From NCBI RefSeq assembly GCF_026151205.1, contig NC_087073.1, forward strand, positions 10,826,636-10,890,635: a DNA stretch of 64,000 nt, in the 5' to 3' direction. Origin of the DNA: Bolinopsis microptera. Taxonomy: Eukaryota > Ctenophora > Tentaculata > Lobata > Bolinopsidae. The notes beneath the pieces are model-generated. The model did no database searches. It was not told where the DNA came from and was given only the letters and a program-made list of their open reading frames with translations. Positions 1-64,000 of this stretch are shown here, one piece after another. The translations under genes were made by a program, and so were the position numbers. How positions within the stretch are numbered: position 1 is the first letter of the stretch; every line of letters starts with the position of its first letter.

Positions 1-2
1 TA

Positions 3-1253
3 ATTAATCACTCAATACTTCTCAAAAAATTAAACACATACGGGATCAGAGGACGGGCACACAAACTCCTGGAAAGTTATCTTTCCGACCGTAAACAATA
101 TGTTGGTGTGCTCAATGAAATATCTGATACTCTACCTGTGCTTTTTGGAGTGCCACAAGGGAGCTGCTTAGGGCCCCTTCTGTTCTTAATTTACATAAAC
201 GATCTTACAAACTCTGAAAAGAACTCTAAATTTGTTCTATTTGCTGATGACACAAATATCTTCGTCGCTGCAAAAAGTAAAAACCTAGCATACAAAAAAG
301 CCAATGATGTCCTAAATTCCGTACACCGCTACATGCTTGCCAATAAACTTCACATAAACACTGGCAAGAGCTGTTACCTTGAATTCTCAAACTCTTGATC
401 CAACAAAGATGAAGATACACCCTCTGATCAAGAAATCAATATCAATGGCATACCCTTGGAGAGAGTACATGAAACTAAATTCTTAGGTGTAACAATCGAT
501 GAAGACCTAAACTGGAACGCACATAGAAGGAAATTAGCAAAAAAACTAGCCAGCTGCTGTGGCATGCTAAATAGAATTAAAGAAAACATTCCCACATCAC
601 TCCATAAAGATCTATATCACACTCTGTTTGAAAGCTATCTTGCATATGGTATAACTGTCTGGGGAGGGGCATCTAACAAAAAACTTGAACCTCTGTTCAA
701 AGCACAGAAAATGTGTGCCCGCATAATGTTTGGAGATAAAGAAGCATACTTGGATAAATTTAAAACTAGTGCACGATGCAGACCCTACGGGGAGCAAATC
801 TTGGGCAAGGAATTCTACAGAAAGGAGCATACAAAACCCCTCTTCAACACTCATGAAATCATGAATGTGCATAATCTGTACTTCTACCATTGTATTAATG
901 ACATCTTCAAGGTCTTGAAATATAGAACCCCTATATCACTATACTCCCTCTTTGAAACATCTGGCAGACTTGGCAAAGAGACACTCATTCTCACACCTAA
1001 ACCATCAGACAGCTACATATACAGAGCAGGGACAATATGGAATACAGTACGACAAAATCTCATGCTAACTACATTCACCTGTTATAAGCCCAATCACCTC
1101 AAATCATCCATAAGAATCACCATCACTCACACTCAAAAGGAAGGAGAACCAAATGACTGGAACTTAGCCTTAAACAGCGTTCGACAAAATTCAAAAACTT
1201 TAAAATTGACCTTGCCTAGATTACTTAAGCTTGAAAAAGCGGTAATATCTTAG
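3..1253 (+). mobile_element. LINE 3' part: reverse transcriptase, cut by window edge
   Basis: One reading frame encodes the C-terminal half of a non-LTR retrotransposon reverse transcriptase. The frame is already open at base 3, so the element starts before the window. Visible RT landmarks are the GVPQGSCLGPLLFLIYINDL block (about 147-206) and the catalytic FADD (about 238-251). The thumb/connection region follows, with FLGVTIDEDLNW and the conserved Y..TLFESYLAYGITVWGG segment. A single in-frame TGA at 396-398 interrupts the frame, which continues uninterrupted from there to the TAG at 1251-1253. That makes this copy an inactive relic unless the stop is an assembly error. The layout fits the jockey/CR1 group; clade assignment needs a tree. 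No clear poly(A) or target duplication is seen after the stop. Confidence 0.9.
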
Positions 1254-2344
1254 CAAAATATAACTTGCAGCAGCCCCATACCTTGTCATGAACATAATAT
1301 CGAAACTACCTCTGTGATCACATCTTTCTCTGGGTGCAAAATGAATATATATATAGGTTTATTAGTTTTATAGAAATTTAAAAGTTCTATAGAAATTTAT
1401 TATATAAGGATTATAAACATTTTGTTTGTGTGTTTTGAGTTATGCATTTTTATACCTATTTTAGAAGAGATTTTTATAGAATGTTACAAGTGCAGTAGGG
1501 TCAGTTTCAGACGAATTAAGCATAAATGACATCATTGCCATGTCTGAAGTGGTTTGTAAATGGGCCATTGTTAGCCCCAAGCGTTTTGGTCCCTCATTCC
1601 TGCCACTCAGCATTGCCTACTGTAAAGTAGAAATTTTTCTAAGATAATAGAGAAACTGACCTTGTCTCACTAAATTCAACCACTTAGGTACCATAATAAA
1701 AATACTAACAACCAAATAAAGTTTTTTAAATAATTATATACAATCACCAAAAATATTTCCTCAAGTTTACTTCTAGCTAACTAATTCGTGGTTTAAGCTC
1801 TTATTTTATTTATGATTAAAGGAATGTAAAATAAAACTTTTCGTTTCATTGAAAACTTTTCGTTTCATTGAATCGTATAATCAGTAACTAATAGTGCATT
1901 ACTGACCAAATTTTATCACAGGGGATTTGTTCAGTGACTACCTGAGGCAGCGTCATGCATGGTACCTGCTGCTCAGTCGGAACATTAGTAAAGGGGGTAT
2001 AGGAGACCATGCTACTGTTCTGATACGAGCCACTGCCAAAGGATACCTCTAACAAGTTATTGATGTAAAAATGCACCTAAGGGTGTGTTTTTTACATGGC
2101 TTGATGGGTTTGCTCAGCAAGTTCTCCCTCCAGTTCCAGGTACAGAAACGAAGAGTTATTTTCTCGTTGTTTGTAACTAATTACAACACTACAAATCTAT
2201 TACATTTATTGAGAATTATGTAATGTAATGCGATGGAAGTATTTTAAGCGGGCATATCCTGTCCAAACCCAGGATGCACGACAATGACGAACACAAATAT
2301 TATTGTAGCATATCAACAATTATGATATTTAAAACTGCTCCCTT
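1254..2344. other. AT-rich stretch without a recognised gene
   Basis: It begins with the probable 3' untranslated tail of the LINE. A short tandem duplication of a 19-20 bp unit (aaaacttttcgtttcattg) lies at about 1836-1874. A short reading frame on the minus strand near 1888-2076 has no recognisable domain. Nothing else is supported. Confidence 0.5.
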
Positions 2345-2515
2345 TAAATCGCTAACCCAAATTAAAAATTGTGATATAATGCCCTTTAACTCTTTAAGAT
2401 ATGAAATTGAAAGTAACCTAATTCGGTGTATTTTTGGACGCTGATTCCGAATCACACTCATGCTTGAATGCTTCTCTGGACAGTTATGGGCAAAAACCAT
2501 TTTGGTCATGCAGAA
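2345..2515 (-). repeat. Degenerate copy of the 47-kb MITE family
   Basis: The segment around 2400-2512 (ttcggtgtatttttgga and gctgattccgaatcac, then ttctctggacagttatgggcaaaaac) matches 47285-47390, and in inverted orientation 50880-50995. The upstream taaatcgctaacccaaatt corresponds to ctaaatcgctcgcccaaatt at 47223. The terminal inverted repeats seen at 47077 and 47516 are not visible here, so this is a truncated copy. Confidence 0.65.
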
Positions 2516-2692
2516 CTTTTATAAAATAGCCTTTTTTGTTGTGAAATTGAGGTTGACATAATATTTTTTCAATAACAAGCCTGATTTTATCGTGCAGTTT
2601 TTATGTACAGAATAAACGTGTTCAGCAGATATAACATATTACCTTTGCCTTAAATTATGTTACGAAAGATTTCTAAAATATTGCTACATGAG

Positions 2693-2945
2693 GAAGCCCA
2701 GTCGCCAGCCCGTCCGGTCGACTGCCCGGTCGCCTGCCCGGTCGCCTGCCCGGTCGCCTGCCCGGTTGCCAGCCGAGTCGCAAGCCCGGTCGACAGCCCA
2801 GTAATAAGCCTAGTTGCCAGCACGGTTGCTAGCCCGGTCGCCAACCCAGTCGCGAGCCCAGTCGCAAGCCCGATGCCTGCCCGGTTGCCAGCCGAGTCAC
2901 AAGCCCCATCGCCAGCCCCGTCGCCAGCCCCGCCGCCAGTACAAG
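2693..2945. repeat. 12-bp GC-rich minisatellite, open as a Pro-Val-Ala repeat
   Basis: About 20 degenerate copies of a 12-bp unit (gcccggtcgcct and variants), strikingly GC-rich against the AT-rich surroundings. In the plus frame the array reads PVAC/PVAS repeats and then APSPAPSPAPPPV. The frame is open from 2657 to 3004. The entry side (ctaaaatattgctacatgag) resembles a splice acceptor region that recurs at 3148-3170 (ctaaaatattgttacag). The array might therefore be an exon of the Pro/Thr-rich gene proposed at 4.9-6.9 kb, but that link is speculative. Confidence 0.55.
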
Positions 2946-3202
2946 TTCACCTGACAAGGGGTCAGTATAATATTTGTTGTGGCAAATTATGTTGTGTTAT
3001 TTAAAACAGTCCAAGAACCAATTTCAGTAAAATTACACCAATGGAAGTTTTTGTAACCAATTATTTTGATATATCGCCAATCAAAGTTGTTTTTTGTGAA
3101 TTATTGTCATATTGTGTTCGATATATGGCTTGATATTACAAAATATTTCTAAAATATTGTTACAGGAAGGCGTACAATTATTGGGACAACCAGGAGGCTG
3201 AA

Positions 3203-4904
3203 TTACCTTACTCGGGATTATTACGACGGGTTTATTAACGACCGGTTAAAATATGGTTCGGGAAAAATATGGCGAAATTGCTCAAAACCCACCACATTTT
3301 CCCGGTCGCCATTTTACCGGTGTCCAACCTTTCAATTTTAGATTCAAAAATGTTGTCGCAGATGTAAATTTCCTTATTAGAGATAAGCAAGTTTAGAAAT
3401 GTTCGCATTGCTAAAACTTGTGAAACAAGTCGAATTATCAATAATTGTTGAAAGTAGACAGAAATAATGACTCGTGGTTAATCAAACTAGATGGAAAATA
3501 ATTTTTAACATTTGAAGCGTAACAACCAGATCGATATTAAGATAAAGGGAGAGCTGTTTAGTCTTCCAATAAGTTGTAATCATCTTCGTTATCTTCATCT
3601 GGATCATCCCTTTCATCAGTTTTAATTAATTCAAGTTTTAATTTAACTGTTACTTTTACTTTGAGTCCTATTTTATTATGTAGAGATAGTCAATACCTAA
3701 GAAATTAAAAATTGGCCTATTTAAATCAAATTTGACAATAAGGATATATAAATCAAGAGGCTTGCATATAATGAACATATTGACACGGGTGCAGAGTTGA
3801 GTCTGTACGGAACCTAGTAGTTTCAGATCCTTGTTTAACTTGCCGTACAGCAAGGTCATCCACTACTTTAGCCCGGCGAGGCACATAACTCCCTCTACAA
3901 CTCCATGACAAATGTTTCATATATACTAGCCGAGTTCACAAGAATATATCCTTGTGTTTGAGAAGAGCTCGTTAGAACTGCTTCCTTTCCCTTCAGTATC
4001 CCACAGTCTCTCGAGTTTCGTAACTGCCAGAGAACTCTCTTAAACAATTACTAGACTCGGTGATTATAAATCAAGAGGCTTGCATATAATGAACATATTG
4101 ACACGGGTGCAGAGTTGAGTCTGTACGGAACCTAGTAGTTTCAGATCCTTGTTTAACTTGCCGTACAGCAAGGTCATCCACTACTTTAGCCCGGCGAGGC
4201 ACATAACTCCCTCTACAACTCCATGACAAATGTTTCATATATACTAGCCGAGTTCACAAGAATATATCCTTGTGTTTGAGAAGAGCTCGTTAGAACTGCT
4301 TCCTTTCCCTTCAGTATCCCACAGTCTCTCGAGTTTCGAAACTGCCAGAGAACTCTCTTAAACAATTACTAGACTCGGTGATTATAAATCAAGAGGCTTG
4401 CATATAATGAACATATTGACACGGGTGCAGAGTTGAGTCTGTACGGAACCTAGTAGTTTCAGATCCTTGTTTAACTTGCCGTACAGCAAGGTCATCCACT
4501 ACTTTAGCCCGGCGAGGCACATAACTCCCTCTACAACTCCATGACAAATGTTTCATATATACTAGCCGAGTTCACAAGAATATATCCTTGTGTTTGAGAA
4601 GAGCTCGTTAGAACTGCTTCCTTTCCCTTCAGTATCCCACACATATGACAAGAATTGGGCAAAAAGGTGAATTTTTTGCAATTTTAGCCAAATGAAGTCG
4701 AAAAACCTACAACAAGTGTCCCAATAGTCTTCTTTAGTGAATATAAGACAACGATTAAAAATGAGCACCCATACCCCTTGGGAACCCCAAAAGCTGAGTA
4801 GGCGGGTTTATTAACGACCGGTGAAAATGTGGTTCGGGAAAAATATGGCGATATTACCCTAAACCCACCACTTTATCCCGGTCATAATAATCCCGAGTAA
4901 GGTA
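3203..4904. mobile_element. Non-autonomous element bounded by 28-bp inverted repeats
   Basis: The left end (3203-3230, ttaccttactcgggattatt...) and right end (4877-4904, ending aataatcccgagtaaggtaa) are near-perfect inverted copies. In addition, about 80 bp next to the left end (3228-3308) is directly repeated next to the right end (4803-4877). The simplest reading is two partial copies of one small MITE, each about 130 bp, flanking 1.5 kb that contains the 318-bp tandem repeat. No transposase is encoded. No target-site duplication is clear. Confidence 0.6.
3751..4641. repeat. 318-bp satellite, 2.8 near-identical tandem copies
   Basis: Copies start at 3751, 4069 and 4387, each opening with aatcaagaggcttgcatata, giving an exact 318-bp period. 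The third copy stops after about 255 bp at the sequence ttcagtatcccaca. Copies one and two differ by almost nothing (for example gtaactgcc versus gaaactgcc), which implies very recent duplication. No long reading frame runs through it. Confidence 0.9.
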
Positions 4905-4906
4905 AC

Positions 4907-6870
4907 CCTTTTAACGGCCCCGCTCTCTGTCAGCCCTCAAACAGCTCCGGCACCGTTGATCACCCCGGCAACAGCTCCGGCCCTGGTCCCGGCAACAGCT
5001 CCTACCCTGGTGACCAATCCTGTCACCGTGACCGCTCCCACACCGACAAACTATGGAGTATCATCATATCTTGATCTGTAAGCGCTTTTTGATGTTTGAT
5101 AAAGTATTTTATTTACACATTACACAGTTAAAGATGTTTATAATTATATTAAATGACCTTTTATTTGTTGTTTGAAAACTGCTCAGAGGTTAACATATGG
5201 TTGGTTGGTTGATTATAAAGTGGACTCATTTACAAGAACTTGGAGAGGCACCCCTTGACGACATAAAGAATTTGTTTTAACTTTTTTATATGAAAAGCAT
5301 CAATAGTTAATACTCAATTCCATATTAAGAGAAAAGTTCAATTTATACCTTTTTGTCCAAATATTCCCGCTTGACCTCTGGCCAAGTCACCAGTGGCGCA
5401 TATGCTAGTATAAAACTAAATAACCCGCAGAAGAAGAAGCTGACGGTAGCGGACTACTACAACACAGTCCACCTGCATCAGACCATGATAACGGTGGGAA
5501 CCCACATAGGGAACCCTTACACCAACCCTCATCATATTCACCAAGTGATGCTGATTCATTTTAAGGAGTTCGTCAAGGCATACCAGCAGCCATATCCTGT
5601 TGGTAATCCTGAATATGACAACATGACTCTGGCATGCCGAAACGTAGCGAATGGGACTGCCACTGCTCGTAGGAGCCGCAGAAACCCCGATGGTAGAGAT
5701 TCCTTACATGAGGTTAGTACGCCGTGCTAGTCCAGCTTGCTACATACTTTCAATTATACATTTACGTATGCTAGATAATTCCAATCTGTGTTCTATGTTT
5801 AAAATCACATCTAGCCAAGTCGCAGTCATACACATTTATCCAGGAATCATAAAAGCTATAGCAGCTTTACTGGACGAGACGAAGCGTGCTGCCGGGTTTT
5901 TTGGGATTCCTCCACACCATCCCTCTAAATTCTTAGACTCCAAGTGGAGGTGCAAGAGTTGCAAAGTGGACAGTCAGACAGTGCTACCAAGAAGCACCCT
6001 GCAGGATCAGGACCACCATGCAGAGGGGTAATGCTGGCCCTCACAAACTTTGCTGCTGGATTTACCCTAGACACAGACTTGTCGGATATTCAAAGGTGTG
6101 TTTTTTGAAATTGTATCTTACTAGGTAGTATCGGCTTGCAACTTTTATTGGGATTGCAAGGGCAGAGTGAAACTACAATGATCAACCCTCAGGTTGGCTA
6201 GTTACGCTGATCATGACGAGAGGCCAAGGATTACCGTGGCCCACTTCAACACCTTCCGGGACCAGGTAATATGGTCGGGTGCAATAAAACAGAGGAATAT
6301 AAAAGTATTTAAATACATTTCCACACTAAACAAGGTATAACACATTTTAAGAGCCCCTAGATATTTAATTTAAAAATATTTTCTCCAGGTTCACTGCCTA
6401 TTGAGGGATTTTCCTAGAGTTTCCTCTTTTCATGCTGGTGAAGGTATTTACTGCTTCCTTGCTTTTGTAAAATTGTTAAATGTGTCAACTCGTGAATATA
6501 AAGCTAAAGGGGGTTTTAAGAATTGTTTCATCTTAAGTTCATACCTGGTAGTGCAGTGGTAGTGATACCAGTAGTAGTGTTAGATTGCCCGACCCCAATC
6601 GTGGATTTCAATCACGTGCTTGTTATAGGTGGTTATCAGCTGTTATGTTCTGAATATTATAGCGCTCATTGTAAGACGTATGTCCAATGTTGGTATGGTT
6701 TTATTTAAATTAGTTACCCAGAATTTTATTAAGATATTGTAACGTAAGACTTAAGAGCTTTTTGAGTTCCGTTATTTTTTTTGAGTTGTAATTGTTATTC
6801 AAAACATATAATTTCAGGTGTTAAAAGCTTGAAGCAAGACACATTACGATCGATGGCGTTCGCTGACTGA
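4907..6870 (+). CDS. Possible multi-exon gene, unrecognised product
   Basis: I do not recognise this protein. Candidate exons are linked by GT-AG signals. Exon A (ending 5080) is Pro/Thr/Ala-rich (TAPAPLITPATAPALVP). Exon B (5394-5712) is the longest, with LTVADYYNTVHLHQTMI and a basic RRSRRNP tail. Exon D is 5937-6095 and includes VMLALTNFAAGFTLDTDL. Exon E is 6193-6265 (LASYADHDERPRITVAHF), exon F 6389-6443, and exon G 6818-6870 ends in TGA. Codon phases match across A-B, D-E, E-F and F-G. The B to D join does not match in phase, so an exon between about 5813 and 5890 is missing or mis-called. No start exon is identified. It could be a cellular gene or the gene of a mobile element. Confidence 0.4.
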
Positions 6871-8260
6871 TGCGATGCATTGCTATTTACTGCTGACTAG
6901 CTTATCCTACGGAGACGAAACTTTGTTACCTCTAATCAGTGATGAACACCAATTAGAATTAATCTATTTAATTCACATGATAACTGATAAGGGCCCTAGC
7001 ACTTGTAGTTTAAACTATTCGAATCGATTTTTATTGAATAACGACATTTTTCTTTTTCTGATCTATTATTTGATATTAGATCTGTCAATGTAGCAATGTC
7101 CTCATCTTATATTTATTGCTGCGATGTTTTACTTTATTTTATACTGAGACTAATTCGTGAATTTGACAAATTTACAAGTTTTAAATTTTTGATAATATGT
7201 GATGTTTCGCCATATTTATAAATTATTATATGTGTAATTAGTATTCAATAAATACACAATGTGTATTGTATTTGATAAAAATGTTAGCTCAATCTTTGGC
7301 AATTCTAATCTTATATTTTTATTTTATAATTCGAAAATTTCTGTCTGTGTGTACAACCGCTCCCGACTCCCGTGCATAGTAAAGCAGTAAAGCAGGTGGA
7401 GACTTGCACGTGCACGTGTTAAGAATTTGGAGCTAAATTTCGATCATTTACTGTTGCGTTTAGAGTGTTCTACAAAATAATAGCCTGTATCTTTGGTTGT
7501 GATTTAAATTTATGATATGATAAAAATTGACTTCTAGATTTCTCCCTGTGACAACAGATTTTCTAGTATGTCTATAGAGTAAAATACATACATTGCATAC
7601 AGTTTCAGTTTTCTAGTAGTAGTAAGTTTTAGTGTTTTTTCACATCTCGCTCACGATCAGTAACCACTCACTATAATTTCACTCACAGTGTGTATACACC
7701 ATCACACATGTATTGTATCTTTTACCTTATCATCTATTATCACTGTACATGTCATTCCATCACACGATCACAATCACGTACTTGCTGTTCAATTGATGTT
7801 TTAAGTTTATTGAATAGCAGATAGAGTATTTGTGTATATATAGATTTTGATTATAATTTTAGTCTAGTATTTGAACAATTTGTTGTCGTTTAGCAATTTT
7901 TGACTTATAAATTTTATGGGACAGTTTTCTCACATATTTACCAATTTTGTCAGCATGAATACGAAGTTGTTACTTTAAAACGTCGTTCATCCTAACAGTG
8001 CAGTATCATTTGTCGCAAAAAATCAGAATAAAACCTTTATATGCATCACATACGATGAAATCAAATGTTATACTTCGATCAATTGTGCGCAATAACAGTT
8101 ATCACGAACATCTTCTAGACCGGCAACAGAAATCAAATTAAAATTATGCTAAATTCATCTTGTATTGTACTGATAACCATTACGATTCACTTGATGTCAG
8201 AACAAATTCGGGACCTAAGACTGGTGAAATGGAAAACATCTATATTTTCATACTCACTAA
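6871..8260. other. AT-rich intergenic stretch
   Basis: No recognised gene. It has a short dispersed repeat character (many cacatcac/catcac motifs around 7680-7780) but no clean array. Confidence 0.45.
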
Positions 8261-9057
8261 CCATCAGAAAAACCAATTTTCGACATCTTGACCCACTCCG
8301 GCCACCCCCAGGGGCCACGCCCATCCCAAAATTACTGAAATCTAGGGCAAATCAAGACTGAGAATCTTTACCCTTGTAGGGGATTTATGTTTCGGGGTAT
8401 TTGGAACATGTTTAGGTGGTTTAATAGTTAGTACCTGCCCCAAATCATCAGAAAAATTAAGTTTCGACATCTTGACCCACTCAGGCCATCTTGACCCACT
8501 CAGGGGCCACGCCCATCCCAAAATTACTGAAATCTAGGTCAAATCAAGACTGAGAATCTTTACCCTTGTAGGGGATTTATGTTCCGGGGTATTTGGAACA
8601 TGTTTATGTGGTTTAATAGTAAGTACCTGTCCCAAACCATCAGAAAAACCGAGTTTTGACATCTTGACCCACTCAGGCCACTCCCAGGGGCCACGCCCAT
8701 CCCAAAATTACTGAAATCCAGGTCTTATCAAGACTGAGAATCTTTATCCCTGTAGGGGATTTATGTTCCGGGGTATTTGGAACATGTTTAGGTGGTTTAA
8801 TAGTAAGTACCTGTCCCAAACCATCAGAAAAACCGAGTTTTGACATCTTGACTCACTCAGGCCACTCCCAGGGGCCACGCCCATCCCAAAATTACTGAAA
8901 TCCAGGTCTTATCAAGACTGAGAATCTTTATCCCTGTAGGGGATTTATGTTCCGGGGTATTTGGAACATGATTTGGTGGTTAGATAGGAAGTACCTGACC
9001 CCAACAATCAGAAAAACTAAGTTTCGACGTCTTGACCCACTTAGGTCACTCCCAGGA
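8261..9057. repeat. 184-bp satellite, about 4.3 copies
   Basis: Copies begin with ccatcagaaaaa at about 8261, 8445, 8637, 8821 and 9004, a 183-184 bp period. One 192-bp copy carries an internal duplication of ccatcttgacccactcagg. Each unit contains ggggccacgcccatcccaaa and tgtaggggatttatgttccgg. The last unit decays after ctcccagg near 9057. Confidence 0.9.
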
Positions 9058-9071
9058 ACAATTCGCAACTA

Positions 9072-9111
9072 TTTGTAGGGGATTTGAAATCCGTGTCAAA
9101 TCCCCTACAAA
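9072..9111. repeat. 15-bp perfect stem hairpin
   Basis: ttgtaggggatttga (9073-9087) and tcaaatcccctacaa (9096-9110) are exact reverse complements separated by 8 nt. The arm matches the tgtaggggattt block of the adjacent satellite, so it probably arose by inversion of satellite sequence. Confidence 0.75.
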
Positions 9112-9950
9112 ATTCAGCGAAACGTCTTCTGCTGCTCGGAATTATAACGCGCAATTTAATAATTTGTAGACAAAGTAGCGCGCCGCGAACCACGCGGAAT
9201 ATCGATCGTCTCTTTGAGTATTTCAAACTCTGATGACAAAATAAATTGAGTGTGACTCTAATAATGGATTAAAAATTACGGCATACGGCAAATCTTGTGT
9301 AAAAAAAACTGTGATCAACAATATGCTGTAAAAAATTCGTCAAAAAATTTAAGAACACGATGCCCCGCCCAATTTTCTGAAGTGATAATTTTGGGACTTT
9401 GAGTTTGACGGGCTATAACTTTCGCTAGGAACAGCCATTTGCCCAAAACTTGGTACCATATGACTCTACTCAATGAGACCTTTCCAATGATGTATAATAT
9501 GTTGGGTTTGAGACATAAAATGTCACCCACAAGTTGGCGCTCTTAGTACATACACTAATCTGCATACTTATAATAAACAGCAAAGACTGGGGACCCAGGT
9601 TATATTGAATATATGTAATAAAATAAAACATCACGGATCGGGAAATTGAGCGGCCATCCACAAAAGAAAAGCGGTCGCATTTCTTGTTACAACAGAGACC
9701 AGAAATTTTTTCGGTATTACTCCGGAGAAATAATATTGACCCCTCAATTCCATACGTTTTGCACTCTGGATTTAATACAAATTCAAAACAATAGATACTG
9801 TCATAACTAATAATTTGTGTAACGTTAGATGCATTATGAAAATCAATAACCTCATCATAATGATAGTCGAACTCGCAATCATAGGAAAAATATGAGACCA
9901 TCAGTGTTTACGAATGTATGAATTTTTTGAAACTGTCATAATCGGCAATC
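9112..9950. other. Spacer downstream of protease A with a 143-codon minus-strand frame
   Basis: A minus-strand frame at 9470-9901 contains four cysteines and the block YGIEGSILFLRSNTEKIS. It has no domain I recognise and no splice-site support. It could be a fragment of a secreted protein or chance. Nothing else is seen. Confidence 0.2.
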
Positions 9951-11411
9951 CTAACACATGTGCTCGTGCTTACACACTCCATCTGGGCACCTTGTCAAGC
10001 CAGGGTTACATCCCTCATTTCCATCTTCATCATCTTTCTCCTCGCACATTTTACATGTCTTCTGGCACTGGTCTTCGGCAAAGTAGGTATATTTGCACCA
10101 AATCGTTCTACAGTCGGAATAGTTATCCTCGCATTTTATTTTGCAGTACCCGCAAGTATCCCGGCACCACTCAAAAGCAAATGATTCATGCTTGCACATA
10201 TCTTTAACGCAACCTCTGCCCTTATCATTGCATGTAACGTTCTCATTATCGTCATCGTTCTCATTATCCTCATCGTTCTCATTATCCTCATTATCCTCAT
10301 CGTTTTCATTATCCTCATCGTTCTCATTATCCTCATCGTCCTCATTATCCTCATCAACATATGTAGACTTCTTATCGTTTATTCCTTCGTCTTTCTTACT
10401 GGTTGCTTTAAGTATCGGGTAGCCGTTAAATTTCCAAATTCCACAGCTGAAGTCATCTCTTGCTATCTTTATAAAACCTTTGTCTCCCCATGTTTTACCC
10501 CACGAGTTCTTGAGAAGCACGTATTCCTCGGTATATCCAACTCCAGTTACTGCGTGATTAACATGATCACGGCAAGTGGGGTCTTTAAAGACACCACTCC
10601 TGTAAGCATAGAAGGCATTTGTTACTTGTATAGCCATCCAAAGAGGACCGTCAGCAAGAGCTGCGATGGTAGAACTTTCACCAGCGGACACCTCTTGTTT
10701 TTCGACGATCTTGTACGCAACAGCCGCATTAGGGGTTGTTGTTCTTTTACATTCGCCCATTTTATTCTCGTAAGGGTAATCTTTTTCAGCTGAAAGTCGA
10801 CCTCCGTTGTTTTTTGAGTACACGTATGAATCAGAGGGCCATCCGCCTTTACAGCCATCTTGACTAATATGAGTGCAGGCTAAAAATTCTTGTTCTGAGA
10901 AGGCTCTCAATCTACTTGACTTTATTTTGTATCTTGATTCCATAGCACTTACTGCACCAAACGCCCAGCAAGCACCACACGAACCTTGACTTTTAACGGG
11001 TGTTACTGCTCCCTCTTTTACCCAGTTTACACTTTTGGGAGTGTATAGTTTAGTCTTAGACGAGGCTAACGGAGGTATGTTTGTGTTCGGTAGATGGCCT
11101 GTTGAGTTAAGTCCAAGCCATTTATGTTTCTCCCCGCTGCTCAGAGACGAGAAGAAGTTTAGTCCAAACTTAGCAGTTTCTTCTGGTGCAGAATTTAAAG
11201 TTGAAACCAACTGTGCATTCTTCTTAAACATCAGAAACCGAACCCTGTTCTCACTAGCGCCGAAATTGATATGCTCCTCTGCCTTGTATTGGCTGAACAG
11301 CTTTAATGTCTGTCCTGGAGATTGAAGAATCGACCCTAGCTTGAGCACAGGGACCTCCGAGATCGTTAATCCAACAAGGCATAATGCAATTGCTATCATA
11401 AACTGCCTCAT
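9951..11411 (-). CDS. Secreted papain-family cysteine protease with two ShKT domains (protease A)
   Basis: A single exon of 486 codons. Residues 1-18 form a signal peptide. Residues about 36-90 are an inhibitory I29-like propeptide. The peptidase C1A domain spans about 124-335, with oxyanion Q142, nucleophile C148 in QGSCGACWAF, H286 in VNHAVTG and N302 in KNSWG, so all catalytic residues are present. An acidic Asp/Glu/Asn repeat linker (353-391) leads to two ShKT six-cysteine domains (394-423 and 427-456) and a C-terminal Cys-rich segment ending KHEHMC. The family hydrolyses proteins in lysosomes or extracellularly. ShKT tails are common on cnidarian and nematode secreted enzymes and may bind partners. 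Protease B (13942-15270) is a tandem paralogue. The upstream 25 bp (ttgacgatcaagttattggg) is shared by both, marking duplication of promoter-proximal sequence too. Confidence 0.93.
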   Translation of the reverse strand: MRQFMIAIALCLVGLTISEVPVLKLGSILQSPGQTLKLFSQYKAEEHINFGASENRVRFLMFKKNAQLVSTLNSAPEETAKFGLNFFSSLSSGEKHKWLGLNSTGHLPNTNIPPLASSKTKLYTPKSVNWVKEGAVTPVKSQGSCGACWAFGAVSAMESRYKIKSSRLRAFSEQEFLACTHISQDGCKGGWPSDSYVYSKNNGGRLSAEKDYPYENKMGECKRTTTPNAAVAYKIVEKQEVSAGESSTIAALADGPLWMAIQVTNAFYAYRSGVFKDPTCRDHVNHAVTGVGYTEEYVLLKNSWGKTWGDKGFIKIARDDFSCGIWKFNGYPILKATSKKDEGINDKKSTYVDEDNEDDEDNENDEDNENDEDNEDNENDEDNENDDDNENVTCNDKGRGCVKDMCKHESFAFEWCRDTCGYCKIKCEDNYSDCRTIWCKYTYFAEDQCQKTCKMCEEKDDEDGNEGCNPGLTRCPDGVCKHEHMC

Positions 11412-12127
11412 CCCAATAACTTGATCGTCAACTCAATACTAAAGTATACTGTTTTAGTTCATTATCGATGCTACTGAAAGGTTTTGAAAGTTATTTATTT
11501 ACAAGAATAAGTAAACAGATGCCATACATTTTTTGGAAACAAAATATAATGTACCTTATCGGACGTTATTTGACCGGACATCGCGTGAACGGACATACTT
11601 TAGAACGGACATTAAAATTAACTCTCGAAGGCATTCAAATTCATTAAAAATCAGACTTTTCAATTGATTTGTATTACAGTAAGCAAGAAAAGCAGTCGTT
11701 AAGCAGCACAAATGTTGATATTATTTAGTCTGACGATAGAAATTGAAATTGACTGAGATTTAAAACGACATTTGAGAAAATAAATCAATATCGTGAAATT
11801 AGCAAATTTGCTCCTTTATCAAAACAAATTTTATACTATGCAAGCTAGCTGATACAGCTCTGTGCATAATGCGTATCAGCCGTTAAGTTAAATGTTGTAA
11901 TAAATTTAAAACACTTGTGGCATCGATAGAAATACAAAAAATTTATCAAATTAGTAATCCTTACATCATGACTTATATTATGACATTTAGTAAATGTTTT
12001 TTCTTGAAATTCCTTTTTAATTTTTTTTTGGAAAACGAAATTAGATATATACAGAATAGTATTACAGGTTATATATTATGAAAATCATCATTGCAAAAAT
12101 AAAACCCAGTCCATGGGACTGAAAAAA
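11412..12127. other. Upstream region of protease A
   Basis: AT-rich, with no recognised gene. It holds the 5' flank of protease A (TATA-like AT runs near 11480-11500). Confidence 0.4.
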
Positions 12128-13175
12128 TTAGTTGACTTTCGATTCGAAAGAGTTAAATTCTAAATCATCCATGTTAGATAATTCGTAAGTTTTGTTTGAG
12201 GTATTTCTTGATCCTCTAACACACAATAAAATTAATCTCCTAATTAAAAATGATAATTTACACCGATAATAATTTATAATATCGTTGTAATTCTGCTTCT
12301 TCTTATAAGCAAGTTTGTTGCAAAGCAGTTTCTCAAATGTCCTGGCTTGAGGTCCCATGCCACCCGTTACTGAATATATTAATGGAGCGAATGACCCGTG
12401 CTCTACATTAAGTATTCTCTCGTTGTAGCATCGTGTTTTCTGTCTCTCGGCGTTCTCCATTGTCTTCTTTGTCGAATGTTGAGGGTAGGAATTAGAATTA
12501 GGATTAATTACCTTAACATCGAAAAAAGCCACTTGGCCCGGCCTATAGAAACCACGAGCTCTAATATCGGGTCTTGCCTGGTCACCGGTTAGTGTTGAGG
12601 ACCTCTTGAACTGCTCTCCTTCTAGTTCTTGAAGCTGAGGTTCAACTTCCACGTCCGAGCAAACAGTGTTCAGCAAGCCAGCTAAAAAAATCCCTAATTT
12701 CATTGTGTCTGATAATGATGTAGCCACCAAGATGGCAATTTAGCGAATGGTTCACATCAAACGTTTTTCCGCATGGACATTGTAATGGCAAACGATCCAG
12801 ATCTAAGTTGTACCGCAATCTGATAGAATCCCTGAATTCAGATTTATTTAGAACGAAACCATGTTTTCTAAGTGGTAAACATGAGAGCCAATTTGAGCTC
12901 CCTGGTTCGCTAATCTGCTCCAAAACCCTTGCAGTCTTCTTATCAACCTTTTTAAGTATCTCCTCTTGTTGTTCTTTATATTCCAAAACACGCTGTTTTA
13001 ACATGTCTTGGAGCTCTTCTGTCGATTCCGTGTCAGTTGCAGCAAGAGATTTGCCTTTCATGGAATTGACCAGTCCCCGCGCTGCTGGAGGACACTTTGG
13101 TTTTGCTGGCCTTTTCATCGGATAACATTCACGGAAAAGCTCATCTCTTAAATAGTTGCCATTATTCATAACCAA
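12128..13175 (-). mobile_element. RLE-type retroelement C-terminus (zinc knuckle plus PD-(D/E)XK nuclease), frameshifted
   Basis: Two overlapping minus-strand frames (13175-12642 and 12730-12128) form one protein split by a single frameshift, probably at the run of seven A at 12684-12690. The first part has WLSCLPLRKHGF and a C-x-C-x7-H-x4-C knuckle (CPCGKTFDVNHSLNC) followed by RHNEIRDFF. The second has ARPDIRARGF and AFFDVKV, which reads as a PD...DxK nuclease core, then TGGMGPQARTFEKLL. This is the arrangement downstream of RT in LINEs with a restriction-like endonuclease (R2/NeSL/Utopia-like groups). No RT precedes it: a stop lies directly upstream and the first ATG is near 13169. It is a 5'-truncated relic, or less likely a stand-alone family, inserted between the two proteases. 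Confidence 0.75.
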
Positions 13176-13941
13176 TTAGAATAATTTAATTTCACAATTT
13201 TCATAAGTTGTTCGCTGATTTTTACTTTAATTGGGTTCATTTAACGTAAAACAGCTTATTGGTTTTAACTTTTATAATTATATCTTTGTAAATAGCAATT
13301 TTTTGACTGTATATAGTATATTATACTTAAAGCACATTACTTAAGAAGTCCCTTTACTGTATCACGACAAAAGTCTTTTATGCAGGATGGTTATTGGTTA
13401 TCGTAAAGACTCCCTTTTTAGAAAAATCCATTCCATTAAAGCACGCTCGAATATTTTTTCGCCACTCCAAAAAGCTATAATTCAATTGACTGACATATAA
13501 ATTCAACTAAAAAGAATATTAATTTTGATTAAAATAAGGTATATTTTTATTTTAATCGCGCCACCAAAGTGGTTTGATACAATTTCAACTCTGATACTAA
13601 CCCGTTACTCTAAATTTAGGGTTACTCGATTTTTGTACAATGCACTGTATAATTATTTAGATACGCATTTATTAATTTATTTGGTAACTCCGTCAAGCAG
13701 TTTTGCCGGCAGCAAGCAGGGTGACTAAGATCAAATTATTATTTGTATTAAATTTTTTTCAAATTTTTGAATCGATGTTTTCTTTGTTTCGACAATAACA
13801 ATCAAGTATATATGAAAATAAAATCAAATTAATCTCAGTCCACTAAATCGCTTAATAAATACCCTTGCAATTTCCATGTAGGCACCACCCGTAATTTATG
13901 AATTTATTCTGAATTTCTAACTCTCATAATCAGCCGCAATC
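13176..13941. other. AT-rich spacer between the RLE fragment and protease B
   Basis: No supported gene or repeat. It ends in the 3' flank of protease B, whose last 60 bp before the stop resemble the matching stretch of protease A. Confidence 0.45.
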
Positions 13942-15270
13942 CTAACACATGTGCTCGTGCTTACACACTCCATCTGGGCACCTAATCAAGCCAGGGTTAC
14001 ATATCCCATTTCCATCTTCACCATCTTTCTCCGCGCACATTTTACATGTCTTCTGGCACTGGTCTTTAGCAAAGTAGGTATATTTGCACCAAATCGTTTT
14101 ACAGTCAGAATAGTTATCCTCGCACGCAGTGTTCTCATTATCGTCTTCAGAAGAGTCTTCTTGATCTTCACTATTACCTTCATCGCCATATCCAGACTTT
14201 TTATCGTTTATTCCTTTGTCTTTCTTCCCTGTTGCTTCAAGCATCGGGTAACCCGCGTTCCATTCTTTCCACAGCCCACAGCTGTCGTGATTCCTTGCCA
14301 CCTTCATGAAACCCTTTGCTCCCCATGTTTTACCCCACGAGTTCTTGATAAGCACGTATGTCTCAGTATATCCGACTCCAGTTACTCCGTGATTAGGCTG
14401 ATCCCCAATGCAAGTGGTATCTTTAAAAACACCACTTCTGTAAGCAAAAAACGCATTAGTAACTTGTAAAGCTATCCAAATAGGACCTTCGGCAAGAGCT
14501 GCGATGGAAGAACTTTCACCAAGAGGCAGCATTTCCCCTCCGATGATTTTGAGCGCAACAGCCGCATTTGGTGTTTTTGTTCCTCTACATTCGCCCATTT
14601 TACTCTCGTAAGGGTAATCTCTTTCAGCTGCAAGTCTACCCCCGTGGTTTGTTGAGTAATCGTATGCCAAAGTGGGAAACCCGCCACCACAGCCATCTTG
14701 TTTCTTGAATGATTCTTCTCGACCCTGAGAAAAAGTGCAGTCTAAATATTCTTGCTCCGAGAAGGCTCTCAATCTACCTGACTTTATTTTGTATCTTGAT
14801 TCCATAGCACCTACTGCACCAAACGCCCAGCACGAACCACACGAACCTTGCTTTTTAACGGTTGTTACTGCTCCCTCTTTTACCCAGTCCACACTTTTGG
14901 GAGTGTTATATGCTTTAGATGATACCAACGAAGAAATGTAAGTGTTCAAAGGACGGCCTGTTGTGTTAAGTCCGAGCCATTTATGTTTCTCCCCGCTGCT
15001 CTGAGATGAGAAGAAGTTTAGTCCAAACTTAGCAGTTTCTTCTGGTGCAGAATTTAAAGTTGAAACCAACTGTGCGTTCTTCTTGAATATCAGAAACCGA
15101 ACCCTGTTCTCACTAGCGCCGAAATTGATATGCTCCTCTGCCTTGTATTGGCTGAACAGCTTTAATGTCTGTCCTGGAGATTGAAGAATTTGCCCTAGCT
15201 TGAGCACAGGGACCTCCGAGATCGTTAATCCAACAAGGCATAATGCAATTGCTATCATAAACTGCCTCAT
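13942..15270 (-). CDS. Secreted papain-family cysteine protease with one ShKT domain (protease B)
   Basis: A single exon of 442 codons, paralogous to protease A. The first 60 residues, covering signal peptide and propeptide, are almost identical between the two. Catalytic residues are Q141, C147 (QGSCGSCWAF), H294 (PNHGVTG) and N310 (KNSWG). Compared with A it has an 11-12 residue insertion after the QEYLDCT segment (SQGREESFKKQ), a much shorter acidic linker (363-380) and only one ShKT domain (383-412), corresponding to the second of A. The C-terminus ends in the same KHEHMC motif. Both genes lie on the minus strand 2.5 kb apart, consistent with tandem duplication followed by gain or loss of one ShKT module and divergence of the mature enzyme. 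Confidence 0.93.
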   Translation of the reverse strand: MRQFMIAIALCLVGLTISEVPVLKLGQILQSPGQTLKLFSQYKAEEHINFGASENRVRFLIFKKNAQLVSTLNSAPEETAKFGLNFFSSQSSGEKHKWLGLNTTGRPLNTYISSLVSSKAYNTPKSVDWVKEGAVTTVKKQGSCGSCWAFGAVGAMESRYKIKSGRLRAFSEQEYLDCTFSQGREESFKKQDGCGGGFPTLAYDYSTNHGGRLAAERDYPYESKMGECRGTKTPNAAVALKIIGGEMLPLGESSSIAALAEGPIWIALQVTNAFFAYRSGVFKDTTCIGDQPNHGVTGVGYTETYVLIKNSWGKTWGAKGFMKVARNHDSCGLWKEWNAGYPMLEATGKKDKGINDKKSGYGDEGNSEDQEDSSEDDNENTACEDNYSDCKTIWCKYTYFAKDQCQKTCKMCAEKDGEDGNGICNPGLIRCPDGVCKHEHMC

Positions 15271-15496
15271 CCCAATAACTTGATCGTCAACCCAATACTA
15301 AAGCACAATGTTTAAGTTTATGATCGATTCTACTGAACTGTGAAAGTGTGAACGGTTTTGAAAACTATTTATTTACAACAATAACTAAAAGTATAAGTAT
15401 AATTCAACGAATGTCATAAATTCGACCTTTTTGTGTCTGTTTTCCGTTACTGTTGCACCTTCATCAAATTAACTGTACCGTCTTCACTCTATGATG

Positions 15497-15645
15497 CAGG
15501 GACAAAAGGATTTCGCGGTTATTTTGGCCAAAAATCGCGATACCGCGAATTACATTTCGCGGTATATTAAACTATACATAAAATTTTTCGCAAATAATGG
15601 GAAAAATCGCGATTCCGTACATGCCGCGATTTCCTTTTGTCCCTG
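15497..15645. mobile_element. 149-bp hAT-type MITE with exact 8-bp target duplication
   Basis: Terminal inverted repeats of 22 bp start cagggacaaaaggattt and end aaatccttttgtccctg (allowing one or two mismatches inside). They are flanked on both sides by ctatgatg (15489-15496 and 15646-15653). An 8-bp target duplication and CAGGG termini are the hallmarks of hAT elements. The interior is made of more tcgcgat/atcgcga inverted sequence and is non-coding. Confidence 0.9.
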
Positions 15646-15725
15646 CTATGATGATAAAGTTAAACAATAAACATATGGCTACATAGAAATATAAAAGATT
15701 TTATAATTCAATATCAAATATGGAA

Positions 15726-15759
15726 TTAACTGAGCGGCGCTCGGCCTGTCACTCCGCCA
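15726..15759 (-). repeat. Remnant end of the 'M' fold-back module
   Basis: ttaactgagcggcgctcggc then ctgtcactccgcc resembles the inner end of the module seen at 28988, 29293, 33192, 49735 and 50682 (ttactgggccgcgctcagcctgtcattccgcc). It directly abuts the TC microsatellite. Confidence 0.5.
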
Positions 15760-15764
15760 TATTA

Positions 15765-16193
<429 letters not shown>

Positions 16194-16197
16194 GACG

Positions 16198-17071
16198 TAA
16201 ACAAACTCTAACCAAATAGGAAGTAGAAAAAATTAGAAATGCTCACGTATTTCCATTTATGTTTGTCACAGATTCCCCCTTAAATACCAGAGACCAGTGT
16301 CAGATAATGAGATTATGCTGCAAGGCTTATACTGAGACTGCGAGAATGTAATAATTCCGTGAGTTAGCACGCCGTGAGAACACGGTGTGTTAATTTACAC
16401 GATCTTGGGGAGGTCGACACGTTTCGTTTAGGAGTAGAAATCCTTTCTGATATTACTTGCAACCATTACTCTTCGTTAAAATTCTTTCTGGTTTCGAATT
16501 CGAACGTTTAGTTTCAAGTCAACTTGTAGTATTAAATTACACTTTTATTCCTACATTTTTTCAAATAAATTGTTCATCAATGTACATATTATTGCAATCA
16601 CATTTACACAATATAATACCAAAATAGATCTACAGTGTCGCTTCCAACGTGCTTTAAGTCTAACTTTTTGTTGAGTAGTTCCACCTCATAAGACTTAAAT
16701 TTCACAATTCTCAGTTCTTGAAAATGATTCCCTGGTTCCAGCTGGCTACCGAGCAATATTTTTACCACGTTATCGTAAATTGTCCAAAATAATGTTTAAA
16801 TAAGGAGCAGTCCTTGTGACGTAATTACTGAAAGAAGGATATAAAATGATGGTTAGTACAAAACGTGACCACATTTTACTACTATGGATTACTACTAGTA
16901 GTAGTGCACTAGATAATCCGCCTCGTTATTTATACTCAGTTAACACTTAACGTACTATACATCTGTTAACATCTGAATATACGTCCAGTTAATGTATATA
17001 AGTTTCTTACTACATTTTTGTTGTTTACAAGACTATTTGGTCTAGTTCAAACGTTCCAGTTACCCTGCCTA
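16198..17071. other. Intergenic, no recognised gene
   Basis: AT-rich with no reading frame of note. A palindromic cluster tactagtagtagtgcact-like lies near 16890-16910. Confidence 0.4.
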
Positions 17072-17089
17072 TTGGTCGACATGACATTG

Positions 17090-17621
17090 TAACCTAGTAA
17101 CAGTAACCTAACAACAGTGATCTAGCAAAAGTGACTTAGTAACAGTGATCTAGCAACAGTGACCTAGCAACAGTAACATAACAACAGTGACCTAGCAACA
17201 GTAACATAACAACAGTGACCTAGCAACAGTGATATAGCAACAGTGATCTAGCAACAGTGACTTAGAAACAGTGACATATCAACAGTAACATAGCAACAGC
17301 AACCTAACAACTGTTGATAAGTCACTGTTCCTAGGTCACTGTTACTAGGTTACTGTTGCTAGGTCACTGTTGCTAGGTCACTGTTGATAAGTCACTGTTG
17401 CTAGATCACTGTTGCTAGGTTACTGTTACTAGGTCACTGTTACTAGTTTAATGTTGATATGTTACTGTTGCTATGTTACTGTTGCTATGTTACTGTTGCT
17501 ATGTCACTGTTGCTATGTTACTGTTGCTATGTTACTGTTGCTAGGTCACTGTTGCTAGGTCGCTGTTGCTAGATCACTGTTGCTAGGTCACTGTTGCTAG
17601 GTTACTGTTGCTAGGTCACCG
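17090..17621. repeat. Inverted pair of 14-bp minisatellite arrays
   Basis: From 17090 to about 17311 the unit is cagtgacctagcaa, about 15 copies. From about 17312 to 17621 the unit is its reverse complement ttgctaggtcactg, about 22 copies. The centre (caacctaacaactgttgata) is the turning point. The pair can fold into a hairpin several hundred bases long. Three more units reappear at 18622-18660. Confidence 0.92.
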
Positions 17622-17760
17622 GCGTATCCTCTAAAATCATCTAACTTGTCCAATTTAAGGGAGGGTTGCTAAAAGGGGGAGGGGCTCCAACAGCGGGCGC
17701 TTTTTCAGCGGGGGCTCCAACAGGGCACAGGCAACGTTACGCCACTGGGTTGAGGAGACA

Positions 17761-18273
17761 GTGCAAACAACGGTGAAGTCAGGGATTCAGAGCTACAGTG
17801 CAGCTGTACAACAGAACAGTGCTAGTGGTACGGTCTGCAACAATAACATTCTGAAGAAAGTGATGAAGAGTAAGGCTGCAGAGGAGAACAGGAGCAAGAA
17901 CCTGATTGTGTTTGGGCTGAAAGAAGAGGAGGAAGTACAGCTTCCAGCGCTAGTAACCGCAGTTTTGGAGGAGATTGGGGAGAAACCTCACTTAGAAGCG
18001 ACTAGAGTCGGCTGGAAGAGGCCAGGTAGTACGGCTATCCGACCAGTCAAGATCACCGTCCCAAGCTCAACAGCAGTTCATAAGATTATGATGAAAACAG
18101 GGAGACTGAGGCTAGTTGAGATCCACAAAGATGCATGGATCTGTCCAGATAGATCCAGCGAAGAACGAGCAACGTGGAAGCATCTGGTCACTGACCTGAA
18201 GAAGAAGAGGGCTGAACAGACTTATCTCGACCACTATATCTGGTACGACTACGAAAAGGTCTGTAGAGTGTAG
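17761..18273 (+). mobile_element. LINE ORF1-like fragment
   Basis: A 170-codon frame carries AAEENRSKNLIVFGL, then RVGWKRPGSTAIRPVKITV, LRLVEIHKDAWICPDRS and EERATWKHLVTDLKKKR. This pattern is typical of the ORF1 RNA-binding protein of CR1/jockey/L2-like elements in aquatic invertebrates. An in-frame TGA lies just upstream and no RT follows, so the element is truncated at both ends. It sits between two direct copies of ttggtc[ga]acatgac[ag]ttgt (17072 and 18661) that also bracket the inverted minisatellite. Confidence 0.7.
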
Positions 18274-18279
18274 CCGTGT

Positions 18280-19368
18280 TAAGAAGCCACCATGAAGTAA
18301 TTTATGTCTCTTGGACACTGATCAGTATATGAAGGAGTATCTTAAGAGGTTTTGGGCGTTATCTGTTTTTGAGAGGCAATCATATAATTTACATACTTTA
18401 TTTTTTAATCGTTTCACACTTTTCATATTTCATAATTTTGTTACTAGGTGGAGGTGATGTTATTGAGACTTTGGGCGGCCATAAAACTCGTGTTTTGAAA
18501 GTTGTCCTCTGTACTTGTTTCACTGACCCACGCTTTCGAGCATTTATACATTTCGGCCAAATTTATATTTTTGTTCGATTTGCTGTACATTTGTATATTT
18601 GCTATTTTGTAAAAGTTTCAAATCAGTAACAGTGACCAAGCAACAGTGACCTAGCAACAGTTGGTCAACATGACGTTGTGCGGTGCCTTTTCTTTATCAT
18701 AAGGGTATAATCCTTTTAATATTATCTTTCTTATGTTATTAAGTGTGTAGGATTACATATATATTAACCATTCATATTATCACTGTATATTACATTTTTT
18801 CGTCAACATTGTCTGGTCCTTGAGGCTGAAGAAGTAGTAGTAAACCCGCCAGTCTCACATCATTAGTCCTTTATTTATGGATTCGTTTTTTTGGATTCGT
18901 ATTAATGGATAGTTTCCTAAAATATCCCCTCGGTAGCTCACCCGATCCAAAACATTTAAGAAGAAACGGTCTGCCGTTTCAAATAATTAAACAACGTTTA
19001 ATATCAGAAATTTTTTTGAAACGAAAACTTTTTACGAAAGTATTCTCGAAAAGTACAATAAAAATCCCGGGTTGTTGCGGAACCAGGATTTCCAATATAT
19101 AAGCTGATATTGACCGGGACCGGAACTAAGCCCAACTTGTGGTAGCCACATAAAAAGATGGTTAGACGTATAAAGTTTGAAATTGAAGTAGTTTGAGGTA
19201 ACTAGAGGGAGCTGAAGTAGATAATAATATATTTTATATTCTATTTGACTTTTGCATAAGTCTAGTTATATAATACTTCAATTATATATGGTTTATAACC
19301 GAAGCAATACAATAAGATTTTCTCACGTTCGCTAACTTTCTTTCATACCTCAGGAGAGATGAGATAAG
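18280..19368. other. Upstream region of the ankyrin-XKR gene
   Basis: No supported gene. A splice-acceptor-like tract (ctttctttcatacctcag) ends at about 19352, 15 nt before the ATG of the next gene, suggesting a spliced or trans-spliced 5' leader. Confidence 0.45.
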
Positions 19369-22300
19369 ATGGCTGATGATGTGGAAGAACAGCTACTGTC
19401 GGAGGTGCAAAAAAAAGATGGTACTATTACACTGCACCAGGCTGCTCAAAAAGGGGAAATCAAGTTAGTAAATGATTGTCTGGTGGATGTGCATATAAAC
19501 GTTAGGGACAAATACAGTAGGACACCCATTATGTACGCGGCATGGACTGACGAAATAGAAATGGTTAAGCATCTACTGAATCTCGGATCTGATATAAATT
19601 TGATGGATAACAGTGGGTGGAATATCTTACATCACGCAGTGCAGAAGGACTCTATGAGAACTGTAGAATATCTTTGTGTCGAAATACCAACAAATGCTGC
19701 TACCTCATTAGTAAACGCTAAAGACCCACACGGCATGACACCCTTACATATGGCAATCAAAAGAGGATCCAGTAAGGAATTGATTTTAAATCTTTTTAAA
19801 ATAGTTGGAATTGATGTAGAAATCAAGAATTCGACGGGAAAGACAGCCTTGATGTACGCTTTGGAGGTTAATAGAATTGACATGATAGACATAGTAAACA
19901 TTGTATGTCAGCACAAAAATGTTTTCTTAGAAAAAGACGATTACGGATTGAATATCTCACATTATGCCGTGATGAATCACAAGTCGTTAGAGTTGATTAA
20001 GTGTCTTCTCCGCAATGGATCGATCAATAATGCTTCTTTGGTGATCAGTAAGGATAATATTATGGTAACACCGTTTCATCTTGCAACATCTAGAGGCAGT
20101 GTCGAACTAGTTTTATTCTTGCTGAAAATCGACGAAGTTGATGTGAATGTTAATGATAATTCCGGAGAAACAGCGTTGATGCATGCAACAAAAGTAGGAA
20201 AAACTAATGTTATCAAAGCCCTCATTGCTGATGACCGGGTAGAAGTCAACTATTGTGATAAAGCCGGAAGAACTGCGTTGATGCATGCAACGAAAGCAGG
20301 AAAAACTGATGTTATCAAAGCCCTCATTGCTGATGACCGGGTAGAAGTCAACCATTGTGATAAAGCTGGAAGAACTGCGTTGATGCATGCAACAAAAACA
20401 GGAAAAACTGATGTTATCAAAGCCCTCATTGCTGATGACCGGGTAGATGTCAACTTTTGTGATAAAGCCGGAAGAACTGCGTTGATGTATGCAGCAAAAG
20501 CAGGACAAACTGAGGTTATCAAAGCCCTCACAACTGCAGATGACCGGGTAGAAGTTAACTATCGTGATAAAGCCGGAAGAACTGCGTTAATGTATGCAGC
20601 AGAAGCAGGACAAACTGAGGCTGTTCAAGTCCTCACGACAGATGACCGGGTAGATGTCAACTATCGTGATAAGTTTGGAAAAACTGCGTTGATCTATGCG
20701 GCAGAAGCAGGGCAATTTAAGGTTATCAAAGCCCTCAAAACTGTTGACCGGGTAGAATTCAATCATTGTGATAAGGCCGGAAAAACAGCCGTGATGTATG
20801 CAGGAGAAGCACGACAAATTGAGGTTATCAAAGCCCTCACAACTGATGACCAAGTAAAAGTTAACCATCGCGATAAGTTCGAAAGAACTTCGTTGATGCA
20901 TGCGGCGAAAGCAGGACAAACTAAGGTTATCAAAGCCCTCGCAATTAGTGACCAGGTAGAAGTCAACCATCGTGATAAGGCCGGAAGAACTGCGTTGATG
21001 TATGCAGCAGAAGCAGGACAAATTGAGGTTATCAAAGCCCTCACAACTGATGATCGAGTAAAAGTCAACCATCGTGATAAAGTCGGAATGACCGCGGTAA
21101 TGTATGCGGCAAAAGCAGGACAAACTGAGGTTATCAAAGCCCTCCTAACTGATAACCGGGTAGAAGTCAACTATCAAGATAAGTACAAAAAAACTGCGTT
21201 AATCTATGCAGCAAAAGCAGGACAAACTGAGGTTATCAAAGCCCTCATAACCGATGGACGGGTAGACGTCAAGGCGGTCAACCATTGTGATAAGGCCGAA
21301 AGAACTGCGTTTATGTATGCGGCAAAAGAAGGAAAAATTGAGGTTATCAAAGCCCTCACAACCGATGACCGAGTAGAAGTCAACCATCGTGATAAGACTG
21401 GAAAAAATGCGTTGATGTATGCAGCAGAAGCAGGACAAACCGAAATTATCAAAGCCCTCATAGCTGATGAACAGGTAGAAGTCAACCATCGTGATAAATC
21501 CGGAAGAACTGCTCTTCTTCTGGCGATGAAAGAAAAACAATTTGAAGCAGCTTGCATTTTAGTCGATAATGTGGAAAAACTTGTATGTTCAATAGGAGAC
21601 AATTCTGGATCAACTCCCCTAATCTTGGCTCTTGAAGCAAATCACAGGCATTTGATTCATGCAGTTGTGAACAAAATAAATATAAACAATGAGGATGTGA
21701 ACTTGGCTAATGCAAAAGGAGCAACGATTCTTCATACTGGAGTGAGCAAAAATGATATTGAGCTCGTAAAACTGATATGCCAAAATCCACATGTGAAAAA
21801 CGTCAAAAACATCGAAGGTCTAACTCCAATCGACATTGCTGTTAAGGAAAAGCTTTATCCGATGTTATGGATACTGGTGCAAGATTTACCGCCGGAAGAG
21901 ATAGATATTAACAAGTCGTACGAAGAAGGGGACACACTGCTTCATTTCGCTGTGAAACAAGGCAACCTTGACGCAGCCAGGTGCATCTGCTCCCTTCCTG
22001 GTGTTAAACGCAGAGAAAACGACAGTAGCGTTGATCCGTTACAACTGGCAAATTCAGAGAATTTGTCATTACACTTCCTCTTGTGCATCTACAAACTTCC
22101 CGGCACCAAAGTCGATATAAATGCGCAATACCAAGGAAAGGGAATTATCCATATAGCAGCCGAGCTTCGTGATCTGGAAGAATGTAACTACTTACTAAAC
22201 GAATTCTCTAATATTGACGTAAACGCCAGGGACAGTGAAGATAGGACTGCGTTACACATAGCAGCAGCCAATACAGATGTGGATACTGCGAAAGCCCTTT

Positions 22301-24927
22301 GCAAATTCCCATCCATTAAAATCAACTTAGGATCTCCTCTATTAGGATCTCCTCTATTGGAAGCTACTCAGCACAGAAACGTGGATGTCGCATTATATTT
22401 GCTCTCTCTGCCAACAATCGATTTGGATATAAAAGACAGCGCTGGCAATAACATTTTCGAGATAGTCTGTGATCTTATAGAGAGGAGTTCATCTGCCAGC
22501 ATTATATCAAAGGGATCTTCCAAACCATCAATACGCCTCGTAAAAGCGATTGAAGCTGTATTATGCGAAGTGGATCATAATTCAACCAAAGAAAACACAG
22601 AAAGTGATGGCTCTCTACATAAATCACAAAAAGAAAAAATACCAGAAACTTTACGATTCCTGCTCGAAGTCAAATTTAAAACCCATAAGAATCAGTCAAT
22701 CCTGGCGCTGCTTCAGGACAAAATTAAGGTTTTGTCAAGTTCTGATGATAAACAAGATGTAGTCAAATTCACGATTGCATCAGCAGTTCTTAACGTAATA
22801 ATTGTCGGCTTGCAGAAATATGCCCACGATGATGATCTTAGATATACTTTCTATAAATATTTCATGTGCAAGCCCTTAGTTAAGATATTTGTCAATAAGC
22901 AAGAAATTACTAAAAGTGATCATACTGCTACTATCGAGGTAATGAAGCTTGTTTATGTATCATTGCAAGCTAACGCAGACTGTCAAAAATCAGAGAAGGA
23001 ATTCCTTAGAAATATCCTGCAGGGACAGCTTTACCCAGTGTTTAAGAGAACAATCAAAAGTTTAGGAAAAACAGTGGACAGTGGTGAAAAATGTAGTGAT
23101 ATTCAGCTCATGGCAAAGAATATTTACGAAACGTATTTCAAGAAGGACAAAGAATACTCTGTCTCTACTCGTGTAGAGAAATTCTTCAAAGGCCGGGAGA
23201 TTTGGATGGCTAAAAAATTGGGGTTACACGAATGTAGCGAAAGAGGCGTCACCACATTACTTTTTACTATTCCAGGTGCAATAACTCATTTATTTGATTT
23301 TGCTTTGGATGTTAAACTAGGGGTTGAATCTTTACAAGGATTTTCACAAAGACTGGGAGGATTCATGATTGCTTTGGCGAGTTTTACTCTAATTCATGAA
23401 AATTATCGGTCAAGTGTTGAGCTCTACAAAGCGGAGAAGGAGCGTCTTCGAGTCAGTCTTGGTAGATTTGCAATAAAGGAAGAGGATTGGATTGTAGAAT
23501 CGTCCCTCAACTACAGCAAACCATGTCTCAAGAAATTCTTTCAGCGACTATTTTGTCCGTTTAAGATGAAAGATGGTGAAAAGAAGAGAGCTCTACTATT
23601 TAACATCCTTACAATATGTCAGATGCGACCGGTGATCGACCGTCTGATGGTCTTAATGCACTCTCCATCGAAGATTCGGACTGTTATCCGCCAGAATTCA
23701 GCACAGAAGGTACTTAACCAGTCTTTCATGGTTACAGAGCAGATACCAGAGCTGATTGTACAATTTTATCTCTTTCAGATCTATTTAAATAACATCGCCA
23801 CAGAATCATTGTCGCCCAAAGATGATAGGACTGCAGATTATGCATCACAAAATCTTGCTAACATCACTGCTGTGTGTTTTGGAAAGTTGCAGACTTTTAC
23901 TTATAAATATGAGTTTTTCCAAGGACAAAAAAACTTTTTAGGGATCCAAACAAGTGCACCGTGGTATCTGATCATTTCGATGATTATCCCATTTCTTAAA
24001 ATGCCAGCAAGCACAGTTTCACTTGAAGGGGCATTTAGGAAATTAGACCCACTAACCCCAAAGATGTCAGGCGGAGCCTCCACTCTGCTTTACCTAACTT
24101 ATTTAACCATGATCCCGTCTAGATTGTTCCTCCATGCGAGTCTAATGCAAGCCACTCCAAACCATTTCTACAATGTTGGATGGATCTTATTCTTTACTTT
24201 AATTTGGTCCATCATTAACTTAATGGTTATCTCCAAAGATCCTGTCTTCAAAGAAAAACAGCTCAGTCCTACATCTAAGGTCAGAAAGGTTTTTCTTCTC
24301 TTTTTGTTCAGCTTTAGAGATTTTTGGGTAATCTCTCTGCGGGATACGACAGCGTATATGTCCAAACCTTCTGAAGTGTCGTACAAATCATTAAGAAGCT
24401 ACAAGAGGATCATGTTGATATCGACCTTTTATTTTGTTGAAGGATTGGCAGGTGCTCTGTACATGGAGCACTTCTTCCCCTGCGGTACAAACTCTGATGT
24501 GTTCAAATACCAAGGATGGGCATGGTTGATTTTGTACATCATTTCATCAACATGCCTGATCCTACTGGCCTACACTTTACAGCCGCAAATCTGCAACCGC
24601 ATTCCCAAAAGATTCCCATTCAAATTTGTGTTTATTTGTGGCTTTGGGTTGATCATGTTGCTCTTTGCTCCTACGACAAAATTATTCATTGATGGGGACT
24701 TGGCAATTAAGATCGCTGTCGCCATCATGTTAGCTCTGGTCTGCATTGTCTGTATTTTGGTTTATCTCGGTCTCACTTACTTTGGAGAGGCTGAGGATAA
24801 AAAGAAAGCTGCATGCGATGGTGGAGAGGATGGCAGAGATTCAGACAGTTTCGAGAAAGAGGCTGGCCCCCAGATCCTAAGTGGAGAGGGAGAGGCTAGT
24901 AAACGTCTTTTAGATACCTCAGTTTGA
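19369..24927 (+). CDS. Ankyrin-repeat protein with C-terminal XK-related-like membrane domain
   Basis: One uninterrupted exon of 1852 codons. Residues about 20-1030 are ankyrin repeats. Thirteen of these (about 257-716) are near-identical 33-35 residue copies with the consensus DKAGRTALMYAAKAGQTEVI. Residues about 1030-1280 are a helical linker. From about 1285 to 1800 roughly ten hydrophobic segments occur. Among them are FDFALDVKLGVE, LFNILTICQMRP and VTEQIPELIVQFYLFQIYL, which resemble the XK/XKR motifs DxxxD, LGPLWR and ETxPQLxLQLYI. XKR proteins are plasma-membrane lipid scramblases or their partners; some are activated by C-terminal cleavage. The cytosolic tail (about 1805-1852) is acidic. 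The ankyrin domain would then be an intracellular sensor or tether. The XKR assignment rests on motif likeness and needs profile confirmation. Confidence 0.8.
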   Translation: MADDVEEQLLSEVQKKDGTITLHQAAQKGEIKLVNDCLVDVHINVRDKYSRTPIMYAAWTDEIEMVKHLLNLGSDINLMDNSGWNILHHAVQKDSMRTVEYLCVEIPTNAATSLVNAKDPHGMTPLHMAIKRGSSKELILNLFKIVGIDVEIKNSTGKTALMYALEVNRIDMIDIVNIVCQHKNVFLEKDDYGLNISHYAVMNHKSLELIKCLLRNGSINNASLVISKDNIMVTPFHLATSRGSVELVLFLLKIDEVDVNVNDNSGETALMHATKVGKTNVIKALIADDRVEVNYCDKAGRTALMHATKAGKTDVIKALIADDRVEVNHCDKAGRTALMHATKTGKTDVIKALIADDRVDVNFCDKAGRTALMYAAKAGQTEVIKALTTADDRVEVNYRDKAGRTALMYAAEAGQTEAVQVLTTDDRVDVNYRDKFGKTALIYAAEAGQFKVIKALKTVDRVEFNHCDKAGKTAVMYAGEARQIEVIKALTTDDQVKVNHRDKFERTSLMHAAKAGQTKVIKALAISDQVEVNHRDKAGRTALMYAAEAGQIEVIKALTTDDRVKVNHRDKVGMTAVMYAAKAGQTEVIKALLTDNRVEVNYQDKYKKTALIYAAKAGQTEVIKALITDGRVDVKAVNHCDKAERTAFMYAAKEGKIEVIKALTTDDRVEVNHRDKTGKNALMYAAEAGQTEIIKALIADEQVEVNHRDKSGRTALLLAMKEKQFEAACILVDNVEKLVCSIGDNSGSTPLILALEANHRHLIHAVVNKININNEDVNLANAKGATILHTGVSKNDIELVKLICQNPHVKNVKNIEGLTPIDIAVKEKLYPMLWILVQDLPPEEIDINKSYEEGDTLLHFAVKQGNLDAARCICSLPGVKRRENDSSVDPLQLANSENLSLHFLLCIYKLPGTKVDINAQYQGKGIIHIAAELRDLEECNYLLNEFSNIDVNARDSEDRTALHIAAANTDVDTAKALCKFPSIKINLGSPLLGSPLLEATQHRNVDVALYLLSLPTIDLDIKDSAGNNIFEIVCDLIERSSSASIISKGSSKPSIRLVKAIEAVLCEVDHNSTKENTESDGSLHKSQKEKIPETLRFLLEVKFKTHKNQSILALLQDKIKVLSSSDDKQDVVKFTIASAVLNVIIVGLQKYAHDDDLRYTFYKYFMCKPLVKIFVNKQEITKSDHTATIEVMKLVYVSLQANADCQKSEKEFLRNILQGQLYPVFKRTIKSLGKTVDSGEKCSDIQLMAKNIYETYFKKDKEYSVSTRVEKFFKGREIWMAKKLGLHECSERGVTTLLFTIPGAITHLFDFALDVKLGVESLQGFSQRLGGFMIALASFTLIHENYRSSVELYKAEKERLRVSLGRFAIKEEDWIVESSLNYSKPCLKKFFQRLFCPFKMKDGEKKRALLFNILTICQMRPVIDRLMVLMHSPSKIRTVIRQNSAQKVLNQSFMVTEQIPELIVQFYLFQIYLNNIATESLSPKDDRTADYASQNLANITAVCFGKLQTFTYKYEFFQGQKNFLGIQTSAPWYLIISMIIPFLKMPASTVSLEGAFRKLDPLTPKMSGGASTLLYLTYLTMIPSRLFLHASLMQATPNHFYNVGWILFFTLIWSIINLMVISKDPVFKEKQLSPTSKVRKVFLLFLFSFRDFWVISLRDTTAYMSKPSEVSYKSLRSYKRIMLISTFYFVEGLAGALYMEHFFPCGTNSDVFKYQGWAWLILYIISSTCLILLAYTLQPQICNRIPKRFPFKFVFICGFGLIMLLFAPTTKLFIDGDLAIKIAVAIMLALVCIVCILVYLGLTYFGEAEDKKKAACDGGEDGRDSDSFEKEAGPQILSGEGEASKRLLDTSV
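20128..21517 (+). repeat. 13 tandem near-identical ankyrin-coding units (99-108 bp)
   Basis: Each unit carries gttatcaaagccctca followed by a Thr/Asp-rich turn and gtagaagtcaac. Units differ at few positions compared with the flanking, divergent ankyrin repeats, so this block amplified recently. One unit has six extra bases (DVKAVNHC near 21270). Confidence 0.92.
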
Positions 24928-25460
24928 GTCACTGAATATAAAGATTTAAAAACCTTACCTCTTTAAAGCAAGCCCTAAGGATGCTTTGTAATTATTTTCT
25001 GTCTTAAAAAAGTGTTCTGTTCTTTTCCGTGCTGATTTTTAAACGTTTTGTAAATGATTTTTATTTTTGAAATGTTTCGAATGAAGTTTTCAGAAAAATT
25101 TAAGGAACCAATTATGTTCAGCATTTAAATGCTAAAATTGCTAAATTTTCATAATGACGTGTAATGATTTTTTGTCATTATTAATTGATTTTGCTGTACT
25201 TTTTGTTGTTTTGAAGTTTTTTAATGCTCAGCAAATGTTTTGGTACATTTAAAATAATGGATCAGTTTTCTCTGATATTGAATTATATTACTCATTTTTT
25301 GATTTTCTACACATTGAATTCAAACAGTTTTTTGTAAACGTCTTTTTAATTGTATCACTAATTGGATGCACCCACTTTTCTCCACTTAAGAATACTGCAA
25401 ATGATTAAATCTTTCCTCTTTCGTTATATCCCTATTTCAAGGCAAATCTATGTGCTTTGT
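24928..25460. other. 3' flank of the ankyrin-XKR gene
   Basis: AT/T-rich, with no gene. It probably contains the 3' UTR; several candidate polyadenylation contexts exist and I cannot choose among them. Confidence 0.4.
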
Positions 25461-25627
25461 TCAGCTTTAGAATTAGAGATTTTTGGGTAATCTCTCTGTG
25501 TGATACGGCAGCTTATACATATGTCCAAACCTTCTGAAGTGTCGTACAAATCATTAAGAAGCTACAAGAGGATCAATGATCATGTCGATATTGACCTTTT
25601 AACTTTTTGAAGGATTGGCAGGTGTTG
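25461..25627 (+). pseudogene. Duplicated fragment of the ankyrin-XKR gene
   Basis: The block matching tttagagatttttgggtaat, then ccaaaccttctgaagtgtcg and ctacaagaggatca, and ending aaggattggcaggtg, repeats 24310-24455 with small insertions. Examples are cttatacatatgtcc for cgtatatgtcc and ggatcaatgatcatg for ggatcatg. The insertions break the frame. It lies 530 bp after the parent gene's stop. Confidence 0.88.
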
Positions 25628-26171
25628 TATACTATTACTAGGCCGGTTGACAAAACCACTTTTCGTTCAAATAATTAGAGATCACCTCTAATTAGTTGCT
25701 CTATAGGGTCAGGAACAACCAAAAAAACAATTTTGTCTCTACGGTTTTGTATAACACTGACTTGGGCCACGCCCATATTTTATAGTGTTTCTTATACAGG
25801 TAAAATAGTGAAAATCGTGATGATGAATAAATGTGATGATGGCATTTCGTTTAAACATACTTTCAAAACTCTTTGACCACGCCCTGGCCGTGGACCACAC
25901 CCCTATTTCTTATACACATAAAAACACGAAAATCTCAGATTTTTAAATGATTGGATTGACTTAGAGCTTTGAGACTTTCTACTCGAATATAAATGTGACC
26001 CATGTATTTCGTTTTAAAAAGGTTTAAAGTTTCTGTGACCACGCCCTATGTGCCACACCCATTTAAAAAAAACAAATTTGTACAATCAGTATATTATTAT
26101 TGTTAAAAGTTATGAAAATTAAATCATACATAATTGTAATACTATACTATCTTAAAAACATCTATTTAAAA
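25628..26171. other. Repeat-like non-coding stretch
   Basis: Contains dispersed copies of a ccacgccc[at]/ccacaccc motif also found in the 184-bp satellite at 8.3 kb. No gene. Confidence 0.4.
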
Positions 26172-26605
26172 CTACTTCAGATCTTCCTTGGTCTTCACGG
26201 GGAACTTTTCGTGATGTGAAGCCACCACCCTGACCAACTCCTGCCATGAGTCTTCGTCTCTTATTATCGCCCCGTTGAGTCGAGTGGCTAGCGCTAAAGC
26301 CCGCTCGCAGGAGTCGTTCAGGGGGACAAGATTCCGGAGACTCCGCTGTCGTCGTACTGAGAGAAGCCACCACTCATCTTTTGATAGAAAGGTATGGGAC
26401 TCCCCGAGTACCTGGAAGATGAGGATAGAGCGAGGTCCCACGAAGTCGTCAAGACGAGACTTCTCACTGATTGAAGGCAGTTTAGGTTTCTGGATAGGTA
26501 GAGATTGAGGCGGCAGTTTTCCTATCTTAGCCGCAAGGACTTCCTTCTCCTCGTCTGGGACTTTATCTGAGAGGGATAGAAGGAGGTTCAGTTATGGACT
26601 GATAG
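26172..26605 (-). CDS. Fragment of an unrecognised, probably mobile-element-associated ORF
   Basis: The minus-strand frame is open from about 26605 to the stop at 26172. It reads SLSDKVPDEEKEVLAAKI, then LDDFVGPRSILIFQVLG, and later PLNDSCERALALATRLNGA with DEDSWQELVRVVASHHEKF. The order DFVGPRS / NDSxERA / DE...QxLVxVVxxHxxxF recalls a family of uncharacterised invertebrate proteins that are often multi-copy. I recall this only as a pattern and give no function. The start is not defined: a TAA precedes the frame. A candidate 5' exon on the same strand (27213-26988, MKFSSLVGEPLELPETSPST, donor GTATGT) lies upstream. Confidence 0.35.
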
Positions 26606-26814
26606 TTGACGTACTCCTCCTACTTGGCTTCCCGAGCAAGCTTCTTCTCGAGAAATACTTGCGGGCGTGCTTATGGCATTAAGACGAGGTTTTTATCAGC
26701 ATTACGGTTAATGTTGCCCATGATTATTAAATAAATTTAAATGTTACATGGAAAAATCTTACAGCATAAACAAACAAAGTCAGAAAGTCCATAATTCGCT
26801 AATGCGAGCTCTAT

Positions 26815-27225
26815 GTTCGAAATCGCTCCCTTCTTAAACTTCTGTCTTACTCTTAGTTTACGGATATTGAATGAATTGTAACAAAAATAATCAAAAATTC
26901 ACGTGTAAAGTTACAGGTAATAATATATCTAATAGCTGGATCATATACTATTCAGCGACAAAGTTTACAGGGGATTTACAAGGGAAACTGAGACTACATA
27001 CTTGTAAATGTTAGCTTTGCTGTTCAAAGATAGCAAAAAGTTCGATTCAGCGTAGAAGCTAACGAGTTCCTCAGCTACTAAAGTCAGTATCCTGTTAATC
27101 TGCACCTTGGGCTGCAGGTCACTTCTAAGCAGTAGCAACTGTACCACTACTCTAGTAGAAGGACTGGTCTCAGGTAACTCTAGTGGCTCTCCAACTAAGG
27201 ACGAAAATTTCATTCTTATTGAAAT
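26815..27225 (-). repeat. Direct segmental duplication, copy 1 (with candidate 5' exon)
   Basis: Matches 27385-27840 in the same orientation over more than 400 bp (for example cttcttaaacttctgtctta, aaaattcacgtgtaaagtta, ctgttaatctgcaccttggg). Copy 1 keeps an open frame from ATG at 27213 to a possible donor (caa|gtatgt) at about 26990. It encodes about 70 residues including RVVVQLLLLRSDLQPKVQIN. Confidence 0.85.
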
Positions 27226-27384
27226 GTGAAGTCGGCGTGCGGTGTGCTGTTGACTTTACAATCGTGGATCTTCTTCATGGTTGCGTGAAGTTTCTTCAGT
27301 TTTCTAAAAGTAAAAGATGAATGAATAAAAACTGCCGAAATAATTATAGTAAGAGGATCAGTTGACAAATTTAAATGTTAAAGG

Positions 27385-27840
27385 GAGAAATGTTCGCTGA
27401 TACGTGCTCAATGTTCAAAATCGCTCTCTTCTTAAACTTCTGTCTTAGTCTACGCCTACGGATATTGAAAGAATTCAGAATCGTAACAAAAAGAATCAAA
27501 AATTCACGTGTAAAGTTACAAGTAATAATATTTCTAATAGCTGCATCATATATTCACTATTCAGCGACAAAATTTACAAGGGAAACTGAAACTACATAGT
27601 ACATACTTGTAAATGTAAGCTTTGCTGTTCAAAGATAGCAAACAGTCCGATTCAGCATAGAAGCTAACGAGTTCCTCAGCTACTAAAGTCAGTATCCTGT
27701 TAATCTGCACCTTGGGTGTTGGTCACTTCTAAGCAGTAGCAACTGTACCACTCTCCTATATATAGTAGAAGGACTGGTCTCAGGTAACTCTAGTGACTCT
27801 CCAACTAAGGACGAAAACTTCATTCTTATTAAAATGTGAC
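27385..27840 (-). pseudogene. Direct segmental duplication, copy 2 (frameshifted)
   Basis: Same sequence as 26815-27225, but a one-base loss (gaccaacacccaagg instead of gacctgcagcccaagg) and an insertion near 27757 shift the frame of the putative exon. It is therefore a decayed copy. Confidence 0.75.
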
Positions 27841-28683
27841 ATGTTAACTAATTGTAATGAATTGAAAATGTAACGATTAAAATAATGCTTGTATTTCTTG
27901 CGTATTTTAGCAGCCTTATCTTATTTCAGCGTAATCTTAATAATTAAAACTGCTGCCATTGCACATTGGTCGATTTCTTCTATCAGTAGAATAAGTAGGG
28001 GGTGCACGATAAAAATAAACTTGCTAGGATTTTAAAAATTTTTGTACCACTGTTTTCTTGAGACTGTGAGAATTTTCACAATACCAAATTTGTCATACCT
28101 TTTTTGAAAGATCAGTGAGTTTCGCCTAGGTGCCATATTTGATGGTGCGCGGCTTTTGGAGCAAAAGTAGCTGTAAAAGTCGCGTAATTTGACCAAATTC
28201 GTCCAAATTTGACCATTTTGTCGTATTATTCAGATTTATCTTCAGTTCCTTAAATGAGATCATTCTGGAAATTGACGACGACCTTCCAATAGGGCTTTCA
28301 CAACTGTCCGAAAAATTTGGTGGATATCGGAGTTAATATAATGATCAAAATGGGGCAAAATACGCTGCTTTTAGCTGTAACATAATGTCTGATGGTTGGA
28401 TATGCTTTAAATTTGTCGGACACTTTCCTTGTAAGTCTATAAATAAGCTTACCAATTTTTGTTGCAATTGGAGGTCGGGAATGATACTCAATATCTATTT
28501 GTTTGAAGAAAATTGTGCTGGCCGAAGTTAGCGCTAAAAAACCATTCTACAGTCGGCACGCGCGGCTCACTGTCGATGGCGCACTACCTAGAATAAGCTG
28601 TTGCAATTGGACACAAATTGTTAATACTAATAGATGCAACTATATATCATGGTTAAACTAGAAAATTTACCTACTCGCTATGT
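27841..28683. other. Intergenic, no recognised gene
   Basis: No supported gene or clean repeat. Base composition becomes GC-rich past 28540, where the fold-back repeat cluster begins. Confidence 0.4.
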
Positions 28684-30415
28684 TGACGGATGTTACTCGT
28701 CTAAATTTCTTCGAAGAAGCGCGCGCCGCTTTCTTCTCGAAATGTTACGGCCCGATGGCAATTAATTGACGATGTCAATTCATGGCAGCTCGGCGCGGCA
28801 CAGCTTAGCGCATCTCGCCGATCTAGCCAGGCACAGTAACGCATCGCGCTACATAACAAGATGGCAAGTTCTACGAAGTAGCGCGCGCCGGGCCAAACCA
28901 TTAAAAATAGTCAACTCGCAATGTATGGTGTTGAACTATTCCTTAATTTTATTATCAGTTCTTATCAGTTCAGTTCTCATGAGCTTTTACCTGAGGACCC
29001 CAGGCTATTATGTTCATTAACATAAATAAAGATTTGGCGGAATGACAGGCTGAGCGCGGCCCAGTAAATGAGCTTGGCCACTGTGTACTTACTCGTAGTC
29101 GTATACATGCGTGAAAAGATAATACTTCCAGAATATTTCTCGAATAAATTCATAAGTAGGTAACCTTATAAAATAAATCATTATATCATCATGAATTAAA
29201 GTAGTTGTCTTTTCCATTTATCTTGTTCCAATCACGCGACTGGCGACTCACTTTTTCCATTAAGGCTTAGCCTCACCAGCGCTACTTGAATTTTACTGGG
29301 CCGCGCGCTCATGCTGTCATTCTGCATATTCTCTATTATGAACATGATTATGATAGCCTGGCCTGAGGTCCCCAGGTAACTTTAATTTTATCAGAAATCG
29401 GTTATTTGGAGGACTTCGCCGCTTCGACGCGCCGCGCAAACTAGCATTCTTGCTTCGCATCGACGATCGTCTGCGAAGCAGAGCAACGATCTCGACGGAT
29501 TGACATCGTCAATCAATCGTTGATCAAATATTTTACGAAAATAGATCTGCTGTATCATGTATGGTGGCCGAGGAGGGCCAAACAATATGACGCAGAAATG
29601 GCGGGCGCGAGCTACTAACTACAACTACAAATGCAAGGGCTCTGGATAGAGCAAAATTCTGGTTAACGGCCAGTTTGCAGTTGATACTCGTAAAATATTT
29701 GTTTAAAATATTAGTCACAAGACTTGTAGCGCGATGCGTTACTGTGCCGCGCCGCGCACTCAATGAGGCTTCTCACAGCGACTTCTGGATAGATCGGCGA
29801 AATGCGCTACTGTGCCGCGCCAAGCTGCCATGACACATGAATTGACATCGTCAATTAATCACAAGACCGTCGCGCGACGAGTCCAACTCGCGGCGCGCGT
29901 TTTGGTAATTAGTTATAAACCTACAAAAATGTTGGTAGAAGCAGGTCGATGTTACGTGGCCGGTGATTTAGATGTTAGAATCAGCATACAAAATTAAAAA
30001 TACATTGATTCAAGTCTAGTTGGTTTAAATAAAATAAATATGTTAAAATAAAACTGCTGTGTGCTGGGGACCTTTTAAAAAATAGCACGCTCGCGGCGTT
30101 TATTATAGTGCACGTACAAGAAAAATTGGATGGTAGAAAAATGCAGTGTGTAATGCAGAGGCAAGAAAATATAATGGACAAAAATATGAAACCCCTAGCT
30201 CTACTATCAAAAGCTTTTTTATAACTTCATTTTTTATTTGCCCTTGACCATTGTTAATGGTTTTGCTCTAACCAGAGCCCTCTCGCTTGCAGTAGCGTAG
30301 ACACATGGCTATGTGAATTAATGGTCTGGCCCGGCGCGCGGTACTTCGTAGCACTTTCGAGAAGAAAGCGGCGCGCGCTACTTCGAAGAAATTTAGACGA
30401 GTATCATCCGTCAAT
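28684..30415. repeat. Cluster of GC-rich fold-back modules
   Basis: A GC-rich module at 28684-28890 contains tcttcgaagaagcgcgcgcc, gacgatgtcaattcatggca and gctcggcgcggcacag. It recurs inverted at 29711-29860 and, in part, at 30325-30415. Another copy lies at 50448-50575. Between them the 'M' module occurs as an inverted pair (28988-29067 and 29293-29378). No protein is encoded. Patchy order suggests nested insertions and inversions. Confidence 0.75.
28988..29378. mobile_element. 391-bp fold-back MITE ('M' ends)
   Basis: Ends of about 80 bp run tacctgaggaccccaggcta to ggctgagcgcggcccagtaa and are repeated in inverted orientation at 29293-29378. The outermost bases are tacctg[ag]gg... and ...ccccaggta. 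Other single or paired ends occur at 33192-33265, 49735-49795 and 50682-50762. No clear target duplication is visible. Confidence 0.7.
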
Positions 30416-30924
30416 TTTGCCCCTATGATGAAGTAAATGTGTATAAATTTGGTTGCTGATATTTCACTGCAAGCAAGAGGGCTGTGGATAAAGCAAATCG
30501 TTGTAGGTTTGTAATCTAATAAAACTGTGAAAACGCGCGCGCCGAGTTGGACTTGTCGACAAATATTTCACTAGTATCAACTGTTGAAATGATCGTCACA
30601 CCGCGCACAAGAATAATAATAACAATAATAACAAGTAAAAGACACGTACTGATATCAGAAATTTGTAACTTAGTCATTAGTGACGTGTATTGCTGCTGTT
30701 ATAATCGTGGTGTATATAAGCTGCTTTTTTACGATTCATGTCATTCGACTTTATTATTTAAGCGTTAGATGTTAGAATATATTTTGTTTTTTCAAATATT
30801 TTCTCCACTAATAGATTTGTAATTCATAACCACGCGAATCATTTTATTGATTCGATTTATATGCATAAATAGCAGAATTAGATATAAATTTGGAGCCAGT
30901 TCTTTAAACTGGCTTACTTATACT

Positions 30925-33090
30925 ACTTAAAGGGTGTTCAAGGGTTTTCTATTGATGTACCAGAACGGTGAGATTAAGGCAAAGATCAAATATGAGAATA
31001 AAGTGACTAAATTGTTTAAGTTAAATTGTAAACCTCTTTTTAATTACCTTAAATCTAAAAGTATTTTAAGAAAATCTGTAGAAAGACTTAAAACAGATGA
31101 TGGTTCTGAGACCAAGTCTCCTTCTGAAACGGCAGAAGTGTTAGCTGATTTTTTCCAGTCAGTTTTTAAACCTGAACCTTTTGGCCCTCTGCCTCAAAAT
31201 TGTTATACAGAATGTAATAATGATTACTTCTGGAGTAAATTTATGGTGCACCCTGAAAGTGTTGCCAAGATTTTGGGATCACTAGATATTAGTAAAGCTA
31301 TGGGTCCTGATGGTGTTCATCCTAGACTCCTGAGGTATTTAAGTGAGAACAGTTCCTTTGTGGATGCGGTTGTGTTGCTGTTTAGTGCCTGTGCTTCTGA
31401 GCAGTATATTCCTGAGGTATGGAAAACTGCCACTGTTGTGGCCTTGCACAAAAAGGGGTCAGTACATAGTCCTAATAATTACAGGCCTGTGTCACTGACT
31501 TGTATACTATGCAAAGCCTATGAGAAGCTTCTTAGGGAGTATATTCTCGACGGTGTTGAACAGGTGCTTAGTAGCACGCAGCACGGCTTCATGAAGGGTC
31601 GGTCATGCTTATCTAACCTACTGGAGTCTATTGACGCTGTCAATGACTTGCTGGCTGAAGGTGGCTGTGCTGATATATTATACTTTGATTTCTCTAAGGC
31701 CTTTGATAGCGTACCACACCACCGTTTATTAGTTAAATTAAGAAATGTTGGTGTTCCTGAGGAGATAATTGGTATTTTAGAAAACTTTTTAGTAGGGAGG
31801 TCTATGAAAGTTAAAGTAGGAGATGAATTTTCTGAGATTAAGTATATACTTTCAGGAGTGCCCCAAGGCAGTGTTTTGGGACCATTGCTCTTTCTTTTAT
31901 TTGTAAATGATCTTCCAGAAGGAATCAAAGCTATCATCAAACTTTTTGCTGATGATGTTAAAATGATTGTTAATCCTTTTATTAATCTAACAGCTGATTT
32001 GAAGTTGCTAGAACTTTGGGAGTCTCGTTGGTGTTTAAATTTTAATGTAGATAAGTGTATGGTCATGCAAATTGGTTCTTGTAATCCTAAGAATCAGTAC
32101 TTGTTTGGTGGTGTGCCTTTGCGATGTGTTGAAAGCGAGAAGGACCTTGGAGTTGTCTTTAACACCAGCTTCAACTTTGAGGGTCATGTGAGAAAGTGCA
32201 TTGCTAAAGCTAATAGTACCATTGCCTGGCTTACAAGAAATATTATATCGAGGGAGAAAAGCGTTATGCTGGGCTTGTATAAGTCTTTAGTAAAGCCTCA
32301 TATAGAGTATTGTTCACAGGCATGGGCTCCAATGGCTAGGCATGGAAACTGGTCACTGATTCTTGAATTGGAAGGTGTTCAAAGATCGTTCACCCGTATG
32401 ATTGATGGATTGGGACTCATGACGTACAGAGAGAGACTGGATAAGCTGAACCTCACAACCCTGCTTGAACGCAGGGTTCGTGGAGATCTCATTGAGATGT
32501 TCAAGATCCAGGAAGGCTTTGTGGGTTATGGTTCCGATTTATTTGGTCGTTCTGGTAGGACCGTTGCTGCTAGATCAAAGACTCATAGATTCACCACAAA
32601 TGAGACTGATTTCTTTGCCCAAAGGGTCTTGCGCTATTGGAACAGTCTACCACCACTTGTGAAAGCTAGTGAGTCAGTTACTGGTTTCAAGAGGGGATTA
32701 GATGCCTTTCGGCTTCATGGATATCGAGCTAATAAGCTTGGTCATCACTGGGAACTTTCATATGACATCTTTGATAGGATAGATGTGTCTGTGTCTAATA
32801 GGAATAGTTATGTAAGTTATATGAAAGAGAATCCATTGGTAGCTAAGAGGAAGAAGGTTAATATCAAAGGTATTTAATTAAATTTTTTTAAAGTTTGTAA
32901 TTATATGGTTTCAAACGTAAAGTGTTCATTTTCTATGAATTTCTTTTTGAGATGCCCAGAGAGGCATTATTTATAATGTTATGTTATGTTATGTTATGTT
33001 ATTGAATTTATATTGAATTTTATATAGGGTAATTGTTATATTATGTGTATATTGTTTGAATAAATTCTCCTCTCCTATAAAAAAAAATTT
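30925..33090 (+). mobile_element. LINE, 5'-truncated, intact reverse transcriptase
   Basis: An open frame of about 647 codons (30934-32877) with no internal stop. RT blocks are visible in order: AMGPDGVHPRLLRYL, NNYRPVSLTCILCKAYEKLL, QHGFMKGRSCLSNLL, YFDFSKAFDSVPH, SGVPQGSVLGPLLFLLFVND and LFADDVKMI, followed by the connection domain with EKDLGVVFNTSF. The apurinic endonuclease that normally precedes RT is absent, so this is a 5'-truncated copy. The 3' UTR ends with repeated atgtt and a short A-run (33076-33087). The style (SKAFD, LFADD) fits CR1/jockey-like elements. An intact frame implies young age. Confidence 0.92.
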
Positions 33091-33191
33091 ATATGCATTT
33101 AATTGTTAATTTGTAAACCGTGTAGCGATATGGTTAGCAGAACTTTGCTTTTTAATGTATCTGCGAAGAGTACAGTATCCTTAGTAGTCAT

Positions 33192-33265
33192 TACCTGGGA
33201 ACCTCAGGCTATTGTGTTCATAAATAGAGATTCGGCGGAATGACAGGCTGAGCGCGGCCCAGTAA
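33192..33265 (+). repeat. Single 'M' module end
   Basis: tacctgggaacctcaggcta ... ggcggaatgacaggctgagc gcggcccagtaa matches 28988-29067. It has no inverted partner within 1 kb, so it is a solo end. Confidence 0.75.
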
Positions 33266-33660
33266 TAGTAGTCAGAGCCGATACTTCTTATATCAATTAT
33301 AATGCTATGCATCAAGATATTGTCAGAAGCTAAGTAAATTACAATTGTAATGTCTAGCTAGATGAGCCTTGTTCATTTCTTACTTTAGTCTTTTCGTTGC
33401 ATTTTTTACTCAAAGCAAGACCCTTTAAAGTAAGTTTCTTGATTACTGATCATTATTACTTAACTGTTTATTCCAATTATCATCTGTACGTAATTCGGTC
33501 ATTATTTGTACTTCGGTGCTGCAAAAAGCTCTATTTTACTATATTAGATATTTCTATGAACAAATTCATTTTCCACTCCATTAGCTAGCGACTCATTGTT
33601 CAGTGTCAACCGAGGCCCATCAGGTTGCATCTGTTTCTCTTTGTTATCTATGAATAAATA

Positions 33661-34317
33661 GTGTTACTTTTGTTTGTGGCAGCATTAATTGAATCTTTAA
33701 TTATCACGCAATCAGGGGTCCAACTCCTTCGAGGTATGCTTCCTGCTCCATCAAAATTGGGCCGTCGATATGGGGTAAATGAGTGGCTCACGAAGACAGA
33801 GCCGTGCCACCAGGAAAACTGTAAGTGCTGTGGTTTGATCGGGAAGGAGAAATCATATAACATAAATGGGATGAAAATCAAGCCAGCACCAGGAACTTGT
33901 TCGAGTTATAACATTATTTACATCTTCATCTGTAAAATTTGTGTAACTCCGAGGAAATGTTTTATTGGTCGAACTGTAAAAACTCTTCTTGAGCAAGTTG
34001 CTGAACACAGGGCCAATTTTTATAGTCTTTTAAATGATACGTCTTTAAAGTTTAGTGATGATTTCTTGCAAGATAATAATGATACTTTTAGTTTGGCCGC
34101 ACATTTAATTGACGAACACAAACTTGTTTGTAGATCCGATTTTGATTTGTCTTATAACGTTTTTATCCTTAGGAATTCGAGCCCTAGTAATTTGGAAGTC
34201 AATGAACAATTTTTCGCCAAGAAGTTGGGAACTTTAAAGCCTCAAGGGATTAATGCCTGTGATCCTTTTGGAATCCCCGTTTTGTTTGAGAATAAATCTT
34301 TTGATCCTAGTCCTTGA
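33661..34317 (+). mobile_element. Penelope-like element 3' part with GIY-YIG endonuclease
   Basis: The frame has a cysteine motif (CHQENCKCCGLI), then SSYNIIYIFICKIC...CFIGRTVKTLLEQVAEHR. This is a GIY-YIG nuclease core (IIY ... FIG, followed by the conserved Arg and the EHR helix), with NEQFFAKKLGTLKPQGIN near the end. The order Cys motif plus GIY-YIG is that of Penelope-like retroelement C-termini; the reverse transcriptase is not present upstream. The canonical YIG is FIG here. It ends at TGA 34315-34317. 5'-truncated and probably inactive. Confidence 0.75.
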
Positions 34318-34844
34318 GCTTCCCCTTTCTAGATGCAGGGGCTAATATGCTAACTCTTAGTTGTTGTCTCAAAACCCTCACATCTGGATCCTTATTATCT
34401 CGAATTATAGTACTTTAAGGTGTTAAATTGTTCATACCTAGCCTTTAATTTTATACAGAATTTATTTAGATATTTTATAAACTTTTCACATATTCTGATG
34501 ATGTATGTATGTATGTATGGGTATATACAGATTTATTAAGAGATTTGTAACTTTCAACCATTGTCTGATTGCAAGAACTACTTAGTTGGTGATGTCATTA
34601 GCACTTCACAAAGTTTGCTTATAGTTTCGAACATTGCCACAGCCTCATTTTGTCCAAGATTCACCACTTACCCAACAGTACAAGGTTAACCAGTTTTGTA
34701 CCCCAACGTTTATTACCTAGTTTTAGAACCCCATTATTTAAACCAGCAAAATTTTTATTTTCCCTACTTTTGTATGAAGTTTGGAGTACAGACTCACTAC
34801 AGAGATTACTAAAACAAACTAATCCTATCACTATTTTAGCAGTC

Positions 34845-37800
34845 ATGAATTCCCTGCTAGTCCTCCTAGTTCTATTAATAGCTTCAGTGCTGACTGCTGA
34901 TGAGGTTTACAAATATGATGAGCATGCACCAATATTATATCACTTTGAGTCGGATGGTGTGAAGATCGATGTTCTAAAAAAAGGTAAAAATTCAACATTT
35001 AAAACTTAAATATGAATTGCTCAATCTTTCATTTTGTTATTTGTTGATAATAGTGTTTTTCTTTGACAAAGTTCTTAAATAAACTGCTGTGTTAAAATAA
35101 GCCACTGTCAAATAAAAACATTGTTACTGTTAGTAATGATTCTTTAAACATTGAATTTGAGATTTTCGGGAGTCCACTTTGAGTCAGTTTAGTCAAACGA
35201 AACCATTGTTTTGATGGCCCCGTTATGACTGGACCGGTTGCACATTTAAATACATTTTAAATTCATTTAGAAATTTTCATCACATGTCAATCATTTACTG
35301 GTTTAACTATTTCAAAATTCAAAGTAGATCTTTAACGTCACACTCTTCTTCATTCAAAATATGTCATTTGATTGACTAATACTGATAAAAATGGACCCTT
35401 ATTGATCTAATTATTTGAGCCTTAAGGACCGTGATCCATCTCTTCACATAGTAACGAAATTCCTTCAGTCTCAAAATGAACACGAAAGGAGTTATTGCAG
35501 CATTGATTGCCACCAAATAAACAGATCCAAAAGATTGCAACTCTACGTGTGCTCCAGCAAATACAGCATATCTTAGCTCCAATCCAGTCATAATTTCAAT
35601 GTCAACTACAGATAGAACAAATGCATAAGGGATGTTACAAACAGCGTAGATGATGACAATAATAAATATTGTATTAGACGCGTAACATTGGTTTGCGTAG
35701 TTGTTTGCTTCATCACCTTGTAGTTCGCTGAACCTGTTCCTGTTTCTTCTCAATAAACACAGAGATGCAAGGGAACTCCCTATTGTGAGCACTATTGGCA
35801 AGTAATAAGCCAGGGAATAGAACATGTGATAGGCACCTCTGACCTCTTTTGCAGTACTCCAATCACAGACACCATAGGTAAATGTGTGAAGTCTATGAGA
35901 TCTGAAATCTGGAGAACATTCGAAGAGAACAAGGTAGAGGAATTCCAGAGAGATGAGACTTATAATAGGCTTGTTAGGAATGATGGTGAAAGGGTTGTGC
36001 AAACTGACTGCTCTCATCACGCTAAGGATACTGGACAAGAACAGAGACAGTCTGCTGAAAATGTTGAAGATCCAACAGTGAATTTGGCAGAAGGTAGAGT
36101 GTATCGCTTCAGCCTCTTCAAGTTCATCAACCAATACTGCAAAGCTGTACAGCATTGACAAACAAAGAATGGCATCAATAGCACTTACAATCATGAACAT
36201 CTTGTTGGCAAGACTTCTAGAGGGGTTTTTAGTGAAGTAGGCCAAAGCCAGAAAGTTGAGGGGAGCTCCAAGCAGTAGACACAGAAAAGATATCACTGAG
36301 AGTACTAGATTAATGCTGTTCATCCTGAGAGGAAAAATATTTAGTAGTTGAAATTTAAAGTTCCAAAATCAGGAATAACAACCAGGCCATGGCAACATGA
36401 CACATCAACAAACTTATAATTATAACTACGTAATTGATGGTTTTCTAATCGCTGTTCCAATAATTTTACTGATGAATGCGGTTTTGGAGTCAAACTTAAA
36501 TCAATGAACATTTAAAAGATACATATTCAAACTAAACCTGGCAATAAATGCGATATCACCAAACATGTGAACCTAAGTTCGCAGTTTGGCAAACCCATTA
36601 GGATCATGATGGTATTAGTCTGTTAGTGTGCATTCGATTACTATTCTAAAGAATTGAACAGATGGTTAATTGAACCAATTATCATATCAGGTTCTCAAAC
36701 TTTATCACTTTTTGTGTTCCAATATGAATTGTAAAGAATGTCCAAAATAGGCAAATCAACAGATTTACAAGGTTGAGACAACAGTCTCCTGTTTTCTCAC
36801 TAGAGTCTTTCTTGTAATGAAAAGCCGAAATTCATTAATCCTCAAAAGGAAAACTAGTGGAGTAAGAGCAGCATTAATTGCAACTAAATAAACAGATCCT
36901 AGTGAAATGCTCTGCAACAGGACACTTTTAAAGAAACCTGCCCTTATTTTAAATTTCATTATAATCTCAATATCAATAACAAACAGAACAACTGCATAGG
37001 GGAGGTTGCAGAGAGCGTATATAATAACCAGTATGAATATCGTGTTAGCTGCAAAACATTGTCTTCGATAAGTGTTAGCTTCACTACCTCTCAGCCCACA
37101 GAAAATGACCTGGTTTCTCCTCAACAAACAGAACGAAGCAGTCGAACTTCCAATGGTCAGAATGAGGGGTAAAAAGTAAGCTATGGAGTAGAACATTTGG
37201 TAAGGAACCTCGGTTCCAACATTACTCACGGACCAGTCACAACTTCCATAATGGTACACTGTTACTCTATGTGAAGTGAAGGACGGGGAACACTCGTACA
37301 GTAGCAAATACACCAGCTCTGCCGCCACCAATATAACAATGGGTCTAGTGCGGATATTGGAGAAGGGCCTGCAGAGGCTAACCGCTCGTGTAACACTCAG
37401 AACACTTGTTAAGAACAGAGACAGTCTGCTTAGGATGTTCCATATCCAGGAAACAGCAATGCAAGTAATAGATTCTTTAGCAGTTCCAGGGTCCACTTCC
37501 CTTGCCAGCAATACAGCGTGGTGCAGCATGGAGAGACAGAGTAGCCCGTCTATTGCACTGATTACTATAAACAGGCAGTTAGCTAGCGTCCTCGTAGGGT
37601 TCCTCGTGAAGTAAGCAAGTGCTAGGAGATTAAGAGGTGTTCCAACTACTAAGCAAAGAAAGGAAATTACACACAATATCAGGGAGAAGTTATCCATCAT
37701 CCTAGGGGAGAAACTGAAATTAGGATAATATTATGTTAATATAATGCCGACCTATGAATCAGTTTGGAACCACATAGAGGTATTTAAATTACTGTAATTG

Positions 37801-40800
37801 TGAATCCAATGGTAAATGTTTTATCTGATATTCGGGATAGCCACAGAGCCAGGTGTTAGATAATGCCTATTCTTATTGTCGGAACCTTTTCGAGTTTAAC
37901 AGACCGTAAAATTATGTAGATAATTTTGTAGTCCACATAGTATGACAGCGTTTTCTAATCATCTCATGTCTTTGCAATAAATTATCCACATTGTCTCAGA
38001 AAAGTGAATTGAAATTTGCTCGAGAGCCGCGTCAGATAAGTGGACGATTTTCTTGAACTTTAAAATCAACCGTTGGAAATTTTGTTAACTAAATTCACAA
38101 CGTCGTGAAGTGACTCGTCACACAACCACATACCCATGTATTCCCACATTTTTTGTATAATGGGCATGGGCTTTATGTAAGCTAAAGCTTGATTGATTAA
38201 AAAATAAACATCACCATCCTGTCGCCTTTCTCTATTTCAATTTTCAGCTAAATAGAGTATGATATCAGAAATATTTACTTTTCAATTTTGACCGAAAAAT
38301 GAAGAAAATGATGCCCATTTAATCTTATTCCTTATCCAACTCAACAGTTCAAATTCAAATACTGAAATTTCTACAGAGTTTTGTGGTATTAGAAAATTGA
38401 TAATAAGTCACTTTCCGTAATATATAATAATAAGTCACTTTCCGTAATCCGTAAAGTTATATGCGTAAACAGTGATGTAAGAAGTGTGAAAAGTAAAGTT
38501 AGAATCTAGCGGAAAGTTAAGTAAGAAACGTGAACAGTAAAGTCAGAAGCACGAATAGTAATTTTCGCAGAATCACGAGATTAACCTGTTTCTGTCAAGG
38601 TCAGCTAGAAACACAGTAGCACAATCTATTGCATTGTTAAAACTTGTCAAACTACCTAATCTTATTGTTACCTGGTTTAGGGTCCAATACACTGCTTTGT
38701 TCACCACCTGCCGGCTAAGATAATAAGATCAGCTCACAATTCACCACAGCAGTTAGGAGAGCGTATCTATAATTTTAAACTCAGTCTTAAAAATGGAAAC
38801 ATAACGAAATTCACCGATGCACGGTCTTAGTCCGCTAATCCATTCCGTTACGCATGGTTACGCATGGTTACCCAAACAAAACATAGAAACAATGAGTTTA
38901 CCACTGTTGAAAGAAATGCCGATTATAATTTCTTTGTCCGTTTTGCACCATCTGTTGCTTCTTTTTGACCAGTTACAAGTCGGATCATTGCTCTCTAATT
39001 TATTCCACTCTTGTTCTAGCTCCAATATCCATATATTGTAGTATTATAGCGAACTCACCTCATTTCAGGAGTTACCATTTAGACCACATATTTATTTCTC
39101 CGAACTATATCAAGAAGATAGTAGCAGTTCTCACCCACCACCTATACATCTAAATAATATAAAAACTTCCGTGTTCAGTTCCTAAATCAAAACCATTCAG
39201 TTCCTAAATCGAAACTATTCTCTAGCCCTAAATTGTGGAGTGTAATTCTGGTGCTCTTGGTTCTCAATGCTATCGTGATCTACTTTGAGCTTTTGGTGGA
39301 GGGTTCCACTGATGCTAAAGAAAGATTTCCAGCAACAGTTACCTCAGTAATACGCCATAGAATGAGGTGTTGATAATACCAGCTGTGAAACATAGTCTCC
39401 CCCACGTGTCCCTTCTCGAACTGTTTAGGTTGTGACACGTGTATAATAATGTAATGTCAGTGACACGTGTATAATAGAACGTCAACAACCTCGCAACAGT
39501 GATTATATCTTATATTTGTACTGTGGATAACACCTGGAAAGTGGACATTGATCTTAGCCCTAAACCGATAACGAGCCATGTGGTCGGCTTATAAGTTACA
39601 GTGGGATAAATTCAGCTCTCAGCTGCTTTCTGGTCTAAGTAGAAAAGTAGATCACATATCACTCAAGTTGGGGGCCCTACTATCAAGTGCGGGCAACATT
39701 ATCTGGCTTACTATTCAATGTCATTTAAAATATAAACACCCGGACAGCATTAATATGACACTACAATAATGGTTTAACTTCCATACTAAACCCCGGCTGT
39801 TTGCAGGTGAGGACTGCACGAAGAAGGCAGAAGAAGGAGACATGTTGACAGCAGAATTCCACGGATTCATGGCAAATGGACTGGAACGGTTTGAAAGCAG
39901 TCACGACTCTAGTAAACCTTCCTCTTTCAAAATAGGACACGGTTATATGATCAAGGGTCTTGAGCGAGGTGAGAAGCTTTATTTTGGGTGTTTTTGTTGA
40001 TGAAAATATTGATTTCGGAGAGATCATTGCTGATTGCCATGATCCATCTATCTGTAGGATTTGCAATTATTACTTTTATTGGACTGTTTAATGACACTTA
40101 GAGCTTAAAACGTGTACCTTACCACGCTGCAATCCGTGGTAGAGTTTAAAACGTCGAATGTACCACGTTGCAGAATTCCTGTAGCCCACTGACTCGGTGG
40201 CATTTAACTTAATTACATTACAACAGCTCTGTCGTATTAACATAGACCTATTTATATCCTAGAGACAACTTCACTGTGCAATCATACAACCATGCTAGCT
40301 AGTAGTGATCAATTTTAATCATTAATGTAATATGAACTGAATGAACTTCACACGCACTTCCAGAAAGAAGCCTTTGTATTCTATACAGACTTATCCGAGT
40401 ACTTCCATGTTCATTAGCTTCACTTTAAGCGTTAATTGATGCAATTATCAGTGTTATGTGCTGTCTAAGTTCAAACACAAGGATACATTATGTCATCAAC
40501 ATATGGCCTACCACCACAGAGTAGGTGTAGTCTGGTCTCATTGCATCACGAATAAATCTTTCGCCTTTTACTAAAGATTTCCGTGCAGTGGGGCAACATT
40601 ACAGACATTTATATTTTTCTGTAGTCCTCTCAGAGGACACACTCCTAGATAAATGGTCAGAATCTTGATGTTCCCCTCTTCCACAGGTCTCCTCCAAGTG
40701 TGTGTAGGAGAGAAGAGGCGTATTCACATCCCAGCTGTCCTAGCCTACGGTAAAATAGGAGACGGCAAAAATGTCCCCCCTGGTGCTGACCTTGTATACG

Positions 40801-41781
40801 ACGTTGAAGTGGTTAGTTTTATCTTTAATTCTTATTATTATATATTATATATTATATTAGACAGTTTTTGGGAGTTCCAAATAATTTCTGATTATTCTGA
40901 TTTTTGCGACAAATGATACTGCACTGTTAGTGTTGTTATATATTATTATATATTATATATTATTATATCCATCTCTGGCTAAACATACACGATAGTTTGA
41001 AATAATATGCTGCTCTAATAACAGAAGGTTAAAATATAACAAAGTTATATTTAACAAGTTCCCACAGAATTATGAGCATAATCTTCTGGTGTATTTAGCG
41101 CATAATTCTGTGGGAACTTAATATTCGAACTACCGCCAGTCATTATTTCATTTAGTTTTCACCAGTCATTTGCCTTGTTTCAATTTGTCTACATCCAAGA
41201 GCCGTGATGCTCCCTACACTGCAATCTGTAATTCTCCATATATCAACCTGCTACTACCATACACTACACTTGCAAAGCTTCCCAACTATGTACACTAAAT
41301 TCCACCCACTACCACAATTGACCGGATGGCTGTGCATGCTGTTAATTTATGCAGAATGTGTTGTTTAAACTATTAATTTCCCCTCAGATACATATTCAAA
41401 AAGGAACTATTCCCCCCAACATATTCGCTAAGATTGATCTTAACAAAGACAAGCTCATCAGTAGAGAGGAAATGGGCGCCTTTATTCTGGAAACAGGTAA
41501 TTTTTAGGATATTTTAGGATATTTCATTAAAAATCGTTTTCTAAAACTTCCATTTCCCCAGAAAAGTGGAGCAAATTAAATGTATACATTTAACTTGAAT
41601 AATGATAAATTAATCGAGTATTTGATTACTTTTTCCAGGTCGCACAGTGACACTGCGAGGCCAGAGCGAGATTGACAACGTAGTGGACGAAATATTTAAC
41701 CTAGAGGACATCAATGAGGACGGCTTTGTTGACTTGAACGAATTCAGCGGTCCCAAAAAGGGAAAGCACGATGAGCTTTGA
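34845..41781 (+). CDS. FKBP14: ER-resident peptidyl-prolyl isomerase, FKBP14/FKBP7-like
   Basis: Five exons: 34845-34983, 39807-39968, 40687-40811, 41388-41496 and 41639-41781. All have GT-AG borders and matching phases, giving 225 residues. Residues 1-18 are a signal peptide. The FKBP domain spans about 37-142 (EEGDMLTAEFHGFMANG, GLLQVCVGEKRRIHIP, AYGKIGDGKNVPPGA). Two EF-hand loops follow at 159-170 (DLNKDKLISREE) and 202-213 (DINEDGFVDLNE). The protein ends in HDEL, the ER retrieval signal. Length and order match vertebrate FKBP14 (211) and FKBP7, which catalyse proline isomerisation in collagen folding; which of the two is the orthologue is unresolved. Intron 1 (4.8 kb) contains two GPCR genes on the opposite strand. 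An acceptor-like tract (cactattttag) ends 5 nt before the ATG. Confidence 0.93.
35376..36323 (-). CDS. Orphan rhodopsin-class-like GPCR, nested in the FKBP intron
   Basis: An intronless frame of 315 codons with seven hydrophobic segments. TM1 is near residues 5-28, TM2 39-62, TM3 79-105, TM4 118-136, TM5 168-192, TM6 213-240 and TM7 260-285. Cysteines at the top of TM3 (STFCQIHC) and in extracellular loop 2 (YGVCDWS) could form the usual disulfide. The DRY site reads MRA and the NPxxY site reads INAAITPFVFILR, so both class A switches are degenerate. The N-terminus is only a few residues long. The ligand is unknown. It is a paralogue of the gene at 36765-37700. The ATG is preceded directly by tttttcctctcag|g, a strong splice acceptor. 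Confidence 0.85.
   Translation of the reverse strand: MNSINLVLSVISFLCLLLGAPLNFLALAYFTKNPSRSLANKMFMIVSAIDAILCLSMLYSFAVLVDELEEAEAIHSTFCQIHCWIFNIFSRLSLFLSSILSVMRAVSLHNPFTIIPNKPIISLISLEFLYLVLFECSPDFRSHRLHTFTYGVCDWSTAKEVRGAYHMFYSLAYYLPIVLTIGSSLASLCLLRRNRNRFSELQGDEANNYANQCYASNTIFIIVIIYAVCNIPYAFVLSVVDIEIMTGLELRYAVFAGAHVELQSFGSVYLVAINAAITPFVFILRLKEFRYYVKRWITVLKAQIIRSIRVHFYQY
36765..37700 (-). CDS. Orphan rhodopsin-class-like GPCR, second nested paralogue
   Basis: An intronless frame of 311 codons, similar to the 35376-36323 gene throughout (FSLILCVISFLCLVVGTPLN, LALAYFTRNPTRTLAN, TPLVFLLRINEF). Seven membrane segments are visible. Cysteines before TM3 (SITCIAVSW) and in loop 2 (YGSCDWS) are kept. 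DRY is replaced by TRA and NPxxY by NAALTPLVF. The initiator is the first or second of two adjacent ATGs at 37700-37695. The sequence just upstream (tttctcccctag|g) is a good splice acceptor, as in its neighbour, implying a non-coding first exon or a trans-spliced leader. Tandem duplication within the host intron explains the pair. Confidence 0.85.
   Translation of the reverse strand: MMDNFSLILCVISFLCLVVGTPLNLLALAYFTRNPTRTLANCLFIVISAIDGLLCLSMLHHAVLLAREVDPGTAKESITCIAVSWIWNILSRLSLFLTSVLSVTRAVSLCRPFSNIRTRPIVILVAAELVYLLLYECSPSFTSHRVTVYHYGSCDWSVSNVGTEVPYQMFYSIAYFLPLILTIGSSTASFCLLRRNQVIFCGLRGSEANTYRRQCFAANTIFILVIIYALCNLPYAVVLFVIDIEIIMKFKIRAGFFKSVLLQSISLGSVYLVAINAALTPLVFLLRINEFRLFITRKTLVRKQETVVSTL
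37701..39806. other. Rest of FKBP intron 1
   Basis: No further gene. It holds small direct repeats such as aataagtcactttccgtaat (about 38403 and 38430), ggttacgcat (38850-38865) and gtgacacgtgtataata (about 39434 and 39461). Confidence 0.5.
41056..41119. repeat. 64-nt near-perfect hairpin in FKBP intron 3
   Basis: aagttcccacagaattatg (41056-41074) and cataattctgtgggaactt (41101-41119) are exact reverse complements, 19 bp, separated by 26 nt that can extend pairing slightly. It could be a micro-MITE or a precursor-miRNA-like hairpin. No target duplication is clear. Confidence 0.7.
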
Positions 41782-43491
41782 ACACTATTGATAACAGTTT
41801 CAGAATTTTATTATCTATCCAACAGTTGCAGTGGATGATATAAAGGGGATTTATTGTTCATTTAACGATATGTTATTTATGCTTATTCTTGTTTATGAAT
41901 CTTATCGGAGGTTAGCTTGGAATTTTCTTAAAGGAGACAACATATCATTACGATTTATTTTGTTTTCACCATTTTTATTTTCACAACAGTAGCAAGTTTA
42001 GAGATGATTCAAAATCACAGTTAACTTTTTTACCGCTATAATGTATAGTTTGAAATATTATAACGATCATAGTTTTCTAATAATTTGACATTGACAGACA
42101 ATCGGAGTCAATTAAAAGTTTTCCCATACAAAACAAAGCAAAGCAAATTGAACTTGATTACATTGCTTATATTTTGTCGGACTTTACTTTTGTACTTTTA
42201 TATCATGTAAATTTAATTTGTTTATTTTAAATTGTATCCAAGTGTTTTTGTTATTGTAGATCGTTGTGAAAAGTTTTGGAGGTGTTGTGAGATGAAAATT
42301 TGATAAATGAAATGACATTTTTTAAAGTGTCGAGGCTATAATTTATGTTTAATGATGTGCTAAAATATACGTAGTGGTTAATCATTAGTATAACTGAAGA
42401 CCGTCTCAACTCTCATAGAATCAGTTGAACAAGAACATGCTAGTTCAGCCTCTCAAACACGATCAGATGAGCGATTGAAAGGCCGGTGACTTCATCGTGA
42501 CAATATTTGAGGACGTGTAAGTTTGCCCGGGCCGACCTGTGGACGTGGTGGGTAAGCTGCAAAATCTGGTGACGTGGCGACATCCAGCATGGCACGGACC
42601 AGTAATGCACTTTATGTGACGCGCGGATGAGATTTCTGTTGCCGCGCACCAATGCACGCGAGTAACGTACGTACAGTTTAAATTAGTCAGAAATTAAACT
42701 GAAATGTAAATTTCCCGCCTGATAATAAATTTACTTGACTCACGTCTCACATATATGTCATATATGACATAATATATACCAATGGGCGGAACTTATCAGA
42801 AGGGTGGATGATACGCCTAAAACCAATTAATACGGCGGAATCACATAAAACTCATGGATTACTGTAAGTAATGATTGAATCAAATACGATTCTCCATGAC
42901 ACATGAACGTTCATTCTTCTAGAATCTTGCAAAGGAAAATGATAATTTGTTCATTTTGAATTGTAAAACTATGGACTACTTTGCACGGTCAGTAGACTAG
43001 CTGAACACAGTGTAACTTAAACCACTATAGACTCTTTTGTAATCGTTATTAATGGGGTTCCGTCCGATTATGGCCCACAGCTTCATTGACTCGGAGAATA
43101 GTTTATTATTTATGTTTTTTTTCAATTTAGAGATGAGACGACGAGGAAAGGATTTGTCAATACGAAGAGAAGATTTGTAACACTGTAACAGTGGGGGGGG
43201 GGTGGAGAGGATAAGAATACTCTGGATATTACATCCAGAGTATTATTACATCATGTAATCGTTTTTTAAAGGTTAGACGTAATGCAGTTTTCAGAGTGCT
43301 AAAATTAAATGATGTGTGGATACGCTTAGTAATACTCGGAGTTTTTGAAACAATTGAAAACAGGAAACAGAAATCTACCAAACAAGAAAGAGCTACTGGT
43401 AATACTTAAATGAAATTTCAAGTCGAAACAAACTAAAATATACTCAAAATCAACCTCCAAACAGATATCAGTGTTCCAACTCCTGGACTCC
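41782..43491. other. Spacer between convergent FKBP and TSR-kringle genes
   Basis: Mostly AT-rich, with the FKBP 3' UTR at the start. A GC-richer patch at 42480-42660 has overlapping minus-strand frames without a recognisable domain. An 18-nt palindrome (tatgtcatatatgacata) lies near 42754. There is a G-run at about 43191-43202. No gene is supported. Confidence 0.45.
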
Positions 43492-46400
43492 TCACTGGTT
43501 GGGTGAGGAAACTCCAATAGCCTGAACCTCACAAAGTGTCAGATAATCACCGTTCTGTGTTACCTTTATGTAATCCCCTATAGCACCTCCACAGTCCACT
43601 TCGTATACAACCTTGCCAGTTTCATAAGTAATCGCCCCGCAGTATGTGCCCGCTACATATACCTGGGGTTAGATGTTATAGTGAGGCACCCTGAGAGATA
43701 TTGGGCACTGGGAAAATGGTGGGTAGAGTATTCTGGTAACTCTTCAATATTGAAAGATTAGGTTGAGAAACTGATTGAAAACTACTAAGGATAACACAAG
43801 GACAGTAGCTTCTAACCTGGACATTATTGATTCTATTGCTGACAGTCGAGTCTGTTGTGAATAATGACCTTACTCACTGAAGCTCTCTCAGATAGCTTAC
43901 CGTTCCACCAGTTTTGTTCATGGTCGGAAGAGTGGGTACATGTCCTGAAGATATCATTTTATTTTTGCTGCCTAAATTTTATTTTATTTTACATATGAAT
44001 TGTTTTTTAGCTCTATATCGATCATAAACCGGCCAATTGCTTTATTTCCTGATATTTTATCGTTTTCATTTTCAATTACCAGCAGAATGCGATGACCCAA
44101 GATTTAAATTGAGCTATCAACTTAGTACTTACTTGGAGGAATAGAAGCCGTTAGTATTACCGTCAATAGCCAATTTTGCAACCCCACCCCAACCGGTGGT
44201 TTTTTGTGTGGCGCTGATGAACTTAAGTTCTTCGGCTGTTTAAAAGTTCAGTTATGGTTATATTACCGAACAGGAATGTTAAAAGTATTACCAATGTTGA
44301 AAGTTCCTTAAAAAGAAAATAATTGTATTTGTATTGGTAAAAAAATTCATTTTACAGTTATGTTAATAAAAAATGTCCTTTTACTATGAAAATGGACGAT
44401 CTATATGAAATAATAACACCAGGGAAATGAAAGGATGATGATACACCTTAACTATAGGTTTAAAAAATCTAATTACTATTAGGGCCTAAGAAGATCTTTC
44501 GATTTTTAAAGAAATCTTAAACATTAAAGGGTTCTAAGGAAAAACTAACCGCAATCTGGGACCACACACCAGTCCCATCGTTTGCTAGGATCGGTCGTGT
44601 AACACCATGTTTCATGGTACTTTTCTGCTGGGTTCCTACAGTAGTTGTGATCCAATCCTTTGCCTGGATAACTGCAAGGAAAGGTCTTAGGTCAGTGGAC
44701 GATCAGATTTATTAAAAAAATGAAACGCTTAGCTGAAAAGTACCACTGTTCACTTGTAATTAATTATTGTACATATTTAAAGTTTGGAAATTGCTAATAT
44801 TTGTGGTTTATTACCATTACTTACTGAAAAGCAGTGTACATATGTCTGTGAGGGGATTGGCTAGACCACTCCTGACAAGTATAGCCCGATTTAGTCTTTG
44901 ATTGAGATCCTTCGTACGCGTATCCTTTATTTGCCCTATCTCTTTGGGCCAACATCCAATATCTGTTTAAATGGTTTCTTGGTCAAAATTCTAGCTTATT
45001 TTGTATTTGACAACTTGAAATCTGTCTATACTCGATTAAGGGTTGCTTATGGAAGGAATTTAAGACGCTCCCACTAAATCGCTCGCCCAAATTTTGAGAA
45101 AATTCTTGTGACAAGGCCCTGAGGGTATGAAAGTAATTTAAGAGCCAATTTAAGTAGCTAACATGGTAACATACCCTATTTCTGAACTCATTCTGCTGCA
45201 TTTTAGATACTGTTACTTACCCTCCTAATTGCCTCCAGTAACCATTGTGCCTCCAGTAACCATTGTGCCTCCAGTAAACATTGTGCCTCCAGTAACCACT
45301 GTGCATCATGCGACCCTTAAGTGACCCTTAGATGCGCGCTAATCATCGTGCAACAATTAATGATACCCAATCTGAAACCATAAATTGCATAGCTTGAGAA
45401 GATTTCACCCTTATAAAAGCCAAAACTCCCTTACCAGTACCTGATTCACAAGCATATTCGTGGCACCCGATCGATTTTGATTCTTCTCCCTGGCATTCTG
45501 CTCCACCATTTTCTGGCGCTGGGTTTTCGCAGGTCCTGTACTTCGTCATAGTTCCTCCACCACATTCAACAGTGCAGTGAGTCCAACTTCCGAAGTCAGT
45601 CCACCCACCATCAACTGGACAGCCTTGTATGTTGCAAGCCTGGATTTCTACGTCACCTCCCTGGCATTCAGCTCCGCCATTTTCAGGTGCAGGGCTATCG
45701 CATGACCTCATCCTATCCTGAGATCCTCCGCCACATTCTGCAGAGCAATCAGACCAACCACCGAAGTCAGTCCACCCACCATCAACTGGACATCCTTGTG
45801 TGTTGCAATCCTGGCTTTCTGAGTCATCTCCCTGGCAATCAGCTCCGCCATTTTCAGGTGCAGGGCTAACGCAGGACCTCTTCCTTTCCTGAGATCCTCC
45901 ACCACATTCTGCAGAGCAATCAGTCCAACTTCCGAAGTCAGTCCACCCACCATCAACTGGACATCCTTGTGTGTTGCAATCCTGGCTTTCTGAGTCATCT
46001 CCCTGGCAATCAGCTCCGCCATTTTCAGGTGCAGGGCTAACGCAGGACCTCTTCCTTTCCTGAGATCCTCCACCACATTCTGCAGAGCAATCAGTCCAAC
46101 TTCCGAAGTCAGTCCACCCACCATCAACTGGACATCCTTGTGTGTTACAATCCTGGCTTTCTGAATCATCTCCCTGGCATTCAGCTCCGCCATTTTTAGG
46201 TGCAGGGCTATCGCAGGACCTCATCCTATCCTGAGATCCTCCACCACATTTCGCAGAGCAATCAGACCAACCACCGAAATCAGTCCACCCGCCATCAATT
46301 GCGCAACTTTTACCACAATTCTTTGCTTTTTTCTCCAACTTGGCACAATGTTTGTGTTTTTTGCCTTTCATTGGTTTCTTTGTGCTGTACTTGCATCCTA

Positions 46401-46557
46401 GTGTCGAAACGTACCCTTTCTTCAAACAGTTATCGTACTTTTTGAAATGGTGCTGGCACGCTTTTTCTGGCGAAGGCTTCTTCTTATGTTTATTTCTAGC
46501 ATCTACCGTCTTGCAGAGTGTTAGGATAACCAACAGGAGCAAGAGTGCGTTCCTCAT
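43492..46557 (-). CDS. Secreted TSR-kringle-fucolectin protein, frameshift in exon 6
   Basis: Seven exons: 46557-45435, 45326-45221, 44962-44825, 44671-44550, 44235-44133, 43944-43817 and 43662-43492. All have GT-AG borders, with phases matching through exon 6. A signal peptide (1-20) is followed by a six-Cys domain (about 34-86) and five thrombospondin type-1 repeats (each opening DGGWTDFG, with WSDCSA.CGGG). Next come a linker of four H/G-Y-W-R-type repeats (exon 2), a kringle (YEGSQSKTKSGYTC to CVVPDC, exons 3-4) and a fucolectin-like F-type domain (exons 5-7: GWGGVAKLAIDGNTNG, CTHSSDHEQNWWNG, VIIHNRLDC, VDCGGAIGDYIKV). In exon 6 a TAG (43833-43835) interrupts the frame, and a shift restores NRINNVQ. 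The gene is therefore either a recent pseudogene or the base is an assembly error. Likely extracellular, glycan-binding, perhaps in mucus, matrix or immunity. Confidence 0.85.
45058..45155 (-). repeat. Partial copy of the 47-kb MITE inside a TSR-kringle intron
   Basis: cactaaatcgctcgcccaaa then tttgagaaaattcttgtgac and gccctgagggtatgaaa match 47220-47280 closely. It lies in intron 2 of the TSR-kringle gene. Confidence 0.8.
45228..45300 (-). repeat. 18-bp tandem repeat inside exon 2 of the TSR-kringle gene
   Basis: Four copies of aaccattgtgcctccagt. On the coding strand they encode repeats of W-R-H-N-G/V-Y, ending 7 nt before the donor site. The 18-bp period keeps the reading frame. Confidence 0.85.
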
Positions 46558-47076
46558 CCTCGGTGATGGCGAATAGAGAAATAGAGAAAGATAAATTGTT
46601 AGTGAGAAATGATACCAGAGCTCCCTTAATTATACGTTCAAAATGGTTCTCAAACCTCATCAAAGTCTGTCTGTTCCGTGCGTAGATGTATGGTTTTGTC
46701 ATCTATTGTGATTTTTAAAAATCAGAACACGTGTTAAAGGTCAAAGCACGTGTCAATGGTTCACAATGCACACTATTTTCCGGAGGGAGGCGACTAATAG
46801 ACAGGGACTACGTGACGGTGTGATTTAATCATGTGAATAATATTTTAACGTTCCGTGAGGAACCAAAATTTTACTATAATAATATACATTTCGGCGGTTA
46901 GGTGGACACACCCTACTTACTTACCCGTACTAATTATAGTACAGTGATTATATTATTTTTTTAATGATTTTCCCGCTGTAGAATACTAATAATAGCATGT
47001 TTCCGAGGCGTTACTTTGTAGGCAATGTCCAGAAAGAAGTCCTGTTTCCAGCCTTTTTAAATATTATATGTAATAA
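46558..47076. other. Upstream region of the TSR-kringle gene
   Basis: No gene. The start is preceded by ctttctctatttctctattc and then caccgag|g just before ATG, an acceptor-like context. Two acacgtg-type motifs (tcagaacacgtgttaaaggt and caaagcacgtgtcaatg) lie at about 46723 and 46745. Confidence 0.4.
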
Positions 47077-47527
47077 GGGGTCGTTCACATAATACGTAAT
47101 CAATTTTTTCCCTCCCCCTCCGTAATCAGTTTTATACATAGCTATTGTGTCAAAATTACATTAGCGTAATCATTTAGAAACCCCCCTCGGCTGATTACGT
47201 AATATGTGAACGACCGCTCCTACTAAATCGCTCGCCCAAATTTTAAGAAAATTCTTGTGAAAAGGCCCTTTGGGTATGAAATTGATCAGGTTCGGTGTAT
47301 TTTTGGATGCTGATTCCGAATCACCCCACATGACGTAGGGTAATAATGCTTCCCTGGAGAGTTATGGGCAAAAAACCGTTTTGGTCACGTGACAGGCTAG
47401 TAAAACATGAATTCGATTGTTTAGGGCTCGGGTTAGGGTTAGGGTTGTGGTAAGAGTAAGGGTTATGGATAGCAAAGTCACGTGAAATTTTTGGGCGAGC
47501 GAATTAGTAAGAGCCGTGAACGACCCC
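47077..47527. mobile_element. 451-bp MITE with TAA target duplication (PIF/Harbinger-like)
   Basis: 12-bp terminal inverted repeats ggggtcgttcac (47077-47088) and gtgaacgacccc (47516-47527) are flanked by TAA on both sides (47074-47076 and 47528-47530). A 3-bp TWA duplication is typical of PIF/Harbinger. The first 139 bp is itself an inverted-repeat unit: 47077-47102 pairs with 47192-47215. This suggests a smaller element nested at or sharing the left end. The interior (ctaaatcgctcgcccaaatt ... gctgattccgaatcac) has partial copies at 2.4, 45.1 and 50.9 kb. A short telomere-like run (ttagggttagggttaggg) at about 47428 lies inside. Confidence 0.82.
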
Positions 47528-49734
47528 TAAGAAGATCGGATCAAATAGAAAAAAAAGTTATTAATCAATAATCATCGTACATTTGTCTCATAATATAATG
47601 CTGGATCCAACATTAAAATCCTACGGTCAAAAAAGTATCAAAACGTTTAAAAGTTTTTCAACAATCAAAAAAATGTTGAGACATATATTGTTTAAAACAT
47701 CGAAAATGAGATTTAAGAGAATATGGGATAATGTGGCCAGACACAATTTAAATATCTATTTTTTTCATTCTTTGTTTACTTTGGTAGGTAACAATTAAAA
47801 AGTCGAAGGCAGTAAGTACGAAGTAGGTGAGTGTAGGTACTGTGAACCAGACCAACTCCGCACAAAAATGTGTTGCTTTTCATTTCACCCTTAATCACGG
47901 GGCTCCAACCTGTAATTGCACAAACTATCACTTCATCACCATTGATCACCAAACTCTAAAATAAATCTACAGTTTCGAAAAACTTCCAAGATAATAAATC
48001 AGATAGCTTCGTCTGTTAATGTTTTTCACTTTTGACGACAATCATTATTTGGAAGAAACACTAGAATTGTCGGCACTTGTAAACTTAAAGGGGTGGGGTT
48101 ATTACTCCCAGCGTCAACCAAAAGGCTTGAATGATATATATTATACCCATATTATTTTACACGCAAACATGTTGTGTAAATACAACAGTAACTTCGAGAC
48201 AAGTCTAAGTGCTCAACTCAAAGTTTTAATATTTTCCCTTACATTGATTGGTATATATTATACTCTTGTGAAACTAAGACCTATTCGCCCTCCAAATTTT
48301 AAGATCAATCTTAGTGCATTACGTCAAGTTCCAACCGAGCACAAGTTCAGTTCTCTTTCACTGATCTGGCTGTGGGGGCGGAAGACAGGATGAAGACAGA
48401 TAATGTCAGCCTCACTTCAGGTATTTTTTAACTGTCTTGTGAGCCTGTGAGGGTGTCTGGATAACCAATGCATGTGTAAGGAAGGTAGTCATGACAACTG
48501 TGACCAGGTCACGTGATCAGGTCAGGTGGTAGGTTGACAATTAGTAAGTACTAAGTTTTCCGCTTTATTAGTACATGTCTTGTGTAGTTAACTGTAAGTC
48601 TCAGATACTGTTATACTATACTTTAGAAACTTGCTCAGCACATTTAGCAATTAGCATGCAATTAAAATAAAGAATTTACAAAGTTTTCTCTTAAATAAAA
48701 CAGCAACCTCAGGTCTCACTAAGTAAAAGAAAGATCAAACATTCTGACAGCTCTATAATTTCTCACAAATCACAATTAACACGTGTCATGTTCAGGATAT
48801 AATGTTAGACAACCAGTGCCAGCACAGCGCACTGTTCCCCACGTCGTGTCCAGGTAGGCTCTCTCTTCTAACTCTAATTGTAATGAAGTTCAAATACATT
48901 TTATTATTCTCATAGAATAATGGCTTCATGATTTCGGGTTAACTTTGAGCATCTGCACAATGTTTGTTGGGGTCACTATGACTAAGATTATTAACAATTA
49001 TTTATGTTACACCATTGTACTTTTTATCATTTTCAGTTTCACAATAAAATGGGGGTGTCAGTACTGAAGAAGGAGGAAAAGGAGGAGGTGCACCACCCCA
49101 ATTCCGGGTAATTTCGAAATTTTACCTTTGAAAACATTTCCTTGTGTTTAGATAAGCATATCTGTCGATCACTGACTGAATATGCCAATTTTTACTCATC
49201 CAAGTTGGCATTAAATTCATATACATTATATATGATACCATCTAACTGTCGTGGGAAAGCAGAATCTGATAGAAATCATGAATGATGAATATTAGCAAAA
49301 TTCTCACCTCTGCGTTTAGCAATTTTCTATAAATTTGGGCGTGTCCCCACGTGTGCAAATTTTCGACTTTAAAACTAGCCTATAACAAAATTTAGACCTC
49401 TAGAAAACAAAACTGAGCTCCACGACCCGAGGGATGGCCCAACACCAAAAAATACTAAATCAAAACTTTTGTATTTCTATATAAAATTATTCTTCAAAAA
49501 AGTACTCACTTCTGACTTCAATAGCAAATATCTTTATGAAGGAGCAAACTAGGTAAACTTTCCGGTAGATTTTTAGAAAGCTTGGACAAATATCTAACTT
49601 CTATACGTCCTGATCAAATTTTTAATAAAATACTCCTTAAGGAAGAAAAATCGATTTTAAAAGTTGTTACTTCCTCAAATAAAACAGGCAACATGCGACG
49701 TTACGCCACTGCCCTATTAGTATTATATTTTAAT
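47528..49734. other. Intergenic, no supported gene
   Basis: Short plus-strand frames at 47583-47798 and 48019-48393 have no recognisable domain and no codon or splice support. A possible mini-exon follows an acceptor-like ttttatcattttcag at about 49037 (ATG 49050, then GVSVLKKEEKEEVHHPNSG and a GTAATT donor), but no continuation was found. Confidence 0.35.
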
Positions 49735-50762
49735 TTATGTTCATAATCATAAGAGAGACTCTAGGCGGAATGACAGGCTGAGCTCCGCCCAGTAAGTGCT
49801 AGTGCCAGTGGTGATGATGACGTTGTAGGTTTACAACCTACCAGGACGCGCGCCGAGTTGGACTCGTCGGATGACGTCAAACTATTTTTGTATATAATAT
49901 AAACTAAATTATAAATGATTGTGGTTCAAAATGGCTGTATTTTTAAAAATTTTGAATCTACGAACACTGCATGGGAAAAGCGATCGACCAATTTTATTCT
50001 CGGTATCATTTTGTATTTGCGGACGGTAATTCAAATTTAAAATTAATATCATTTACTTTTGTTTGGGAAAGGGAGACACTGGCAGCGGTCCACCCTACCC
50101 AATTTGCAATTATGGATTTTGGTCAAATATATAATACTTCACGACAATCTTTTTTAAAACAGGGGTTCCTGCAGAAATCGACCACTTCCCAATTGCCGAA
50201 TAAATTGATTAGTTCAAGCTCAACATATACTTGTAGTTAGTTATAATATAATGTTTTTTGTTAGTAGAGTGGGACTCCCAGGATTGAGGATTCTCGTAGT
50301 ATTGTCATTGGGAATTTACTTGGATTACGTCGTGACCCCCATTTCATTGTCGTTTCACTAAGTGACCCCCTGTGGCTGTAGAGTGTAGCGTTTCTACGAT
50401 ACAGGGGGAGCCGCGCACTCGTGCGCAGTGGGTCATATACAAGTACAACTTGTAGCGCGATGCGTTACTGTGCCGCGCCGCGCACTCAATAAGGCTTCTC
50501 TGGAGTCTGGCTAGATCGGCGAGATGCGCTACTGTGCCGCGCCGAGCTGCCATGAATTGACATCGTCAATTAACTGTACACTATAGACTATCATATGATT
50601 TTTTTATAAACACGTTCTCCAGGTGATGGCCCTCAATGACTATTCGAAACCCTAACTCAATCCGGAATCCTTAACTGAAGCTTACTGGGCGGCGCTCAGC
50701 CTGTCATATTCAATATGATTATGAACATAAATATAATAGCCTGGGTGCTGGGGTCCCCAGGT
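49735..50762. mobile_element. About 1-kb composite fold-back element with 'M' ends
   Basis: A left 'M' end (49735-49795, ggcggaatgacaggctgagc) and an inverted right end (50682-50762, gcgctcagcctgtcat ... ggggtccccaggta) bracket a GC-rich module at 50448-50575. That module matches 29711-29860 (cttgtagcgcgatgcgttac, tgtgccgcgccgcgcactca). A short reading frame inside (49971-50240) has no recognisable domain. The left outer tacctgggg sequence is missing. Confidence 0.65.
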
Positions 50763-50867
50763 AAAAATGAAGCATATGCTAAAACCCTAATTACCCTAAC
50801 GAGAAATTAGACCACATTCATTAGATAACAACAAACAATCGAATTCGTGTTGAACTAGCCTATCAGT

Positions 50868-51050
50868 TAGTGACCAAAACTGTTCTTTGCCCATAACTCT
50901 CCAGGGAAGAATTTTTACCCTACGTCATGGGCCCATGGGGGTGATTCGGAATCAGCGTCCAAAAATTGCACAGAATTAGATTACTTTCATACCCTCATGG
51001 CCTTTTCACAAGAATTTGAAAAAAAATGGGTCGAGCGATTAAGTGATTTA
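50868..51050 (-). repeat. Inverted degenerate copy of the 47-kb MITE
   Basis: tttgcccataactctccagg, ggtgattcggaatcagcgtc and cataccctcatggccttttc are the reverse complement of the internal part of 47225-47395. Terminal repeats are not preserved. Confidence 0.8.
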
Positions 51051-51791
51051 GCACGTTCGTAAATTATGATTTACGACCAGACCTATGCTCTCGATTGCAA
51101 TAGAATTACGCTGAAAGCATGAAATTTTAAGGCCAGCTTGTCATATCTTGTAATAGATATCAAACTTACAATAAAATGAATAAATAAACTAAACAGCTTT
51201 TGCTGCTATAAGACAAGTTAGAGGTTTAATCATTTATTGACTAACTAAACTTAAAATACATACAATATATATCACGTTAATCAATCATTGAGAGAATTGC
51301 ACTTCGTATTTTACCATAATCTCGTAATTTTAATTTTGTACCCAAGAAACAATACCAAAGTGGCAGCAAAAGTCATCTCAACGACGAAAACAAAGCGCCG
51401 AAAAGTTTATCCAGAACAACCTTCTGACCCAAACCCAAAACGACTCGACAGCAGATCCGGCCCTTTGGGGCGCTGAAGAACCAAACATGCGGTATCTCAC
51501 AAATAAAAGGTTCATGAAATTAAATAAGGAAGCTTGGAAAGTGCATGTCGAGCACACTGCTCACTAGCTGCCACCAACCCAAAGACGTCAAAAAAGTCTC
51601 ACAATTTTGAATTACTACTCCTCGATCGTATCAGTCTCATTGAAAGCAGTCAATAATAGCCGGCACAACTATAAGCGGTGGTGGTAGGTGAGGGTGATGA
51701 GAAATGTGCCACACCCCGGCCGGGCCCTCAGTGTCCCTTTTCTCTCTTCGTCTTCTGCAGACGTCACCATGTGGTGGTCCTCGAACAACTC
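51051..51791. other. 3' flank of the UBE2G1-like gene
   Basis: The start is AT-rich. 51350-51480 contains a short basic reading frame (KVISTTKTKRRKVYPEQP) of unknown origin. Downstream lies the GC-rich 3' UTR of the minus-strand gene. No other gene. Confidence 0.4.
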
Positions 51792-54700
51792 TTAAAACTC
51801 TTGACTCTTTCTGACGCAGGCTCGGACTCGTTTCTTGAACTCACCGTTGTAGTCGTCTCTAAACTGTTTCTGTAAGGGTAAAATTCATGGTTAATATTTA
51901 ATATCGCACTATTACGGAGAAATATTTAGTCCTATCGGCGTAAGATTTACTGATTATTACAGATTAGTTATGAACCTAATATAACCTCTTTAAAGGTATA
52001 AACTGGTCCTTAAAATTTAAAACATGCCAGTTTTTAACAATCGCGACGAACACTGCACAGTGAACACTTATCAGGACTGATTCTCAGCTTACAGCTTAGT
52101 TTCAATGCAGGTTGTTACCTATTGAACATAATAGTGATCGGTTGCAACATTTCCAACCGTATTGTAATTTGAGAAACAAAGTTTGAGATGACGGATGGAA
52201 TTTCGCACCGATTTATCATTTACGTATTATATTTACGCGATCTATTTTATTTTCAGCGAATGAATGTGTCAGTTCGACATATTTAAAAAAAACTTTCCTT
52301 GAGAAGTTAGTCATTTCATTATTCGATCGGAGACAATTTACAGATCAGTTTCGCTGAATCTCAGTAAGTAACACGTTCAGCCTTTAGGTGAAAATATCCT
52401 GGAAGAACGTGACGACAGGTTACATTAGGTGAAGCAGGAAAACGAGTCTGAAGGGCCAAATAGCAGGTGAAAAGGTATTTGAGATATCCGGTCTGGGTGT
52501 CTGTTGCTCACGAAGGTGTTTAAAATCTTTTATGACAAGAAATTAGGTAATCGGTCAGATGCTTTTAAACCGGCCTGATTTCTACTTAAAACTGAAAATA
52601 GCACGAGCACGTACGTACGCGCGTGCGCTCTTCTTTTCGGAGAATTAGATACACAATGATTTGCGTTTCGCGCGCTACTGTACAAATTTAAAGTAGACCT
52701 TATAGAGATTAGTTTGATCCGGTCATGTGCTTAGATAATATGGGCTAATAAACTGAAAGTTGCACGAAATTGATAACAATCCTAATCAAGATTATGAATC
52801 ATCCCAGGATGAGGAAGAAAACACGATCGCCATAAAATTAAGGCATAATGCAACTGGTGACGTTATCCAGCTGTTCAGCCCATCCTCTATTTTCCGGCAT
52901 TCCCCAAAAAAAGGAACAAATATTACAAATATTACAAATATTACAAACCGCTGCCTCCACGTTAGCGGGAGATTCATCGTTAGGATCTGCGAGCATGCTG
53001 ATAACACTGATAAGGATAGTCTCGATAGTGTGGATTGGGAGCCACCTCATCCCCGCATCCTCGTAACCGTACGCATCCTCCCCCGGCTCGTGCAGGATAC
53101 TGATGCACACCACTCCGTTCTTTTCAACTGTAACACATAATGTTACATACACTCATACAACTGTTACACAAACTACTCCGTTCTTTTTAACTGTAACACA
53201 TAATGTTACATACACTCATTCAACTGTTACACAAACTACTCCGTTCTTTTCAACTGTAACACATAATGTTACATACACTCATTCAACTGTTACACAAACT
53301 ACTCCGTTCTTTTCAACTGTTAAAGTTTGTTACTAGCCGTAAAGATTTTAAGAGGCTCTCATCAGCCAAAATAAGAGATAATCTTTTTAATAGTGATGAT
53401 CCAGCGCTTATAACTAAGAAGTTTTGGTCACATGTTAAGTATAAATCTAACTCCTGCCGTATTCCTAATTGTGTTAGTTATTCTGGACAGCTTCGGTTCA
53501 ATCCCAAAGATAAAGCTGAACTTTTCAATTCTTTCTTTTATAACCAGTTTTCGGATCCTTCACTTTATGACACTGACATCTCCTATGTCAATGATGTTGA
53601 TTTTGATATTGACTTCGATCATCGGGATGTTCGTAAGCTTCTTTCAAATATTAATTCAAATAAAGCCCAGGGACCAGATGGCATACACGGTAAAATTCTA
53701 AAAAATTGTTCCGTAGGTTTAGCTTACCCTCTAACATGCATTTTTCGTGGATCCTACAACAGCGGCTACATTCCACAAGAATGGAAACTTGCAAATGTTG
53801 TCCCAATATTTAAGAAAGGTCAGAAAAGTGAGGTTGAAAACTATAGACCAATATCCCTTACTTGTTTAGTCATGAAAGTTTTTGAGCGCATTGTTAAACG
53901 TAAACTGCTTTCTTTGACAAGTACCCTTCTCGATCCCAGGCAGCATGGTTTTCTAGAGCACAAGTCATGCACAACCAATATGGTTGATTTTTGTGATAGC
54001 CTGGCATTGTCTCTTAACGAAAACATTATCAATCATGTTGTGTATTTTGATTTTGCTAAGGCATTTGATTCTGTAAATCATGATACCCTTCTTCATAAGC
54101 TAAAGACCTTATATAACATTGATGGTACACTTCTCAAATTTCTTACCAATTACCTTCAAGGCCGTTACCAAAGAGTGGTTATTGGTAATGAGATGTCATC
54201 TACCCTCTCAGTTAATTCTGGTGTCCCCCAGGGCTCTATCCTTGGTCCCTTACTTTTTGTATTGTTTATCAATGATATTCCTCTTGGCCTTTCGGATAAT
54301 ACTGATATTGTTTTGTATGCCGATGATACAAAAATCTGGCGTAAAATACATTCATCTTCTGATAATACCAATTTACAAATGGATATAGACTATCTCTCTG
54401 ACTGGGCACTTAGAAACAAAATGCGATTCCATCCAGCAAAATGTAAAGTGCTTATTGTTTCAGGAAAACCATCTTTATCTCCTCCATTCGCATATAATCT
54501 TGATGGCTCTCCTCTTGTGTATGTAGAGTTAGAAAAAGATCTTGGAGTCGATGTTACTCCTAAGCTCAGTTGGAATAGTCAGTGCGACAGAATTTATACT
54601 AAGGCCTGCCAACAACTTGGTATGGTCAGAAGAGATGGCCATATTGTCATTGATCAGAAACGTCGCCGGGCGCTTTACCTCTCCCTGGTTCGTAGCCAAT

Positions 54701-57700
54701 TCGAAAATTGTTCCATAATCTGGCGCCCTTGTAATAAATCACTTAGTGATAAATTAGAAAGTCTCCAAAAGAGAGCTATTAAATGGATTCTGTCTGAAGA
54801 GGGCCGCAGTTATCCACCTGAGCAATATGTCAAAAAGTGCAAGCTTGTCGACATTCTCCCTTTGTCTCAAAAGTTTGACTTGAATGATCTTATTTTTTTC
54901 CACAAAGTTCTGAACAATTTAATTCCTGTATCGCTGCCTCACTATCTCACTTTATATCAGGGCACTTCTCGACTAAGACGTTGCCACCTCGACAGTCTGT
55001 CTATTGTGTCATCAATTTTACCTAAGTTAAGTCAGAATTCACACACCTTATGTACCTCAAATAGCCCACTGGCAAAATCATTTTTCTACAGAACTCATAT
55101 ACTGTGGAATGGACTCCCTTTACAGGTAAGACAGATTGTGTCTACAAGTGTTTTCAAAGCTGAGGTCACTAAGCATCTATGGAAATGTTTATTGGATAGT
55201 GAAACAACAGCCTAGCCTAGTCTCTTTGCTCCCCATATTATTATTATTTTTGTTTTATTAATTTTTTATCTACCTTCCTATACTTTCAACATCATATCAC
55301 ACTTCACCCGCACACCTCACACATTAATGACCATATCAGACCTGTATCTAATGTATCTGGAATTTGACGTATTGAAATACCAATTTTGACTATATATCCA
55401 CAGTTATTCACCATGGATTTGTTTGTTATTAAATAGTTTTTCATAAATTTTTGGATTTAGATTAATTCGATGTAATGGGTCCAAGTTACTGCGGACATAG
55501 TTCACTATGTGTTTACCGTGTTTGGGTGCCCATCATATTTTACAGATGGGGGCGATATTTTGAACGATTCTATTTTATATTCATCTATTGCTGTACTCTG
55601 TAAAATTTGAAAAGTATTTAATAAAAAAAAACACATAATGTTACATACACTCATGCAACTGTTACACAAACTACTCCGTTCTTTTCAACTGTAACACATA
55701 ATGTTACATACACTCATACAACTGTTACACAAACTACTCCGTTCTTTTCAACTGTAACACATAATGTTACATACACTCATACAACTGTTACACAAACTAC
55801 TCCGTTCTTTTCAACTGTAACACATAATGTTACATACACTCATACAACTGTTACACAAACTAATCCGTTCTTTTCAACTGTAACACATAATGTTACATAC
55901 ACTCATACAACTGTTACACAAACTACTCTGTTCTTTTCGACTGTAACACATAATGTTACATATACTCATACAACTGTTACACAAACTAATCCGTTCTTTT
56001 TAACTGTAACACATAATGTTACATATACTCATACAACTGTTACACAAACTACTCTGTTCTTTTCGACTGTAACACATAATGTTACATATACTCATACAAC
56101 TGTTACACAAACTACTCTGTTCTTTTCGACTGTAACACATAATGTTACATATACTCATACAACTGTTATACAAACTAATCCGTTCTTTTTAACTGTAACA
56201 CATAATGTTACATATACTCATACAACTGTTATACAAACTACTCCGTTCTTTTTAACTGTAACACATAATGTTACATATACTCATACAACTGTTACACAAA
56301 CTACTCCGGTCTTTTCGACTGTAACACATAATGTTACATATACTCATACAACTGTTACACAAACTACTCCGTTATTTTCGACTGTAACACATAATGTTAC
56401 ATACACTCATACAACTGTTACACAAACTACTCCGTTCTTTTTAACTGTAACACATAATGTTACATATACTCATACAACTGTTCAAAACCACTCCGTTCTT
56501 TTCAACTGTAACACATAATGTTACATTCACAAACTACTCCGTTCTTTTCAACTGTAACACATAATGTTACATACACTCATACAACTGTTACACAAACTAC
56601 TCCGTTCTTTTCAACTGTAACACATAATGTTACATACACTCTACAACCGTTACACAGAGTAGGTATAATGTAGGTTTCAGTGTCACGGTTGTGACAGCCT
56701 TATGTCACATGTGGGATGTAACATACTTAATTATTATCCAGCATTACAGCTCATAATATCACATAATACATTATGTGCGGGTATTATATAAGGTAAGCAG
56801 GGACATTAGGTTTAATTGTGTGGGCCAGTAAAAGTTATTAAATATTAATAACTTTAATGTGTCACCATAGATTCTTACATGAAAATTGAACGCTGTATAA
56901 TCCATTTATCACCATTTATGACGTCACGAACTTTCGTGAGTAGTTAACACAGGGCAATATTAGCTTTAGAGGGTTTTAGAATATAGATCAAATTTCATTA
57001 TCTTTAATTGAGTCCTGAATAGAGATGGGTATTGGCTGTCCTTAATAAGACCCAATTAGCGGGGATTAAGTAATTAGTGGGGATTAAGGCAGTGTCTGAT
57101 TACTTTGCAGATAAGTGAACGTTTTAGATATATCATAATGTATAGTACTGGGGATTGTCTATAACAATACATAGAACTAGATAAATACAAGAGAGTAAAT
57201 CTACACGATATATACACGATATGTAATAAACGTCATGTTGTGGAATACAGAGTTTGAAATGTATATTATTCCACATATCATAGTTTTAATGTTGAAGCGT
57301 GTAATGAATGTTAGAAATTATTCATTATTATTATTGTCATTATTAGTAATATCATTATCTGAACAGTGTAATATACAGATATATTTATATTGTATATAAT
57401 ATATATATAATAATATAGATGGAGGATGTCAACTAAGTTTGACAATGTCACTTAATAAAGACAAGATATTACGACCAAAATAGAATATATGAATTATGGA
57501 TTTAGATTAGAACTTTATTAAAATTCCGGTTCAGTATATCTCTATAATTCGGATATAATATGTTAAAATATTCAATATGTATCATGTATTTATTATGTAC
57601 AATGTATATCATTAATAAAGCTTAACAGTCAACTATCCATTTTAAAATGAGACTAATCTACTCAACCAAATATCCCTTCTACTATCTGAATGTAATAAAT

Positions 57701-59852
57701 TAAGAATACCAAATTTCAAAATGGCAGTATAACCAGATAACTATTTGAGATAAACTACAACAAATAGACAGTTGAGATGAAATGAAATACTGTGCGTCAC
57801 GTATTAAATCGCCCATAGGGCTAGCAACTGAGACAAGTGTCAGGTACTAACCATGTCAGAGCAGTTCTAAATAGTGAGGTGAAAATATTCAGCAAGTTCA
57901 TTATACAGCTACATCATCTCAAAAACACATCTACTCAGAAAACATCACAGTAAAAATTAAAATGCTAAATAAATGTTTGAGTTGAGAGTACGTACCATGC
58001 TAAATAAATGTTTGAGTTGAGAGTTATACGTACCATGCTAAATAAATGTTTGAGTTGAGAATACGTACCATGCTAAATAAATGTTTGAGTTGAGAGTACG
58101 TACCATGCTAAATAAATGTTTGAGTTGAGAGTACGTACCATGCTAAATAAATGTTTGAGTTGAGAGTACGTACCATTGGGATGCCACATCTCGGAGACAA
58201 ACTTCATGACTGGGGGACGGTTTGGATACTCCTTTGGGAACTGTAGGATAGCTCTGAAGTAACCTCCCTCGCTGGGAAATAAGTTACAATTAGAAATAAG
58301 TAGTTAGTAAGTGATTAGTAAACAATTTTGTTGTAGAACATGATTTCACATTAATCACTGAAGTAGTTTGGAGTTCACCCAAAAATTCTACGTTCTGACT
58401 TCTGACCAGATTAATATCTACCGTCTTATAGCTAGCGTCAAACTTTAAAACAAAATTACATGCTAATTAAGTACTGTGATTTGGTTCCGTCATCTTGAAG
58501 ATCCGCTATGTAATTACCCAAGTAAATACACTGGCCAGTGTGTCACACCATACTCTACACAACTTCACGAGAGTTTGTCACACACGGGCTGTGTAGTGTG
58601 TGGATGGTCCGGTCTGTCTCTAATTTTGCGATATGACACCAGGGATATTATTTATGTTTCCAATGTGTTTAGTGGAGTAAGTACTTACAGTGTACTTACA
58701 GTGTACTTACAGTTTACTTACAGTTTACTTACAGTGTACTTACAGTTTACTTACAGTGTACTTACAGTGTACTTACAGTTTACTTACAGTTTACTTACAG
58801 TGTACTTACAGTTTACTTACAGTGTACTTACAGTTTAGTTACAGTGTACTTACAGTTTACTTCTAGTGTACTTACAGTGTACTTACACTGTACTTACACT
58901 GTACTTACAGTTTACTTACAGTGTATTTACAGTATACTTACACTGTACTTACAGTTTACTTACAGTTTACTTACACTGTACTTACAGCGTACTTACACTG
59001 TACTTACACTGTACTTACACTGTACTTACACTGTACTTACACTGTACTTACACTGTACTTACACTGTACTTACACTGTATTGACATGATATGATGCACAG
59101 TGTATTGAAACAGGATTCAGGATTGGTTCACTGAATCACGCTATCACGTGACATAAATTACGATTTGCCACATGCCTCATTTTCTGATAATAATTCGAAT
59201 ACCAATATTATGCTATATAAGCCATGCTATATACAATATTATGCTAAAGATGTCCGTGTTGTCTAATTATCGCTACTATAACTAACTAGAAAATGGGCCC
59301 AAAGATCACCTTGAAATTATGGTTAAGGCTAATGATGATAACTGCTAATGATGATAACTTACTAGAAAGTTTCGTAAGGTCCAATGACCATGACGTCCCA
59401 TTTGAAGAGATCGCTATCATCCACTAGTCCGGCTGAGAACCCCTCTGTACTGGATTTCTGCAACTCTGAAATACCTCTGTTAAATACCATTTACAGCTGC
59501 ATTTTATTTTGTTCCAGAAGCTTGTTATTCTTTTCTCGGCGGGGGGGGGGTCAATAACAAATCGCCTTAGTTAAAATGTTACCGCAAAATCAATGGGTCA
59601 TGGTCTAGAATATTGTTGATGGTTCCGTAATAATATTAAGTAATAATATTAAGTAATTGAACTTTACCTAAAAGTTACTAAGTAATAATATGAAGTAATT
59701 AATTAATTAATAATTACTTACAAGTTACTAAGTAATAATATTAAGTAATTAATTAATTAATTATTACCTACAAGTTATTAAGTAATAATATTAAGCAATT
59801 AATAATTACCTACAAGCTGTTTCTTCAGAAGCAGCGCTGCTGCTGATTCCAT
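51792..59852 (-). CDS. UBE2G1: Ubiquitin-conjugating enzyme E2 G1-like
   Basis: Five exons on the minus strand: 59852-59810, 59465-59363, 58271-58174, 53127-52949 and 51869-51792. All borders are GT-AG and every phase fits, giving 166 residues (vertebrate UBE2G1 is 170). The UBC fold is complete: [32 protein letters not shown], the HPN motif at 79-81 and catalytic C89 in [13 protein letters not shown]. The acidic G-type loop after the cysteine ([15 protein letters not shown]) and the C-terminal [14 protein letters not shown] are specific to the G1 branch. The protein transfers ubiquitin from E1 to E3 partners, building K48/K63 chains. Tandem arrays sit at its splice junctions, and a LINE is inserted in intron 3. 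An acceptor-like tctctatttag lies 15 nt before the ATG. Confidence 0.94.
52921..52949 (-). repeat. 9-bp tandem repeat at the exon 4 donor of UBE2G1
   Basis: Three to four copies of attacaaat (minus strand atttgtaat) begin immediately at the donor gtttgt. The first unit overlaps the splice site. Confidence 0.8.
53106..53320 (-). repeat. 63-bp minisatellite, left block (exon 4 acceptor copies)
   Basis: Units of 63 bp contain, on the gene strand, tatgtgttacag|ttgaaaag followed by aacggagt. This equals the 3' splice site plus the first 16 nt of exon 4 (first base 53127). The real site plus three further copies (53190, 53253, 53316) are present before a LINE interrupts the array. Confidence 0.93.
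53321..55630 (+). mobile_element. LINE inserted in the 63-bp array, intact RT frame
   Basis: An open RT-coding frame without internal stops (to TAG at 55213-55215). The blocks are [82 protein letters not shown] and LYADDTKIW, then [15 protein letters not shown]. It is 5'-truncated: no endonuclease is present, and element sequence starts at about 53321. The 3' end is an A-run at 55623-55630. The array unit is cut at ctgt|(aa)cacataatg, with no obvious target duplication. The element is on the opposite strand to the host gene UBE2G1. It differs from the 30.9-kb LINE (YADD versus FADD) and is a separate family. Confidence 0.93.
55631..56650 (-). repeat. 63-bp minisatellite, right block, 16 copies
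   Basis: Continuation of the left block after the LINE. Sixteen copies of the acceptor-containing unit occur at an exact 63-bp period, apart from one shortened unit near 56480-56530. The plus strand is open as a 21-residue Thr-rich repeat ([20 protein letters not shown]) for most of its length, but this is antisense to the gene and not supported as coding. Confidence 0.93.
56651..57959. other. Remainder of UBE2G1 intron 3
   Basis: Very AT-rich with no reading frame of note. No other element recognised. Confidence 0.5.
57960..58173 (-). repeat. 35-bp tandem array at the exon 3 donor of UBE2G1
   Basis: Plus-strand unit atgctaaataaatgtttgag ttgagagtacgtacc, five copies plus the real junction. 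On the gene strand each unit presents atg|gtacgtactct, matching the true exon 3 end (aatg|gtacgtactct). The array begins directly at the donor. Confidence 0.95.
58676..59082 (-). repeat. 11-bp array of GTAAGT-containing units in UBE2G1 intron 2
   Basis: About 36 copies of agtgtacttac or agtttacttac on the plus strand. On the gene strand the unit is gtaagtacact, so each copy carries a consensus 5' splice-site hexamer. Variation is mostly g/t at one position. Confidence 0.95.
59335..59367 (-). repeat. 16-bp direct duplication at the exon 2 donor
   Basis: On the gene strand the donor gtaagttatcatcattagc is followed by a second agttatcatcattagc. Two copies abut the splice site. Confidence 0.75.
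59620..59815 (-). repeat. About 57-bp tandem array at the exon 1 donor of UBE2G1
   Basis: On the gene strand the junction cttgtag|gtaattatta is followed by about three more units containing aacttgtag|gtaataatt, aacttgtaa|gtaattatt and aacttttag|gtaaagttc, spaced 50-60 bp. The spacers are ttaattaatt and ttaatattattac. Confidence 0.85.
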
Positions 59853-60941
59853 TACCTTCTAACTTTTCTAAATAGAGACGATTCATCAAAATAAATACAT
59901 CACGCAGAATTGGAGGGATCCTGTTAACATAACTTTGAAAATTTAATAAGTATGATAAAATAACTTTGTATTAATTTAGTACGTATAGTTATTTAAAGAA
60001 ACGGAATTATTATATATTATAAATTCTTTAGAAACATTGCTAGAAAATTGTAGTGTAATGTACATTGTACAGGGTGGGTGACGTAATGTACAGGGTGGGT
60101 GACGTAATGATCTCTGGTAGAGAGTGGGGGTAATGGAGTAATGGGTATTAATAATAATATACTTTTGATTAGTAATAAGTATACGAAACTCATCACGATC
60201 AAAACCACTATGTAGTATGTACCTACTAGGGTTAGGTTTGGGGGGGGGGGGGTCCAGTGTGTATATTAGAGATAATACAGGGTGGGCCATAAGTCAGTGT
60301 GCAAACGTTTGAGCTTATTTCTCAGTCATTGAGTGCCCGATTGAGATCATTTTTTCTGCTATGACTTGCTATCAATTATCATCAGTCATCAGTTATTTGA
60401 GGAATATATCAAATCGAGTTATAATTATGTTAAGTTTTTAGATATTTTGAATGATTGGATTAAATAAAATTGTAATGCATTGTCTCAAGTCTCAAACGTT
60501 TCCACATTAATATATGTATTATCTATGCATTATATAGCGAGCTTTTATCAGATTCAATAATGAAACGGTTATCTTAAGAAGTGACTTTATAAAAGTAAGC
60601 TCAGTAGAAAAGCATAAAAACAGCTCATGAATTGCTGATAATGTATGCTAGCATTCGTTACGTCACTTCGAGTGCGTTTCACTCTAAAAAGGTCGGCAAA
60701 ATATTAGCTAACAACTGATATAATGTAGCGGACCGATTTGAAGTTGGCTTCTCAAATTATTAAAAGCTATATCCTCTCTTCGATCTCAGCTGTCAACTTC
60801 AAGTGAGTTCACTACAAGAAGACATCAGTAACAGTTACTTTAAAGAAATGAGCTTCCATCAAATTGATCCAAAATGCACTTCAACAGTTCAACCTCGAAA
60901 TAAATATCAGGACAATAGTTGCGTACTATTCTGTTCCCAGT
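59853..60941. other. Spacer between UBE2G1 and MRPS12 (both minus strand)
   Basis: Mostly AT-rich; no gene. A 20-bp tandem pair (gtacagggtgggtgacgtaat) lies at about 60066-60107, and a G-run at 60239-60252. A third cagggtgg copy is at 60279. Confidence 0.5.
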
Positions 60942-61565
60942 TCAGTACTGAGCATCCAGCTGGCCCCTAACTATAACCCACTTGACAGTAGGTAGGTTCC
61001 TGGCCCTACAATACTGCACCAGGACCCTGTGGTGCTGCTGCAAAGTGTTATTCTCCCCCTGTATCCGCGCAGTAATGACCCTCTGTTGGCCGTGTTTTGT
61101 TATCTGAACCTTCGCAACTTTCCTGTTTCCAGAGTTGGGTTTCTTAGGTTTCCTCGTCTGGAGGTCCACTATAACACCCTCAATAAACCTGGGCAGGGCA
61201 GGTCGCCACTCTCGACCCTTTTTATTTACCAGCCACATAGGGCACTCAGCCTCAAAGTCTAATCTCTTATCAATCAGAATGTCTCTGTTACTCCTATGCC
61301 AGAAGCCCTTGTCCTCTTCCTCGCGCCACTCTGAAGTAAACACGTCTCCTTGCCTTCTCTTGCTGTACAAGATACCAAAGTCTTTATCTGCATTTAGAGA
61401 GGGGTAGTTTGAAAGAGAGTTGTGCTGTTCAGCATCATGGTTCAGCAGAGGAGTGGGGATGTAGGATGTAGGATAGGGGATGTAGGATTGGAGTATTGAT
61501 GTTATCCTCCTTTCAGCAGCTGCATTCAATATTCGTAATGAGTTTTGTAATAAATTCCTTGCCAT
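60942..61565 (-). CDS. MRPS12: Mitochondrial small-subunit ribosomal protein uS12m
   Basis: A single-exon frame of 207 codons from ATG 61565. Residues about 127-207 form the uS12 domain: FIEGVIVDLQTRKPKKPNSG NRK, ENNTLQQHHRVLV and LPTVKWVIVRG. This protein lines the decoding centre of the small subunit. The N-terminal 126 residues are much longer than in vertebrates (whole protein about 138). They begin with an Arg/Leu/Asn-rich, acid-poor stretch (MARNLLQNSLRILNAAAERR) fit for mitochondrial import. Normally invariant positions differ: PNSA/R is PNSG, the GEGHNLQEH loop is GENNTLQQH, GGR is YCR and LPGV is LPTV. The frame is open for 22 codons before the chosen ATG, but an acceptor-like tttcatgtttcag lies 18 nt before it, favouring this start. 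Confidence 0.85.
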   Translation of the reverse strand: MARNLLQNSLRILNAAAERRITSILQSYIPYPTSYIPTPLLNHDAEQHNSLSNYPSLNADKDFGILYSKRRQGDVFTSEWREEEDKGFWHRSNRDILIDKRLDFEAECPMWLVNKKGREWRPALPRFIEGVIVDLQTRKPKKPNSGNRKVAKVQITKHGQQRVITARIQGENNTLQQHHRVLVQYCRARNLPTVKWVIVRGQLDAQY

Positions 61566-64000
61566 GTATATTACATATATGACCTGAAACATGAAATATT
61601 GTGTTAAAATTTGTTTAACCAACGAATGCACTCAAACATGGTATTAAATCAATAGTATTAATACTATTAATACTTTCAATACATTTTACAATCTTTAGAG
61701 ACAATTTTCCTATTAGAGGATATGCGCAGTAGAAGTGAAACAACCCTCAAAGTTTACAATATTATGTTAGGTTTAGTAAATTAAATGAACAATTTGACTG
61801 CAAGTAGAGGTCTATGAATTGCTATTAAAAATGAAATTATGTAACAGACTATAGTAACTATAGTAACGCACGTGACTATCCTTTACGGCGTTCCATTTAG
61901 GTCCATAAAAGAGAATACGTTTATATTTAACGAGATTTCTAAATAATCGTACAGTTGTCAGATGAAGAGGGCGCCTGAAATTGTAATCCTCTTTTTAATA
62001 GCCATTACCTGCTACATTAGGTCTGCCTTGATATGAATACAGTAACTCGATCGGCTAGTTTAAAATTGGTTAATGATAAAGTTATGGCCCAGAGATTTTT
62101 CGACAATTACCAGGACTTGAAGGGGATGTATTCATAAGAAATTATTGTACTTAAATTTATGATCATGATTTGCTTCTATTTGGTAAATTTGGCACCCTGA
62201 ACATAGGCTATTGGGCTAATCTCGAAAAAATTTGCCCAGAGATCAAAATCATGCTGACAGAAACTATGCTGACAGAAATTATGTATATTTAATTTTGAAG
62301 GAGCTGCAAAACTAATTTCCTGAGCCAAGATTACCGACCAATATCACGATCATGCAAAATTAATGCAGTTTTAACGTTTGGGAGGAGTATTAAATTTGGA
62401 TTGCGTTACAGGTTAAAAAACAATAACGTTTTGCAAAGTTAGTTTAAAAGTATTTATGCCAAAATCAATGATCATATCCATCTATCCTATCCATGTATCA
62501 GATCAAGGCAGAATTGTAAATACAATTCAGTTAACTTTAAGTTCGGCATACGAAAATAACAAATAAGTAGGTCGCTAATAGAATTAATAATTCTACAGAT
62601 TGTATTTAAATTAGAAATTATTGTAAGACTGAAAAAATTTTAGTAATCGTATTCTATTTTCAATTAATACGTCGTTACGGAAATTTGATCAAAAAGCCAC
62701 CAAATAATAGTTTTTACTAACTTTGATCAATTCCTTCAATAGAAATATTCAAAAATCAATGATCTTAAACTAAAATATTATAATGTTTATTATATTATAT
62801 ATAAATACAAGGGATCACCTCTTTAGGTCACATTTTTATGGGTGAAGATCACACTTCAAAGATAGCCAATATCATGAATTTTTAATAGAGGGAGCCTGCC
62901 CTAATAAATATGAACATTAAAAGATTAATGCGGCAATTATTTAATCCCTAAGTAAGTTACATAGAGGTGAACTGGTGTTATGACATTTAATAGCTGCTCA
63001 TCATAAGGTAATAGCACACAGGTACTAACATATATATTCATTACAAAAAGAACACTGAAGCTCAGTACAGATAGTAATTATTGACACAAACGTCTAAAAA
63101 TGACTTAAATAACTTTTAAACCAGATATTTTAACTTTCCTCGATAAAATCTCTCCGATAATTATGTATCATACTACTTGTTAGCTTTAGTTCAGTTAACA
63201 ATAAGATAAAACAAAGTCAATCCATAATAAAAGTATTGTTGTAATTTAATTGTTGTAAATAATAAAAGGTTCGGGCTCTACAAATTCCATTCCACACCAC
63301 GTGCTATCTAATCGATAAATTTAGAAATTATAATAAGTTTCGCTTCTGTAGTGTATTTAAAACATTTAGAGAACTGATTCAAAGAATAAATTATTAAAGT
63401 TAATACCAAGTGAACAAAGGATAACTAAACAGCCCGTTGTAATATTTAATACATAATAACATATATCATCACTTGTATCATCTATTTAATTTTAAAACTA
63501 CATCACCAGTTATACCAATTTACCCTACTTAGTAAAGAAATTTGATCTCTAAAAACTACAAAGATATTGTTTGTGAACCATAGGTTAATGTAAACTAATC
63601 CCACTAATTGACAAACCCAAAGGTGAGCTTATTAGTTTTTATCCAAAAATCTTTTGAAAATTGCACAGAATATCATTATTTAATATGCTGCAGAAGAACA
63701 AAACATTGAAATTACATTTATAACGTATATATTAATTATACAATATACATGTTAATTTTAGTACTACTAAATACTAATCGCGAATCTCATAAAACGATTA
63801 AATTTAAAACTATGATAAAGAATAAATTCAAAACTATGATAGAGATTCAAAGTAAGCGCTCAAAAACATTGCTTTAGAACAGTGCAGGAATTACTATTAT
63901 ATTGTACAATAAATTTGTGTTTAGTTATTTCAACTTTAAATCAGCCTATTTAATAACATAAGAATGCAATGTAATATATATAAATTAGGAAAAGATTTTA
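61566..64000. other. AT-rich intergenic region
   Basis: No reading frame, splice pattern or clean repeat supports a gene in these 2.4 kb. Only very AT-rich sequence with scattered short direct repeats (for example aaaactatgataaagaa and aaaactatgatagagat at about 63806-63845). Confidence 0.5.

Follow-up and report, generated by a model that had tools for sequence, protein, structure and literature searches.

Are tandem repeats drawn to the ends of introns, and what allows them to stay there? The question is raised by a UBE2G1 gene in the ctenophore Bolinopsis microptera, located in a stretch of 64,000 nucleotides that was analyzed as a whole and is referred to here as the window. A preliminary description had proposed that repeat units contain the splice junction itself in every intron of this gene, and had suggested either a repair process acting at splice junctions, such as one involving R-loops, or selection for redundant or decoy splice sites.

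Tandem arrays in the UBE2G1 gene

The gene occupies the minus strand at 51792-59852 and consists of five exons separated by four introns of 344, 1091, 5046 and 1079 nt (introns 1 to 4), all four of which are GT-AG. Joining the exons gives a 166-aa protein with a Pfam UQ_con match, and with the draft protein, read by eye, as the query, the best match among solved structures is the UBE2G1 chain 6d68_A (E 4.8e-83). On the minus strand, the coding part of exon 1 lies at 59810..59852 (donor CTTGTAG|gtaatt, phase 1), exon 2 at 59363..59465, exon 3 at 58174..58271 (donor AATG|gtacgt), exon 4 at 52949..53127 (acceptor ttacag|TTGAAAAG) and exon 5, with the stop codon at its end, at 51792..51869. GC content of the window is 32-41% when measured in 4-kb steps.

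Several other features of the window are worth recording. Two similar long open reading frames on the minus strand, at 9951-11411 and 13942-15270, look by eye like tandem duplicates, each with a Cys-rich C-terminal tail, and the second matches Peptidase_C1 and the cathepsin propeptide domain. Long tandem repeats occur within coding open reading frames at 20154-21512 (102-bp ankyrin units) and 45478-46298 (171-bp thrombospondin type 1 units). At 15765-16192 the dinucleotide TC is repeated about 214 times in a row, and a large tandem-repeat palindrome spans 17092-17619, where an array of the 14-bp unit ACCTAGCAACAGTG (x 15.7) meets one of its reverse complement (x 22.1) at ~17310. A reverse-transcriptase open reading frame of 647 aa with an RVT_1 match is located at 30934-32877 on the plus strand, and is the second in the window after the one described below.

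Arrays in UBE2G1 were identified with Tandem Repeats Finder and then listed unit by unit. The splice junction is contained within the repeat unit at three of the eight junctions, which belong to two of the four introns rather than to all of them as first proposed, and five of the eight are touched by a repeat or lie no more than 4 nt from one. At the exon 1 donor (59627..59817, minus strand), four copies of CTT[GT]TA[AG]|GTAA are found at 59816, 59774, 59724 and 59674, giving spacings of 42, 50 and 50, and each unit includes 7-8 exonic nt. The exon 3 donor array (57962..58176, minus strand) is composed of six copies of a 35-bp unit, one of them 38 bp long, and ATG|GTACGTA, with three exonic nt per unit, is present in all six. 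The largest of the three arrays is at the exon 4 acceptor, where a unit of mostly 63 bp that includes 16 identical exonic nt is present in 20 copies. Copy numbers of about four, six and about 20, and the 16 exonic nt, had all been given in the preliminary description and are borne out here.

A retrotransposon fragment divides this acceptor array into an upstream part of 16 units (55630..56656, minus strand) and a downstream part of four (53112..53320, minus strand), which includes the real junction, ends 16 nt inside exon 4, and has its first unit truncated at the insertion. The fragment itself lies on the plus strand at 53322..55629, its ends being approximate and placed by eye, and an open reading frame at 53266-55215 gives an RVT_1 match. 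It sits in the run-up to the TTACAG of one unit and by eye looks 5'-truncated with an A-rich tail at its end; no clear target-site duplication was seen by eye at the fragment.

TTACAG is present in all 16 upstream units. These were picked by a motif containing TTACAG, so that this block of the alignment is fixed by construction, and unit spacing, which leaves no room for a hidden unit, serves as the independent check. Across the 16 units there are nine changes in the 28 intronic columns (0.32 per column) against 20 changes in the 29 exon-like columns. Selection on the splice sites was considered and set aside, as the AG is invariant yet the remaining intronic part shows few changes too. When 53127-53095 is compared with the units at 55694-56620, the unit continues beyond the 16 identical exon bases to read V-V-C as exon 4 does, three codons with synonymous differences only. 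The 63-bp unit may perhaps hold an older copy of exon 4, or have had a longer exonic origin.

A dispersed satellite caught at the splice sites was one candidate. The arrays of exons 3 and 4 were each searched for in the genome (264.65 Mb in 232 contigs), and among the best-scoring candidates the sole match to the exon 3 donor array is its own locus, while the 63-bp array is likewise confined to this locus apart from three weak matches of 68-69% on C9. The candidate is therefore rejected for both arrays, which appear to have been born in place.

Three further repeats in the introns of UBE2G1 exclude the junction. A perfect duplication of 16 bp (2 x 16 bp, 59328..59359, minus strand) starts at position +4 of intron 2, and a 9-bp repeat of 3.6 copies (52916..52947, minus strand) starts at position +2 of intron 4. 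These correspond to the previously noted duplication at the exon 2 donor and the three to four copies of the exon 4 donor region; the repeats are indeed there, but the first leaves the GT uncopied and the second lacks the junction. Without a unit that spans the junction, which is the mark of the lancelet "mirages" discussed below, both are classed as ordinary intronic repeats. The third is an array internal to intron 2 of about 36 units of 11 bp, GTAAGTACAGT / GTAAGTACACT (58681..59079, minus strand), as had been reported; it lies 283-681 nt from the donor, and by eye only GTAAGT is common to both.

Could so many arrays have come to lie beside junctions by chance? Random placement of eight UBE2G1 arrays yielded five near-junction arrays in none of 20,000 trials, and an intron-by-intron test of nine arrays returned P about 7e-5. 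Both tests are post hoc, given that the gene was picked for the feature, and so overstate the surprise. At the rate of 11 in 183 seen in other genes, and assuming independence, five of eight near-junction cases would be expected in about one gene per some tens of thousands. Subject to this post hoc caveat, the three arrays whose units carry a real junction are too regular for chance within UBE2G1, and on these arrays the preliminary description was right.

Splice junctions of other genes

To place UBE2G1 in context, we assembled a sample of 90 loci, consisting of the best 30 of 73 Myosin_head matches, the best 30 of 41 UQ_con matches and the best 30 of 109 Kinesin matches, which merged with the window amount to 302,098 bases. 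To locate splice sites we combined a simple matrix, which favors G at the exon start, with constraints of frame and profile. After removal of three UBE2G1 junctions, 183 junctions remained, drawn from 51 of 75 candidate exon pairs plus 81 less certain single edges, with some kinesin genes that are near-duplicates counted twice. Kinesin and ubiquitin-enzyme exon pairs of equal or near-equal score were seen at C11:11303567/11341653, C13:4982550/5070304 and C8:12977133/C34:8196, which points to recently duplicated genes or to residual haplotype copies.

UBE2G1 is not the only gene with junction-spanning arrays, as four of the 183 junctions, three of them acceptors, also lie in such arrays. An acceptor array in a UBE2W-like gene is composed of 10 copies of a 45-bp unit that includes 26 exonic nt, is in frame and contains no stops, and CAT replaces CAG in three of the 10 copies. 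The acceptor array of a UBE2G2-like gene has at least 32 full copies of a 47-bp unit with 34 exonic nt (the sampled stretch starts inside the array), of which 30 of 32 are identical and all 32 have CAG. A KCBP/KIFC-like kinesin gene has seven copies of a 49-bp unit, with 21 exonic nt, at an acceptor, and a second kinesin gene has two copies of a 53-bp unit at a donor. Follow-up searches of their own back the identities of the first three exons, and the fourth gene was identified by its Kinesin match alone. Two further spanning cases were left out of the four: the sequence at C2:20663290 consists of low-complexity TAGTAT, and the repeat at C7:8358006 (12 bp x 1.9 copies, score 39) fell below the cut-off. 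Sampled arrays intrude 1-34 nt into exons and never deeper. These observations suggest that junction-spanning arrays are not rare in this ctenophore genome.

By hand count, the exon starts with GT, so that the unit reads AG|GT, in three of the four acceptor arrays compared with 17 of 51 ordinary acceptors. This proportion was judged not unusual, and AG|GT was not taken as a signal of recursion.

Whether arrays prefer junctions is a separate matter, on which the evidence is mixed. Repeats with a period of at least 7 and a score of at least 50 make up 11.8% of the window, and in the remaining sampled sequence the figure is 8.3%. Repeats of at least that score cover 6 of the 183 junctions (3%), compared with 11-15 of 183 positions from +10 to +60 inside introns, 9 of 183 at +100, 15 of 183 at +200, 15 of 182 at +300 and 19 of 181 at +400, or 5-10% between 100 and 400 nt. 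A genome-wide survey with repeats no more frequent at junctions than within introns had been named in advance as the result that would count against the original proposal, and the lower coverage at junctions comes close to it. Array edges, however, give a different picture. Eleven edges fall within -40..+10 of a junction where 5.1 are expected (P 0.007), seven against 2.85 when at least three copies are required (P 0.01), and seven against 1.96 under a stricter requirement still (P 0.004), so that the excess across the whole sample is 2.2-3.6-fold (P 0.004-0.01). Junction-spanning arrays number five where random placement gives 3.76 (P 0.33). This placement test ignores unrecognized exons and therefore leans towards finding a preference.

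A length-aware test restricted to 51 resolved introns detected no preference of arrays for intron ends, with three observed and 3.4 expected (P 0.72), and other cut-offs gave one against 0.7 and five against 6.4. The resolved introns are mostly short, and introns with long arrays are lost as both ends must be present in one stretch, so this test leans in the opposite direction. No sense-strand bias was found among 123 arrays of known strand, although cases are very few, with GTRAGT seen once in sense and twice in antisense and TTNCAG twice in each.

We also searched the whole genome for splice-like words occurring three times at a spacing of 20-50 bp. The donor words AGGTAAGT and AGGTGAGT gave 1380 and 1294 matches against 12 and 185 when reversed, the acceptor word TTTNCAGG gave 1320 against 214, and the mutated donor word AGCTAAGT gave 218 against 3. 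Because the mutated control is itself 73-fold over its own reverse, the forward-to-reverse ratio is a poor yardstick and is driven by a few large arrays. The counts are of matches and not of arrays, which need not lie at exons. Counting by hand among approximately the first 100 matches listed for each word, we found seven arrays for AGGTAAGT (to C2:3.99 Mb), nine for AGGTGAGT (to C1:17.65 Mb), 13 for TTTNCAGG (to C2:22.05 Mb) and three for AGCTAAGT (to C3:6.23 Mb), and outside arrays the same words occur 8, 6, 61 and 6 times in the sample. Expressed per occurrence outside arrays, both donor words are ~5-fold over the mutated word, whereas the acceptor word is 0.6-fold of the mutated word and ~2-fold over its own reverse, a normalization based on word counts of 3-61. 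Separately, arrays of one 32-bp unit, which begins AGGTAAGTACC, are present at both C1:36576-37703 and C1:761375-762150, so that this donor-like word belongs to a satellite with more than one location.

Origin and persistence of the arrays

The explanation that we favor, to which we assign a probability of roughly 0.7, is that of neutral duplications arising in a genome rich in repeats and tolerated since the exon-proximal copy is used, the arrays being minisatellites of the "mirage" type. Where tandem duplications are abundant, some would by chance include a splice junction together with a few exonic bases, and such a duplication could be tolerated as every copy would be a complete splice site. 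The copy used would be the one beside the intact exon body, that is the first of a donor array and the last of an acceptor array, as anticipated from exon definition. The extra copies would remain intronic, where they could expand, contract and homogenize as ordinary minisatellites do. We infer the use of the exon-proximal copy, for which protein homology speaks, exon definition as its reason, and the neutrality of the arrays. In UBE2G1, choice of a wrong copy would result in a frameshift or a stop in the units of all three arrays, so that, provided the gene is functional, splicing must mainly use the copy nearest the exon. The reading also accords with the recurrence of junction-spanning arrays in other genes, the shallow reach of sampled arrays into exons, the near-exclusive confinement of the two searched arrays to this locus and RT-PCR results on lancelet mirages (PMC3087553). 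The lower repeat coverage at junctions than in intron interiors is what random duplication combined with purifying selection is expected to produce. When flanking introns are large, preference reportedly goes to the splice sites that lie nearest to each other across the exon (PMC9225289). Three results weigh against neutral duplication, namely the five of eight junctions affected in UBE2G1 (P about 7e-5, post hoc), which exceeds neutral expectation, the near-junction edge excess in other genes, and the number of splice-like words found in threes above that of the mutated donor word.

The same three results are what would be anticipated if mutation were linked to splicing or transcription, such that duplications start preferentially at junctions, for example from R-loops or breaks on nascent pre-mRNA. 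Clustering near junctions in UBE2G1 and the edge excess in the sample both fit, as do the 1294-1380 matches of AGGTAAGT, AGGTGAGT and TTTNCAGG against 218 for AGCTAAGT. On the other hand, neither the resolved introns (3 against 3.4) nor the spanning arrays (5 against 3.76) depart from random expectation, splice-like words lack a sense-strand bias in the few cases available, and the mutated control exceeds its own reverse 73-fold in what are counts of matches and not of arrays. We regard junction-directed mutation as improbable, though not remote. A combined scheme, in which transcription or splicing favors tandem duplication at junctions and the exon-proximal copy is reliably chosen among at least 30 identical copies, with onward resplicing between copies at AG|GT possibly helping, seems to us doubtful to a similar degree.

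Redundant or decoy splice sites might instead have been selected for, the copies being regulatory and serving for example to delay or tune the splicing of UBE2G1. This could account for the conservation of the sites themselves, as TTACAG is retained in 16 of 16 upstream 63-bp units, CAG in 32 of 32 UBE2G2-like units and ATG|GTACGTA in six of six exon 3 donor copies. Yet the 63-bp unit shows few changes elsewhere in its intronic part as well, so that its splice site does not stand out, and three of 10 UBE2W-like copies read CAT instead of CAG. Homogenization accounts for the uniformity, and unrelated genes share the feature. Selection of this kind is accordingly quite unlikely. Thus neither of the two mechanisms put forward in the preliminary description is clearly supported.

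That the AG|GT units are on their way to becoming new introns or coding repeats, representing intron gain or exon extension under way, is more unlikely again. The three AG|GT acceptor arrays and the in-frame, stop-free 45-bp unit of the UBE2W-like gene would suit such a process, but a third of ordinary acceptors (17 of 51) also start the exon with GT, the units of UBE2G1 introduce a stop or shift the frame, and no new intron was seen. An assembly artefact, with repeats collapsed or expanded, is highly improbable: copy numbers of arrays are hard to assemble and the 47-bp array shows hardly any variation, but units are distinguished by shared point changes and indels, several genes have similar arrays, and the retrotransposon fragment splits the UBE2G1 array with the unit present on both sides.

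Relation to known systems and significance

Repeats whose units contain the splice junction had been thought not to be described. In fact, exon-intron-spanning minisatellites are known from lancelets, where they were named "mirages" in the Adh3 gene and also affect globin genes, at 5' as well as 3' borders (PMC3087553), and further cases concern PGBD5 and troponin C (PMC3902484). The lancelet units are about 10 to 160 bp long and keep the AG/GT signals in many copies (PMC3087553, PMC3902484), haplotypes of BflGb6 have six and three units, RT-PCR suggests that splicing is undisturbed by the mirages, and a model based on the globins proposes that AG|GT units give rise to new introns or coding repeats (PMC3087553).

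The ctenophore arrays resemble the mirages reported for Adh3, the globins BflGb6 and BflGb9, troponin C and PGBD5 in that a unit spanning the exon-intron boundary occurs in several genes, here as three arrays in UBE2G1 and four elsewhere. Both 5' and 3' boundaries are affected, at the exon 1 and 3 donors and the exon 4 acceptor of UBE2G1, and the exon 3 donor and 63-bp arrays are locus-specific and derived from the gene's own sequence. They differ in being from a ctenophore genome, in the presence of three arrays in one gene, and in being described from the sequence of one assembly. At 32 copies the UBE2G2-like array also exceeds the three and six units of the BflGb6 haplotypes. A 1995 paper reportedly describes a minisatellite with splice donors as its units, whose copies supply donors in a transcript, whereas the copies described here are candidate splice sites. 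For the potato RdRp gene, intron gain by tandem genomic duplication has been described (PMC4974935), which is similar to UBE2G1 in that a tandem duplication within a gene involves splice signals, but there a new intron was made whereas in UBE2G1 the ends of existing introns are multiplied. Among the papers listed by a literature search, none concerned minisatellites or other repeats at splice sites in ctenophores, which is weak evidence that none has been published.

The finding is thus a new example of a known oddity and not a new mechanism. What is remarkable about it is the density of arrays in UBE2G1, the copy number in the UBE2G2-like gene and the ctenophore host, by which a lancelet curiosity is extended to a ctenophore genome. 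Each array is a natural experiment in which many identical splice sites stand in a row, and as such could reveal whether duplications begin at junctions more often than elsewhere, and whether splice-site choice is set by exon definition or by intron definition.
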